Source: Prevotella sp. (GTDB taxonomy: Bacteria; Bacteroidota; Bacteroidia; Bacteroidales; Bacteroidaceae). Taken from it: a stretch of DNA of 37,946 bases. Position numbers and translations under genes: made by a program. Below the pieces are notes generated by a model. It was not told the origin of the DNA. It saw only the letters and a list, made by a program, of their open reading frames with translations, and did no database searches. The DNA lies in contig JAFVGI010000061.1 of NCBI GenBank assembly GCA_017475005.1, forward strand, positions 1-37,946, read 5' to 3'. Below, in pieces: positions 1-37,946 of the stretch (positions are counted from its first letter, which is position 1; every line of letters begins with the position of its first letter).

Positions 1-5
1 ACATT

Positions 6-42
6 AAAAAAATGAAGTGGTCACCATGAGGGCGACCACTTC
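6..42 (-). terminator. Intrinsic terminator of the protease/zinc-ribbon operon
   Basis: Read on the minus strand, a 9-bp perfect stem (GAAGTGGTC / GACCACTTC, positions 34-42 and 14-22) with an 11-nt loop is followed by a run of seven T. It lies just after the stop of the last gene of the minus-strand operon at 77-2579, as expected for a Rho-independent terminator. Confidence 0.8.
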
Positions 43-76
43 TATCTAATTGTATTTCATCAAAAAGAAATGATGA

Positions 77-727
77 TTATTTCAAATTGTCATTTATTAA
101 ATCTTTCCAATCGTCTATAGCAGATAAACGACCATTCTTACGTAAAACATTACGAATTGTTCTTTCGTATTCATCCAACATCTGCCAAGTAATTAAGATG
201 CGAATTCTACCCATAATAGAGTTAAGTATATAACATAATATTAAATAGCACACAAATGACTTCCAAGATACACTCGCAACCCCCAACTCTATAGCGAACC
301 ACATTATTAGTAAGGACAATACTAAAGCCACTACAGAAGCAATAAATTTAAAAATAGATTTAGATGATGTAACAATATCAAGATATAATGGATCTTCATC
401 ACCACATTTTGAACACTTATTCACAGAATCTAATCTTTCACCGCAGGTTTTGCAATAATATTCTCCGATATTGTTATTAAAATTATTGTTATTCAAATCA
501 ATATTTTCTTTTACCGAGTGATTTTCCTTGTTAAAATTAGTCCGCTCATGACAATGAGGACACACTTCTGCATTTTCCTCTATCTGTTCGCCACAAACAG
601 GGCAAGGTTTCGTTTCCTTCTTAGCCTCTGGTTCAACGATGTTCAACCATTTGCCGCAATGCTTACATTTTTTTGCGACAGCCAGAATTTCTTCGCCACA
701 ATATGGGCATCTCTTCTTTTCTTCCAT
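77..727 (-). CDS. Triple zinc-ribbon membrane protein
   Basis: A 216-aa protein with three CxxC...CxxC zinc ribbons: C7/C10/C21/C24, C42/C45/C56/C59 and C92/C95/C105/C108. An asparagine-rich linker (about residues 75-88) separates ribbons two and three. Residues about 125-180 are hydrophobic and look like two membrane segments. The short C-terminus (about 180-216) is charged and probably cytoplasmic. The ATG overlaps the stop of the upstream gene (TAATG), so the two are translationally coupled. The first ribbon (CPYCGEEI...KKCKHCGKW) is almost the same as that of the neighbour at 727-1386, which suggests an internal duplication. Ribbons of this type usually mediate protein contacts; I infer no enzymatic activity. 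The specific function is unknown. Confidence 0.8.
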   Translation of the reverse strand: MEEKKRCPYCGEEILAVAKKCKHCGKWLNIVEPEAKKETKPCPVCGEQIEENAEVCPHCHERTNFNKENHSVKENIDLNNNNFNNNIGEYYCKTCGERLDSVNKCSKCGDEDPLYLDIVTSSKSIFKFIASVVALVLSLLIMWFAIELGVASVSWKSFVCYLILCYILNSIMGRIRILITWQMLDEYERTIRNVLRKNGRLSAIDDWKDLINDNLK

Positions 728-1386
728 TAGTATTCACCTATATTTTTAAGAAATTTAATTGACTTATCATAACCCTGCTCTGCTGCAAGACGAAGCCATT
801 TCAGACCTTCATCTCTATTCTTTTCTACACCAGTACCATCCCAATAACAAAAACCGAGATTATGCTGTGCATACTTATTTCCCTGCATAGCAGAAAGTCT
901 GTAGTATGTAAATGCTTTTTGCATATCTTTGGTACAACCAATGCCTTGCGCATACATATTACCTACCTTATTTTGCGCTACGGGGTCACCATTGTCAGCA
1001 GCTTGCTTATAGCTCAAGAACTCATCAGAAACAAAGTTCTCTTCTATAATTTCGGTATTTGGAGCTAATGACTCTGGTTGTTTATTATCATCCCATTTAT
1101 TTGCTGTGTAATTTGTTTCAGGTTCTGCAAACCGGATTTCTGGGTCTTCATTTACCTTTACATCTTCAAGCATTCCATTTCCAGAAAACAAAGTGAAATA
1201 AACACCTAAAGCAATAATACCCAAGCATATGATGAAGTAAAGTAATTTTTTTCCACCATTTTCTTGTCTATTCTCCTTGTGAGATTCATTAGCCTTTGGC
1301 TCTATCCATTTACCGCAATGCTTACATTTTTTCGCGATGTTTAGTATTTCACCACCGCAGTAAGGACATTTTTTTGTTTCTTCCAT
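727..1386 (-). CDS. Zinc-ribbon, single-TM, Sel1-repeat protein
   Basis: A 219-aa protein. The N-terminal zinc ribbon is C7/C10/C21/C24, one membrane helix follows at about residues 48-67, then an acidic linker. Residues about 130-215 hold Sel1-like repeats with the typical A.G...A...LG..Y..G pattern (AQNKVGNMYAQGIG, AQHNLGFCYWDGTG, then LRLAAEQG). Sel1 repeats are TPR-like protein-binding solenoids. The predicted topology is ribbon inside and repeats outside. It is the middle gene of the operon, 2 nt after the protease stop and overlapping the next start. The repeats probably act on a periplasmic partner, perhaps the upstream protease lipoprotein, but that is inference. Confidence 0.85.
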   Translation of the reverse strand: MEETKKCPYCGGEILNIAKKCKHCGKWIEPKANESHKENRQENGGKKLLYFIICLGIIALGVYFTLFSGNGMLEDVKVNEDPEIRFAEPETNYTANKWDDNKQPESLAPNTEIIEENFVSDEFLSYKQAADNGDPVAQNKVGNMYAQGIGCTKDMQKAFTYYRLSAMQGNKYAQHNLGFCYWDGTGVEKNRDEGLKWLRLAAEQGYDKSIKFLKNIGEY

Positions 1387-1388
1387 AT

Positions 1389-2579
1389 CTATTCTTTAAA
1401 AAAATCTTGAATCAAATTCATCGGAATACCGAAGTTGAAGTCATCGTTAAGAGTAGCTTTTGCAAAATTAACGCCTCTCAAGTTACCATATTCATCTATA
1501 ACTGGACTTCCTGATGACCCTTGCATGGTAGGAATGCTATAGAGAAGCCTTTCACCATCAGGCAACTGCGTTAATTTTCCACCCGTCATTTGAGCCTTGA
1601 TTCCTTGCCTAGTTTGTGCTAAACCAATTCCATGGTTGTAACCAATCATATATAGCTGTTGATCCATTTTCAATTCGTCTTTCTTGACTACCTCCATAGG
1701 AACTTTACCTGTAAATAACTGAAGCAACTTGTCAACTATATCTTTATTTTCTTTCTCTCGCTTTATATTGCCAGAAACATCGAATATATATGCTGACTCA
1801 GGAGTTTGTTTACTCTTTAACTGGATTATGGCAAGGTCTGCATTTTCTCTCTTTGAAACTTTGTGAACGGTACACTCATTTGAGCCAAAAAAGTCTTCTG
1901 TGTCGACAACATTTGTGTTGTTATATGCTATACCGATTCTGTAATAAGTTTTAAATCTGATGCCACTTGGATTCAAGTTGACTGTAATATAATCACAGAG
2001 CTGGCTCCACTCATTGAATTTCTTTTCAACAATTGCCAGAGCATTTGTTATCTCTTGTATCTGGTTATTGTCTGCATATAGATTTCCCCATGCATCATAT
2101 TTGTAACATTCTGACCTTTTCTGCTCTAATTCGGCATATACTTCTCTAGCCATTTCCATGGAGTCCACGTAAGATTTTCTTTCTTGAATTAGCGAATAAT
2201 ATATTTTCTCACGTGCCACTTTTTCGTCTATAGACATGTCTGCTACATGCCTGTTTGTCATTATATTTCCTTTACTATCAATAAAGAAACCTGTTCCAAA
2301 ATGCCTTTTACAGTGTTCTTTTATTTCACTTTCTAAAAAAGAAGAATATTCGCCTCCTTCCTCATCGTCTAACCCCGTAACATAAAGCGTTTGCCCCGTA
2401 GGCAAAGAGATAGCATAATAGTGCTCACAATAAATCAATACTACACCTGAAGCACACTCATCAAATAATTGATTAGGTGTTTTTTGTGTACTTTCCGACT
2501 TGCATCCTGATATTAACAAGATGCATAAAATAGAAAGTAAAGCAGAATATTTACCCAAGTTTAGCCTAAAGTTAACCAT
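1389..2579 (-). CDS. Trypsin-like serine protease lipoprotein
   Basis: The open frame runs upstream to a TTG at 2663, but that codon lies inside the -7 promoter element (2661-2668). I therefore start at the ATG at 2579; the ATG at 2600 is the alternative. The start used gives 396 aa with a type II signal peptide and lipobox LISGC (Cys26). The protease core shows GNIMTNRHV with catalytic His about residue 111, an Asp candidate in ADLAIIQL, and the nucleophile motif GSSGSPVID, matching the S1C/DegP-type chymotrypsin fold. No PDZ domain is visible. A helical insertion of about 90 residues separates His from Asp. It is the first gene of an operon with two zinc-ribbon membrane proteins. It is likely a periplasm-facing lipoprotein protease; its substrate is unknown. 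Confidence 0.85.
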   Translation of the reverse strand: MVNFRLNLGKYSALLSILCILLISGCKSESTQKTPNQLFDECASGVVLIYCEHYYAISLPTGQTLYVTGLDDEEGGEYSSFLESEIKEHCKRHFGTGFFIDSKGNIMTNRHVADMSIDEKVAREKIYYSLIQERKSYVDSMEMAREVYAELEQKRSECYKYDAWGNLYADNNQIQEITNALAIVEKKFNEWSQLCDYITVNLNPSGIRFKTYYRIGIAYNNTNVVDTEDFFGSNECTVHKVSKRENADLAIIQLKSKQTPESAYIFDVSGNIKREKENKDIVDKLLQLFTGKVPMEVVKKDELKMDQQLYMIGYNHGIGLAQTRQGIKAQMTGGKLTQLPDGERLLYSIPTMQGSSGSPVIDEYGNLRGVNFAKATLNDDFNFGIPMNLIQDFFKE

Positions 2580-2660
2580 CTTTTCGAGTATTTTTATCAT
2601 CAGTAAATGAAAGCTAAGAGATTTAGCAACATCTATTCCATATTCAAGAGAAACACCGTG

Positions 2661-2692
2661 CAAAGATACGATTAAGTTTTGAATAATGCAAG
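2661..2692 (-). promoter_or_regulatory. Bacteroidetes-type promoter of the protease operon
   Basis: On the minus strand a TATCTTTG (-7 element, 2661-2668) lies 20 nt downstream of CTTG (2689-2692, one mismatch to TTTG). Transcription should begin near 2655, which excludes the TTG at 2663 as start codon. Confidence 0.7.
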
Positions 2693-2728
2693 AAAAAAGG
2701 TGAAAAACTTAAAAAGATACCGAACTAG

Positions 2729-3135
2729 TCAAGGTTGAACATCTTCCTCGTAATTGTCGGTAGTAACTGGCAGTCCCGCTTCCCTCCATTCTATTATGCC
2801 TCCTTTGAGATTGACGCTCTTATATCCCAGCGTAGCCAGTCTCTCAGCAGCATTGGCAGAACGGCGACCACTCCTGCAATAAATGGCAATGATTTTATCT
2901 TTTGGAATCTGAGCCTTCACCTTCTCTACAAAGTCGCTCTCTTTCTGGTCGATAATCATGGCTCCCTCAATGTGTCCTTCAGCAAACTCCTCCTCTGTAC
3001 GCACATCAAGCAAAAAACATTAGGCCTCTGCATCAAGTCATAGAAACTCTTTACGTCAGCATCTTCGTAATTCTTTTGACCATAAGCAGAGGTTAATCCC
3101 AGAATAGTCAATATGCATGTGACAATCTTCTTCAT
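2729..3135 (-). pseudogene. Exported rhodanese-like protein, broken by a -1 frameshift
   Basis: The ATG at 3135 opens MKKIVTCILTILGLTSAYGQ, a clear signal peptide, followed by KNYEDADVKSFYDLMQRPNV. The frame then leaves the rhodanese sequence. The downstream frame continues with LDVRTEEEFAEGH, the active-site loop CRSGRRS and the ending GGIIEWREAGLP, all standard for a single-domain rhodanese. One extra T in the run of six (3012-3017, read on the minus strand) would join the frames as V-F-L-L-D-V-R and give about 135 aa. The protein would be a periplasmic sulfurtransferase-like domain carrying the catalytic Cys. Either the gene is broken or a base is missing from the assembly. Everything except the single base looks intact. 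Confidence 0.8.
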
Positions 3136-3141
3136 ACACCT

Positions 3142-3174
3142 GCAAAGATACAAACTATTTTTCGTTACTACAAA
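3142..3174 (-). promoter_or_regulatory. Promoter of the rhodanese gene
   Basis: TATCTTTG (3142-3149) with TTTG (3171-3174) 21 nt upstream on the minus strand. Only 6 nt separate the -7 element from the ATG at 3135, so the mRNA is probably leaderless. The sequence is almost the same as the mntA promoter at 3925-3958. Confidence 0.8.
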
Positions 3175-3217
3175 ATCAAAGGGGAGAAATTTGCATTTGC
3201 TGACTTTTTTCATGTGA

Positions 3218-3231
3218 GCTCAAATTTGAGC
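3218..3231. repeat. Perfect 14-bp palindrome
   Basis: GCTCAAATTTGAGC is its own reverse complement. It lies about 45 bp upstream of the rhodanese -33 box and just beyond the hepT terminator. It could be an operator or a chance sequence. Confidence 0.4.
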
Positions 3232-3237
3232 CAACAT

Positions 3238-3268
3238 AAAAAAGATGTGTCATAAAAAGTCACATCTT
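3238..3268 (-). terminator. Terminator after hepT
   Basis: The minus-strand stem AAGATGTG / CACATCTT (3261-3268 and 3242-3249) with an 11-nt loop is followed by a T run (3238-3241 and beyond). It touches the hepT stop codon. Confidence 0.7.
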
Positions 3269-3615
3269 CATAGAGGCGTGGAGAGCAGTTTCTCTATTTT
3301 CTCCTTTACATTAGGCACATCGTTGAGTATTGTTGCCCATAGCTTGTCTGGGTTTATCCTATAATAATCATGCACTAAAACATGCCTCATACCCTCCATC
3401 ATGTCCCAAGGAATTTCATGGTGTGAGGAACGGAATTCCTTAGTGAGTTTGTAGGTTGCCTCGCCAATTATTTCTACAAGTTTGACATAGCCATAGAAAA
3501 TGACTGGTGAATTCTTGATACTCTCAAGGGTATCATGCTCTCTGGCAGCGATGAGGGTGTTGCAGGCATCAACGATATGTCGCAGACGGTTCTCGTCCTT
3601 AATCGATTCTCTCAT
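3268..3615 (-). CDS. hepT: HepT-like HEPN toxin (DUF86)
   Basis: A 115-aa all-helical protein of the HEPN/DUF86 family. It carries the diagnostic RX4HXY motif as R77-HVLV-H82-D-Y84 within RHVLVHDYY. In characterised MntA-HepT pairs the Arg and His form the RNase site and the Tyr is the residue AMPylated by the antitoxin. All three are present, so the protein looks functional. The ATG at 3615 overlaps the end of mntA by 17 bp, so the two are co-expressed. The length is normal for the family. A terminator follows directly. Confidence 0.9.
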   Translation of the reverse strand: MRESIKDENRLRHIVDACNTLIAAREHDTLESIKNSPVIFYGYVKLVEIIGEATYKLTKEFRSSHHEIPWDMMEGMRHVLVHDYYRINPDKLWATILNDVPNVKEKIEKLLSTPL

Positions 3616-3898
3616 ATATCAGTTTTTTATCCCTATTTGCACCCTCAGCGGCAAATGGCAGTAGCGTTCCTTCCTCTACCAAATCCACTTCTCGACCAAG
3701 CAGACGCTTTAAATCCATATACATTCCGCCAATGGTAAAGAGAGAGACGTTAGCCTTGTCGTCATACTTCACAAGTATGTCAATATCGCTCTCCGGAGTC
3801 TGTTCACCCCTTGCATAAGAGCCGAATATCCATGCCTTCAGTACGGGTTGCGTCTTGAAGTAATCATGTACTTTCTGTGATATTGCTGGCGTGCTCAT
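3599..3898 (-). CDS. mntA: MntA-like nucleotidyltransferase antitoxin
   Basis: A 99-aa minimal nucleotidyltransferase (MNT family). It has the polymerase-beta-type motif GSYARGEQTPESDIDILV: G26-S27 and the metal-binding pair D38/D40. In characterised systems the enzyme inactivates HepT by AMPylating its Tyr. The frame extends upstream to 3937, but that start would lie at or beyond the promoter -7 box (3927-3934); the ATG at 3898 fits a leader of about 20 nt and the family N-terminus (MSTPAISQKVHDYF). The gene precedes and overlaps hepT. Confidence 0.9.
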   Translation of the reverse strand: MSTPAISQKVHDYFKTQPVLKAWIFGSYARGEQTPESDIDILVKYDDKANVSLFTIGGMYMDLKRLLGREVDLVEEGTLLPFAAEGANRDKKLIYERID

Positions 3899-3926
3899 AC
3901 TTATAACATTACTTGTTCTACGAGTG

Positions 3927-3958
3927 CAAAGATACAAACTTTTTTCGTTACTACCAAA
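3927..3958 (-). promoter_or_regulatory. Promoter of mntA-hepT
   Basis: TATCTTTG (3927-3934) lies 20 nt from TTTG (3955-3958) on the minus strand. The block from 3925 matches the rhodanese promoter block from 3141 over 30 bases with one inserted base. Confidence 0.8.
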
Positions 3959-3974
3959 TTAGCCGAGGGAAAAG

Positions 3975-4403
3975 TCACCAGGGCCACCAACTGGACTTCT
4001 TGGGTGCTGGGGGGGGGGCGACGCTGCGTGACTGCTCACGGATGATGTCGTCCCAGGTGAGGTGCTCGCGTATCATGCGGTAGATGGTGCCCCAGTCGGG
4101 CAGTCCGCCGATGTTGCGGTCGTCTATCCAGATATCTACCTTGAGCTTGCGGGAGAAGTGGTTGTTCTTCTCAGGTTCTTCCTCGGGGTAGTCGCGGTTG
4201 ATGGCATAGAACTCCACTCCCCTCTCCCTGCACCAGTCTATGGCTTCCTGCAGGAGGGCGCCCTCACGGACTGTCCAGAGCACGAGGCGGTGCTGGTCGG
4301 CGATGAGCTGGCGGAGGGTGTCGGTGGCGAAGGGCTGTTCGCGGCCTATCTTGGGATAGGCGTGCTCTACGATGGTGCCGTCAAAATCTACTGCTATGGT
4401 CAT
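3975..4403 (-). CDS. Small HAD-superfamily hydrolase (BT_0820-like)
   Basis: A 142-aa HAD phosphatase-like protein. It has motif I DFDGT (Asp6, Asp8), motif II VLWTVREG, and a late acidic motif DIWIDDRNIGG. No cap domain is visible. The family is common in Bacteroidetes and its substrate is unsettled. The ATG lies inside the last codons of the Wzc-like gene (23-bp overlap), so translation is coupled to polysaccharide export. The 3' end contains ten C in a row on the coding strand (4009-4018), encoding Pro, followed by APKKSSWWPW. Slippage there would replace the last residues. The C-terminus is therefore the least certain part. Confidence 0.85.
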   Translation of the reverse strand: MTIAVDFDGTIVEHAYPKIGREQPFATDTLRQLIADQHRLVLWTVREGALLQEAIDWCRERGVEFYAINRDYPEEEPEKNNHFSRKLKVDIWIDDRNIGGLPDWGTIYRMIREHLTWDDIIREQSRSVAPPPAPKKSSWWPW

Positions 4404-6924
4404 ATGACTTCTTTACTGAGTCGTCTTCGGGGTTGCCGTAGTGGCTGTTGGCGTAGCTGCCGTATCCGTAGGAGTGGTAGCCGTAGGAGCCGTAACCGCC
4501 GTAGCCGTAAGAGTTGTAGCCGTAGTATGAGCCGTACTTGCCGTAGCGTCCGTAGCCGCGGTATGCGTACTTGCCGTACTTGCCGTAGCGCCCGTAGCCG
4601 TATGCGTAACCGTACTTCTTCTTGGACATGTCGATACCGTTGATGGCGATGCAGACGCCTGGCAGCTTGTTGTTGATGGAGAAGTCATTGATGATGCGGA
4701 AGGCGGACTTCTCGGTGTAGTCGGCACGGCAGATGACGCAGGTGACGTCGGCGATGCGTCCTATCTGGAGGGTATCGGTAACGAGGCCTACAGGGGCGGT
4801 ATCGACGATGATGTAGTCGTACTTCTCTCGGAGGATGGCGAATATCTCATCGAGTGAGGAGCGGGATACGAGCTCGGCGGGGTTGGGAGGCACAGGGCCT
4901 GCCATGAGGAGCTCGAGATTGTCGTTGATTTCGGACGGCACTATCTGCTCCTGTATCTGCTCCCAGGTGGGATGGTCGTGTATGAGGAGGCTGGTGATAC
5001 CCTTCTTGGTGGAGATATTGAAGAGGGTGGCGAGTCGCGGACGACGGATGTCAAGACCGATGAGTATCACCTTCTTGCCGAGCAGGGCGAAGGAGACGGC
5101 GAGGTTGGCTGCCGTGAAGGTCTTGCCCTCACCAGAGGTGGATGAGGTGAACATGATGACGTTCTGTCCTTCCTTGAGCATAAACTGCAGATTGGTACGC
5201 ATGCCTCGGAATATCTCTTCCATCTGATTGTTCTTGTTCTCATGTACCACGATGTCGGCTCTGGTCTTGGCTGTCTCATTGGCGAGTGCTATGTCGGCGA
5301 TGATAGGACAGTGCGTGAGGCGTGCCACCTCTTCGTGACCCTCGATGCGGAATCGGAAGAGCTCGATGAGGAGCAGTATGACAAGTGGTGTCAGAAGTCC
5401 TGCGCCTGCTGCTATGCCCCATATCATATTGCGGTTGGGGGCCACCTGACCGGTGCAGATGGGGTCGTCGAGGAGGCGTCCCTTGTCAGCGGTGGCGGCG
5501 AGGGAGATGGAGTTCTCCTCGCGCTTCTGGAGTAGCATGGTGTACAGTGACACCTTGACTGACTGCTGTCGTCCTATCTCTGAGAGTATGCGCTCCTGCT
5601 GGAAGGAGTTTTCGAACTTATTATTGAACTTATTGTATCGATTGATGATTGCCTGACGCTTGATTTGCAGTGTGCGCCTGGTCTGCTCCATAGCGCGGTA
5701 GATGGATGACTCGAGGTCGTCCATCTGCTCGGAGAGCGTCTTGACGGCGGGGCTGCTCTCAGAGGCTGAGTGCATGAGTCGCTGGCGCGTCATGGCGAGG
5801 CTGTTGTACTGGGAGATGAGCGCGGTGGCTGCTGCGTCGGTGAGACCTACGTTGGAGGGCAGAGTCTGGTACTTGTTGACGGGCATGCGCATATAGTCCT
5901 TGAGCGACTCCATGAGCATTATCTGAGTGTTCATCTCGTCGAGGTTGTTCTCCTCATTGTCGGTACCGGCGAGTGCTGCGCCTGCATTTGACGTGGTGCC
6001 TGCTATGCGCTGATTGCGCTTGTAGGCCTCCATCTCTCCCTCGGTGCTGCCGAGTTCGTTGTTGATTTTCTCCAGACGCTGATTGATGAACTGCTCCGTG
6101 CGCAGTGCTATCTCGTTCTTGTCCTCATTGGCCTGACGGTTGTAGCATACGATGAGCTGGCGGATATAGTCGATGGAGCGCTCGGGTATGATATCGGAGC
6201 GTGAGAGGATGGCGATAGAGGTGGCCTCGGAGTAATCGACGGCAGCCAGTCCTCCTGCGTATCCGCGTGCCACGTCGTGAGGTTTATTGATGCTGACCAT
6301 GATGTCCTTGCCCGGCGTCCACACACCGCGAGGATTGCTCTTGACGGTGATGATGCCTGCCTTGGTATTGATGGTCATAGGGAGGGAGCCCTGCCTGTAT
6401 ATCTTGCCGCCCGGACATGTGCCTGAGACGGTTATCTTGCCCTCGTCATTCTCCACTACGAGGGAGATGGAGCCTGCGAGCTCGTTGAGGTGCTCAGCGT
6501 CGAGGTCCACATTGACGGGCTGATTGCCATAGATATACTTATCGGTGACGGTGCCCTCAAGGGTGTAGGTGACGTAGAGCTTGAGGTCGCGCACCACATC
6601 CTCTGCGAGTGCTACGGAGCGGAGCACCTCCTTCTCATTGTCGAAGCCGTCGGAGCGCACTATCTGTCCGGTGAGCAGGCCTGTGCTGCGTCCGCTGCCT
6701 GTATTGCCCGACTTGACGAGCACCTTTGCCATGACGCTATATACGGGTGGCGTATAGCGCAGGTATATGGCTGCTATGCCGAGGGCTATGGCCAGAGAGA
6801 GTACAAACCATATCCAGTTGAGTATTATGGTGCGGTAGAGATACTGCGGACTGAATATACCAAGTCCGTCACCTTCCTGCTCTTCGAGATTGATTTCCTG
6901 ATTGTAAATGCTTTCTTCGCTCAT
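4381..6924 (-). CDS. Wzc-like polysaccharide co-polymerase / BY-kinase
   Basis: An 847-aa inner-membrane protein. The first membrane helix is at about residues 33-55, then comes a Wzz-type periplasmic domain with coiled coils. A second helix is at about 500-522, and a cytoplasmic BY-kinase domain follows. That domain has Walker A TSSTSGEGKTFTAANLA (about 590-606), Walker A' VILIGLDIRRPRL and Walker B YDYIIVDTAPVG. The family controls capsule or exopolysaccharide chain length and export through cycles of autophosphorylation on a C-terminal tyrosine cluster. Here the cluster is exceptional: about 23 Tyr in some 65 residues of YG/YGKYG-like repeats. It begins 9 bp after the WcaJ-like gene and overlaps the HAD gene. 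Its Wza-like partner is probably the gene at 17474. Confidence 0.93.
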   Translation of the reverse strand: MSEESIYNQEINLEEQEGDGLGIFSPQYLYRTIILNWIWFVLSLAIALGIAAIYLRYTPPVYSVMAKVLVKSGNTGSGRSTGLLTGQIVRSDGFDNEKEVLRSVALAEDVVRDLKLYVTYTLEGTVTDKYIYGNQPVNVDLDAEHLNELAGSISLVVENDEGKITVSGTCPGGKIYRQGSLPMTINTKAGIITVKSNPRGVWTPGKDIMVSINKPHDVARGYAGGLAAVDYSEATSIAILSRSDIIPERSIDYIRQLIVCYNRQANEDKNEIALRTEQFINQRLEKINNELGSTEGEMEAYKRNQRIAGTTSNAGAALAGTDNEENNLDEMNTQIMLMESLKDYMRMPVNKYQTLPSNVGLTDAAATALISQYNSLAMTRQRLMHSASESSPAVKTLSEQMDDLESSIYRAMEQTRRTLQIKRQAIINRYNKFNNKFENSFQQERILSEIGRQQSVKVSLYTMLLQKREENSISLAATADKGRLLDDPICTGQVAPNRNMIWGIAAGAGLLTPLVILLLIELFRFRIEGHEEVARLTHCPIIADIALANETAKTRADIVVHENKNNQMEEIFRGMRTNLQFMLKEGQNVIMFTSSTSGEGKTFTAANLAVSFALLGKKVILIGLDIRRPRLATLFNISTKKGITSLLIHDHPTWEQIQEQIVPSEINDNLELLMAGPVPPNPAELVSRSSLDEIFAILREKYDYIIVDTAPVGLVTDTLQIGRIADVTCVICRADYTEKSAFRIINDFSINNKLPGVCIAINGIDMSKKKYGYAYGYGRYGKYGKYAYRGYGRYGKYGSYYGYNSYGYGGYGSYGYHSYGYGSYANSHYGNPEDDSVKKSYDHSSRF

Positions 6925-6933
6925 ACCTATATA

Positions 6934-8346
6934 TTATATTGCTTTTTCGTCTAATAGTATCGTCATCTTGGCTGTCAGCAGACAAATCTTGATGTCCAGC
7001 CAGAGTGACCAGTTCTCGATGTACTGTATGTCCTTCTTGACACGTCCCTCCATAAGAGAGAGTTCGGTGGTCTCACCGCGGAATCCGCTGACCTGTGCCA
7101 GTCCCGTGATGCCTGGTTTGGCGAGATGGCGTATCATGTACTTCTCCAGCAGCTTGGAATAGACCTCGGTGTGGTAGAGCATGTGAGGGCGTGGTCCTAC
7201 GATGCTCATATCGCCGCGCAGGACATTGTAGAACTGCGGCAGTTCGTCGATATTGGTCTTGCGGATGAAGGCTCCGAAGGGGAATTTCCTGTCGTCATCA
7301 GCAGTAGCCTGGCGCGTGTCAGCCTCGTCATTGACCTCCATGGAGCGGAACTTGATGCAGGTGAAGTCACGTCCGTCAAGTCCCGTGCGGCGCTGACGGA
7401 AGAATATGGGGCCAGGGCTCTGCACCTTGATGATGAGGGCTATGATGGGCACGAACGGTGCTATGATGATGAGGGCTATGGTGCTGAAGAAGACGTCAAA
7501 GAGACGCTTCGTCATCCTGTTGCCCGCAGCAGAGAGCGGTTCGTAGATATTGGTGAAAAGGACATTGCCGCCAACAATCTGCGGCTTGAGCGCCCACTGC
7601 ATGTTGCGCATTACGCGAGGCACATAGAAGAAGCGTGCGACATGAGTATTGCAGAAATGCATGATGGAGACTATCTCCTCATCGTCCTTGTGAGAGAGAG
7701 AACAGTATATCTCATCGCAGATGATAGAAGGGTCGTCCTCCTTCATCAGGCGCTGCAGGTCGGCACGGGTGCCGAGTTTGCGCAGGCTCTCCGGTGCTCC
7801 CTTTATCTCATCGTTGCTATAATAGCCGATGACACGGTAGCCCGTGGTGGCATCCATCATAATCTCCTGATACACCATCAGATTGGCTGGGTCGCTGCCT
7901 ACGAAGATGACGCTGCGGGTATTGCGCCCCCTGGCACGTAACACCTCCAGCACGTAGCGCTCCGTCAGACGTATAGCGATGATGGCAAGACAGAGGCAGA
8001 GACAGAAGAGGAGATTGAAGAACACCTCGCCATTGCTGTTGCGAGTCATCATGTGCCACAAGAGAGCAAAGACGCCCTGCGAGAGTATCACCACGGAGAA
8101 ATTGCGGTGGATAATCTGCGAAAAACTGACAATGCGATTGTGGATGACCAGCGGGAATACCGCAGAGAACAGGAAATAAGCCACCCAGTAGAGGCATGTG
8201 GCTATGAAGGTGTGATTGACGATACTCTGCGGACAATTCTCGGGAACGAGAATGGCGAACAACGAAAAACATGCGGCCACAATGGCTGCATCAATAAGCA
8301 GAACAATCCACTTAATTACCGTATTCTTATTGCTGTATGAAGACAT
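6934..8346 (-). CDS. wcaJ: Undecaprenyl-phosphate sugar-1-phosphate transferase (WcaJ family)
   Basis: A 470-aa polyprenyl glycosylphosphotransferase. Several N-terminal membrane helices (about 1-120) are followed by a CoA-binding-like domain and the catalytic bacterial sugar transferase domain (about 270-470). The catalytic domain shows KRLFDVFFSTIALIII, FFRQRRTGLDGRDFTCIKFRSM, NIDELPQFYNVLRGDMSIVG and PRPH. It moves a hexose-1-phosphate (glucose in WcaJ) onto the lipid carrier and so starts exopolysaccharide synthesis at the inner membrane. Sugar specificity cannot be read from the sequence. It heads the operon with the Wzc-like gene and the HAD gene. Its promoter abuts the ATG, so the mRNA is probably leaderless. 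Confidence 0.9.
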   Translation of the reverse strand: MSSYSNKNTVIKWIVLLIDAAIVAACFSLFAILVPENCPQSIVNHTFIATCLYWVAYFLFSAVFPLVIHNRIVSFSQIIHRNFSVVILSQGVFALLWHMMTRNSNGEVFFNLLFCLCLCLAIIAIRLTERYVLEVLRARGRNTRSVIFVGSDPANLMVYQEIMMDATTGYRVIGYYSNDEIKGAPESLRKLGTRADLQRLMKEDDPSIICDEIYCSLSHKDDEEIVSIMHFCNTHVARFFYVPRVMRNMQWALKPQIVGGNVLFTNIYEPLSAAGNRMTKRLFDVFFSTIALIIIAPFVPIIALIIKVQSPGPIFFRQRRTGLDGRDFTCIKFRSMEVNDEADTRQATADDDRKFPFGAFIRKTNIDELPQFYNVLRGDMSIVGPRPHMLYHTEVYSKLLEKYMIRHLAKPGITGLAQVSGFRGETTELSLMEGRVKKDIQYIENWSLWLDIKICLLTAKMTILLDEKAI

Positions 8347-8353
8347 AACAATG

Positions 8354-8384
8354 CAAAGTTAGCAATTTTCTTTAAAACTGCAAA
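8354..8384 (-). promoter_or_regulatory. Promoter of the exopolysaccharide operon
   Basis: TAACTTTG (8354-8361) lies 19 nt from TTTG (8381-8384) on the minus strand. The -7 box ends 8 nt before the ATG at 8346. It is back to back with the plus-strand promoter at 8391-8422. Confidence 0.8.
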
Positions 8385-8390
8385 GAAAAA

Positions 8391-8422
8391 GTTGCATTTC
8401 CGATATATTTTTTGTAACTTTG
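8391..8422 (+). promoter_or_regulatory. Promoter of the 8453 gene
   Basis: GTTG (8391-8394), 20-nt spacer, TAACTTTG (8415-8422). It is divergent from the promoter at 8354-8384, with 6 bp between their upstream boxes. Confidence 0.7.
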
Positions 8423-8452
8423 CATGAAATTTATCAAATAAACGAAACGACA

Positions 8453-9061
8453 ATGGGATTTTTCACAAAACTTTTCGGCAAGAAGGACAAGGCACAGAAA
8501 AGCGGCATGCAGGACTACATGATGCTGATACGTGTCTATTTCCAGTCTGCCATAGCATCACAGGTGGGCATCACTAACATAGCCATGCTACCAGACCTGC
8601 GCCTCTTCAAACAGACATTCAAGGTGCACACCGAGCGCAACAAACTGGGCGTAGCGGAGAAGACGGCTTGCAGAAAGATGCTCAAGGAGATGTTCGGGCA
8701 TGACGACCAGTTCTTCAGAGAGATAGACAAGAGCATCGCAAAGAACTGTCGCAAGATGCAGGATGTACAGACATATCTGTATCAGTTCCAGGGCTTTACA
8801 CAGGATTTGATGATGTTAATGGGTAACCTGATGAAATTCAAGCTCAGACTGCCCTCATTCTTCAAGAAAGTGATATACCAGATGACGGAGAAGACCGTGA
8901 ACGACCTCTTCAACAAGAACGACTTCAGCGACGCCGCCACCATCAAGGCAGTGGCATCAGTGAGGAAGTACAATCAGAGACTCGCTTTCTCACAGGAGTG
9001 GATTACCGACTTCGTATATCAGCTGGTCATGCTGGCAAAGAAAGAGAAACCACAGGAGTAA
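8453..9061 (+). CDS. Conserved hypothetical protein, 202 aa
   Basis: I do not recognise a named family. The frame is open back to a TTG at 8420 that overlaps the -7 promoter box, so the ATG at 8453 is used. The product starts MGFFTKLFGKKDKAQKSG, with a basic amphipathic N-terminus that could touch the membrane, although no membrane helix or signal peptide is seen. The rest is helix-rich, Met/Lys-rich and soluble. It has its own promoter upstream of zapA-rny and may end before the next promoter at 9080. No function is proposed. Confidence 0.75.
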   Translation: MGFFTKLFGKKDKAQKSGMQDYMMLIRVYFQSAIASQVGITNIAMLPDLRLFKQTFKVHTERNKLGVAEKTACRKMLKEMFGHDDQFFREIDKSIAKNCRKMQDVQTYLYQFQGFTQDLMMLMGNLMKFKLRLPSFFKKVIYQMTEKTVNDLFNKNDFSDAATIKAVASVRKYNQRLAFSQEWITDFVYQLVMLAKKEKPQE

Positions 9062-9079
9062 AAATTTTTTCGATAAAAA

Positions 9080-9111
9080 TTTGGTAGTCAAGCGAAAAAA
9101 TATTATCTTTG
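9080..9111 (+). promoter_or_regulatory. Promoter of the coiled-coil/zapA/rny operon
   Basis: TTTG (9080-9083), 20-nt spacer, TATCTTTG (9104-9111). The ATG at 9121 begins 10 nt after the -7 box, so the leader is at most a few nucleotides. Confidence 0.8.
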
Positions 9112-9120
9112 CACCAAAAT

Positions 9121-9432
9121 ATGCAAAACGCTGACAACATACTAAAGGGATTTACCACCAAAGTAAGACAACTCATCATAAGAAACGGTGAGCTGAAGAA
9201 AGAGAATGGTGAACTCGCTGCAGTAGCAAAAAAGCGTGAGGCAGAGATAACCGAACTAAAACAAGAACTAGAAGCTCAGAAAAAACAATATGACGCACTG
9301 ATGATGGCTAAGATGATAAACATCACCGACGGTGACATCGAGGCTACACGCAGGCGCATACAGAAACTGATAAGAAGCGTAAATAAGTGCATCATGCTCC
9401 TCAACGGAAACGAGGAACAGGGAAGCAAATAA
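9121..9432 (+). CDS. Small coiled-coil protein upstream of zapA
   Basis: A 103-aa protein from the ATG at 9121; the TTG at 9109 is part of the -7 box and cannot serve. Residues about 15-60 form a heptad-rich coiled coil (Glu/Lys/Leu-rich, with NGELKKENGELAAVAKKREA). A second helix, about 70-95, is basic (TRRRIQKLIRSVNKCIMLL). It lies 13 bp before zapA in the same operon. Size, coiled coil and position suggest a divisome partner comparable to ZapB, but that is inference from context and not sequence identity. Confidence 0.75.
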   Translation: MQNADNILKGFTTKVRQLIIRNGELKKENGELAAVAKKREAEITELKQELEAQKKQYDALMMAKMINITDGDIEATRRRIQKLIRSVNKCIMLLNGNEEQGSK

Positions 9433-9445
9433 CCCTTCAGCAATC

Positions 9446-9742
9446 ATGAACGGACAAACTGAGAAACAACATATCACTCTCCATATCTATGACACCGACA
9501 TCGCTACTAATGTTCCAAAGGAGCAGGAGGAGCTGTATCGTCAGGCTGGCAAACTGATAAACGAGAGACTGAATGCATATTTCAACGCTTTCAAGGGCAA
9601 AAAGGCTGACAAGGAGATAATGTATTTTGCCATGATAGATATAGCACTGAAATATGTCAAGGAGGTGAAGCGCAATGACGTGGCACCCGTTGCTGATATT
9701 CTCGAGAAACTGTCCTCAGAAATTGCTGAGGCGCTGAAGTAA
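9446..9742 (+). CDS. zapA: Cell division protein ZapA
   Basis: A 98-aa protein with the ZapA pattern: an N-terminal beta segment (KQHITLHIYDTDIATNVPKE) and then a long helix with INERLNAYFNAFKGKKADKE and ALKYVKEV. ZapA tetramers bundle FtsZ filaments at the division site. The length is normal. It sits between the coiled-coil protein and rny in a plus-strand operon with short gaps. Confidence 0.88.
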   Translation: MNGQTEKQHITLHIYDTDIATNVPKEQEELYRQAGKLINERLNAYFNAFKGKKADKEIMYFAMIDIALKYVKEVKRNDVAPVADILEKLSSEIAEALK

Positions 9743-9787
9743 TCGGGCGGGAATATTAACAACACATTATTATTATATATAACTAAC

Positions 9788-11320
9788 ATGGTAGAAGCTA
9801 TAATAGCCATTGCCGGACTTGTCGTAGGATGCGTCATCGGCTACTTGATATTCAGATACGTTATCAAGGGCAAATACAACGAGATGGTGGCTAATGCCGA
9901 AAAGGCGGCCGAAGTCTTAAAGGAAAAGAAACTCCTGGAGGTAAAGGAGAAGTTTATCAATAAGAAGAGCGAACTGGAGCGCGAGGTGCAACAGCGCAAC
10001 CAGCGCATACAGCAGACAGAGAACAAGCTGAAGCAGCGCGAGATATCCATCAACCAGCGTCAGGAAGACATAGCACGCAAGCGTCAGGATATAGAGCAGC
10101 AGCAGCAGCGCATAGAAAACGAGAAGAAACTCCTCGCACTCAAGGAACAGGAACTCTCCGAGATGCAGATGAAGGAGAGAGAGAAACTGGAACAGCTCTC
10201 AGGACTCTCTGCAGACGAGGCAAAGGCAAGACTGGTGGAAAGCCTGAAGGACGAGGCAAGGACCGATGCACAGAGCTACATCAACGAGATAATGGACGAG
10301 GCTAAAATCAATGCCAACAACGAGGCAAAGAAGATAGTCATCAAGACCATACAGAGAGTAGCCACCGAGACGGCTGTAGAGAACTCCGTATCCGTATTCC
10401 ACATAGACAACGATGAGGTGAAGGGTCGCATCATAGGCCGCGAGGGCAGAAACATACGTGCCCTGGAAGCTGCCTGCGGTGTGGAAATCGTGGTGGATGA
10501 CACGCCAGAGGCTATCGTCATCTCTGCATTCGACCCCATAAGGAGAGAGACCTGCCGACTGGCTCTGCACCAACTGGTGACCGACGGCCGAATACACCCG
10601 GCACGTATCGAGGAGGTAGTGGCAAAGGTGAAGAAACAGCTCAACGAAGAGGTGATAGAGACCGGTAAGCGTACCACGATAGACCTCGGCATACACGGAC
10701 TGCACCCAGAACTGGTGCGCATCGTGGGTAAGATGAAGTACCGTTCGTCATACGGTCAGAACCTCCTGCAGCACGCCAGAGAAACAGCAAACCTCTGCGC
10801 TGTGATGGCTGCCGAACTGGGACTGAACCCAAAGAAGGCGAAGAGAGCCGGACTCCTGCACGATATAGGCAAGGTGCCCGACGAGGACCTCGAACTGCCA
10901 CACGCACTCTATGGTGCCCGCATAGCAGAGAAGTACAAGGAGAAGCCCGAAATATGCAATGCCATCGGCGCTCACCACGACGAGATGGAGATGACCTCCC
11001 TACTCGCCCCTATCGTACAGGTATGTGATGCCATCTCTGGTGCACGTCCAGGAGCACGCCGCGAGATAGTAGAGGCATACATCAAGAGACTGAATGACCT
11101 GGAGGCTATAGCAATGTCTTATCCAGGCGTGACAAAGACCTACGCAATACAGGCTGGCCGCGAACTGCGCGTCATCGTAGGTGCAGACAAGATAACAGAT
11201 GCAGAGATAGAAACTCTCTCCAACAACATAGCTACACGCATACAGAACGAAATGACCTATCCTGGTCAGGTGAAGATAACCGTCATCAGAGAGACGCGTT
11301 CTGTAGCTTACGCGAAATAA
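9788..11320 (+). CDS. rny: Ribonuclease Y
   Basis: A 510-aa membrane-anchored endoribonuclease. It has an N-terminal helix (about 3-24, [19 protein letters not shown]) and a long Gln/Glu/Lys-rich coiled coil (about 30-190). The KH domain carries [15 protein letters not shown], and the HD domain carries [10 protein letters not shown] and IGAHHDEME. RNase Y starts decay of many mRNAs at the inner face of the membrane. The length and domain order match B. subtilis RNase Y. It is the last gene before a strong terminator. Confidence 0.95.
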
Positions 11321-11355
11321 ATAATCCCCGCTCAACCGAGCGGGGATTATTTTTG
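11321..11355. terminator. Bidirectional terminator between rny and pgk
   Basis: A perfect 13-bp inverted repeat, ATAATCCCCGCTC / GAGCGGGGATTAT (11321-11333 and 11338-11350), with loop AACC. On the plus strand it is followed by five T for rny. On the minus strand a weaker T-rich stretch follows, so it can also stop transcripts from the convergent pgk genes. Confidence 0.9.
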
Positions 11356-11372
11356 TATATAGTTCTCAAAGA

Positions 11373-12619
11373 TTACTCTCCGAGTACTGCTGCTACACCT
11401 GGCAGAGTCTTACCCTCGATAGCCTCAAGGAGAGCACCACCACCGGTAGAGATGTAAGAAACCTTGTCAGCGAGACCGAACTTATTGACGCAAGCTACAG
11501 AGTCACCACCACCGATGAGAGAGAAAGCACCCTCAGCAGTTGCCTTAGCAACAGCATCACCGATAGCACGTGAACCAGCGCAGAAGTTGTCGAACTCAAA
11601 GACACCAGCAGGACCGTTCCACAGAATGGTCTTAGCACCCTCAAGAGCCTTGGCAAAGAGTTCACGAGACTTAGGACCTGCATCCATACCCTCTACATCG
11701 TCAGGAATATCGGTTACAGGAACGATAGTCTGATGAGCGTCGTTAGAGAAGTCGTCACCAGTAACACAGTCAACAGGCAGAACGAGTTCTACGCCATTCT
11801 CCTTAGCCATCTTCTCTACGTTGAGAGCTACGTCGAGCTTGTCGAGCTCTACGATAGACTTACCGATGTTGCCGCCATGAGCCTTAGAGAAGGTGTATGT
11901 CATACCACCGCAGAGGATGAGACGGTCAACCTTGCCGAGAAGATTCTCGATGATGCCAATCTTGGAAGATACCTTAGAACCACCCATGATAGCCACGAAA
12001 GGACGCTTGATATTGCTGAGCACATTATCAACAGCAGCAACCTCCTTCTCCATCAGGAGACCGAGCATCTTATTGTCCTGATCAAAGTAGTCAGCGATGA
12101 CAGCAGTAGAAGCATGCTTGCGGTGTGCTGTACCGAAGGCATCCATCACCCAGCAGTCAGCGTAAGAAGCGAGCTTCTTGGCAAACTCCTTCTGGCTTGC
12201 CTTCATAGCCTTCTTAGCCTCTTCGTAAGCAGGATCCTCCTTGTCGATACCTACTGGCTTGCCCTCCTCTTCAGCGTAGAAACGGAGGTTCTCAAGCATC
12301 AGCACCTCACCTGGCTTCAGAGCAGCAGCCTGAGCGTCAGCCTTCTGACAGTCGTCACAGAACTGTACCGGAACACCAAGAGCCTGAGACACTGCGTCAA
12401 CAATCTGAGAGAGTGACATTTCTGCCTTCACCTTGCCTTTGGCTTGCCCATGTGAGACATGATGATAAGCGAACCACCCTTCTCAAGAATCAGCTTGAGA
12501 GTAGGCATAGCGCCGTTGATACGAGTGTAGTCAGTGATTTTGCCATCCTGGATAGGCACATTGAAATCTACACGAACAATTGCCTTCTTACCAGCAAAAT
12601 TGTAATCTGAAATTTTCAT
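11373..12619 (-). pseudogene. pgk: Second phosphoglycerate kinase gene, frameshifted
   Basis: The ATG at 12619 opens [20 protein letters not shown], a standard PGK N-terminus. After [11 protein letters not shown] the frame reaches a stop. The remaining PGK ([12 protein letters not shown]... to GVAAVLGE, including [28 protein letters not shown] and SLIGGGDS) is in the next frame. Restoring one G in GGC at 12436-12437 would give [11 protein letters not shown] and a full protein of about 415 aa. All substrate and nucleotide motifs are otherwise present, and I see no other lesion. It lies 32 bp downstream of an intact pgk and clearly differs from it over most of its length, so the duplication is old. 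Either translation is truly broken or one base is missing from the assembly. Confidence 0.85.
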
Positions 12620-12620
12620 A

Positions 12621-12650
12621 CTTTGAACTTTAAACTTTATACTTTATACT
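12621..12650. repeat. Intergenic period-7 repeat
   Basis: Four degenerate heptamers, CTTTGAA CTTTAAA CTTTATA CTTTATA, fill nearly the whole gap between the two pgk genes. They resemble the heptamer arrays at 22147 and 30392. Confidence 0.8.
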
Positions 12651-12651
12651 A

Positions 12652-13920
12652 TTATTCTCCAAGTACTGCAGCTACACCTGGCAGAGTCTTACCCTCGATA
12701 GCCTCAAGGAGAGCACCACCACCAGTAGAGATATAAGACACCTGCTCAGACATACCGAACTTATTGATACAAGCCACGGAGTCACCACCACCGATGAGGG
12801 AGAAGGCACCATGCTTGGTAGCCTTGGCAATTGCCTTGGCGATGGCACGAGAACCCTTGGCGAAGTTATTGAACTCGAAAACACCAGCAGGGCCGTTCCA
12901 CAGGATAGTCTTGGCACCCTGGATAGCCTCAGCAAACTGCTTCTGGCTCTCAGGACCTGCATCAAGACCCATATAGCCATCAGGCACGTCGTTAGCAGGA
13001 CAAACGACAGTATTGCACTTATTGTCAAAAGCATCGCCAGCCACACAGTCTGTACCCAGCACGAGATTGACACCCTTCTGCTTAGCCTTCTCCAGAATAG
13101 AGAGAGCAAGGTCGAGTTGCTCATCCTCACAGAGAGAATTGCCTACCTTGCCACCCATAGCCTTAGCGAAGGTGAAGGTCATACCACCACAGAGGATGAG
13201 ATTATCAACCTTGTCCATGAGGTTCTCGATGATGCCAATCTTGGTAGAAACCTTGGAGCCACCCATGATAGCAGTGAACGGATGCTTGATGTCGCCCAGA
13301 ATCTTCTCTACGGCTCTCACCTCCTTCTCCATCAGGAAGCCGAGCATCTTATGGTCTGCATCAAAATAGTCTGCTATCAAGGCTGTAGAAGCGTGCTTAC
13401 GGTGAGCAGTACCAAAGGCATCGTTCACGTAGCAGTCAGCGTATGACGCCAAGGTCTTAGCCAACTTCTTCTGACGCTCCTTCAGGTCTTTCTCGGCAGC
13501 CTCGTACTCAGGAGTACCCTTCTTCATCTTAGGCAGATTGGCATCACCAGATGGCTTACCCTCTTCCTCTGCATAGAAACGGAGATTCTCCAATAGCAGA
13601 ACCTCACCAGGCTGGAGGGCCTCAGCATCTGCTGCGGCACGAGCACAGTCAGAGCAGAAGAGCACATTACGACCCAGACGAGCTGATACAATATCCTTAA
13701 TCTGCGAAAGCGACAGACGGGCACGCACCTGTCCCTTTGGCTTACCCATGTGGGACATGATAATCAGCGCACCGCCGTTATCGAGAATATACTTCAGAGT
13801 AGGCATGGCACCACGGATACGAGTGGTATCCGTAATCTTACCATTTTCATCCAACGGAACATTGAAATCTACACGAACGATAGCTTTCTTTCCCTCAAAA
13901 TCATAATCGTGAATGTTCAT
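12652..13920 (-). CDS. pgk: Phosphoglycerate kinase (intact copy)
   Basis: A 422-aa glycolytic enzyme that interconverts 1,3-bisphosphoglycerate plus ADP and 3-phosphoglycerate plus ATP in the cytosol. The N-terminal substrate-binding motif is VRVDFNVP (about 16-23), followed by [18 protein letters not shown] and [10 protein letters not shown]. The hinge and nucleotide part shows [21 protein letters not shown] and the loop [10 protein letters not shown]. The length is normal, with an insertion typical of Bacteroidetes (about 135-160). It is the first gene of a two-gene pgk unit; its C-terminal 15 residues are identical to those of the downstream copy. The product 3-phosphoglycerate also feeds SerA/SerC, encoded at 22.7-24.7 kb. 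Confidence 0.95.
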
Positions 13921-13949
13921 CTTTTTACCTTTTATATTTTAAGACACTG

Positions 13950-13957
13950 CAAAAGTA
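13950..13957 (-). promoter_or_regulatory. Likely -7 element of the pgk unit
   Basis: TACTTTTG on the minus strand matches TAnnTTTG, 30 nt before the pgk ATG. No good TTTG is found at the expected distance, so the call rests on the -7 box alone. Confidence 0.5.
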
Positions 13958-13997
13958 CTACTTTTTTCCTAAAAACTTACACTTTTCTTATCAAAAC

Positions 13998-14029
13998 GTT
14001 GCACAACTTGACAAAAATCAGTACTTTTG
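13998..14029 (+). promoter_or_regulatory. Promoter of the kdsC operon
   Basis: GTTG (13998-14001), 20-nt spacer, TACTTTTG (14022-14029), 18 nt before the kdsC ATG. It is divergent from the pgk promoter. Confidence 0.7.
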
Positions 14030-14046
14030 CATAAAATTTTCTCACT

Positions 14047-14565
14047 ATGATAAATTATGACCTAAAGTTGATAAAAGCCATCATATTTGACGTAGATGGT
14101 GTATTGTCAATGAGTACCATACAGATGAGTCCCAGCGGATTGCCCGTGAGAACCGTCAACATCAAGGATGGCTACGCCATACAGTTGGCTATCAAGATGG
14201 GGCTGAAGCTGGCAATCATCTCCGGTGGCACGGACAAAGGCGTGGAGGAGCGCTATCGCAAACTGGGCATGAAGGACATCTTCATGTCATGCAACACGAA
14301 GATACCGACATTCGAGCAGTACCTGAAGGATAACGACCTCGCTGCAGAAAACGTAATATACATGGGTGACGATATCCCTGACTACGAGATAATGCAAAAG
14401 GCAGGCTGCACCTGCTGTCCCCAAGATGCATGTACAGACATCAAGGCTATCTCAACCTATGTAAGTCCATATAACGGCGGCGAGGGATGTGCTCGTGACG
14501 TCATCGAACAAGTACTAAAGGTCAACGGCCTCTGGCTGTCGTCAGCCAAAGCATTTGGATGGTAA
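14047..14565 (+). CDS. kdsC: 3-deoxy-D-manno-octulosonate 8-phosphate phosphatase
   Basis: A 172-aa capless HAD phosphatase of the KdsC type. Motif I is DVDGVLS, motif II IISGG, and motif IV GDDIPDYEIM. KdsC removes phosphate from KDO-8-P, giving KDO for lipopolysaccharide. The features PVRTVNIKDGYAIQLA and the ending GCTCCPQDA...I fit the family. The length is normal. It heads a plus-strand operon; the next gene starts 2 nt after its stop, or overlaps it if the ATG at 14559 is used. Confidence 0.9.
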   Translation: MINYDLKLIKAIIFDVDGVLSMSTIQMSPSGLPVRTVNIKDGYAIQLAIKMGLKLAIISGGTDKGVEERYRKLGMKDIFMSCNTKIPTFEQYLKDNDLAAENVIYMGDDIPDYEIMQKAGCTCCPQDACTDIKAISTYVSPYNGGEGCARDVIEQVLKVNGLWLSSAKAFGW

Positions 14566-14567
14566 AT

Positions 14568-14957
14568 ATGATACACGAATATAAAGACAGAGTGCGCGAC
14601 TACGAGTGCGACATTCAGGGTATAGTAAACAACGCCAACTACCAGCACTATCTGGAGCATGCCAGACACATGTTTCTGAGAAGCAAAGAATTGAGTTTCT
14701 CCGAACTGCATGACCAGGGCATAGACTGCGTGGTATCCCGTATAGACCTCAGATACAAATACCCTCTGAAGGGCATGGATGAGTTTATCGTGCGTACTAC
14801 CTTGCAAAAGGAAGGACTGCGATACGTCTTCCTGCAAGACATATACCGTGCAGCAGACGAAAAACTATGCCTGAAAGGCAAGGTGGAAGTGGTGTGCCTG
14901 GTAAACGGCAAACTGGGCGACAGTGACTATCTAATGGAAAGACTGAAGGATGCTTAA
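14568..14957 (+). CDS. Hotdog-fold acyl-CoA thioesterase (YbgC/FadM-like)
   Basis: A 129-aa protein from the ATG at 14568; the ATG at 14559, inside kdsC, would add three residues. It has the 4-hydroxybenzoyl-CoA thioesterase signature DYECDIQGIVNNANYQHYLE, with the usual Asp before GIVNN, then an Arg-rich strand VVSRIDLRYKYPLKGMDE. Such enzymes hydrolyse acyl-CoA thioesters. The actual substrate is unknown. It overlaps the next gene by 8 bp, so it belongs to the envelope operon and may supply or remove acyl groups there. Confidence 0.85.
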   Translation: MIHEYKDRVRDYECDIQGIVNNANYQHYLEHARHMFLRSKELSFSELHDQGIDCVVSRIDLRYKYPLKGMDEFIVRTTLQKEGLRYVFLQDIYRAADEKLCLKGKVEVVCLVNGKLGDSDYLMERLKDA

Positions 14958-16515
14958 ACTAAAAGAACTATACACACAATGGAAGGGTGTTGAACCTGCC
15001 CGAATGGAGAAACTACCAGGAGCTGGCAGCAATCGTGAGTATTACCGTATGGCTGACGAAAAGGGGCATACTGTGATAGGTTGCATAGGAACATCGTCAG
15101 AGGAAAATCATGCCTTTCTCGGCATAGCACGCCACTTCACAAAGCGAAAACTACCTGTACCGAAAGTGCTGGCACAGTCGGAGGATGAGATGTGCTACAT
15201 ACAGCAGGACCTGGGAGACCACACTCTCTTCGAGGCTATCAAGGGTGGCCGTGATGCTGGCGGACGATATACCCTGAAGGAGAAAGAACTGCTGAAAAAG
15301 ACCATCCGCGAATTACCAAACATACAAGTGCGTGGTGCTCGCGGCCTGGATTTCTCCATCTGTTATCCTCAGCCAGAATTTGATCAGGAGAACGTACTCT
15401 TCGACCTCAATTACTTCAAATACTGTTTCCTGAAAGCTACTGGTCTGGACTTCCACGAACTGAAGTTGGAAGCCAGTTTCAAACTCTTAGCTAAAGATTT
15501 AACGCAAGACTCTAATTCACTCACTACCAACTGCTTTTTGTATCGAGACTTCCAAGCCCGCAATGTAATGTTGGTAAAGAATGCAGCTGGCGAGGAAAAT
15601 CCATATTTCATTGATTTTCAGGGTGGCAGAAAGGGACCTTACTATTATGACGTGGCATCATTCCTTTGGCAGGCTTCGGCTCGCTATAGTCAGAGTCTGC
15701 GACAGGAACTGATAGAAGAATACTACAAGTCACTGAGTCTATATACAGAGGTTCCGCCATTTAAGCGTTTCTGCGACCGTCTGCAATACTTCGTGCTGTT
15801 CCGTACACTGCAAGTACTGGGAGCATACGGATTCAGGGGGTATTTTGAACGTAAGGCGCACTTCATACAGAGCATACCACCAGCAATAGAGAATCTGCGT
15901 CAACTTCTCAAAGACAATGACTTCCCCTACCCTTATCTGGTGGGAGTTCTGAAACGTCTGACGGAGCTACCACAGTTTGCCCCCAAACCCGTAGAACCTG
16001 CTCAGCGAAAGGATGGTTTCAAGACCACAGACATCAATCCATACGATGCCAACCCTTCCGATGGTAAAGCCACATTCTCTAAGTATGACGGCAAGGGACC
16101 ATTGGTGGTGAAGGTGTATAGTTTCTCTTTCCACAAGGGTATCCCTGCTGACGACTCAGGCAACGGTGGAGGTTACGTCTTCGATTGTCGAAGCACACAT
16201 AACCCCGGACGATATGAGCCATACAAACAACTCACCGGCCTCGACGAACCAGTCATTCGTTTCCTTGAAGACGATGGTGAGATACTCACATTCCTCGAGT
16301 CCGTCTATAAACTTGCTGATGCTCATGTGAGCAGATATATCCAGCGTGGCTTTACATCGCTGATGTTCTCCTTCGGTTGTACTGGCGGCCAGCATCGCTC
16401 TGTGTATTCTGCACAACATCTTGCAGAACATATTCACAAGAAGTTCGGAGTAGAGGTACGCCTGGAACATCGTGAACAGAATATCAAGCAACAGTTCAAT
16501 GCTGAAGTTCGTTAA
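14950..16515 (+). CDS. AmgK-like sugar kinase fused to a RapZ C-terminal domain
   Basis: A 521-aa two-domain protein. Residues about 1-340 are an aminoglycoside-phosphotransferase-like kinase: loop PGAGSNREYYRM, Brenner motif YRDFQARN (Asp200, Asn205) and metal site IDFQGGRKGPYYYDVAS (Asp222). The DFQ..GP..YD pattern is that of AmgK-type kinases, which phosphorylate MurNAc/GlcNAc at the anomeric position. Residues about 386-510 match the C-terminal domain of RapZ: FSFHKGIP, VFDCRSTHNPG, LTGLDEPV and the pocket FGCTGGQHRSVY. The RapZ P-loop NTPase half is absent. In E. coli this domain binds GlcN6P and controls glmS; here glmS lies about 1.8 kb downstream. An amino-sugar kinase regulated by, or sensing, GlcN6P is a reasonable inference. 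Confidence 0.9.
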   Translation: MLKLKELYTQWKGVEPARMEKLPGAGSNREYYRMADEKGHTVIGCIGTSSEENHAFLGIARHFTKRKLPVPKVLAQSEDEMCYIQQDLGDHTLFEAIKGGRDAGGRYTLKEKELLKKTIRELPNIQVRGARGLDFSICYPQPEFDQENVLFDLNYFKYCFLKATGLDFHELKLEASFKLLAKDLTQDSNSLTTNCFLYRDFQARNVMLVKNAAGEENPYFIDFQGGRKGPYYYDVASFLWQASARYSQSLRQELIEEYYKSLSLYTEVPPFKRFCDRLQYFVLFRTLQVLGAYGFRGYFERKAHFIQSIPPAIENLRQLLKDNDFPYPYLVGVLKRLTELPQFAPKPVEPAQRKDGFKTTDINPYDANPSDGKATFSKYDGKGPLVVKVYSFSFHKGIPADDSGNGGGYVFDCRSTHNPGRYEPYKQLTGLDEPVIRFLEDDGEILTFLESVYKLADAHVSRYIQRGFTSLMFSFGCTGGQHRSVYSAQHLAEHIHKKFGVEVRLEHREQNIKQQFNAEVR

Positions 16516-17389
16516 AAACTGGACACTCCCTATAAGCATGATTTGTGGCATCCTCGCCTATTTCCTGGGCAGGGAGGTTCCTTTGTCAGCAGAGACAAGG
16601 TTGGGCGTGCTCCACTTTGTCGAGGTACTGCAACCACTTCTGCTCTTCGTGATGCTCTTCATAGCATTCTGCAAGGTGAAACCCACTGACATGCGTCCCC
16701 ACCGCTGGCATCTTTGGCTTCTCTTGACACAGTGCGGACTGTTTGTTCTCTGTACGGTACTACCCTTTAACCATGCCACCGAAGCTTTTATGCTGGCTAT
16801 AATCTGTCCTACGGCTACAGCATGTGCCGTAGTGACTCAGAAACTCGGAGGTGACTCTGCTGCCACCACCACATACACCATACTTATCAGTCTGGCAGTA
16901 GCCATCATAGTACCTATTTTCCTCCCTGTACATTCCTTCCTCACCATCCTGCAGAAGGTATTTCCGCTTCTCATGTTCCCTTTGTTTCTGGCTTGGGGAG
17001 TAAGGTATTTCTTGCCAAAAGTGCACGCAAAGATACTATCCGTCAAGGATTTGGCATTCTACCTGTGGGCAGTAGCACTGGCTCTGGCAATAGCCATCAC
17101 GTGCAGAGCTCTCGTACACAGCCATGAGAGCATCACTATCATTCTCACTGTCGCCGTTGCCACACTCGCAGCCTGCATCTTTCAGTTCAGTTTCGGTTGG
17201 TGGGTTGGCAAGCACTATGGCATGCGTTTAGAAGCTGGTCAGGCTATGGGACAGAAAAACACCATTTTCATTATTTGGCTGGGTTACACATTCCTTAGTC
17301 CTGTCTCAGCCACAGCAGGTGGTTTCTACTCTATATGGCACAATGTAATAAACTCATGGCAACTGTATCAGAAACGTAAGAAGGGATAA
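16499..17389 (+). CDS. Multi-TM permease, BASS/AEC-like
   Basis: A 296-aa protein from the ATG at 16499, overlapping the preceding gene by 17 bp. About nine or ten hydrophobic helices cover the whole length. ICPTATACAVVTQKLGGD and the closing SATAGGFYSIWHNVINSW resemble the bile acid:sodium symporter/auxin-efflux superfamily. The substrate is unknown. The operon context (KDO and amino-sugar genes) suggests export or import of a small anion related to the envelope, but that is weak. Its stop precedes a promoter at 17413, so it probably closes the first operon. Confidence 0.75.
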   Translation: MLKFVKNWTLPISMICGILAYFLGREVPLSAETRLGVLHFVEVLQPLLLFVMLFIAFCKVKPTDMRPHRWHLWLLLTQCGLFVLCTVLPFNHATEAFMLAIICPTATACAVVTQKLGGDSAATTTYTILISLAVAIIVPIFLPVHSFLTILQKVFPLLMFPLFLAWGVRYFLPKVHAKILSVKDLAFYLWAVALALAIAITCRALVHSHESITIILTVAVATLAACIFQFSFGWWVGKHYGMRLEAGQAMGQKNTIFIIWLGYTFLSPVSATAGGFYSIWHNVINSWQLYQKRKKG

Positions 17390-17412
17390 TTCTTCGTTTT
17401 GCATAAAAATTG

Positions 17413-17444
17413 TTTGTGTAATAAAAAAAAATATAGTACCTTTG
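17413..17444 (+). promoter_or_regulatory. Promoter of the wza-like/glmS operon
   Basis: TTTG (17413-17416), 20-nt spacer, TACCTTTG (17437-17444), giving a leader of about 24 nt before the ATG at 17474. It is a near-perfect match to the Bacteroidetes consensus. Confidence 0.8.
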
Positions 17445-17473
17445 CATCGTAAAAAACAAACAGGATTGGAATT

Positions 17474-18262
17474 ATGAAAAAAATACTTCTCTTTTTCGGA
17501 GTTCTGGCATGTGCATTTATGTTTACTGGATGCACCTTGACGAAACACCTCGTATATTTCAAAAATATTGACACAGTAAATCTTGCAAAGGGTGAAATGA
17601 GACCCAAAATCAAGATTAAGCCCAATGACGAGTTGACTATCAATGTTACCTCCGTCACTCCAGAGGCTGCTGCACCTTTCAACTTCAATGCCACTTCTGT
17701 AAACGGCGGTTCGTACGCAGGTACAGCTGGTTCCATCTACACATATATCGTGGACAAAGATGGCATGATAAACTTCCCTGTACTGGGCAAGATAAAGGTG
17801 CAGGGTAAGACGCGTCCTGAACTGGAGGACTACCTGACAGAACAAATCCAGCCATACTTCACTGAGAACGAGAAACCTGTTGTCAAGGTGCGTATCTCCA
17901 ACTTCAAAGTGACGGTAATCGGTGCTATTGGAACAAACGTTATCACGGTAGATAATGAGCGCATGAGCATCATCGAGTGTATCGCTCGATGCGGCGACCT
18001 GAATATTTACGGCAAGCGCCCCAACATATTGCTGATTCGTGAGAACGAAAAGGGTGAGAAAATAACTGCGCGTTTCAATATCAATGACGCCAACATACTC
18101 AACTCACCGTACTACTTCCTTGAACAGAATGACATCATATACGTGGAGCCTCACAAGATTCAGGCCAGAAGTGCAGACTTGAATGCTAACCTGTTCTGGA
18201 CACAGATTGTGAGTGCTACGGTATCACTCGCCGCGATGGTGATAGCAATAACTAAATGGTAA
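17474..18262 (+). CDS. Wza-like polysaccharide export lipoprotein
   Basis: A 262-aa outer-membrane lipoprotein. The type II signal peptide has lipobox MFTGC (Cys20). The Poly_export domain includes KIKPNDELTINV, YIVDKDGMINFPVLGKIKV and RPELEDYLTEQIQPYF. An SLBB-like part follows with FKVTVIGAIGTNVITVDNERMS. The last 22 residues are a hydrophobic helix (TQIVSATVSLAAMVIAITKW) that can span the outer membrane, as in Wza. It should form the export pore and pair with the Wzc-like protein at 4381-6924. It lies 6 bp before glmS, so translocon and precursor supply are co-transcribed. Confidence 0.92.
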   Translation: MKKILLFFGVLACAFMFTGCTLTKHLVYFKNIDTVNLAKGEMRPKIKIKPNDELTINVTSVTPEAAAPFNFNATSVNGGSYAGTAGSIYTYIVDKDGMINFPVLGKIKVQGKTRPELEDYLTEQIQPYFTENEKPVVKVRISNFKVTVIGAIGTNVITVDNERMSIIECIARCGDLNIYGKRPNILLIRENEKGEKITARFNINDANILNSPYYFLEQNDIIYVEPHKIQARSADLNANLFWTQIVSATVSLAAMVIAITKW

Positions 18263-18268
18263 AAGATT

Positions 18269-20134
18269 ATGTGTGGAATTGTAGGATACATAGGCACTAA
18301 GCAGGCTTATCCCATACTGATAAAGGGACTGAAGCGTCTGGAGTATCGTGGATATGACTCTGCAGGTTGTGCTCTCATCTCAGAGACGGATGGTTCTCTG
18401 AATGTATATAAGGCAAAGGGTAAGGTCTCTGATTTGGAGAATGTCGCCCAAACCAAAGATATCACTGGCACTATCGGTATAGCACACACTCGATGGGCTA
18501 CGCACGGTGTACCAAGTGAGGTAAATGCTCATCCACATGTCAGCCAGTCAGGTAATCTTACACTGGTGCACAATGGTATAATAGAGAATTATGCCACACT
18601 GCGTGATCAGCTCAAGCAGCGCGGCTACGATTTCAAGAGTGAGACTGACACCGAGGTACTCGTACAACTCATAGAGTATGTTATGGTGACCAATGATGTT
18701 GATCTGCCAACAGCCGTTCGTGGTGCTCTCAATCAGGTGTTTGGCGCTTATGCCATTGCTGTGATAGACGCAAGAAACCCAAATGTACTAGTGGCAGCCC
18801 GCAAATCTTCTCCCCTTGCTGTCGGCGTAGTAAAGGATAATTCTGAATACTTCCTGGCTTCTGACGCAAGTCCTATAGCTGAATATACTAACCAAATCGT
18901 CTATCTCAACGATGAGGAAATGGTGGTGTTGGAGAAAGGCAAGGAACTGAAGGTCTATAAGTTGACCGGTGAAGAGACCAATGCCGAGATAAAAGAGGTA
19001 AACGTGGATCTCTCCATGCTCGACCACGATGGCTTCCCGCATTTCATGCTCAAAGAGATATTCGACCAACCCAACGTTCTGATGGACTGTATGCGCGGTC
19101 GTGTTGTGGAAGCCCCCTACTCTCACAACCCACAGGTAATTCTCTCAGCTGTCACCAATCACAGGCGCGAACTATTGCAGGCAAAACGCATTGTGATAGT
19201 ATCTTGTGGCACTTCATGGCATGCAGGACTGATAGGCAAACAGATGATAGAGCACTTCTGTCGCATCCCTGTAGAGGTAGCGTATGCTTCAGAGTTCCGC
19301 TATTCTGACCCTGTGATAGGCCATGACGACGTCGTGATGGCAATAAGTCAGTCTGGTGAGACAGCAGATACTCTGGCAGCCATACAATTAGCCAAAGAAC
19401 GCGGTGCTATGATATTCGGCATCGTGAATGGTGTAGGTTCAAGCATAGCTCGCGAATCAGACACTGGCACATATATCCATGTAGGTCCTGAGATTGGTGT
19501 TGCATCTACCAAAGCTTTCACTGGTCAGGTCACCGTATTGGTAATGCTCGCCCTCGCTCTTGGTATGGCAAAGGGTACTGTGGAACAGGATGAGTACGAA
19601 AATACCATCAAAGAACTTCTTGCCATACCTGATAAAATCAAGAAAGTCCTTGCACAGAACGACAAGATAAAACAGATGGCATCAAAGTTTACCTATGCCA
19701 AGAACTTCCTCTATCTGGGACGTGGATGGAACTATCCCGTAGCACTTGAAGGCGCCCTCAAACTCAAAGAAATCAGCTATATACACGCTGAGGGCTATCC
19801 TGCCGCAGAGATGAAACATGGTCCTATCGCACTCGTGGATGAGGAGATGCCTGTAGTCTTTATCGCTACGCACCACAAACTCTACCGCAAGATAATATCC
19901 AACATGCAGGAGGTCATCTCACGCCACGGCAGGATAATGGCTATTGTGACCGAGGGTGACGAGGACGTCAAGAATATGGTAGAAGAGACCATAGAGGTTC
20001 CTGAGACCATTGCTTGTCTTGCTCCACTGCTCAGCGTGATTCCTCTACAGTTGCTCTCCTATCATGTGGCTGTGGCAAAGGGACTTAACGTAGATCAGCC
20101 ACGCAATCTGGCAAAATCAGTAACAGTAGAATAA
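18269..20134 (+). CDS. glmS: Glutamine-fructose-6-phosphate aminotransferase
   Basis: A 621-aa cytosolic enzyme that makes glucosamine-6-phosphate from fructose-6-phosphate and glutamine, the entry step to UDP-GlcNAc. The N-terminal glutaminase has Cys2 (MCGIVGYIG), THTRWATHG and an HNG(I)IEN motif. Two SIS domains follow, with SCGTSWHAG, SQSGETADTLAA, GPEIGVASTKAFTGQV and HGPIALV. The terminus DQPRNLAKSVTVE is standard. The upstream gap is only 6 bp, so a glmS ribozyme is excluded. Control, if any, must come from the operon promoter or from protein sensing such as the RapZ-C fusion upstream. Confidence 0.96.
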   Translation: MCGIVGYIGTKQAYPILIKGLKRLEYRGYDSAGCALISETDGSLNVYKAKGKVSDLENVAQTKDITGTIGIAHTRWATHGVPSEVNAHPHVSQSGNLTLVHNGIIENYATLRDQLKQRGYDFKSETDTEVLVQLIEYVMVTNDVDLPTAVRGALNQVFGAYAIAVIDARNPNVLVAARKSSPLAVGVVKDNSEYFLASDASPIAEYTNQIVYLNDEEMVVLEKGKELKVYKLTGEETNAEIKEVNVDLSMLDHDGFPHFMLKEIFDQPNVLMDCMRGRVVEAPYSHNPQVILSAVTNHRRELLQAKRIVIVSCGTSWHAGLIGKQMIEHFCRIPVEVAYASEFRYSDPVIGHDDVVMAISQSGETADTLAAIQLAKERGAMIFGIVNGVGSSIARESDTGTYIHVGPEIGVASTKAFTGQVTVLVMLALALGMAKGTVEQDEYENTIKELLAIPDKIKKVLAQNDKIKQMASKFTYAKNFLYLGRGWNYPVALEGALKLKEISYIHAEGYPAAEMKHGPIALVDEEMPVVFIATHHKLYRKIISNMQEVISRHGRIMAIVTEGDEDVKNMVEETIEVPETIACLAPLLSVIPLQLLSYHVAVAKGLNVDQPRNLAKSVTVE

Positions 20135-20143
20135 CAGATAATT

Positions 20144-21028
20144 ATGCAGAATATATTTCGTGGTTTGGGCATAGCCCTCGTAACGCCCTTCAATGAGGAT
20201 GGAAGCATTGACTTCGACACCCTCGGTAATGTAATAGAATATCAATTATCCAATGATGCCGACTTTCTCTGCATCCTGGCTACTACAGGTGAGACACCTT
20301 GCCTGTCCAGTGAGGAGCACTATAAGGTAAAACAGTTTATCGTCAAGCAGGTCGCTGGTCGTGTACCTCTGCTCATGGGATGTGGCGGCAATAACACCGC
20401 TGCCGTAGTGGAGATGTGCAAGACCTATGACATGAGCGGTATTGACGGTTTGCTCTCCGTGTGTCCTTATTATAATAAGCCATCTCAGGAAGGCCTCTAT
20501 CAGCACTTCAAGGCTATCGCCAATGCCACGACGCTCCCTGTAGTACTGTATAATGTGCCTGGTCGCACGGGTATCAATCTCAAACCCGAAACCACATGCC
20601 GTCTGGCTAATGACTGCAAAAATATCGTAGCCATCAAGGAGGCTTCCGGCTCCATCGAACAGGTGGATGAGATTATCAAGAATAAACCAAAAGACTTTGA
20701 GGTTCTTTCTGGCGATGATGCCATCACGTTCCACATGATTGCCACTGGTGCTGTGGGAGTTATCTCTGTTATCGGCAATGCTCTGCCAAAGGAATTTTCT
20801 CGCATGATACGCCTGGAGTTCAGAGGCGAATATGCTGCTGCACAGAAGATTCACCACAAATTCACAGAACTATACAGCCTGCTCTTCGTTGATGGTAATC
20901 CCGCTGGTGTAAAGGCACTGATGAGCGAGATGGGACTTCTGAAGAATGTACTCCGTCTGCCACTTGTTCCTACCCGACTTACAACACTACAGAAAATATC
21001 AGCTGTCCTTAAAGAGTTAAAGCTCTAA
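20144..21028 (+). CDS. dapA: 4-hydroxy-tetrahydrodipicolinate synthase
   Basis: A 294-aa TIM-barrel lyase that condenses pyruvate with aspartate semialdehyde, the first committed step to diaminopimelate and lysine. The Thr pair is in ATTGETPCLS, the catalytic Tyr in LYNVPGRTGINL, and the Schiff-base Lys in VAIKEASGS. The length is normal. It starts 9 bp after glmS, and its TAA shares a base with the ATG of the next gene. Clustering with glmS links peptidoglycan peptide and sugar precursors. Confidence 0.95.
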   Translation: MQNIFRGLGIALVTPFNEDGSIDFDTLGNVIEYQLSNDADFLCILATTGETPCLSSEEHYKVKQFIVKQVAGRVPLLMGCGGNNTAAVVEMCKTYDMSGIDGLLSVCPYYNKPSQEGLYQHFKAIANATTLPVVLYNVPGRTGINLKPETTCRLANDCKNIVAIKEASGSIEQVDEIIKNKPKDFEVLSGDDAITFHMIATGAVGVISVIGNALPKEFSRMIRLEFRGEYAAAQKIHHKFTELYSLLFVDGNPAGVKALMSEMGLLKNVLRLPLVPTRLTTLQKISAVLKELKL

Positions 21029-21645
21029 TGGTCAACCTTGAGATAATGACGTTCATCGAGCGCAATGTATTACCCAGATACGCTGCGTTCGATGTTGCGC
21101 ATAATATGGAGCATGTCTCTCGCGTTATCAAGGCATCAATAAAACTTGCTGAGACACTGGGAGCCGACGTTGACATGTCCTATGTCATAGCTGCCTATCA
21201 TGACCTCGGACTCGAAGGACCGCGAGCCATACATCATATTACATCAGGCAAAATACTGAAGGCTGACAAGAGACTCGAGAAGTGGTTCTCACCACAACAG
21301 ATAGAAATCATGAAAGAGGCGGTGGAGGATCACAGAGCCAGTTCGTCACGTGCCCCTCGCAGCATCTACGGCAAGATTGTGGCTGAGGCCGACCGCGACC
21401 TAAATCCTGATACTGTCTTCCAGCGCACTGTGCAGTTTGGCAAGGAGCACTATCCCGATATGTCACACGAAGAACACTGGAAGCGCTTTGTGGAGCACAT
21501 GGAACAGAAGTACTCCGATGCAGGCTACATTAAACTATGGATTCATGGTTCGGAAAATGAGAAAAATCTAATCACCTTGCGCAATATCATAAAAGACAAA
21601 GAGAAATTAAGGGACGTTTTCGAAAAATTTTATGCAGATAATTGA
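21028..21645 (+). CDS. HD-domain phosphohydrolase
   Basis: A 205-aa HD protein. It has H25 and H29 in AHNMEHVSRVIK, the H58-D59 pair in AAYHDLGLEG, and later EDHRASSS and AEADRDLNPD. The pattern fits the YedJ/HDDC-like metal-dependent phosphohydrolases. The substrate is unknown. The start overlaps the dapA stop; MTFIE at codon 7 is an alternative start. It overlaps menA by 14 bp. Its position in a biosynthetic operon suggests a housekeeping nucleotide or sugar-phosphate hydrolase. Confidence 0.8.
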   Translation: MVNLEIMTFIERNVLPRYAAFDVAHNMEHVSRVIKASIKLAETLGADVDMSYVIAAYHDLGLEGPRAIHHITSGKILKADKRLEKWFSPQQIEIMKEAVEDHRASSSRAPRSIYGKIVAEADRDLNPDTVFQRTVQFGKEHYPDMSHEEHWKRFVEHMEQKYSDAGYIKLWIHGSENEKNLITLRNIIKDKEKLRDVFEKFYADN

Positions 21646-22549
21646 TATAAATGCAAATAAAAACAAGCCTAAGGCGTGGTTCCTGGCAGCTCGTCCGAAA
21701 ACACTCTCCGGAGCCGCTGTTCCCGTGATGATTGGTGGCTCATACGCCTGGCATTTAGTACAGGATGTTACAAAGATGGAATGGATAGCTCTCCTTTTGT
21801 GCTTTCTCTTCGCATTTATCATGCAGATAGATGCCAATTTCATCAATGACTACTACGACTGCGTGCGTGGCAGGGATAATCAGGAACGACTGGGTCCTGA
21901 GCGTGCTTGCCAACAGGGTTGGGTAACCCTTAGTGCTATGCGCAAAGCCATTGCCCTCACTACCATTCTGGCTTGTCTCGTAGGCTTGCCCTTAGTGCTA
22001 TACGGGGGATGGCAATTGGTGATAGTAGGTCTTGCCTGCGTCATCTTCTGTTTCCTATACACCGTCTGCCTGGCTCAGTTGGGCATGGGCGATGTCCTCG
22101 TTCTGCTGTTTTTCGGTATCATACCCACCGTCTGCACTACCTACGTCACAGTTCACAGTTCACAGTTCACAGTTCACAGTTTACCTTGGAGTCTTGGCAT
22201 AGCTACTGGCATGGTGATAGATTGCCTGCTTTTAGTAAACAACTATCGTGACATTGATAATGACAAGCACTCTGGCAAACGAACTTTGGTAGTTTTGATA
22301 GGAAAAAAATGGACGGAATATCTCTACATGATGCTCACTCCCGTGGCACTCGTTATTGTTTTGCTGGAGTTTGGCTTCTCCAACACGAATATTCTGCTCT
22401 GCTTCATTGTTTATTTTCTGCACATAAACACGTGGAACAAGATGAAACGTATAGAAAAAGGGCGTGAACTAAACAAAGTCCTGGGGCTTACGGCACGCAA
22501 TATTTTTATCTATGGCGTAGTAACTTCCATTATTATCCTCGGAATATAA
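21632..22549 (+). CDS. menA: 1,4-dihydroxy-2-naphthoate polyprenyltransferase
   Basis: A 305-aa UbiA-family membrane enzyme that attaches the polyprenyl chain to DHNA in menaquinone synthesis. The first Asp-rich motif is NFINDYYDCVRG and the second NNYRDIDNDKHSGKRTL. Seven or more hydrophobic helices are seen. In the loop before the second motif, five tandem CACAGTT heptamers (22147-22181) encode VTVHSSQFTVHS. This insert looks foreign to the family and is frame-sensitive. The present copy number keeps the frame open. The gene is the last of the operon. Confidence 0.9.
   Translation: MQIIDINANKNKPKAWFLAARPKTLSGAAVPVMIGGSYAWHLVQDVTKMEWIALLLCFLFAFIMQIDANFINDYYDCVRGRDNQERLGPERACQQGWVTLSAMRKAIALTTILACLVGLPLVLYGGWQLVIVGLACVIFCFLYTVCLAQLGMGDVLVLLFFGIIPTVCTTYVTVHSSQFTVHSLPWSLGIATGMVIDCLLLVNNYRDIDNDKHSGKRTLVVLIGKKWTEYLYMMLTPVALVIVLLEFGFSNTNILLCFIVYFLHINTWNKMKRIEKGRELNKVLGLTARNIFIYGVVTSIIILGI
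22147..22181 (+). repeat. Heptanucleotide tandem repeat inside menA
   Basis: Five perfect copies of CACAGTT. Because the unit is 7 bp, gain or loss of any number other than a multiple of three shifts the menA frame. This is the structure of a slippage-prone simple sequence repeat. Confidence 0.95.
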
Positions 22550-22576
22550 CACAAAGTAAAGAAAAGGCATGTTTTT

Positions 22577-22616
22577 ATGCACAAAATGTCAAAAATGCGC
22601 AGAAAGTTTTGTGCAT
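22577..22616 (+). promoter_or_regulatory. Inverted repeat over the serC -33 box, possible operator
   Basis: ATGCACAAAA (22577-22586) and TTTTGTGCAT (22607-22616) are perfect 10-bp inverted repeats with 20 nt between. The right arm contains the -33 TTTG of the serC promoter, so a bound dimeric factor would block or guide RNA polymerase. No T run follows, so it is not a terminator on the plus strand. Confidence 0.5.
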
Positions 22617-22639
22617 GTCGTAAAAATTTAGTAACTTTG
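22608..22639 (+). promoter_or_regulatory. Promoter of serC
   Basis: TTTG (22608-22611), 20-nt spacer, TAACTTTG (22632-22639). The expected leader to the ATG at 22693 is about 48 nt. Confidence 0.85.
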
Positions 22640-22692
22640 CAGATTATAAAAGAAAACATTAGAAACTTTCAAATTATAACAAAAACAGACTA

Positions 22693-23760
22693 ATGAAAAA
22701 GTACAATTTCAACGCAGGTCCATCAATCCTCCCACGCGAGGTAATTGAGCAGACAGCAGCAGCATGTCTCGATTTTGAGAATTCAGGACTTTCTCTTATG
22801 GAAATCAGTCACCGTGCAAAGAACTTCCAGCCCGTTGTTGACGAGGCAGAGGCTCTGATGAAGGAGCTCCTCGACATTCCAGAGGGCTACAAGACTATCT
22901 TCCTCGGTGGTGGTGCATCACTTGAGTTCTGCATGATTCCTTACAACTTCCTCGAGAAGAAGGCTGCATACCTCAATACTGGTGTTTGGGCTACAAAGGC
23001 TGAGAAGGAAGCTAAGCTCTTCGGTGAAGTAGTAGAAATCGCTTCATCAGCAGACAAGAACTTCACATACATCCCACAGGGCTACACTATCCCTACAGAT
23101 GCTGACTACCTGCACATCACTACCAACAACACTATCTATGGTACAGAGATGCGCTATGACATCGACTCTCCTATTCCACTGATTGCCGACATGTCTTCTG
23201 ACTTCCTCTCTCGTCCTATCGATGTTAGCAAGTACGCTCTCATCTATGGTGGTGCACAGAAGAACCTCGCTATGGCTGGTGTTACATTCGCCATCGTGAA
23301 GGAAGATGCTCTGGGCAAGGTATCACGTCAGATTCCTACCATGCTCGACTATCGCACTCACGTGAAGAAGGGTTCTATGTTCAACACTCCTCCAGTAGTG
23401 CCTATCTACTCAGCACTGATGAACCTCCGCTACATCAAGGCTCACGGTGGCGTAGAGGCTATGGACAAACTGGCTAAGCAGCGTGCAGAGATTGTTTACG
23501 GCGAGATAGACCGCAACAAGCTCTTCGTAGGAACTGCTGAGGAGGCAAGCCGCTCACTGATGAACCTCACCTTCGTACTCAAGCCAGAGTACCAGGATCT
23601 CCAGGATGAGTTCATGGCATTCGCTACTTCTAAGGGCATGGTAGGCGTTAAGGGTCACCGCGACGTTGGTGGTTTCCGCGCTTCTTGCTACAACGCAATG
23701 TCTATCGAAGGCTGTGAGGCTCTCGTAGCTTGTATGAAGGAATTTGAGGCAATGCACTAA
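22693..23760 (+). CDS. serC: Phosphoserine aminotransferase
   Basis: A 355-aa PLP enzyme that makes O-phosphoserine from 3-phosphohydroxypyruvate and glutamate. It opens [16 protein letters not shown]. Other family features are [24 protein letters not shown] and [14 protein letters not shown] with the PLP Lys, and RASCYNAMS near the C-terminus. The length is normal. Codon use is strongly biased (few rare codons), as expected for a well-expressed gene. It is followed by serA, the preceding step of the pathway, after 36 bp. Confidence 0.96.
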
Positions 23761-23763
23761 ACC

Positions 23764-23787
23764 TAGGAACTTAGAAACTTAGAAACT
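23764..23787. repeat. Period-8 repeat between serC and serA
   Basis: Three copies of T(A)GGAACT/TAGAAACT in the 36-bp gap. It has the same A/CTT-rich style as the heptamer arrays at 12621, 22147 and 30392. Confidence 0.75.
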
Positions 23788-23796
23788 TAAAAGAAT

Positions 23797-24717
23797 ATGG
23801 CAAAAGTATTGATAGCAACAGAGAAGCCTTTTGCAGCGCCCGCTGTTGCAGGAATTAAAGAGATAATCGAGAAGGCAGGTTTCGAACTTGCCCTTCTCGA
23901 GAAATATACAGAGAAGTCTCAGCTGCTCGCAGCAGTAGCTGACGTTGACGCTATCATCATCCGTTCTGACAAGATTGACGCTGAGGTGATGGACGCTGCC
24001 AAGAACCTCAAGATTGTTGTTCGTGCAGGTGCAGGTTACGACAATGTTGACCTTGAGGCTGCTACAGCACGCAACATCGTGGTAATGAATACTCCTGGTC
24101 AGAATGCCAATGCGGTAGCAGAACTCGTACTTGGTCTGCTCGTATATGCTGTTCGCAATTTCTACAACGGCAAGGCAGGCAGCGAGCTGATGGGCAAGAC
24201 ACTGGGTATCCTCGCCTTCGGCAATGTAGGTCGCAACGTGGCTCGCATCGCTAAGGGCTTTGGCATGGACGTATGCGCTTACGACGCTTACTGCCCTGCT
24301 GACGTCATCGAGGCTGCCGGTGTGAAGGCTGTAGCTTCTCAGGCTGAGCTCTTCAAGGTGTCTGACATCGTTTCACTCCACATCCCTGCTACAGCAGAGA
24401 CAAAGCAGTCTATCAACTACGACCTGTGCTCTACGATGAAGAAGGGTGCTATCCTTATCAACAGTGCACGTAAGGAAGTTATCGACGAGGCTGGTCTCAT
24501 CAAACTGATGGCAGAGCGTGAGGACCTGAAGTACATCACCGACATCAAGCCAGATGCTGATGCTGACTTCGCTAAGTTTGAAGGTCGCTACTTCGCTACA
24601 CCAAAGAAGATGGGTGCTCAGACAGCAGAGGCTAACACCAACGCTGGTCTTGCTGCTGCCAACCAGATTGTCGGCTTCATCAAGGAAGGCATCACAAAGT
24701 TCCAGGTTAATAAGTAA
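23797..24717 (+). CDS. serA: D-3-phosphoglycerate dehydrogenase (short form)
   Basis: A 306-aa D-2-hydroxyacid dehydrogenase without an ACT or regulatory domain. The Rossmann motif is LGILAFGNVGRNVARIA. The catalytic Arg lies in INSARKEVIDE, and an acidic DIKPDADADF occupies the usual Glu region. At the position where the family has the catalytic His (TPH.G..T.EA), this protein reads TPKKMGAQTAEA, so His is replaced by Lys. The motif around it is otherwise kept. Synteny with serC supports phosphoglycerate oxidation as the role. It probably works with SerC in one operon; the DUF1015 gene follows after 23 bp. Confidence 0.9.
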   Translation: MAKVLIATEKPFAAPAVAGIKEIIEKAGFELALLEKYTEKSQLLAAVADVDAIIIRSDKIDAEVMDAAKNLKIVVRAGAGYDNVDLEAATARNIVVMNTPGQNANAVAELVLGLLVYAVRNFYNGKAGSELMGKTLGILAFGNVGRNVARIAKGFGMDVCAYDAYCPADVIEAAGVKAVASQAELFKVSDIVSLHIPATAETKQSINYDLCSTMKKGAILINSARKEVIDEAGLIKLMAEREDLKYITDIKPDADADFAKFEGRYFATPKKMGAQTAEANTNAGLAAANQIVGFIKEGITKFQVNK

Positions 24718-24740
24718 TCCACTTTCAACCTAAAAATACT

Positions 24741-26009
24741 ATGGCAAAGATTAAACCATTCAAAGGCATCCACCCTCCAAAGGATTTGGTAGAGCAGGTA
24801 GAGTCTCGCCCTTATGACGTGCTCGATTCAGAAGAGGCACGCGCAGAGGCTGGCGACAACGAGAAGTCACTCTATCACATCATCAAGCCTGAGATAAACT
24901 TTGAGCCTGGCACCTCCGAGTATGACCCCAAGGTATATACCGAGGCTGCGCGCCAGTTCCAGATGTTTCAGGACAAGGGGTGGCTCGTACAGGACGACAA
25001 GGAACAGTACTACATCTATGCGCAGACATCCAGTCTGCCAGCCAACGGTGGCAAGGAAAAGACACAGTATGGCCTTGTAGTATGTGCTTACTCTGGCGAC
25101 TACGAGAAGGGTATCATCAAGAAGCATGAGCTCACTCGTCGTGACAAGGAGGAAGACCGCATGAAGCACGTGCGCGTGAACAATGCCAATATAGAGCCTG
25201 TATTCTTTGCCTATCCTGATAATGCCACGCTCGACTCTCTCATCATGAAGTATGCTGCCGGCAAGCCAGAGTACGACTTCATAGCACCTATCGACGGTTT
25301 CCGTCATCAGCTATGGATTATCTCTGACGATGCTGACATCCAGACTATCACAGAGGAGTTTGGCAAGATGCCTGCACTCTACATCGCTGATGGCCATCAT
25401 CGCTCTGCAGCAGCTGCTCTCGTAGGAACTGAGAAGGCGAAGAACAACCCTAATCACCGTGGTGATGAGGAGTACAATTTCTTCATGGCTGTTTGTTTCC
25501 AGGCTAGCCAGCTGACTATCCTCGACTACAACCGCGTAGTGAAGGACCTCAATGGCAACACCTCGGAGCAGTTCCTTGAGAAACTCGCTCAGAACTTCAC
25601 TGTGGAGAAGAAAGGCAAGGAGGAGTATCGCCCTGCTAAGCCTCACCAGTTCTCACTCTACCTCGATGGCGAGTGGTACTGTCTGGATGCTAAGCCTGGC
25701 ACTTACGACGAGAATGACCCTATCGGCGTCCTCGATGTGGATATCTCCTCACGTCTCATCCTTCAGGACATCCTTGAGATAGGTGACCTCCGCTCTTCTC
25801 AGCGCATAGACTTCGTAGGAGGTCTGCGTGGTCTGGGTGAACTGAAGCGTCGTGTGGACAGCGGTGAGATGCGCATGGCACTGGCTCTCTATCCCGTCAG
25901 CATGCAGCAGATCATGGACATTGCCGACTCAGGCAAGATAATGCCTCCGAAGGCTACATGGTTTGAACCTAAGTTGCGCTCAGGACTCATCATCCACAAG
26001 CTTGACTGA
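24741..26009 (+). CDS. DUF1015 family protein
   Basis: A 422-aa protein of the DUF1015 family. It opens IKPFKGIHPPKDLVEQVESRPYDVLD, and the central motif IADGHHRSAAA is typical, followed by SQRIDFVGGLRGLGEL. The HHR motif suggests a catalytic or nucleotide-related site, but the biochemical role is not settled. It follows serC-serA, an arrangement I associate with Bacteroidetes and some other phyla, so a link to serine metabolism is likely. Its stop overlaps the yraN start (TGATGG). Confidence 0.88.
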   Translation: MAKIKPFKGIHPPKDLVEQVESRPYDVLDSEEARAEAGDNEKSLYHIIKPEINFEPGTSEYDPKVYTEAARQFQMFQDKGWLVQDDKEQYYIYAQTSSLPANGGKEKTQYGLVVCAYSGDYEKGIIKKHELTRRDKEEDRMKHVRVNNANIEPVFFAYPDNATLDSLIMKYAAGKPEYDFIAPIDGFRHQLWIISDDADIQTITEEFGKMPALYIADGHHRSAAAALVGTEKAKNNPNHRGDEEYNFFMAVCFQASQLTILDYNRVVKDLNGNTSEQFLEKLAQNFTVEKKGKEEYRPAKPHQFSLYLDGEWYCLDAKPGTYDENDPIGVLDVDISSRLILQDILEIGDLRSSQRIDFVGGLRGLGELKRRVDSGEMRMALALYPVSMQQIMDIADSGKIMPPKATWFEPKLRSGLIIHKLD

Positions 26010-26446
26010 TGGCATCACACAATGAATTAGGAAAATGGGGCGAATGTATTGCAGCTGAATACCTTAGGGAGAAAGGCTGGTACATTCGCCACTTAGATTG
26101 GCACGACAGGCACAAGGACCTTGACATCGTGGCGATAGACGGCGATATGACTACACTGCTCGTAGCGGAAGTCAAGACAAGAAGTTCCAGTGTATGGGGC
26201 GAACCAGATGAATCAATAGACCTCGAAAAGAAGAGCAATATACTCAGGGCAACGGCTAAATACCAGCGCCTGTACCGTCTGGAGAATCTGAATCTCAGAT
26301 ACGACACCATATCGGTAGTCGGCACACCAGATACGGAGCACACCATCACCCACAAGGAAAATGTAATGGATGTCGCCGATTCCTTCCAGTACAAAGAACA
26401 AAGACGCAAAAGAGCATATTACAAGAAAAAACCAGGAACATGGTAA
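26009..26446 (+). CDS. yraN: YraN/UPF0102 family nuclease-like protein
   Basis: A 145-aa PD-(D/E)XK-fold protein. It has GKWGECIAAEYLREKGW, then DLDIVAIDGD (Asp) and LLVAEVKTRSS (ExK), the family signature. The length is normal, with a basic C-terminus EQRRKRAYYKKK. YraN proteins are conserved, have a predicted Holliday-junction-resolvase-like fold, and have no firm role. It overlaps both neighbours by a few bases. Confidence 0.88.
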   Translation: MASHNELGKWGECIAAEYLREKGWYIRHLDWHDRHKDLDIVAIDGDMTTLLVAEVKTRSSSVWGEPDESIDLEKKSNILRATAKYQRLYRLENLNLRYDTISVVGTPDTEHTITHKENVMDVADSFQYKEQRRKRAYYKKKPGTW

Positions 26447-26880
26447 CAAGCACTATCATAGCAGTACTTACAGTGGCAGAGTTGTTTATCTCCATGCCAG
26501 ACTCTGTCCTACCCTACATCAGTCAGCAGCAACGTAAGGAAATCGTAGAACTGAAGAAGATGGAGCCTGACAGTATCGCTTCCTACAATACACCACTGGG
26601 AGAAGTCAGGATGACTCGCATGACTGACGAGATACTTACTCTCCAGCTCTCCGAACACAATGTCATGGAACTTGGCATACTCAGCCCTGACACCATCATG
26701 CTCATCAAGACATACGGGGCACCTGCTCAGGAAAGCACCTGCTATACCTATACCACCGACTGGAAACTAGTAAACACATCACTGAATGAATTTACAAAAG
26801 TTTCATTCGGAGATTCACCCAAAGTTTTACTACGGGAGATGACATCCCCCGTACGCTTCAGAGAGGAAGAAAGCAAGTAA
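26440..26880 (+). CDS. DUF3256-like protein with N-terminal hydrophobic segment
   Basis: A 146-aa protein. It begins with a short hydrophobic stretch (TSTIIAVLTVAELFI) that may be a signal peptide, then FISMPDSVLPYISQQQRKEIVELKK and a beta-rich body. The phrase MPDSVLPY and overall size fit the Bacteroidales family DUF3256, whose function is unknown. It overlaps yraN by 7 bp and closes the serC-serA operon. About 100 bp further on a new promoter begins. Confidence 0.7.
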   Translation: MVTSTIIAVLTVAELFISMPDSVLPYISQQQRKEIVELKKMEPDSIASYNTPLGEVRMTRMTDEILTLQLSEHNVMELGILSPDTIMLIKTYGAPAQESTCYTYTTDWKLVNTSLNEFTKVSFGDSPKVLLREMTSPVRFREEESK

Positions 26881-26988
26881 ACTGTAAAGAGATGTAAATT
26901 ACCCGCTCTTTTTCCTTAATAAAAGCAAAATTGAGGAATATCAAAGAAAATTTTCAATATATCATTACCGATTTATGAAAAAATACAT

Positions 26989-26996
26989 TACCTTTG
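26989..26996 (+). promoter_or_regulatory. -7 element upstream of the exbB leader
   Basis: TACCTTTG followed by CATTGTG fits the TAnnTTTG box. A proper TTTG at the -33 distance is missing. Transcription would start near 27002, giving an 80-nt leader. Confidence 0.55.
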
Positions 26997-27036
26997 CATT
27001 GTGTTTTTCATGGTATTAGATTATTAAGGTTTTACA

Positions 27037-27071
27037 GAGTTGATTGTCGTGAGACAATCAATTCTTTTTTT
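27037..27071 (+). terminator. Intrinsic terminator inside the exbB leader (attenuator or sRNA end)
   Basis: A 12-bp stem (27037-27048 with 27053-27064, one G-T pair) is capped by the GNRA loop GTGA and followed by seven T (27065-27071). It ends 11 nt before the exbB ATG. It is either an attenuator of the downstream operon or the 3' end of a small RNA of about 70 nt. The upstream leader (27002-27036) is AT-rich and lies between the DUF3256 gene and this hairpin. Confidence 0.8.
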
Positions 27072-27082
27072 AAGCAAGAATT

Positions 27083-27880
27083 ATGACAAGAAAAAATACA
27101 TTATACAGCATACTCACGACACTGTTTCTCTTCATCAGTGTCAGTATATTTGCACAGCCAGACAGTCTCGCAGTGGGTGACAGCATCATGCTTGATGATG
27201 CCGCTCTGGAGCTCAGTGACACGCTTACCGTCGATGCGCTGGCTGAAGGTGGCGCTTACACCCAACTCAAGAACAAGTTTCTGGAGGGCGGAGCAGGTTT
27301 CATGTCTTTGGTAGCGCTTTGTCTCATTGTGGGACTTGCCTTCTGCATAGAGCGCATCATCTATCTCAGCCTGTCGGAGATTAACGCCAAGAAATTCATG
27401 TCTGACGTAGAGAAGAAACTGGAAACCGAAGGTGTCGAGAGCGCCAAGACTCTCTGTCGCAACACCCGTGGTCCCGTTGCCTCTATCTGCTATCAGGGAC
27501 TCCTCCATATAAAAGAGAAGACTGAAGACATCGAGCGCTCCGTATCATCATACGCATCAGTGCAGGTAGGCAATATGGAGAAAGGCTGCTCATGGATAAC
27601 GCTGTGCATCGCTATGGCTCCGTCACTGGGATTCCTCGGTACCGTGATAGGCATGGTTATGGCATTCGACAATATCGAGACAGCTGGCGACATCAGCCCT
27701 ACCATCGTGGCAGCAGGTATGAAGGTGGCACTTATTACCACTATATTCGGTATCATAACGGCACTCATACTGCAACTCTTCTACAACTACATACTCTCCA
27801 AGATAGAACACCTGACAGCTCAGATGGAAGAGAGCGCCATCTCACTCATGGACATTTTTGCTAAATGGAAGAATTCGTAA
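27083..27880 (+). CDS. exbB: MotA/TolQ/ExbB proton channel protein
   Basis: A 265-aa inner-membrane protein. A signal-like N-terminus (to about residue 25, IFAQPDS) precedes the periplasmic segment. A first helix at about 74-92 (FMSLVALCLIVGLAFCIE) is followed by a cytoplasmic loop with RGPVASICYQGL. Two helices then carry SLGFLGTVIGMVMAFD and AGMKVALITTIFGIITALI, the ExbB/TolQ core. With ExbD it forms the proton-driven motor that powers TonB or Tol. The N-terminal extension is common in Bacteroidetes. It lies 11 nt after a leader terminator and overlaps the next gene. Confidence 0.92.
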   Translation: MTRKNTLYSILTTLFLFISVSIFAQPDSLAVGDSIMLDDAALELSDTLTVDALAEGGAYTQLKNKFLEGGAGFMSLVALCLIVGLAFCIERIIYLSLSEINAKKFMSDVEKKLETEGVESAKTLCRNTRGPVASICYQGLLHIKEKTEDIERSVSSYASVQVGNMEKGCSWITLCIAMAPSLGFLGTVIGMVMAFDNIETAGDISPTIVAAGMKVALITTIFGIITALILQLFYNYILSKIEHLTAQMEESAISLMDIFAKWKNS

Positions 27881-28173
27881 CCATCATAGTAGTCTGCATA
27901 TCGCTGCTCGTCCTGACATGCGCCCTGCTGCTGAGCTTCTGGTCAGTCTGGCACTCACTGAAGGTCAACAGGCGCAAGACCGTAGAGAACGGCGTGCCTG
28001 TAGGCATCATCGGATGGAGTACCTTCCTGGCATTGCTGCTCGTCAGCATTCCCACCATCCTCATATTCTCCTTCACCGACGGCATCCTGATAACGGCAGG
28101 AGTCTCCATGGCAGCAGCAATAGGATGCATGATATACAGCATATCACACAGTGTACATAAGAAGACGACATAA
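27865..28173 (+). CDS. Small membrane protein between exbB and exbD
   Basis: A 102-aa protein with three hydrophobic segments: about residues 4-28, about 49-70, and about 73-93. It overlaps exbB by 16 bp and the following exbD by 23 bp, so it is an integral part of the operon. I recognise no named family. A role as accessory subunit of the ExbBD motor is inferred from position only. Confidence 0.75.
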   Translation: MEEFVTIIVVCISLLVLTCALLLSFWSVWHSLKVNRRKTVENGVPVGIIGWSTFLALLLVSIPTILIFSFTDGILITAGVSMAAAIGCMIYSISHSVHKKTT

Positions 28174-28672
28174 GATACCAGAGCTTAATACCACATCGAC
28201 GGCGGACATCTCGTTTATGATGCTCATATTCTTTCTTGTCACCACATCAATGGACAGCGACAAGGGAATGAATCGCCAGTTGCCGCCGATGGACAATGAT
28301 AAAATCGAAGTACTGCAAGACATAGACCGCAACAAGGTGTTCACTATACAGCTGCTCCCTGACGGCTCCCTGCTGGCAAACGATACGCCGTGCAAGATGG
28401 ACGACACTCTGAAGAAGGACATACGTCGATTCATGATAGAGAAAGGCAAGGAGCACATCATAGAACTCCAGATAAACCGCAGTGCGGAGTATGAGCACTA
28501 TTTCCATCTGCAAAATCTCATCGTGCGAGCCTACAAGGAAGTACGCAATGCCGCTGCAGAGAAGAAATACGGCACCGAGTTTGGCAAGTGTACAAAGGAG
28601 CAACAGGACGTCATCCTGAAGTTCTATCCACAACGAATCGTAGAAAAGGATGTTGAAGATACGACAACATAA
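28151..28672 (+). CDS. exbD: ExbD/TolR-like protein 1
   Basis: A 173-aa protein from a GTG start. A basic cytoplasmic tail (RRRHKIPELN) precedes one helix, TADISFMMLIFFLVTTSM, whose Asp is the conserved proton-carrying residue of ExbD/TolR. The periplasmic domain is longer than usual, with an acidic C-terminus. It overlaps both neighbours. The GTG may lower its expression relative to ExbB. Confidence 0.88.
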   Translation: MYIRRRHKIPELNTTSTADISFMMLIFFLVTTSMDSDKGMNRQLPPMDNDKIEVLQDIDRNKVFTIQLLPDGSLLANDTPCKMDDTLKKDIRRFMIEKGKEHIIELQINRSAEYEHYFHLQNLIVRAYKEVRNAAAEKKYGTEFGKCTKEQQDVILKFYPQRIVEKDVEDTTT

Positions 28673-29096
28673 ACAGCGCCGTGTGCCCAGTCTGAACATG
28701 ACCTCCATGCCCGACCTCATCTTCACCGTGCTCTTCTTCTTCATGATAGTGACGCACATGAGACGGGAGACACCGCTGATGGACATTAAGACACCAGACG
28801 GCAAGGAACTCACAAAGGCAAGCAACCGCCGCACGATGGTGAATCTCTATATCGGAACAGACAAAGAAGGAAAACCAGCCATCCAGATAGGCGACAAGCT
28901 AATCCCCAAGGAGAAAGTGGGCAGCGTGATAACCTCCATGCGCACTGGCTACAACGATGATGACGCAGCACTGTTCACCGTCAATATCAAGGCTGACAAA
29001 AGCACCCCTATGGGTATCGTCACCGACGTAAAACAAAGTCTCCGCAAAGCAGGAGCAACGAATATAAGATATAATGGAATAGAGTATAAAGAATAA
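28650..29096 (+). CDS. exbD: ExbD/TolR-like protein 2
   Basis: A 148-aa second ExbD/TolR homologue. Basic tail [14 protein letters not shown], then the helix [20 protein letters not shown] with the conserved Asp, then a short periplasmic domain ending in [18 protein letters not shown]. It overlaps the first exbD by 23 bp. Paired ExbD proteins after one ExbB are usual in Bacteroidetes; the two may form a mixed dimer in the motor. Confidence 0.88.
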
Positions 29097-29100
29097 AAAA

Positions 29101-29895
29101 ATGCAACAATACCTCGACCTACTAAAGAGAATTACTACAGAAGGCGTAGTAAAGACCGACCGCACAGGCACCGGCACCAAGAGTGTCTTTGGCAATCAGA
29201 TGCGCTTCCGCATGGCAGACGGCTTCCCGCTGCTCACCACCAAGAAACTGCACCTCAAGAGTATCATCTACGAACTGCTATGGTTTCTCAATGGCGACAC
29301 CAATGTGAAGTACCTTCAGGAGCATGGCGTGCGCATCTGGAATGAATGGGCAGACGAGAATGGCGAACTGGGTCCCGTCTATGGACATCAGTGGCGCTCA
29401 TGGCCCGACTACAAGGGAGGCACCATCGACCAGATACAGCAGTGCGTGGATTTGATAAAGAATAATCCCAACTCCCGCCGCATCATGGTCAGCGCATGGA
29501 ATCCCGCCGAGGTAGAGCAGATGGCTCTCCCACCCTGTCACTGTCTGTTCCAGTTCTATGTAGCTGACGGCAAACTCTCCCTGCAACTCTATCAGCGCAG
29601 CGCAGACACCTTCCTTGGTGTGCCCTTCAATATCGCATCCTACGCCCTCCTCCTTCAGATGATGGCACAGGTGACAGGGCTGGAGTGCGGCGACTTCGTT
29701 CACACCACCGGCGATACCCACCTCTACCTCAATCACCTGGAGCAGGCAGAGCTGCAACTCACCCGCACCCCACGTCCTCTGCCCAAGATGAAGATAAACC
29801 CTGACGTCAAGGACATCTTCTCCTTCCACTACGAGGACTTCGAGCTCACCGATTATGACCCATGGCCACACATCAAGGCTGATGTAAGTGTATAA
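29101..29895 (+). CDS. thyA: Thymidylate synthase
   Basis: A 264-aa ThyA that methylates dUMP to dTMP with methylenetetrahydrofolate. The features [25 protein letters not shown], the nucleophile [11 protein letters not shown], the dUMP site [14 protein letters not shown] and the end [12 protein letters not shown] are all present. The length equals the E. coli enzyme. It lies 4 nt after exbD2 and 3 nt before folA, which regenerates its cofactor. Confidence 0.97.
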
Positions 29896-29898
29896 AAT

Positions 29899-30375
29899 AT
29901 GATAACCATCATCTCCGCCGTAGCCAAGAACAGAGCTATCGGATTTCAGAACAAACTGCTGTACTGGTTGCCCAATGACCTGAAGCGCTTCAAGTCACTG
30001 ACCACTGGTCATACCATCATTATGGGTCGCAAGACCTTTGAGTCCCTGCCCAAAGGAGCTCTGCCCAATCGTCGCAATGTCGTCATCTCACGCTCCGCGA
30101 AGTCGCTGCCAGGCTGTGACGTGTATCATTCACTTGAGGAAGCACTCCGCAGTTGCGGCAAGGATGAGGATATATATATAATAGGAGGAGCGACCATCTA
30201 TGAACAGTCACTCCCCTATGCAGATCGTCTCTGCCTTACCGAGATTGATGATGTACCAGCAGAGGCAGATGTCTTCTTCCCAGACTACTCAGCGTGGAAG
30301 GAGACTTCACGCGAGGAGCACGATATCGATGAGAAGCACGCCCAGCGCTACGCCTTTGTTGATTACGTCAGATAA
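29899..30375 (+). CDS. folA: Dihydrofolate reductase
   Basis: A 158-aa DHFR. It has ISAVAKNRAIGFQNKLLYWL, then DLKRFKSLTTGHTIIMGRKTFESLP with the substrate-site motif, YIIGGATIYEQSLP and DVFFPDY. It reduces the dihydrofolate produced by ThyA. The residue usually Asp27 lies in LPNDLKRF. The length is normal. It is the last gene of the operon; a weak hairpin (GGGTT/AACCC near 30442-30461) follows before the convergent higA. Confidence 0.95.
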   Translation: MITIISAVAKNRAIGFQNKLLYWLPNDLKRFKSLTTGHTIIMGRKTFESLPKGALPNRRNVVISRSAKSLPGCDVYHSLEEALRSCGKDEDIYIIGGATIYEQSLPYADRLCLTEIDDVPAEADVFFPDYSAWKETSREEHDIDEKHAQRYAFVDYVR

Positions 30376-30391
30376 TAGACCTCAGTTACCT

Positions 30392-30411
30392 CTCACTTCT
30401 TACTTCTTACC
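30392..30411. repeat. Period-7 repeat after folA
   Basis: CTCACTT CTTACTT CTTACC, close to three heptamers, in the gap between folA and higA. Confidence 0.7.
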
Positions 30412-30466
30412 TAAAGCTACAAGATGAGCAAGAGAAACTTTGGGTTATAGGTATTGAACCCTTCGT

Positions 30467-30829
30467 TTAAGACCATCCAAATCTATGTACCACCTCCTTA
30501 AACAGATTGTGGTCACGAACAGGGATAGTGACCATTATGGTTTCGTGCTGGTTATCGTCAATTGCTATGTCAGCAGTCTCTAAATCATACTGCGTCTGGG
30601 CAGCCAATAGAATCTTTGCAGGAATTCCTATAGCCTTTTCTATCCTTATTGCCATATCGGTAGTGAGCGCACGCTTTCCATTTATTATCTCACTCAGGTG
30701 TGATGGTTGTACGCCCAAGAGACTAGCAAAAGCCTTCTGAGTGATGCCACGCTCAACGAGTTCTGGCTTGATCATCATTCCTGGATGAACAGCCATGAAA
30801 GGTGCCATATTTTCATTTCTTGTTGCCAT
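30467..30829 (-). CDS. higA: HigA-family antitoxin (XRE HTH)
   Basis: A 120-aa protein from the ATG at 30829; the ATG at 30841 would add four residues. The HTH part is typical of VapI/HigA: HPGMMIKPELVERGITQ, then FASLLGVQPSHLSEIINGKR and RIEKAIGIPAKILLAAQ. It should bind and neutralise HigB and repress the pair's promoter. It overlaps higB by 17 bp. The gene order toxin first, antitoxin second is that of higBA. It is convergent to folA. Confidence 0.92.
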   Translation of the reverse strand: MATRNENMAPFMAVHPGMMIKPELVERGITQKAFASLLGVQPSHLSEIINGKRALTTDMAIRIEKAIGIPAKILLAAQTQYDLETADIAIDDNQHETIMVTIPVRDHNLFKEVVHRFGWS

Positions 30830-31133
30830 AGTGAGTATCATCTAAACTTAATAATGTGATTCTTATTCCACCCTCAAATTCTCTAAAAATTATTCTCTCT
30901 ACCATTCCGTTCACCACCCTTATCGAACTTAAGCCGTTCATTCCAGCTAACTGCTCATAGTGTAAGAATGAAATCGAACGCAGGTCATTAGTGCTATCAG
31001 CCATTCGCAAATAGTTGTATGCAGTAGCAAGGGCACGCATAAACCTCCCATTACGAGTATATTTCTTGTATTTGCTATTCTTACCTTTGGCTATAAGCTC
31101 TTCTAAGTCCTTATCTTCAAATGTTATTTGCAT
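30813..31133 (-). CDS. higB: HigB-family RelE-like toxin
   Basis: A 106-aa RelE-fold mRNase toxin. It begins MQITFEDKDLEELIAKGKNS; RNGRFMRALATAYNYL and the strand RIIFREFEGGIRITLLSLDDTHY fit plasmid-maintenance killer proteins of the HigB type. The basic residues K/R in the first helix and near the C-terminus are those expected for ribosome contact. The promoter -7 box lies 23 nt upstream. It is co-transcribed with higA. Confidence 0.88.
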   Translation of the reverse strand: MQITFEDKDLEELIAKGKNSKYKKYTRNGRFMRALATAYNYLRMADSTNDLRSISFLHYEQLAGMNGLSSIRVVNGMVERIIFREFEGGIRITLLSLDDTHYGNKK

Positions 31134-31509
31134 CTTTATGTAGGATTTTCTGGTGCAAAGTTACAAATAAATTCCCAAATAAGGGAACTATTCTTTTTTT
31201 TTTTATGAAATTTTCGCAAAACAATTTTTACTATATAAGAAAAAAGCGGAATCAACCTCATAAATTCCATCTTCCTTCCCTGTAAAGCAAAAATCACCTT
31301 AGTGGGTCAAAAGTGGGGTTGCGAGTGTGGTAGAGCATTTTCGACCCCACTCACCTCATCCCAGTATTCATGCGCTTTGAGAGCCCCTAAGTGAGTAAGT
31401 GGGGTTAAAATGAAAATGAGATACTACCTTTGAAACTTATTTTAGAAAATGAATATAGTAGCATAATTGACAGAATCTTTGTATTCTTTCGTATTATGCC
31501 CGTGAATCA
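31134..31509. other. 376-bp gene-free region with GTGGGG repeats
   Basis: AT-rich near higB, including a T run of about 13 (31192-31204), then a GC-richer block. AAGTGGGGTT occurs twice as a direct repeat (31311-31320 and 31397-31406). AGTGGGGT (31312-31319) also pairs with ACCCCACT (31344-31351) to form an 8-bp inverted repeat with a 24-nt loop. A plus-strand TACCTTTG (31425-31432) has no -33 partner and no plausible gene downstream. I see no ORF with coding character. Confidence 0.7.
31156..31163 (-). promoter_or_regulatory. -7 element of higBA
   Basis: TAACTTTG on the minus strand, 23 nt before the higB ATG. TTTG occurs nearby (31176-31179) but at only 12-nt spacing, so the -33 box is unclear. 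Confidence 0.6.
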
Positions 31510-32121
31510 TCATTCGTTTTCCTCTATATCTACGTTAATTTCTTCAGCAATGATACGAGTCATAGAACATTTTCTACCAAATCGTAAAAACAATCCTACT
31601 AAAGTACTATGAATAGCATCTTCTGGTGTATCCTCTGTCTCAGGCATAACAAACGCTTCCAATCGACTTCTGTCTTTGTTGCCATCATCAGTATTGCCCT
31701 CAAGTTTAGCTTCTATAGCTAACAAATTGTCAACCCTACTTTTTTGATTCCCTCTTGAATGAAAGAGTATGTCGCAACGAATTCTATCACGTCTAAGATT
31801 AGCATCACTTCTTGGAACCTGAAGCCGATAGTATTCAATGTCAACATAATATCCCTTAAAGTCTTTAAAATTCTCCTGAAGATACATTGCCAATCTACCA
31901 CAAACTGTCATCTCGTTCATTTTGCTTTTCAACAAAAAGGCATCATTTTTGTAAAAGACCTTTATTGCCTCTTTAACTTTAAGGATAATATAGTCAGATA
32001 AAACTTTTGAAGTGCTATCTATTCTTTCCTTATCGTTATCACGAACAGATTCTAAATAATCATTCAAGATTTTCGGATTTCTCTCATTAATTTTTATTTC
32101 ACTGTCTATTTTTTGTTCCAT
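31510..32121 (-). CDS. PD-(D/E)XK nuclease-like protein
   Basis: A 203-aa protein of no named family that I recognise. The arrangement resembles a restriction-endonuclease fold. An N-terminal helix (SKMNEMTVCGRLAMYLQ) carries a Glu. A strand with R-C-D (RRDRIRCDILFHS) is followed by LLAIEAKLEGN, giving D...ExK, and then DRSRLEAFV. This pattern recurs in PD-(D/E)XK proteins of unknown role near defence and mobile genes. Its AT content and isolated position, between higBA and the kinase/SPFH locus, suggest acquired DNA. It has its own promoter. The enzymatic call rests on the motif alone. Confidence 0.65.
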   Translation of the reverse strand: MEQKIDSEIKINERNPKILNDYLESVRDNDKERIDSTSKVLSDYIILKVKEAIKVFYKNDAFLLKSKMNEMTVCGRLAMYLQENFKDFKGYYVDIEYYRLQVPRSDANLRRDRIRCDILFHSRGNQKSRVDNLLAIEAKLEGNTDDGNKDRSRLEAFVMPETEDTPEDAIHSTLVGLFLRFGRKCSMTRIIAEEINVDIEENE

Positions 32122-32152
32122 TTTGTCAACATATTTAAGTTATATTTAATTA

Positions 32153-32160
32153 CAAATGTA
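32153..32160 (-). promoter_or_regulatory. -7 element of the nuclease-like gene
   Basis: TACATTTG on the minus strand, 20 nt from TTTA (32181-32184, one mismatch to TTTG). The expected leader to the ATG at 32121 is about 26 nt. Confidence 0.55.
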
Positions 32161-32197
32161 TCAATTATTCCTAAACTATATAAATAAAATGGAGAAA

Positions 32198-32236
32198 GCA
32201 ATCATGAGTGACCTATGGATTGGACACTCATGTTGC
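32198..32236 (-). terminator. Terminator after the zinc-ribbon gene
   Basis: A stem of 12 bp with one bulged base (GCAA-CATGAGTG / CACTCATG-A-TTGC as read on the minus strand) and a 14-nt loop, followed by a broken T-rich stretch. It lies 4 nt after the stop of the gene at 32241-33584 and marks the end of the minus-strand SPFH operon. Confidence 0.6.
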
Positions 32237-32240
32237 GAAC

Positions 32241-33584
32241 TTATTTCTTTATAACGATACTTTTATATCCTTCTATAAACTGTTTACAATATTCGTCTAA
32301 TAGGGCTTCACTTATATTATCTCCATAGTCTTCCTTATATGCTGTTCTTGCTATAACATTCTGAATATGGCTCAACCCATTTTCTAATGTTGTACCCATC
32401 TGTACATAGTCACGCAAAGCGTCTCCACCATCGCTATAACCGAATTTAACACCATCATTATATCCTAACTCTCTAATTTCGTCTTTACGGCTTTTCTTTG
32501 GCGTTTGTTCAATTTCTTCAATTTGTTCTTTTTCATTCGATTTCTCTAATAATTCTACTTTATCACTTGATTCTTTCTGCTCCTGCCACTTGAATTTGGG
32601 CATTTTAAAATCAGTAAGGAAACAGATCGGTAATATAAAATATGGTATCAAAAAGAAATAAAAATATTTCTTTGGTAAACGTCCAATCCAAAAAAGTCCG
32701 AGGACAATTAACAACAGAATACATGCTATTAAATAATACCAATTAGAATGTGTAAAATGTGGTAAATTCTCAATTATACATAATCCTATAGGACCTGATA
32801 ACAAGTAGACAAATATCTTTTGCCAATCCTCTAAACCTTTATCTTCTTGATCTTCTGAATAATCAGATTCGTTATCGATGTTTTCTGAATTTTCATCATT
32901 AAATCCGTTTTCTGACAAAAAATCCTCTTTTGCTTCTTCTATAGCGTATCCCTCGTTAGTATATATTGAATAGCCCTTAATATCATACAACTTTACGAGA
33001 ATTTCTGAAGTTAGGCGGGCTGCACCTATTACGTCTTTTCCGAAATTTATATAATATTCCCATATATTCCACTTAACGCCATTATCGCTAAACTCTTCAC
33101 TCATTTTGGATTGAAAAAGGGGATAAGATGCAAGTTGTTTAAATTCTTCTATCAACTTCTTTCCTTTTTCATTAAATGCATTTTTTGATGTATCTAATTC
33201 ATTATTAATTAGAGGAATGTTCAAAACAAGTACAAGCGCAACAGCTTTCTCGGTATTGATTTGAGAACCATTATAGAAATAAGAGTTAGGGGATGCAATC
33301 CTTAAAGAATCCCATCTATCACATTCCGACCATTTTGAGTCTTTATCACACCAAAAGACTTGCGTCTCTACAGGTTCTCCTTTTAATTCTTTCTGAATTT
33401 TTAAGTTTTTTTGTAGATCATATACTAAACCAGGCAAGACATCTACATCACTTTTGTATGATGTGTTACTGATATCAATACCTTTATCGACGAATCTAAC
33501 AAGAAGGCTGCCACAATATTCACAATTTGTGTGGTTCTTTGCATTGGCTCCACAGTTGGGGCACTTAATTACTTTCATTTCCAT
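32241..33584 (-). CDS. Zinc-ribbon membrane protein of the SPFH operon
   Basis: A 447-aa protein. One N-terminal zinc ribbon (C8/C11/C21/C24) is followed by a soluble domain of about 200 residues. An acidic stretch (about 228-250, ENSDNESD-like) comes next. Three or four membrane helices follow (about 255-340). The C-terminus is charged and has G-x-x-D-G repeats (GYNDGVKFGYSDGGDALRDY) and a helical end. I recognise no family beyond the ribbon. It resembles the zinc-ribbon membrane proteins at 77-1386 in plan but not in detail. It is the last gene of the SPFH operon, 3 nt after its neighbour. Confidence 0.75.
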   Translation of the reverse strand: MEMKVIKCPNCGANAKNHTNCEYCGSLLVRFVDKGIDISNTSYKSDVDVLPGLVYDLQKNLKIQKELKGEPVETQVFWCDKDSKWSECDRWDSLRIASPNSYFYNGSQINTEKAVALVLVLNIPLINNELDTSKNAFNEKGKKLIEEFKQLASYPLFQSKMSEEFSDNGVKWNIWEYYINFGKDVIGAARLTSEILVKLYDIKGYSIYTNEGYAIEEAKEDFLSENGFNDENSENIDNESDYSEDQEDKGLEDWQKIFVYLLSGPIGLCIIENLPHFTHSNWYYLIACILLLIVLGLFWIGRLPKKYFYFFLIPYFILPICFLTDFKMPKFKWQEQKESSDKVELLEKSNEKEQIEEIEQTPKKSRKDEIRELGYNDGVKFGYSDGGDALRDYVQMGTTLENGLSHIQNVIARTAYKEDYGDNISEALLDEYCKQFIEGYKSIVIKK

Positions 33585-33587
33585 ATA

Positions 33588-33929
33588 TTAACTGATTTTT
33601 GAGACAAAATATGCTATTATGTATAAAATAATCTGACCTGCTAATAATAGAATTAGAGTCATTAAGACTGCATTGTCTTTCCATGTTTCAGGAACAAACA
33701 ACACCAATATATACTCTATGGCAGCAGTTATCAAGAAAAGAAAAGAGAGTGACACCTTAAAGCCGTCTTTTATCTGCACGACTCCAAAGGAATAAAGCAT
33801 CAAAGTATTGACAATGATGACTGCACTATTTAGGCCTATATTAAACGGCTCGTATGACGAGAATATCAATCCTATCACTATGTTGAGTAATAAGATGATA
33901 CCACCAATAACCAAAGTAAGATTCTTCAT
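33588..33929 (-). CDS. Small four-helix membrane protein
   Basis: A 113-aa protein made almost entirely of four hydrophobic segments: about 4-24, about 30-50, about 57-78 and about 86-110. There is no signal peptide, no known motif and no charged domain. It lies between the SPFH protein (13 bp away) and the zinc-ribbon protein (3 bp away), so it belongs to the operon. It may be a scaffold partner of the SPFH protein. Function unknown. Confidence 0.75.
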   Translation of the reverse strand: MKNLTLVIGGIILLLNIVIGLIFSSYEPFNIGLNSAVIIVNTLMLYSFGVVQIKDGFKVSLSFLFLITAAIEYILVLFVPETWKDNAVLMTLILLLAGQIILYIIAYFVSKIS

Positions 33930-33942
33930 ATTATACTAATTA

Positions 33943-35058
33943 TTAGGGTTGTGGAGGTAATGGTGGAGGAACTGCACCAAATGAACTTGCAAATTCTGGG
34001 AGTGTGGAAATCTTTGCCCAGTTTGGCATTCCATTCTTCCATACAAGTGTATCACTTTGTATCTGTTTCTGAGCTATATAACTCATGATGGTATTCGCAT
34101 CATAAGGACCTTGTTGTTGACCATTGACAACAATATAATAGTTGGCAGCCTGTGGAATTGGAGGTGGTGCAGCAGCCTGGGTATTCATGTGTTGTCCTGC
34201 CAGCCCTGACATCTGACCAGCAAATCCCATTCCTGTGTTCATGCCCATTCCCATGCCAATAAAACTTCCAGCTGTCCCTTCATTGCCAGCAGCAGTTTCC
34301 AACACATCGAAGCTCCTATCCATCTGATAGACATCTCGTCCTGCAATCTTTATCTTTGCCATCAAATCTTTGGCCTCTTTCAACTTGATGAAGCTTGGAT
34401 CATCTTCTGGCACATTGACTGAAACCACATAAAAGTTTTCCAGCCCCACACCATACTTGTTAAAGTCTGGTTGTAATGACTGAACGATGTAATCAGATAA
34501 GTCATTCAGATGAGAATTAATAGTTAAGAACGAAATACTGTCCTTAACCATCTTATCTGATAGGAGATTGGCAAAACGAGAGAGTAAGACTCCTCTGAAA
34601 TAAGAGTCAATCTTACTTATACTAAAGGTTGCCATATTGCCAACCAACGATTCTATCAGCAATCGTGGGTCACTCACTTTAATTCCATACTGGCCAAAAG
34701 CTCTAACGGGCACGATGACCTCATACTTAGGGTCTTCCAACTGAATTGGTGCTGGTGTCCCCCATTTAGTGTCGAGGATTGCCAATGTGTTTACAAACCA
34801 CACCTCTGCTTGAAATGGTGTATCACCGCCAAAAGGCAGATTAATTAGTTTGCCAAGCAACGGAATGTTTGCAGTCGTAATCGTATAAGTTCCGCTCTCA
34901 AAGGAGTCCAGCACCTGACCTCCTTTTACAAAGAAGGCTATTTGTCCAGTATGAACAACCAACTGGGTGCCTAACCTCAGATTATCCGAGGGAAACTTGT
35001 GGACTATTTCATGAGAATTTGATTCCCATTTAACAACATCAATGATAGCCATGCTCAT
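33943..35058 (-). CDS. SPFH-domain protein with C-terminal GYF_2 domain
   Basis: A 371-aa protein. Residues about 20-270 match the YdjI/virion-core-like SPFH group: VKWESNSHEIVHKFPSDNLRLG, LVVHTGQIAFFVKGG, VPVRAFGQYGIKVSDPRLL and YGVGLENFYVVSVNVPE. A Gly/Met-rich linker (about 272-295) precedes a proline stretch (AAAPPPIPQ). A GYF_2-type domain (about 303-356: YYIVVNGQQQGPYDANTIMS, then DTLVWKNGMPNWAKIS) comes last. GYF domains bind proline-rich peptides, and the tail PPPLPPQP could be a ligand for it. SPFH proteins form membrane scaffolds; in B. subtilis the ydjFGHI operon groups one with PspA. The start shares 4 bp with the upstream small gene. Confidence 0.88.
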   Translation of the reverse strand: MSMAIIDVVKWESNSHEIVHKFPSDNLRLGTQLVVHTGQIAFFVKGGQVLDSFESGTYTITTANIPLLGKLINLPFGGDTPFQAEVWFVNTLAILDTKWGTPAPIQLEDPKYEVIVPVRAFGQYGIKVSDPRLLIESLVGNMATFSISKIDSYFRGVLLSRFANLLSDKMVKDSISFLTINSHLNDLSDYIVQSLQPDFNKYGVGLENFYVVSVNVPEDDPSFIKLKEAKDLMAKIKIAGRDVYQMDRSFDVLETAAGNEGTAGSFIGMGMGMNTGMGFAGQMSGLAGQHMNTQAAAPPPIPQAANYYIVVNGQQQGPYDANTIMSYIAQKQIQSDTLVWKNGMPNWAKISTLPEFASSFGAVPPPLPPQP

Positions 35059-35261
35059 TTTTTATTTTCTGTCAATCCACTTAAAGTACTTGCTACCTCT
35101 CTGTACAAATCTGCCATTTCGGGGTAGCTGCCCTTCTTTATATAGATTCCTGCTATTTTTTGTAAGATGGATTCGGCCATAGACAAACTATCTATTTCAT
35201 GCTGTTCAAGCATACCAATCAACTCTTTTTTCTCAGTTTCTGTTAATTCTATGAAATCCAT
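35055..35261 (-). CDS. Small acidic helical protein
   Basis: A 68-aa, all-helical, Glu/Lys-rich protein without a membrane segment (FIELTETEKKELIGMLEQHE, then EMADLYREVASTLSGL). No family is recognised. It is the first ORF after the structured RNA and overlaps the SPFH gene by 4 bp (ATGA), so it is co-translated. If real it may be a regulator or assembly factor for the SPFH protein. Confidence 0.65.
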   Translation of the reverse strand: MDFIELTETEKKELIGMLEQHEIDSLSMAESILQKIAGIYIKKGSYPEMADLYREVASTLSGLTENKK

Positions 35262-35321
35262 AATTTACCATTTGTCTCTGTGCTCAAGAAACATTGTTTA
35301 GTTTTAGGTATAGCCACAACA

Positions 35322-35554
35322 AAAAGAAGTGTGAGCCTGTCAGCTAATCTAACTGATAGGCCTTGGACTGCCCGGAAAAAAGATTAGAAACAGCTCACAC
35401 CCTTGTATGATGTATTGGATACAATCCACTACTATCATAACCAAGGGAAGAACGTCCAAACCTTTCCATTTTTCCAGATGAGTGTCCAAGTTCATCAGTT
35501 TGGAAAAAGCTAAACGCTTCCTATGTTATGTCTGCGACGGTCCATCCGTCACAG
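35322..35554 (-). ncRNA. Candidate structured RNA with pseudoknot, no ORF
   Basis: The 438 bp between the kinase and the 68-aa gene has no coding character but is dense in paired arms. In minus-strand order there are four elements. (a) A 9-bp hairpin, CTGTGACGG / CCGTCGCAG, 35532-35554, one G-T pair. (b) TTTTTCCA+GATGA / TCATC+TGGAAAAA, 35469-35508. (c) CCCTTG..TATGAT / ATCATA..CAAGGG with inner TGGAT/ATCCA, 35400-35447. (d) Outer stem GTGTGAGC / GCTCACAC, 35329-35400, around an 8-bp hairpin whose loop (AGATTAG) is complementary to CTAATCT in the same domain, a 7-bp pseudoknot. A T-rich stretch follows arm (d), and a -7 box lies just before (a). It resembles no RNA family I know. One C-A mismatch in (d) argues slightly for the other strand. 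Folding was done by eye. Confidence 0.55.
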
Positions 35555-35557
35555 GTG

Positions 35558-35565
35558 CAAAGATA
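35558..35565 (-). promoter_or_regulatory. -7 element before the structured RNA
   Basis: TATCTTTG on the minus strand, 4 nt before the first hairpin, so the RNA would begin at or in that hairpin. No good -33 TTTG is found. Two further boxes (TATATTTG at 35612-35619 and TACTTTTG at 35643-35650) lie in the AT-rich stretch behind the kinase terminator and could be alternative starts. Confidence 0.5.
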
Positions 35566-35662
35566 AGCATTTATTTTGAAACGACGTTCATTGTGAGCTG
35601 TATTTTTTTTGCAAATATACATATTTTTTTATTTTTCAAGTGCAAAAGTATGGAAAGAATAT

Positions 35663-35695
35663 AAAAAAAAGAAGAAATGGCGTGACCATTTCTTC
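35663..35695 (-). terminator. Strong terminator after the kinase gene
   Basis: On the minus strand, GAAGAAATGG / CCATTTCTTC (10-bp perfect stem, loop TCACG) is followed by eight T (35663-35670). It is 4 nt from the kinase stop codon and separates kinase transcripts from the RNA/SPFH unit. Confidence 0.9.
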
Positions 35696-35699
35696 CATT

Positions 35700-36947
35700 T
35701 TACTTTTTTTCGCCATTACGGCGCATCTTAGCGAAAACATAACCAACAAGGGACTGGTAACGGGATTGACCATGCTGCATAATGACTTTTTCTGGTATAT
35801 AGGGATATCTTCTTGCCACTTTAGCTGCTATATCAAGAGTCATGATTTGAAACTCTGATGTTTTATCTCTCCAGGCAATACCCGTAGTGGGCGATGGGAA
35901 AACTGAATCGCAAAAAGTGGCGATGGTTGCTTCGTATGCCTGGTCGAGTTGTTTATCAAATTCGGCTTTCATCTGTTCAGCATTGCCGTCATAAACTAGT
36001 ACTGGAGCAGGTGGTTGAGGTTTAGGCTCTATGACAGTTGGTGCTACATGTGGCTGATCAGCGACATTATCTATCGCTCCTACTACTTTTACGATAGTGT
36101 CCTTTTCCTTAGTTTTGGTCACTTGGATGATAGTATCTGTTTCTTTTGGGTTAACAGTGGGAGAATCTACCTGTTTTGAAGAGTAGAAAAAAGCAATACT
36201 TGATGAAATTAAGATGAGAAGAAGGACTATGACTGGAAGTAGGAAATGATTATGAGAAGATATGTTTTTCTTTAACTCGTCTATCGACTGATAGCGATTC
36301 TGTGGATTTTCTGCTATACATCGTGCTATCACCTTATTATATATATGGTGGTTGGGCAGTATTTGTAAAATCTTGCCTATAGCATAAATATCTGTACGCT
36401 CGTCAACATTGCTCCCTGACAGTTGCTCTGGAGCAGCAAAGGCGTTGGTACGTCCCTGTGTATCAATAAAGGTGTCTGTATAACAACATCCAAGGTCTGT
36501 CAACTTAACATCGCTATTGATACGAGTGAGCATAATGTTGTCTGGCTTAAGGTCGAGATGAAGCACCTGATGACTATGCAGATAGCTTACTGCATCTAAC
36601 AGCTGATGCAGGAATTTTTCTGTATTTTGCTTATTGAAATATTCTGGATGCTTAGCAAGTCTATCGGTTAGAGTCTCACCATCTACATACTCCATCAGAA
36701 TGCCATCGTCAGTCAAGGATATATAGCGAACAAGGTTAGGGTGTTCTAAACGATAACCTGTCTCATATTCTTTGTGCTGAGCCTCATGATAACGAATATC
36801 ACCTGAATATTCTGCCTTCAAGCGTTTCAGGAAATGTAACTTCCCGTAGAGTTTGACGCAGAAAGTATCGCAAGTGGCTCCATTGGTATCAAGAAGCACC
36901 ATAGACTCAAAACGAGGCTGTGTATTTGAGAATTGTGAATACTCCAC
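35700..36947 (-). CDS. Hanks-type Ser/Thr protein kinase, membrane-anchored
   Basis: A 415-aa protein from a GTG start at 36947; the first ATG is at codon 16. The kinase domain has the catalytic loop HLDLKPDN (about 129-136, Asp present), DLGCC in place of DFG, the APE motif AAPEQL, and DIYAIGKIL for DxWxxG. A candidate Lys and a Glu (EYETGYRLEHPNLVRY) are seen, but the glycine-rich loop is degenerate or absent. A single helix at about 232-255 anchors it, and about 160 extracytoplasmic residues follow, Pro/Thr-rich and then helical. The gene is 23 bp after the DNA-binding-like gene. It is followed by a strong terminator, so it is co-transcribed with the regulator rather than with the SPFH genes. 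Confidence 0.88.
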   Translation of the reverse strand: MEYSQFSNTQPRFESMVLLDTNGATCDTFCVKLYGKLHFLKRLKAEYSGDIRYHEAQHKEYETGYRLEHPNLVRYISLTDDGILMEYVDGETLTDRLAKHPEYFNKQNTEKFLHQLLDAVSYLHSHQVLHLDLKPDNIMLTRINSDVKLTDLGCCYTDTFIDTQGRTNAFAAPEQLSGSNVDERTDIYAIGKILQILPNHHIYNKVIARCIAENPQNRYQSIDELKKNISSHNHFLLPVIVLLLILISSSIAFFYSSKQVDSPTVNPKETDTIIQVTKTKEKDTIVKVVGAIDNVADQPHVAPTVIEPKPQPPAPVLVYDGNAEQMKAEFDKQLDQAYEATIATFCDSVFPSPTTGIAWRDKTSEFQIMTLDIAAKVARRYPYIPEKVIMQHGQSRYQSLVGYVFAKMRRNGEKK

Positions 36948-36970
36948 AGAGAAAAAATGAGAATTGAGAA

Positions 36971-37525
36971 TTAATATAGGATGTATATTGACGAGAGCCC
37001 TGAAACACGACCTGCTGTAAATGACCCTAATGTTGCTTTATCACGCCACACCTGCATGACGAGTAATGGATGATGGAGCACGAAATGGTGTATTTCTACT
37101 TCATCACCTGCTTGCAATTTACTATTCTCACTCTGCAGGACTTTATAACGATTGTTACCTAAATAGCTAAACAACAATCGGCGATCAGGCAGATAGGTGA
37201 TTTCAACCTTGCTGTCTGGATGCAAATCAACTGAACGGATTTCCTCATCAGAACTATTGAAATCAGAATTTCCCTTGTCATCTACCTCAGACAATTCCTC
37301 CCAATGGGCATAGCCTAAATAACGGGCTATTGCATCAAGAGTGCTGGCATGTGGCAATCTCTCATCCTGGGCAAAGCCAAGCAATCGCTTAAGAGTTGTC
37401 GAACCTATACGAACACCTGTTTTGCTCTGAATATCAAGAGACAATAATTCACACTCAGAAGGTATGTGCAAAGGTACACCAGACTTCTGCTTCAATAGTT
37501 CTATAATATGGAATGGTAGTTTCAT
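36971..37525 (-). CDS. DNA-binding-like protein upstream of the kinase
   Basis: A 184-aa protein from the ATG at 37525; the frame is open further but passes through the promoter. The N-terminal 75 residues have SKTGVRIGSTTLKRLLGFAQ and TLDAIARYLGYAHWEEL. I associate this pattern with a Bacteroidetes-specific HTH-like module found before regulators and kinases. The C-terminal part (about 95-184) is beta-rich, including KVEITYLPDRRLLFSYLG and GDEVEIHHFVL, with no known motif, and may sense a ligand. The ATG lies 7 nt after the -7 box, so the mRNA is probably leaderless. The kinase gene follows. Confidence 0.75.
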   Translation of the reverse strand: MKLPFHIIELLKQKSGVPLHIPSECELLSLDIQSKTGVRIGSTTLKRLLGFAQDERLPHASTLDAIARYLGYAHWEELSEVDDKGNSDFNSSDEEIRSVDLHPDSKVEITYLPDRRLLFSYLGNNRYKVLQSENSKLQAGDEVEIHHFVLHHPLLVMQVWRDKATLGSFTAGRVSGLSSIYILY

Positions 37526-37531
37526 GGACTG

Positions 37532-37563
37532 CAAAGTTAAGTATTTTTTCTGAAACAAACAAA
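37532..37563 (-). promoter_or_regulatory. Promoter of the regulator-kinase operon
   Basis: TAACTTTG (37532-37539) with TTTG (37560-37563) 20 nt upstream on the minus strand. The -33 box overlaps the neighbouring terminator arm. Confidence 0.85.
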
Positions 37564-37596
37564 AAAAGTACAGGATTTTGATGTCCTGTACTTTTT
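37563..37596. terminator. Bidirectional terminator at the edge gene
   Basis: A perfect 13-bp inverted repeat, AAAAAGTACAGGA / TCCTGTACTTTTT (37563-37575 and 37584-37596), loop of 8 nt, with A and T runs on both sides. It can end the minus-strand gene at 37626-37918. Confidence 0.85.
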
Positions 37597-37625
37597 GTTA
37601 TAATTACCCCACACTGATGCAAGGC

Positions 37626-37918
37626 TTAAATCTTATTGTCTGCTGCGAAGGCGCGGATGCGCTCCTGGAAGAGGGGCTGCTGTGCCTGGCTGAAGAAAGA
37701 GGTGCAGATGCGCACTCCCTGCTGGGTGGAGCCAACCTCGTCAAGGTCAGCCTCTTCTATTCGAGCAAAATAAGCCTCTTTTGTCATCTTAGTAGGGTCA
37801 GAAAGTTTTCTGATACTACCTTACGGAGATATTTCGTTACTCGCTTGAGTAATGTTTCATCCTCAGCTATAATGCTCATATTGCGAAGCATCTCTGCATT
37901 AAGTTGTATTGCTGTCAT
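37626..37918 (-). pseudogene. Antitoxin-like small protein, broken by a -1 frameshift
   Basis: The ATG at 37918 starts MTAIQLNAEMLRNMSIIAED, then LLKRVTKYLRKVVSE, a pattern I know from small Bacteroidetes antitoxin-like proteins. The frame ends early at 37784. The next frame, from ATG 37787, reads MTKEAYFARIEEADLDEVGS and ends AFAADNKI at 37626. Adding one A to the run at 37806-37809 (T on the plus strand) would give a continuous ...SEKLSDPTKMTKEAYFARIEEA, matching the family order, about 97 aa. The C-terminal half (QGVRICTSFFSQAQQPLFQE) does not look like the family. No partner toxin is inside the window; it may lie beyond 37946 or just outside the terminator. The gene is either broken or misassembled. 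Confidence 0.6.
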
Positions 37919-37946
37919 TGTATATTTATTTCTATTTCTGCTTGCA

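What the first reader, a model, noticed from the sequence alone, without database searches (positions are those of the whole stretch)
35322..35565. Pseudoknotted structured RNA before the SPFH operon
About 230 bp without a coding frame contain at least four long stems, a 7-bp pseudoknot (CTAATCT with AGATTAG) and extra complementary words (TTGGAC near 35363 against GTCCAA at 35454 and 35484). A promoter box sits at one end and a T-rich stretch at the other. It matches no RNA family I recognise. It could be a free ncRNA, a riboswitch-like leader controlling the 68-aa/SPFH/zinc-ribbon operon, or an RNA partner of the locus.
Basis: partly seen in the sequence, partly recalled or inferred. Interest (0 to 1): 0.75.

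Follow-up and report, generated by a model that had tools for sequence, protein, structure and literature searches.

The report
Widespread pseudoknotted RNA leader in Bacteroidales
The stretch is one copy of a large RNA structure, not found in the RNA family library, that sits at the start of many unrelated operons in bacteria of the order Bacteroidales, and its shape suggests that it decides whether transcription stops early or continues into the genes.

Summary
On the minus strand, window 35601-35316 encodes a pseudoknotted leader RNA of about 240 nt (about 290 with a 5' arm). Relatives occur in 200 of 301 genomes sampled from the family and 75 of 295 from the order, with up to 35 matches in one genome. 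No Rfam 15 family matches.

It is a 5' leader: an open frame starts 15-80 nt after it in 119 of 165 copies, against 13-24% in controls. Downstream operons differ widely; it is not specific to SPFH genes. A central strand pairs with a 3' strand followed directly by a U-tract, as in a terminator, or, in 89 of 158 copies, can pair with a 5' arm. The two pairings exclude each other. In 43 of 82 copies with the arm a promoter box lies just upstream of it; a second box follows in 77.

Best reading: a new class of transcription-attenuation leader, possibly set by start-site choice. The fold is well supported; function is inferred. No transcript data.

The parts
35612..35619 (-). P1: -7 box TATATTTG (Bacteroidetes type, recalled); predicted start falls near arm A
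   Evidence: Sequence. In 43 of 82 copies with a strong arm A a TAnnTTTG box lies within 32 nt upstream of the arm (32 of them 12-18 nt upstream), against 2 of 81 in a window of the same length further upstream.
35592..35601 (-). Arm A (ACAGCTCACA), partner of the central strand
   Evidence: Helix A 97.2% paired, 27 double-change cells against 5.8 in shuffles; largely specific to its own copy.
35558..35565 (-). P2: -7 box TATCTTTG, start of a transcript without arm A
   Evidence: Present within 60 nt after arm A in 77 of 82 copies, box start 24-27 nt after the arm in 66.
35534..35552 (-). Helix B: GTGACGG/CCGTCGC
   Evidence: Two sub-helices 96.1% and 87.8% paired; 6 of 7 pairs with double changes.
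35502..35521 (-). Helix C, well conserved primary sequence GGAAGCGTTTAGCTTT
   Evidence: 90.7% paired, 1 of 4 pairs with a double change.
35464..35505 (-). Helix D (TTCCA/TGGAA) enclosing hairpin E (GATGA/TCATC)
   Evidence: 85.3% and 73.3% paired, 4 of 5 pairs each with double changes.
35484..35490 (-). Pseudoknot F, loop strand CTTGGAC
   Evidence: Pairs with 35362-35368; in copies not used for the model 99.1% and 94.7% paired in its two parts.
35469..35475 (-). Long-range helix K, 5' strand GGAAAAA (less certain)
   Evidence: Pairs with 35374-35380. A free search found a contiguous pairing of 6 bp or more in 50 of 50 copies tested, but no control was run and in 12 or more of these, the window included, the best match was another word; in fixed columns of A1 K is weak, 193 of 327 cells.
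35400..35447 (-). Hairpin G; its 5' side stands where distant relatives have a local arm
   Evidence: Outer part 72.7% paired, 8 of 10 pairs with double changes; inner part 59.6%; local arm in 42 of 158 copies.
35390..35400 (-). Central switch strand GTGTGAGCTGT, used by either helix A or helix H
   Evidence: Shared columns 284-289 of helices A and H.
35381..35387 (-). Pseudoknot I, 5' strand CTAATCT
   Evidence: Pairs with 35344-35350, 90.8% paired; 79.2% and 73.2% in its two parts in copies not used for the model.
35362..35368 (-). Pseudoknot F, 3' strand GTCCAAG
35336..35360 (-). Hairpin J (CCTATCAG/CTGACAGG) holding pseudoknot strand AGATTAG
   Evidence: 71.5% paired, 6 of 8 pairs with double changes.
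35329..35335 (-). Terminator arm CTCACAC (helix H with 35394-35400)
   Evidence: 98.9% paired, 1 of 7 pairs with double changes.
35316..35328 (-). U-tract directly after helix H
   Evidence: 135 of 152 copies have 6 or more T in the first 9 nt.
35055..35261 (-). First downstream gene, 68 aa, start codon 67 nt after helix H
33943..35058 (-). SPFH (Band_7_1) + GYF_2 protein, next gene
   Evidence: PF13421 6.4e-49, PF14237 2.3e-17.
35700..36947 (-). Upstream Ser/Thr protein kinase
   Evidence: PF00069 3.8e-28; the kinase family is found in 31 of 46 Prevotella records with the RNA.

Best explanation
It is a member of a new family of cis-acting leader RNAs that control transcription of the following operon by attenuation. 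SHOWN by covariation: one RNA on the minus strand with helices B-E, G and J and long-range pairings F and I (K likely); a central strand that can pair either with a 3' strand (helix H) or with a 5' arm (helix A; in distant relatives with a local arm). SHOWN by sequence: a U-tract directly after helix H, and usually a start codon shortly after it. INFERRED: helix H plus the U-tract is an intrinsic terminator, and helix A is its antiterminator. INFERRED, weaker: the choice of start site sets the switch. A transcript from P1 begins at arm A, forms helix A and reads through; a transcript from P2, about 51 bp downstream, lacks arm A, forms helix H and stops after about 235 nt. The pseudoknotted body would stabilise one state, perhaps with a ligand or protein that I cannot name.
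For: Fold: 82.7% of cells paired against 72.1% in shuffles and at most 46.3% when slid, 404 double-change cells against 172, 0 of 500 shuffles. Pseudoknots F and I were not in the covariance model and hold in the newly found copies: 88.5% against 75.3%, 90 double-change cells against 37. Helix A: 97.2% paired, 27 double-change cells against 5.8. Arm and central strand change together across genera and among paralogues of one genome, e.g. Butyricimonas GGCTACCCC/GGGGTAGCT, CAACAACCCACG/CGTGGGTTGTTG and ACGACACCCC/GGGGTGTCGT. U-tract: T 62-94% at each of positions 1-7 after the arm in 152 copies. Alternative partner for the central strand: 5' arm in 89, local arm in 42, both in 16 of these, of 158. 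Leader position: open frame 15-80 nt downstream in 119 of 165, controls 19 of 150 and 117 of 495. P1 and P2 boxes at fixed places.
Against: No transcript, start site or terminator has been measured. 43 of 158 copies show neither alternative arm clearly, and the automatic choice of strands is visibly wrong in a few (e.g. L193). Of 82 copies with arm A, 39 have no visible P1 box, and the upstream gene context does not explain how the arm is then transcribed. The predicted probability of helix H is near zero with and without arm A in a pseudoknot-free model (above 0.5 in 1 of 76 either way), so folding energies do not support the switch. Own-copy pairing is not exclusive: in only 34 of 88 copies does no other central strand score as well, and one Butyricimonas copy (L346) pairs better with another copy's strand, 21.7 against 18.7. 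The fixed arm-to-P2 spacing could mean that the arm acts as DNA. Downstream genes share no theme that names a signal.
Confidence: 0.62

Rival explanations
1. Free-standing small RNA: P2 makes an RNA of about 235 nt that ends at the U-tract and acts in trans; the downstream operon is read only by leakage or from elsewhere.
For: Hairpin B would start the P2 transcript; terminator-like end; several to many copies per genome.
Against: An open frame starts 15-80 nt downstream in 119 of 165 copies, leaving little room for another promoter; arm A mostly fits its own central strand best (a median of 3% of the other strands do as well or better), which speaks for pairing in cis, though not exclusively.
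Confidence: 0.15
2. Ligand-binding riboswitch: the pseudoknotted body is an aptamer for a small molecule and helix H is its expression platform. This is a special case of the best explanation with the trigger specified.
For: Conserved unpaired stretches and a compact pseudoknotted body; the expression-platform layout resembles that of riboswitches (recalled).
Against: First downstream genes fall into many unrelated families: zinc ribbons 11, BspA-type LRR 8, radical SAM 6 of 138, unlike most metabolite riboswitches (recalled).
Confidence: 0.15
3. DNA-level element: the inverted repeats are recombination or mobility sites, and the RNA-like fold is incidental.
For: A block of 311 bp is 98.4% identical between the window and genome G399 and ends near the borders of the element, while the upstream genes are about 69% identical and the downstream operons differ; promoter plus arm occurs without the RNA elsewhere.
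Against: In helices A, B, H and I, G-U pairs exceed A-C mismatches 169 to 19 on one strand (not so in C, E, F, J and K); fold, strand and distance to an open frame are conserved in copies from across the order.
Confidence: 0.05

Closest known systems
Transcription attenuators and riboswitch expression platforms with mutually exclusive antiterminator and terminator (kind recalled; not tested as a family)
   Same: A central strand shared by two exclusive helices, the 3' one followed by a U-tract, in a 5' leader before a start codon.
   Different: A large body with long-range pairings; an antiterminator arm at the extreme 5' end between two promoter boxes; no leader peptide or ligand identified; very diverse downstream genes.
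Bacteroidales-1 (RF01693), Bacteroides-1 (RF01694) and Bacteroid-trp (RF01692) RNA motifs (Weinberg 2010, PMC2864571; passages seen)
   Same: Structured RNAs of the same order or phylum found by comparative genomics.
   Different: The Rfam 15 scan gives no match to any of them on the element in the window or in 22 loci with relatives.
DUF805 / DUF805b RNA (RF03081, RF02914)
   Same: Classed by Rfam as cis-regulatory; DUF805 RNA lies beside a distant copy in L163.
   Different: Models of 68 and 35 nt; a separate element downstream; neither model matches the present RNA.
FopS small RNA family (RF04319; PMC11697453, passages seen)
   Same: A multicopy RNA family of Bacteroides; one copy lies elsewhere in this window.
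   Different: 71-position model; the passages class its members as intergenic, antisense or 3' UTR-derived; the model does not match this RNA.
HMP2_1881 candidate (Fremin and Bhatt 2021, PMC8040213; passages seen)
   Same: Bacteroidetes candidate structured RNA commonly near radical SAM domains, reported as expressed.

Membership tests
Any Rfam 15 family | Score at or above the curated gathering cut-off | tested here: not met
   No hit on the element in the window (best chance matches E 2.5 and 2.8) or on it in 22 loci with relatives.
Transcription attenuator (mechanistic kind) | 5' leader directly upstream of the regulated gene, same strand | tested here: met
   Open frame 15-80 nt downstream in 119 of 165 copies; 19 of 150 and 117 of 495 in controls.
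Transcription attenuator (mechanistic kind) | Two mutually exclusive, conserved helices sharing one strand | tested here: met
   Helix A 97.2% and helix H 98.9% paired in 51 aligned copies, sharing the central strand; in the wider set a 5' or local arm is clear in 115 of 158.
Transcription attenuator (mechanistic kind) | One helix is an intrinsic terminator with a U-tract | tested here: inconclusive
   U-tract directly after helix H in 135 of 152 copies; termination not measured; simple scan negative.
Transcription attenuator (mechanistic kind) | Termination changes with a signal | not testable with these tools
   Needs transcript measurements; the energy-model test was uninformative.
Riboswitch | Direct binding of a small molecule that controls expression | not testable with these tools
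   No binding data; downstream genes give no consistent hint.
Ribosome-mediated (leader-peptide) attenuator | Conserved small open reading frame in the leader | not tested
   No dedicated test was run. Indels in the alignment make a conserved frame unlikely.
FopS sRNA | Match to RF04319 | tested here: not met
   RF04319 matches only window 27001-27071.

The most novel reading that the evidence does not exclude
Arm A acts as DNA as well as RNA. Because it keeps a fixed place at about -46 to -36 of promoter P2 while its letters follow the central strand of the leader, the leader RNA (perhaps with a protein) could base-pair with its own promoter and control P2 in cis: RNA-guided control of transcription initiation by a leader, with the same strand also serving as the antiterminator.
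Probability: 0.06. Interest if true: 0.95.

Novelty: new variant of a known kind. Interest (0 to 1): 0.78.

Why it matters
A leader RNA this large, found in two thirds of the genomes sampled from one family of gut and rumen bacteria and matched 35 times in one genome, would be a major regulatory RNA of Bacteroidales that the RNA family library does not hold. It stands in front of accessory operons of unknown role (SPFH/GYF/zinc-ribbon, tubulin-like, radical SAM, BspA-type repeat proteins), so a signal found for it would at once suggest a condition under which these operons are switched on. If the start site really decides between stopping and reading through, it would be an unusual way to couple two promoters to one attenuator. 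The one close pair compared suggests that the RNA can be exchanged as a unit between operons.

Tried and rejected
Reading the RNA as an SPFH-operon element: rejected, because relatives precede many other operons. Reading it on the plus strand: rejected, given promoter boxes, gene order and the G-U against A-C counts in four helices. Known Rfam family: rejected. GTCCAA at 35454 as the partner of TTGGAC: rejected by covariation in favour of 35484. A protein defence island: for the 10 proteins scanned the PADLOC hits are kinase, AAA and radical SAM matches plus one weak PD-Lambda-3_A match, and were not pursued. Folding-energy test of the switch, comparing a transcript with arm A to one without: uninformative, helix H near zero in nearly all. 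Test whether copies without a P1 box have a closer same-strand upstream gene: no clear difference (18 of 41 against 15 of 42 within 150 nt). Literature: eight searches listed no paper whose title or abstract start describes this RNA. Passages only were seen of PMC8040213, PMC11697453, PMC10994844, PMC7366714, PMC2864571 and PMC7160235; of all other papers only the listing. The library lacks most subscription journals and all bioRxiv preprints, so absence there is weak evidence.

Rows dropped before counts: L117 3605 and two partial copies from A1; ten of the 51 copies of A1 from A2, picked by eye mainly as near-duplicates; from the matches, weak, cut or opposite-strand ones before the 177 places, then duplicates down to 165; copies without a recognisable 3' arm or with too little flank; L199 and L092 from the Pfam scan (138 of 140); L119 (the window again) and L121 from the sources. 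A3 keeps one weak opposite-strand match (L128, 21.9 bits). In one search only 23 of the 40 extra copies were added, by hand.

Full report
WHAT WAS CHECKED. The finding describes a structured, non-coding stretch at window 35322-35565. It folds better than shuffles on both strands, z -4.60 and -4.74. The -7 boxes (TATATTTG at 35612-35619, TATCTTTG at 35558-35565; that this is the Bacteroidetes -7 type is recalled) and the downstream operon lie on the minus strand. The window is a whole contig of a genome that is most likely Prevotella: same-genus handles have contigs of the same length as records titled Prevotella sp., for example G121 with SUYI01000004.1 and G270 with JAFZPF010000120.1. The genome, held at 81% completeness, shows one copy. 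The Rfam scan finds nothing on the element (chance matches only).

RELATIVES. A BLAST search with the core found matches at E 0.01 or better in 57 of 398 genomes of the genus, some of them short. Iterated profile searches of 51 records (50 fetched and the window) gave 54 copies in 46 of them, of which 51 were aligned (A1). A covariance model (R1; its E-values are rough) then found matches at E 0.001 or better in 200 of 301 genomes of the family and 75 of 295 of the order, the window's own included. At E 0.0001 it found 13 of 247 in the class sample, 8 of them of other orders with one match each, and 2 of 247 in the phylum sample, the window's own and one of another order at 36 bits. These searches score only 7 or 8 candidates per genome, so their counts are lower bounds. 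In named genomes scored with 150 candidates, Bacteroides xylanisolvens XB1A has 7, Bacteroides sp. 224 has 6, Butyricimonas sp. Marseille-P3923 has 8 and Odoribacter lunatus has 35 matches; three other loci asked for were not held. R1 matched 79 of the 82 loci from this and the viral scan. The three failures were records labelled Verrucomicrobia, Cyanobacteria and Flammeovirga, and two of the matches, a Pedobacter record and a viral record, are weak at 25 and 21 bits. The viral scan gave 2 contigs, one of them with a good match of 78 bits.

STRUCTURE. On A1 the proposed fold has 82.7% of 3193 cells paired, against 72.1% when 3' letters are shuffled and at most 46.3% when partners are slid; 404 cells have both sides changed, against 172. 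Helix A, tested alone, is 97.2% paired with 27 double changes against 5.8; its number of pairs with double changes, 4, is not unusual (90 of 500 shuffles reach it). The fold was drawn from the window and these copies, which favours it over slid versions. A cleaner test uses pairs that the model did not contain: in 49 matches found with R1 (A3; the window row is the only one also in the model, and one row is a weak opposite-strand match), pseudoknots F and I have 88.5% of cells paired against 75.3%, and 90 double changes against 37. F alone is 99.1% and 94.7% paired in its two parts, with U-A to C-G and G-C to C-G swaps in large numbers; I is 79.2% and 73.2%. Within Odoribacter the F pairing differs between copies of one genome (TCGCCAA/TTGGCGA, ACGACCAA/TTGGTCGT, CGGCCAA/TTGGCCG, TCTGGAC/GTCCAGA; read). 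A further long-range helix K appears in varied sequences (TGAATGTT/AACATTCA, TGTACACAAG/TTTGTGTACA), but in fixed columns it is poorly aligned (193 of 327 cells paired), and in at least 12 of 50 copies my search picked another word. Helices G2, G3, J and E are the weakest (60-73%). G-U pairs exceed A-C mismatches 169 to 19 in helices A, B, H and I, which points to RNA of the minus strand; in C, E, F, J and K A-C is as common or commoner, and over all helices the ratio is 323 to 190.

WHERE IT SITS. Among 165 distinct copies an ATG open frame begins within 320 nt downstream on the same strand in 163, the median distance from the end of the model match is 48 nt, and 119 lie at 15-80 nt. At control positions an open frame within 320 nt is also common (84 of 150 reading away upstream, 382 of 495 at random places), but one at 15-80 nt is not (19 of 150 and 117 of 495). 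The window's 68-aa gene starts 67 nt after helix H. First downstream genes are diverse: of 138 scanned, 11 match zinc ribbons, 8 BspA-type leucine-rich repeats, 6 radical SAM, and the others many other families or none. Operons include SPFH/GYF/zinc-ribbon, tubulin-like with GYF, AAA ATPase, and radical SAM. In the Prevotella set, 31 of 46 records hold a protein-kinase gene and 31 of 46 the 184-aa protein family, usually just upstream, while the SPFH family is in 6 of 46. Between the window and genome G399 a 311-bp block covering arm A to the 3' end is 98.4% identical, while the upstream genes are 69% identical and the downstream operons differ, so at least here the leader appears to have moved as a unit.

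THE SWITCH. The 3' strand of helix H is followed directly by a U-rich tract: T makes up 62-94% at each of the first seven positions, and 135 of 152 copies have at least 6 T in the first 9. The central strand has another possible partner: a 5' arm in 89 copies, a local arm just upstream in 42, both in 16 of these, neither clearly in 43, of 158 (strong means at most 1 of 60 shuffles as good). Arms and central strands change together: 58 distinct helices among 88 copies with a strong arm. For a given 5' region a median of 3% (mean 9%) of the other 30 central strands score as well as its own, and none in 34 of 88; many strands are near-identical, which limits this test. In the small matrix of that call two of three Butyricimonas copies fit their own strand best, and one (L346) is fitted better by another copy's strand. 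A and H share the central strand and exclude each other. This is the layout of an antiterminator and a terminator.

TWO PROMOTERS. In 82 copies with a strong arm A, a P2 box begins within 60 nt after the arm in 77, and in 66 of these 24-27 nt after it. A P1 box lies within 32 nt upstream in 43, most at a distance that would put the start near the arm, against 2 of 81 in a window of the same length further upstream. The inferred spacing of the two starts is 49-54 bp in 76 copies (5th to 95th percentile; it assumes a start at the arm). In the window, a terminator-like hairpin at 35696-35670 separates the kinase gene from P1, so the arm would there be transcribed from P1. 39 of the 82 copies lack a visible P1 box, and in a similar set their upstream genes do not explain how the arm is transcribed.

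WHAT REMAINS UNCERTAIN. Nothing here shows a transcript. A pseudoknot-free energy model gives helix H near-zero probability with or without arm A, so the switch rests on covariation and layout. The fixed arm-to-P2 spacing might reflect a function of the arm as DNA; promoter-plus-arm stretches without the full RNA exist before short genes. The signal is unknown. Whether a published microbiome candidate (HMP2_1881) overlaps this RNA was not checked.

VERDICT. A real, new and widespread structured leader RNA, which I rate as a new variant of a known kind (transcription attenuators). The family and the main features of its fold are near certain; attenuation is the best-supported mechanism at about 0.6; control by the choice of start site is a plausible part of it at about 0.35-0.4.

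Noticed in passing
window 35670-35696 (-): Terminator-like hairpin with a run of T between the kinase gene and the leader's first promoter box.
   Followed up: partly
window 27001-27071 (+): A FopS-family small RNA (RF04319, 63 bits, gathering 56), elsewhere in the same contig.
   Followed up: no
window 36971-37525 (-) and 35700-36947 (-): A 184-aa protein with no Pfam, PADLOC or NCBIfam match at the thresholds used and a Ser/Thr kinase recur before variable operons; each family in 31 of 46 Prevotella records with the RNA.
   Followed up: partly
L040 5410-7250, L041 147-197, L045 7991-8045 and 10859-10929: Promoter P2 with an arm A-like stretch but without the full RNA, in front of short genes, some nucleotidyltransferase-like or toxin-antitoxin-like by eye.
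   Followed up: partly
L042 8000-8099: A truncated copy that keeps the promoter and the 5' hairpins but not the terminator part (36.8 bits).
   Followed up: no
Odoribacter lunatus (L307-L334): 35 matches in 2.6 Mb. Of 27 copies printed, 16 precede paralogous proteins beginning MKKL or MKKF with a signal-like start, by eye; several lie near contig ends.
   Followed up: partly
L163 1396-1464 (-): A DUF805 RNA (RF03081) 36 nt downstream of a copy of this RNA.
   Followed up: no
window 31513-32121 (-): 203-aa protein with a weak PADLOC match to PD-Lambda-3_A (9.1e-07).
   Followed up: no
window 35274-35292 (-) and relatives: In several copies a small hairpin, often with GAGC or GAGCC in its loop, lies between the RNA and the start codon; seen by eye only.
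   Followed up: no
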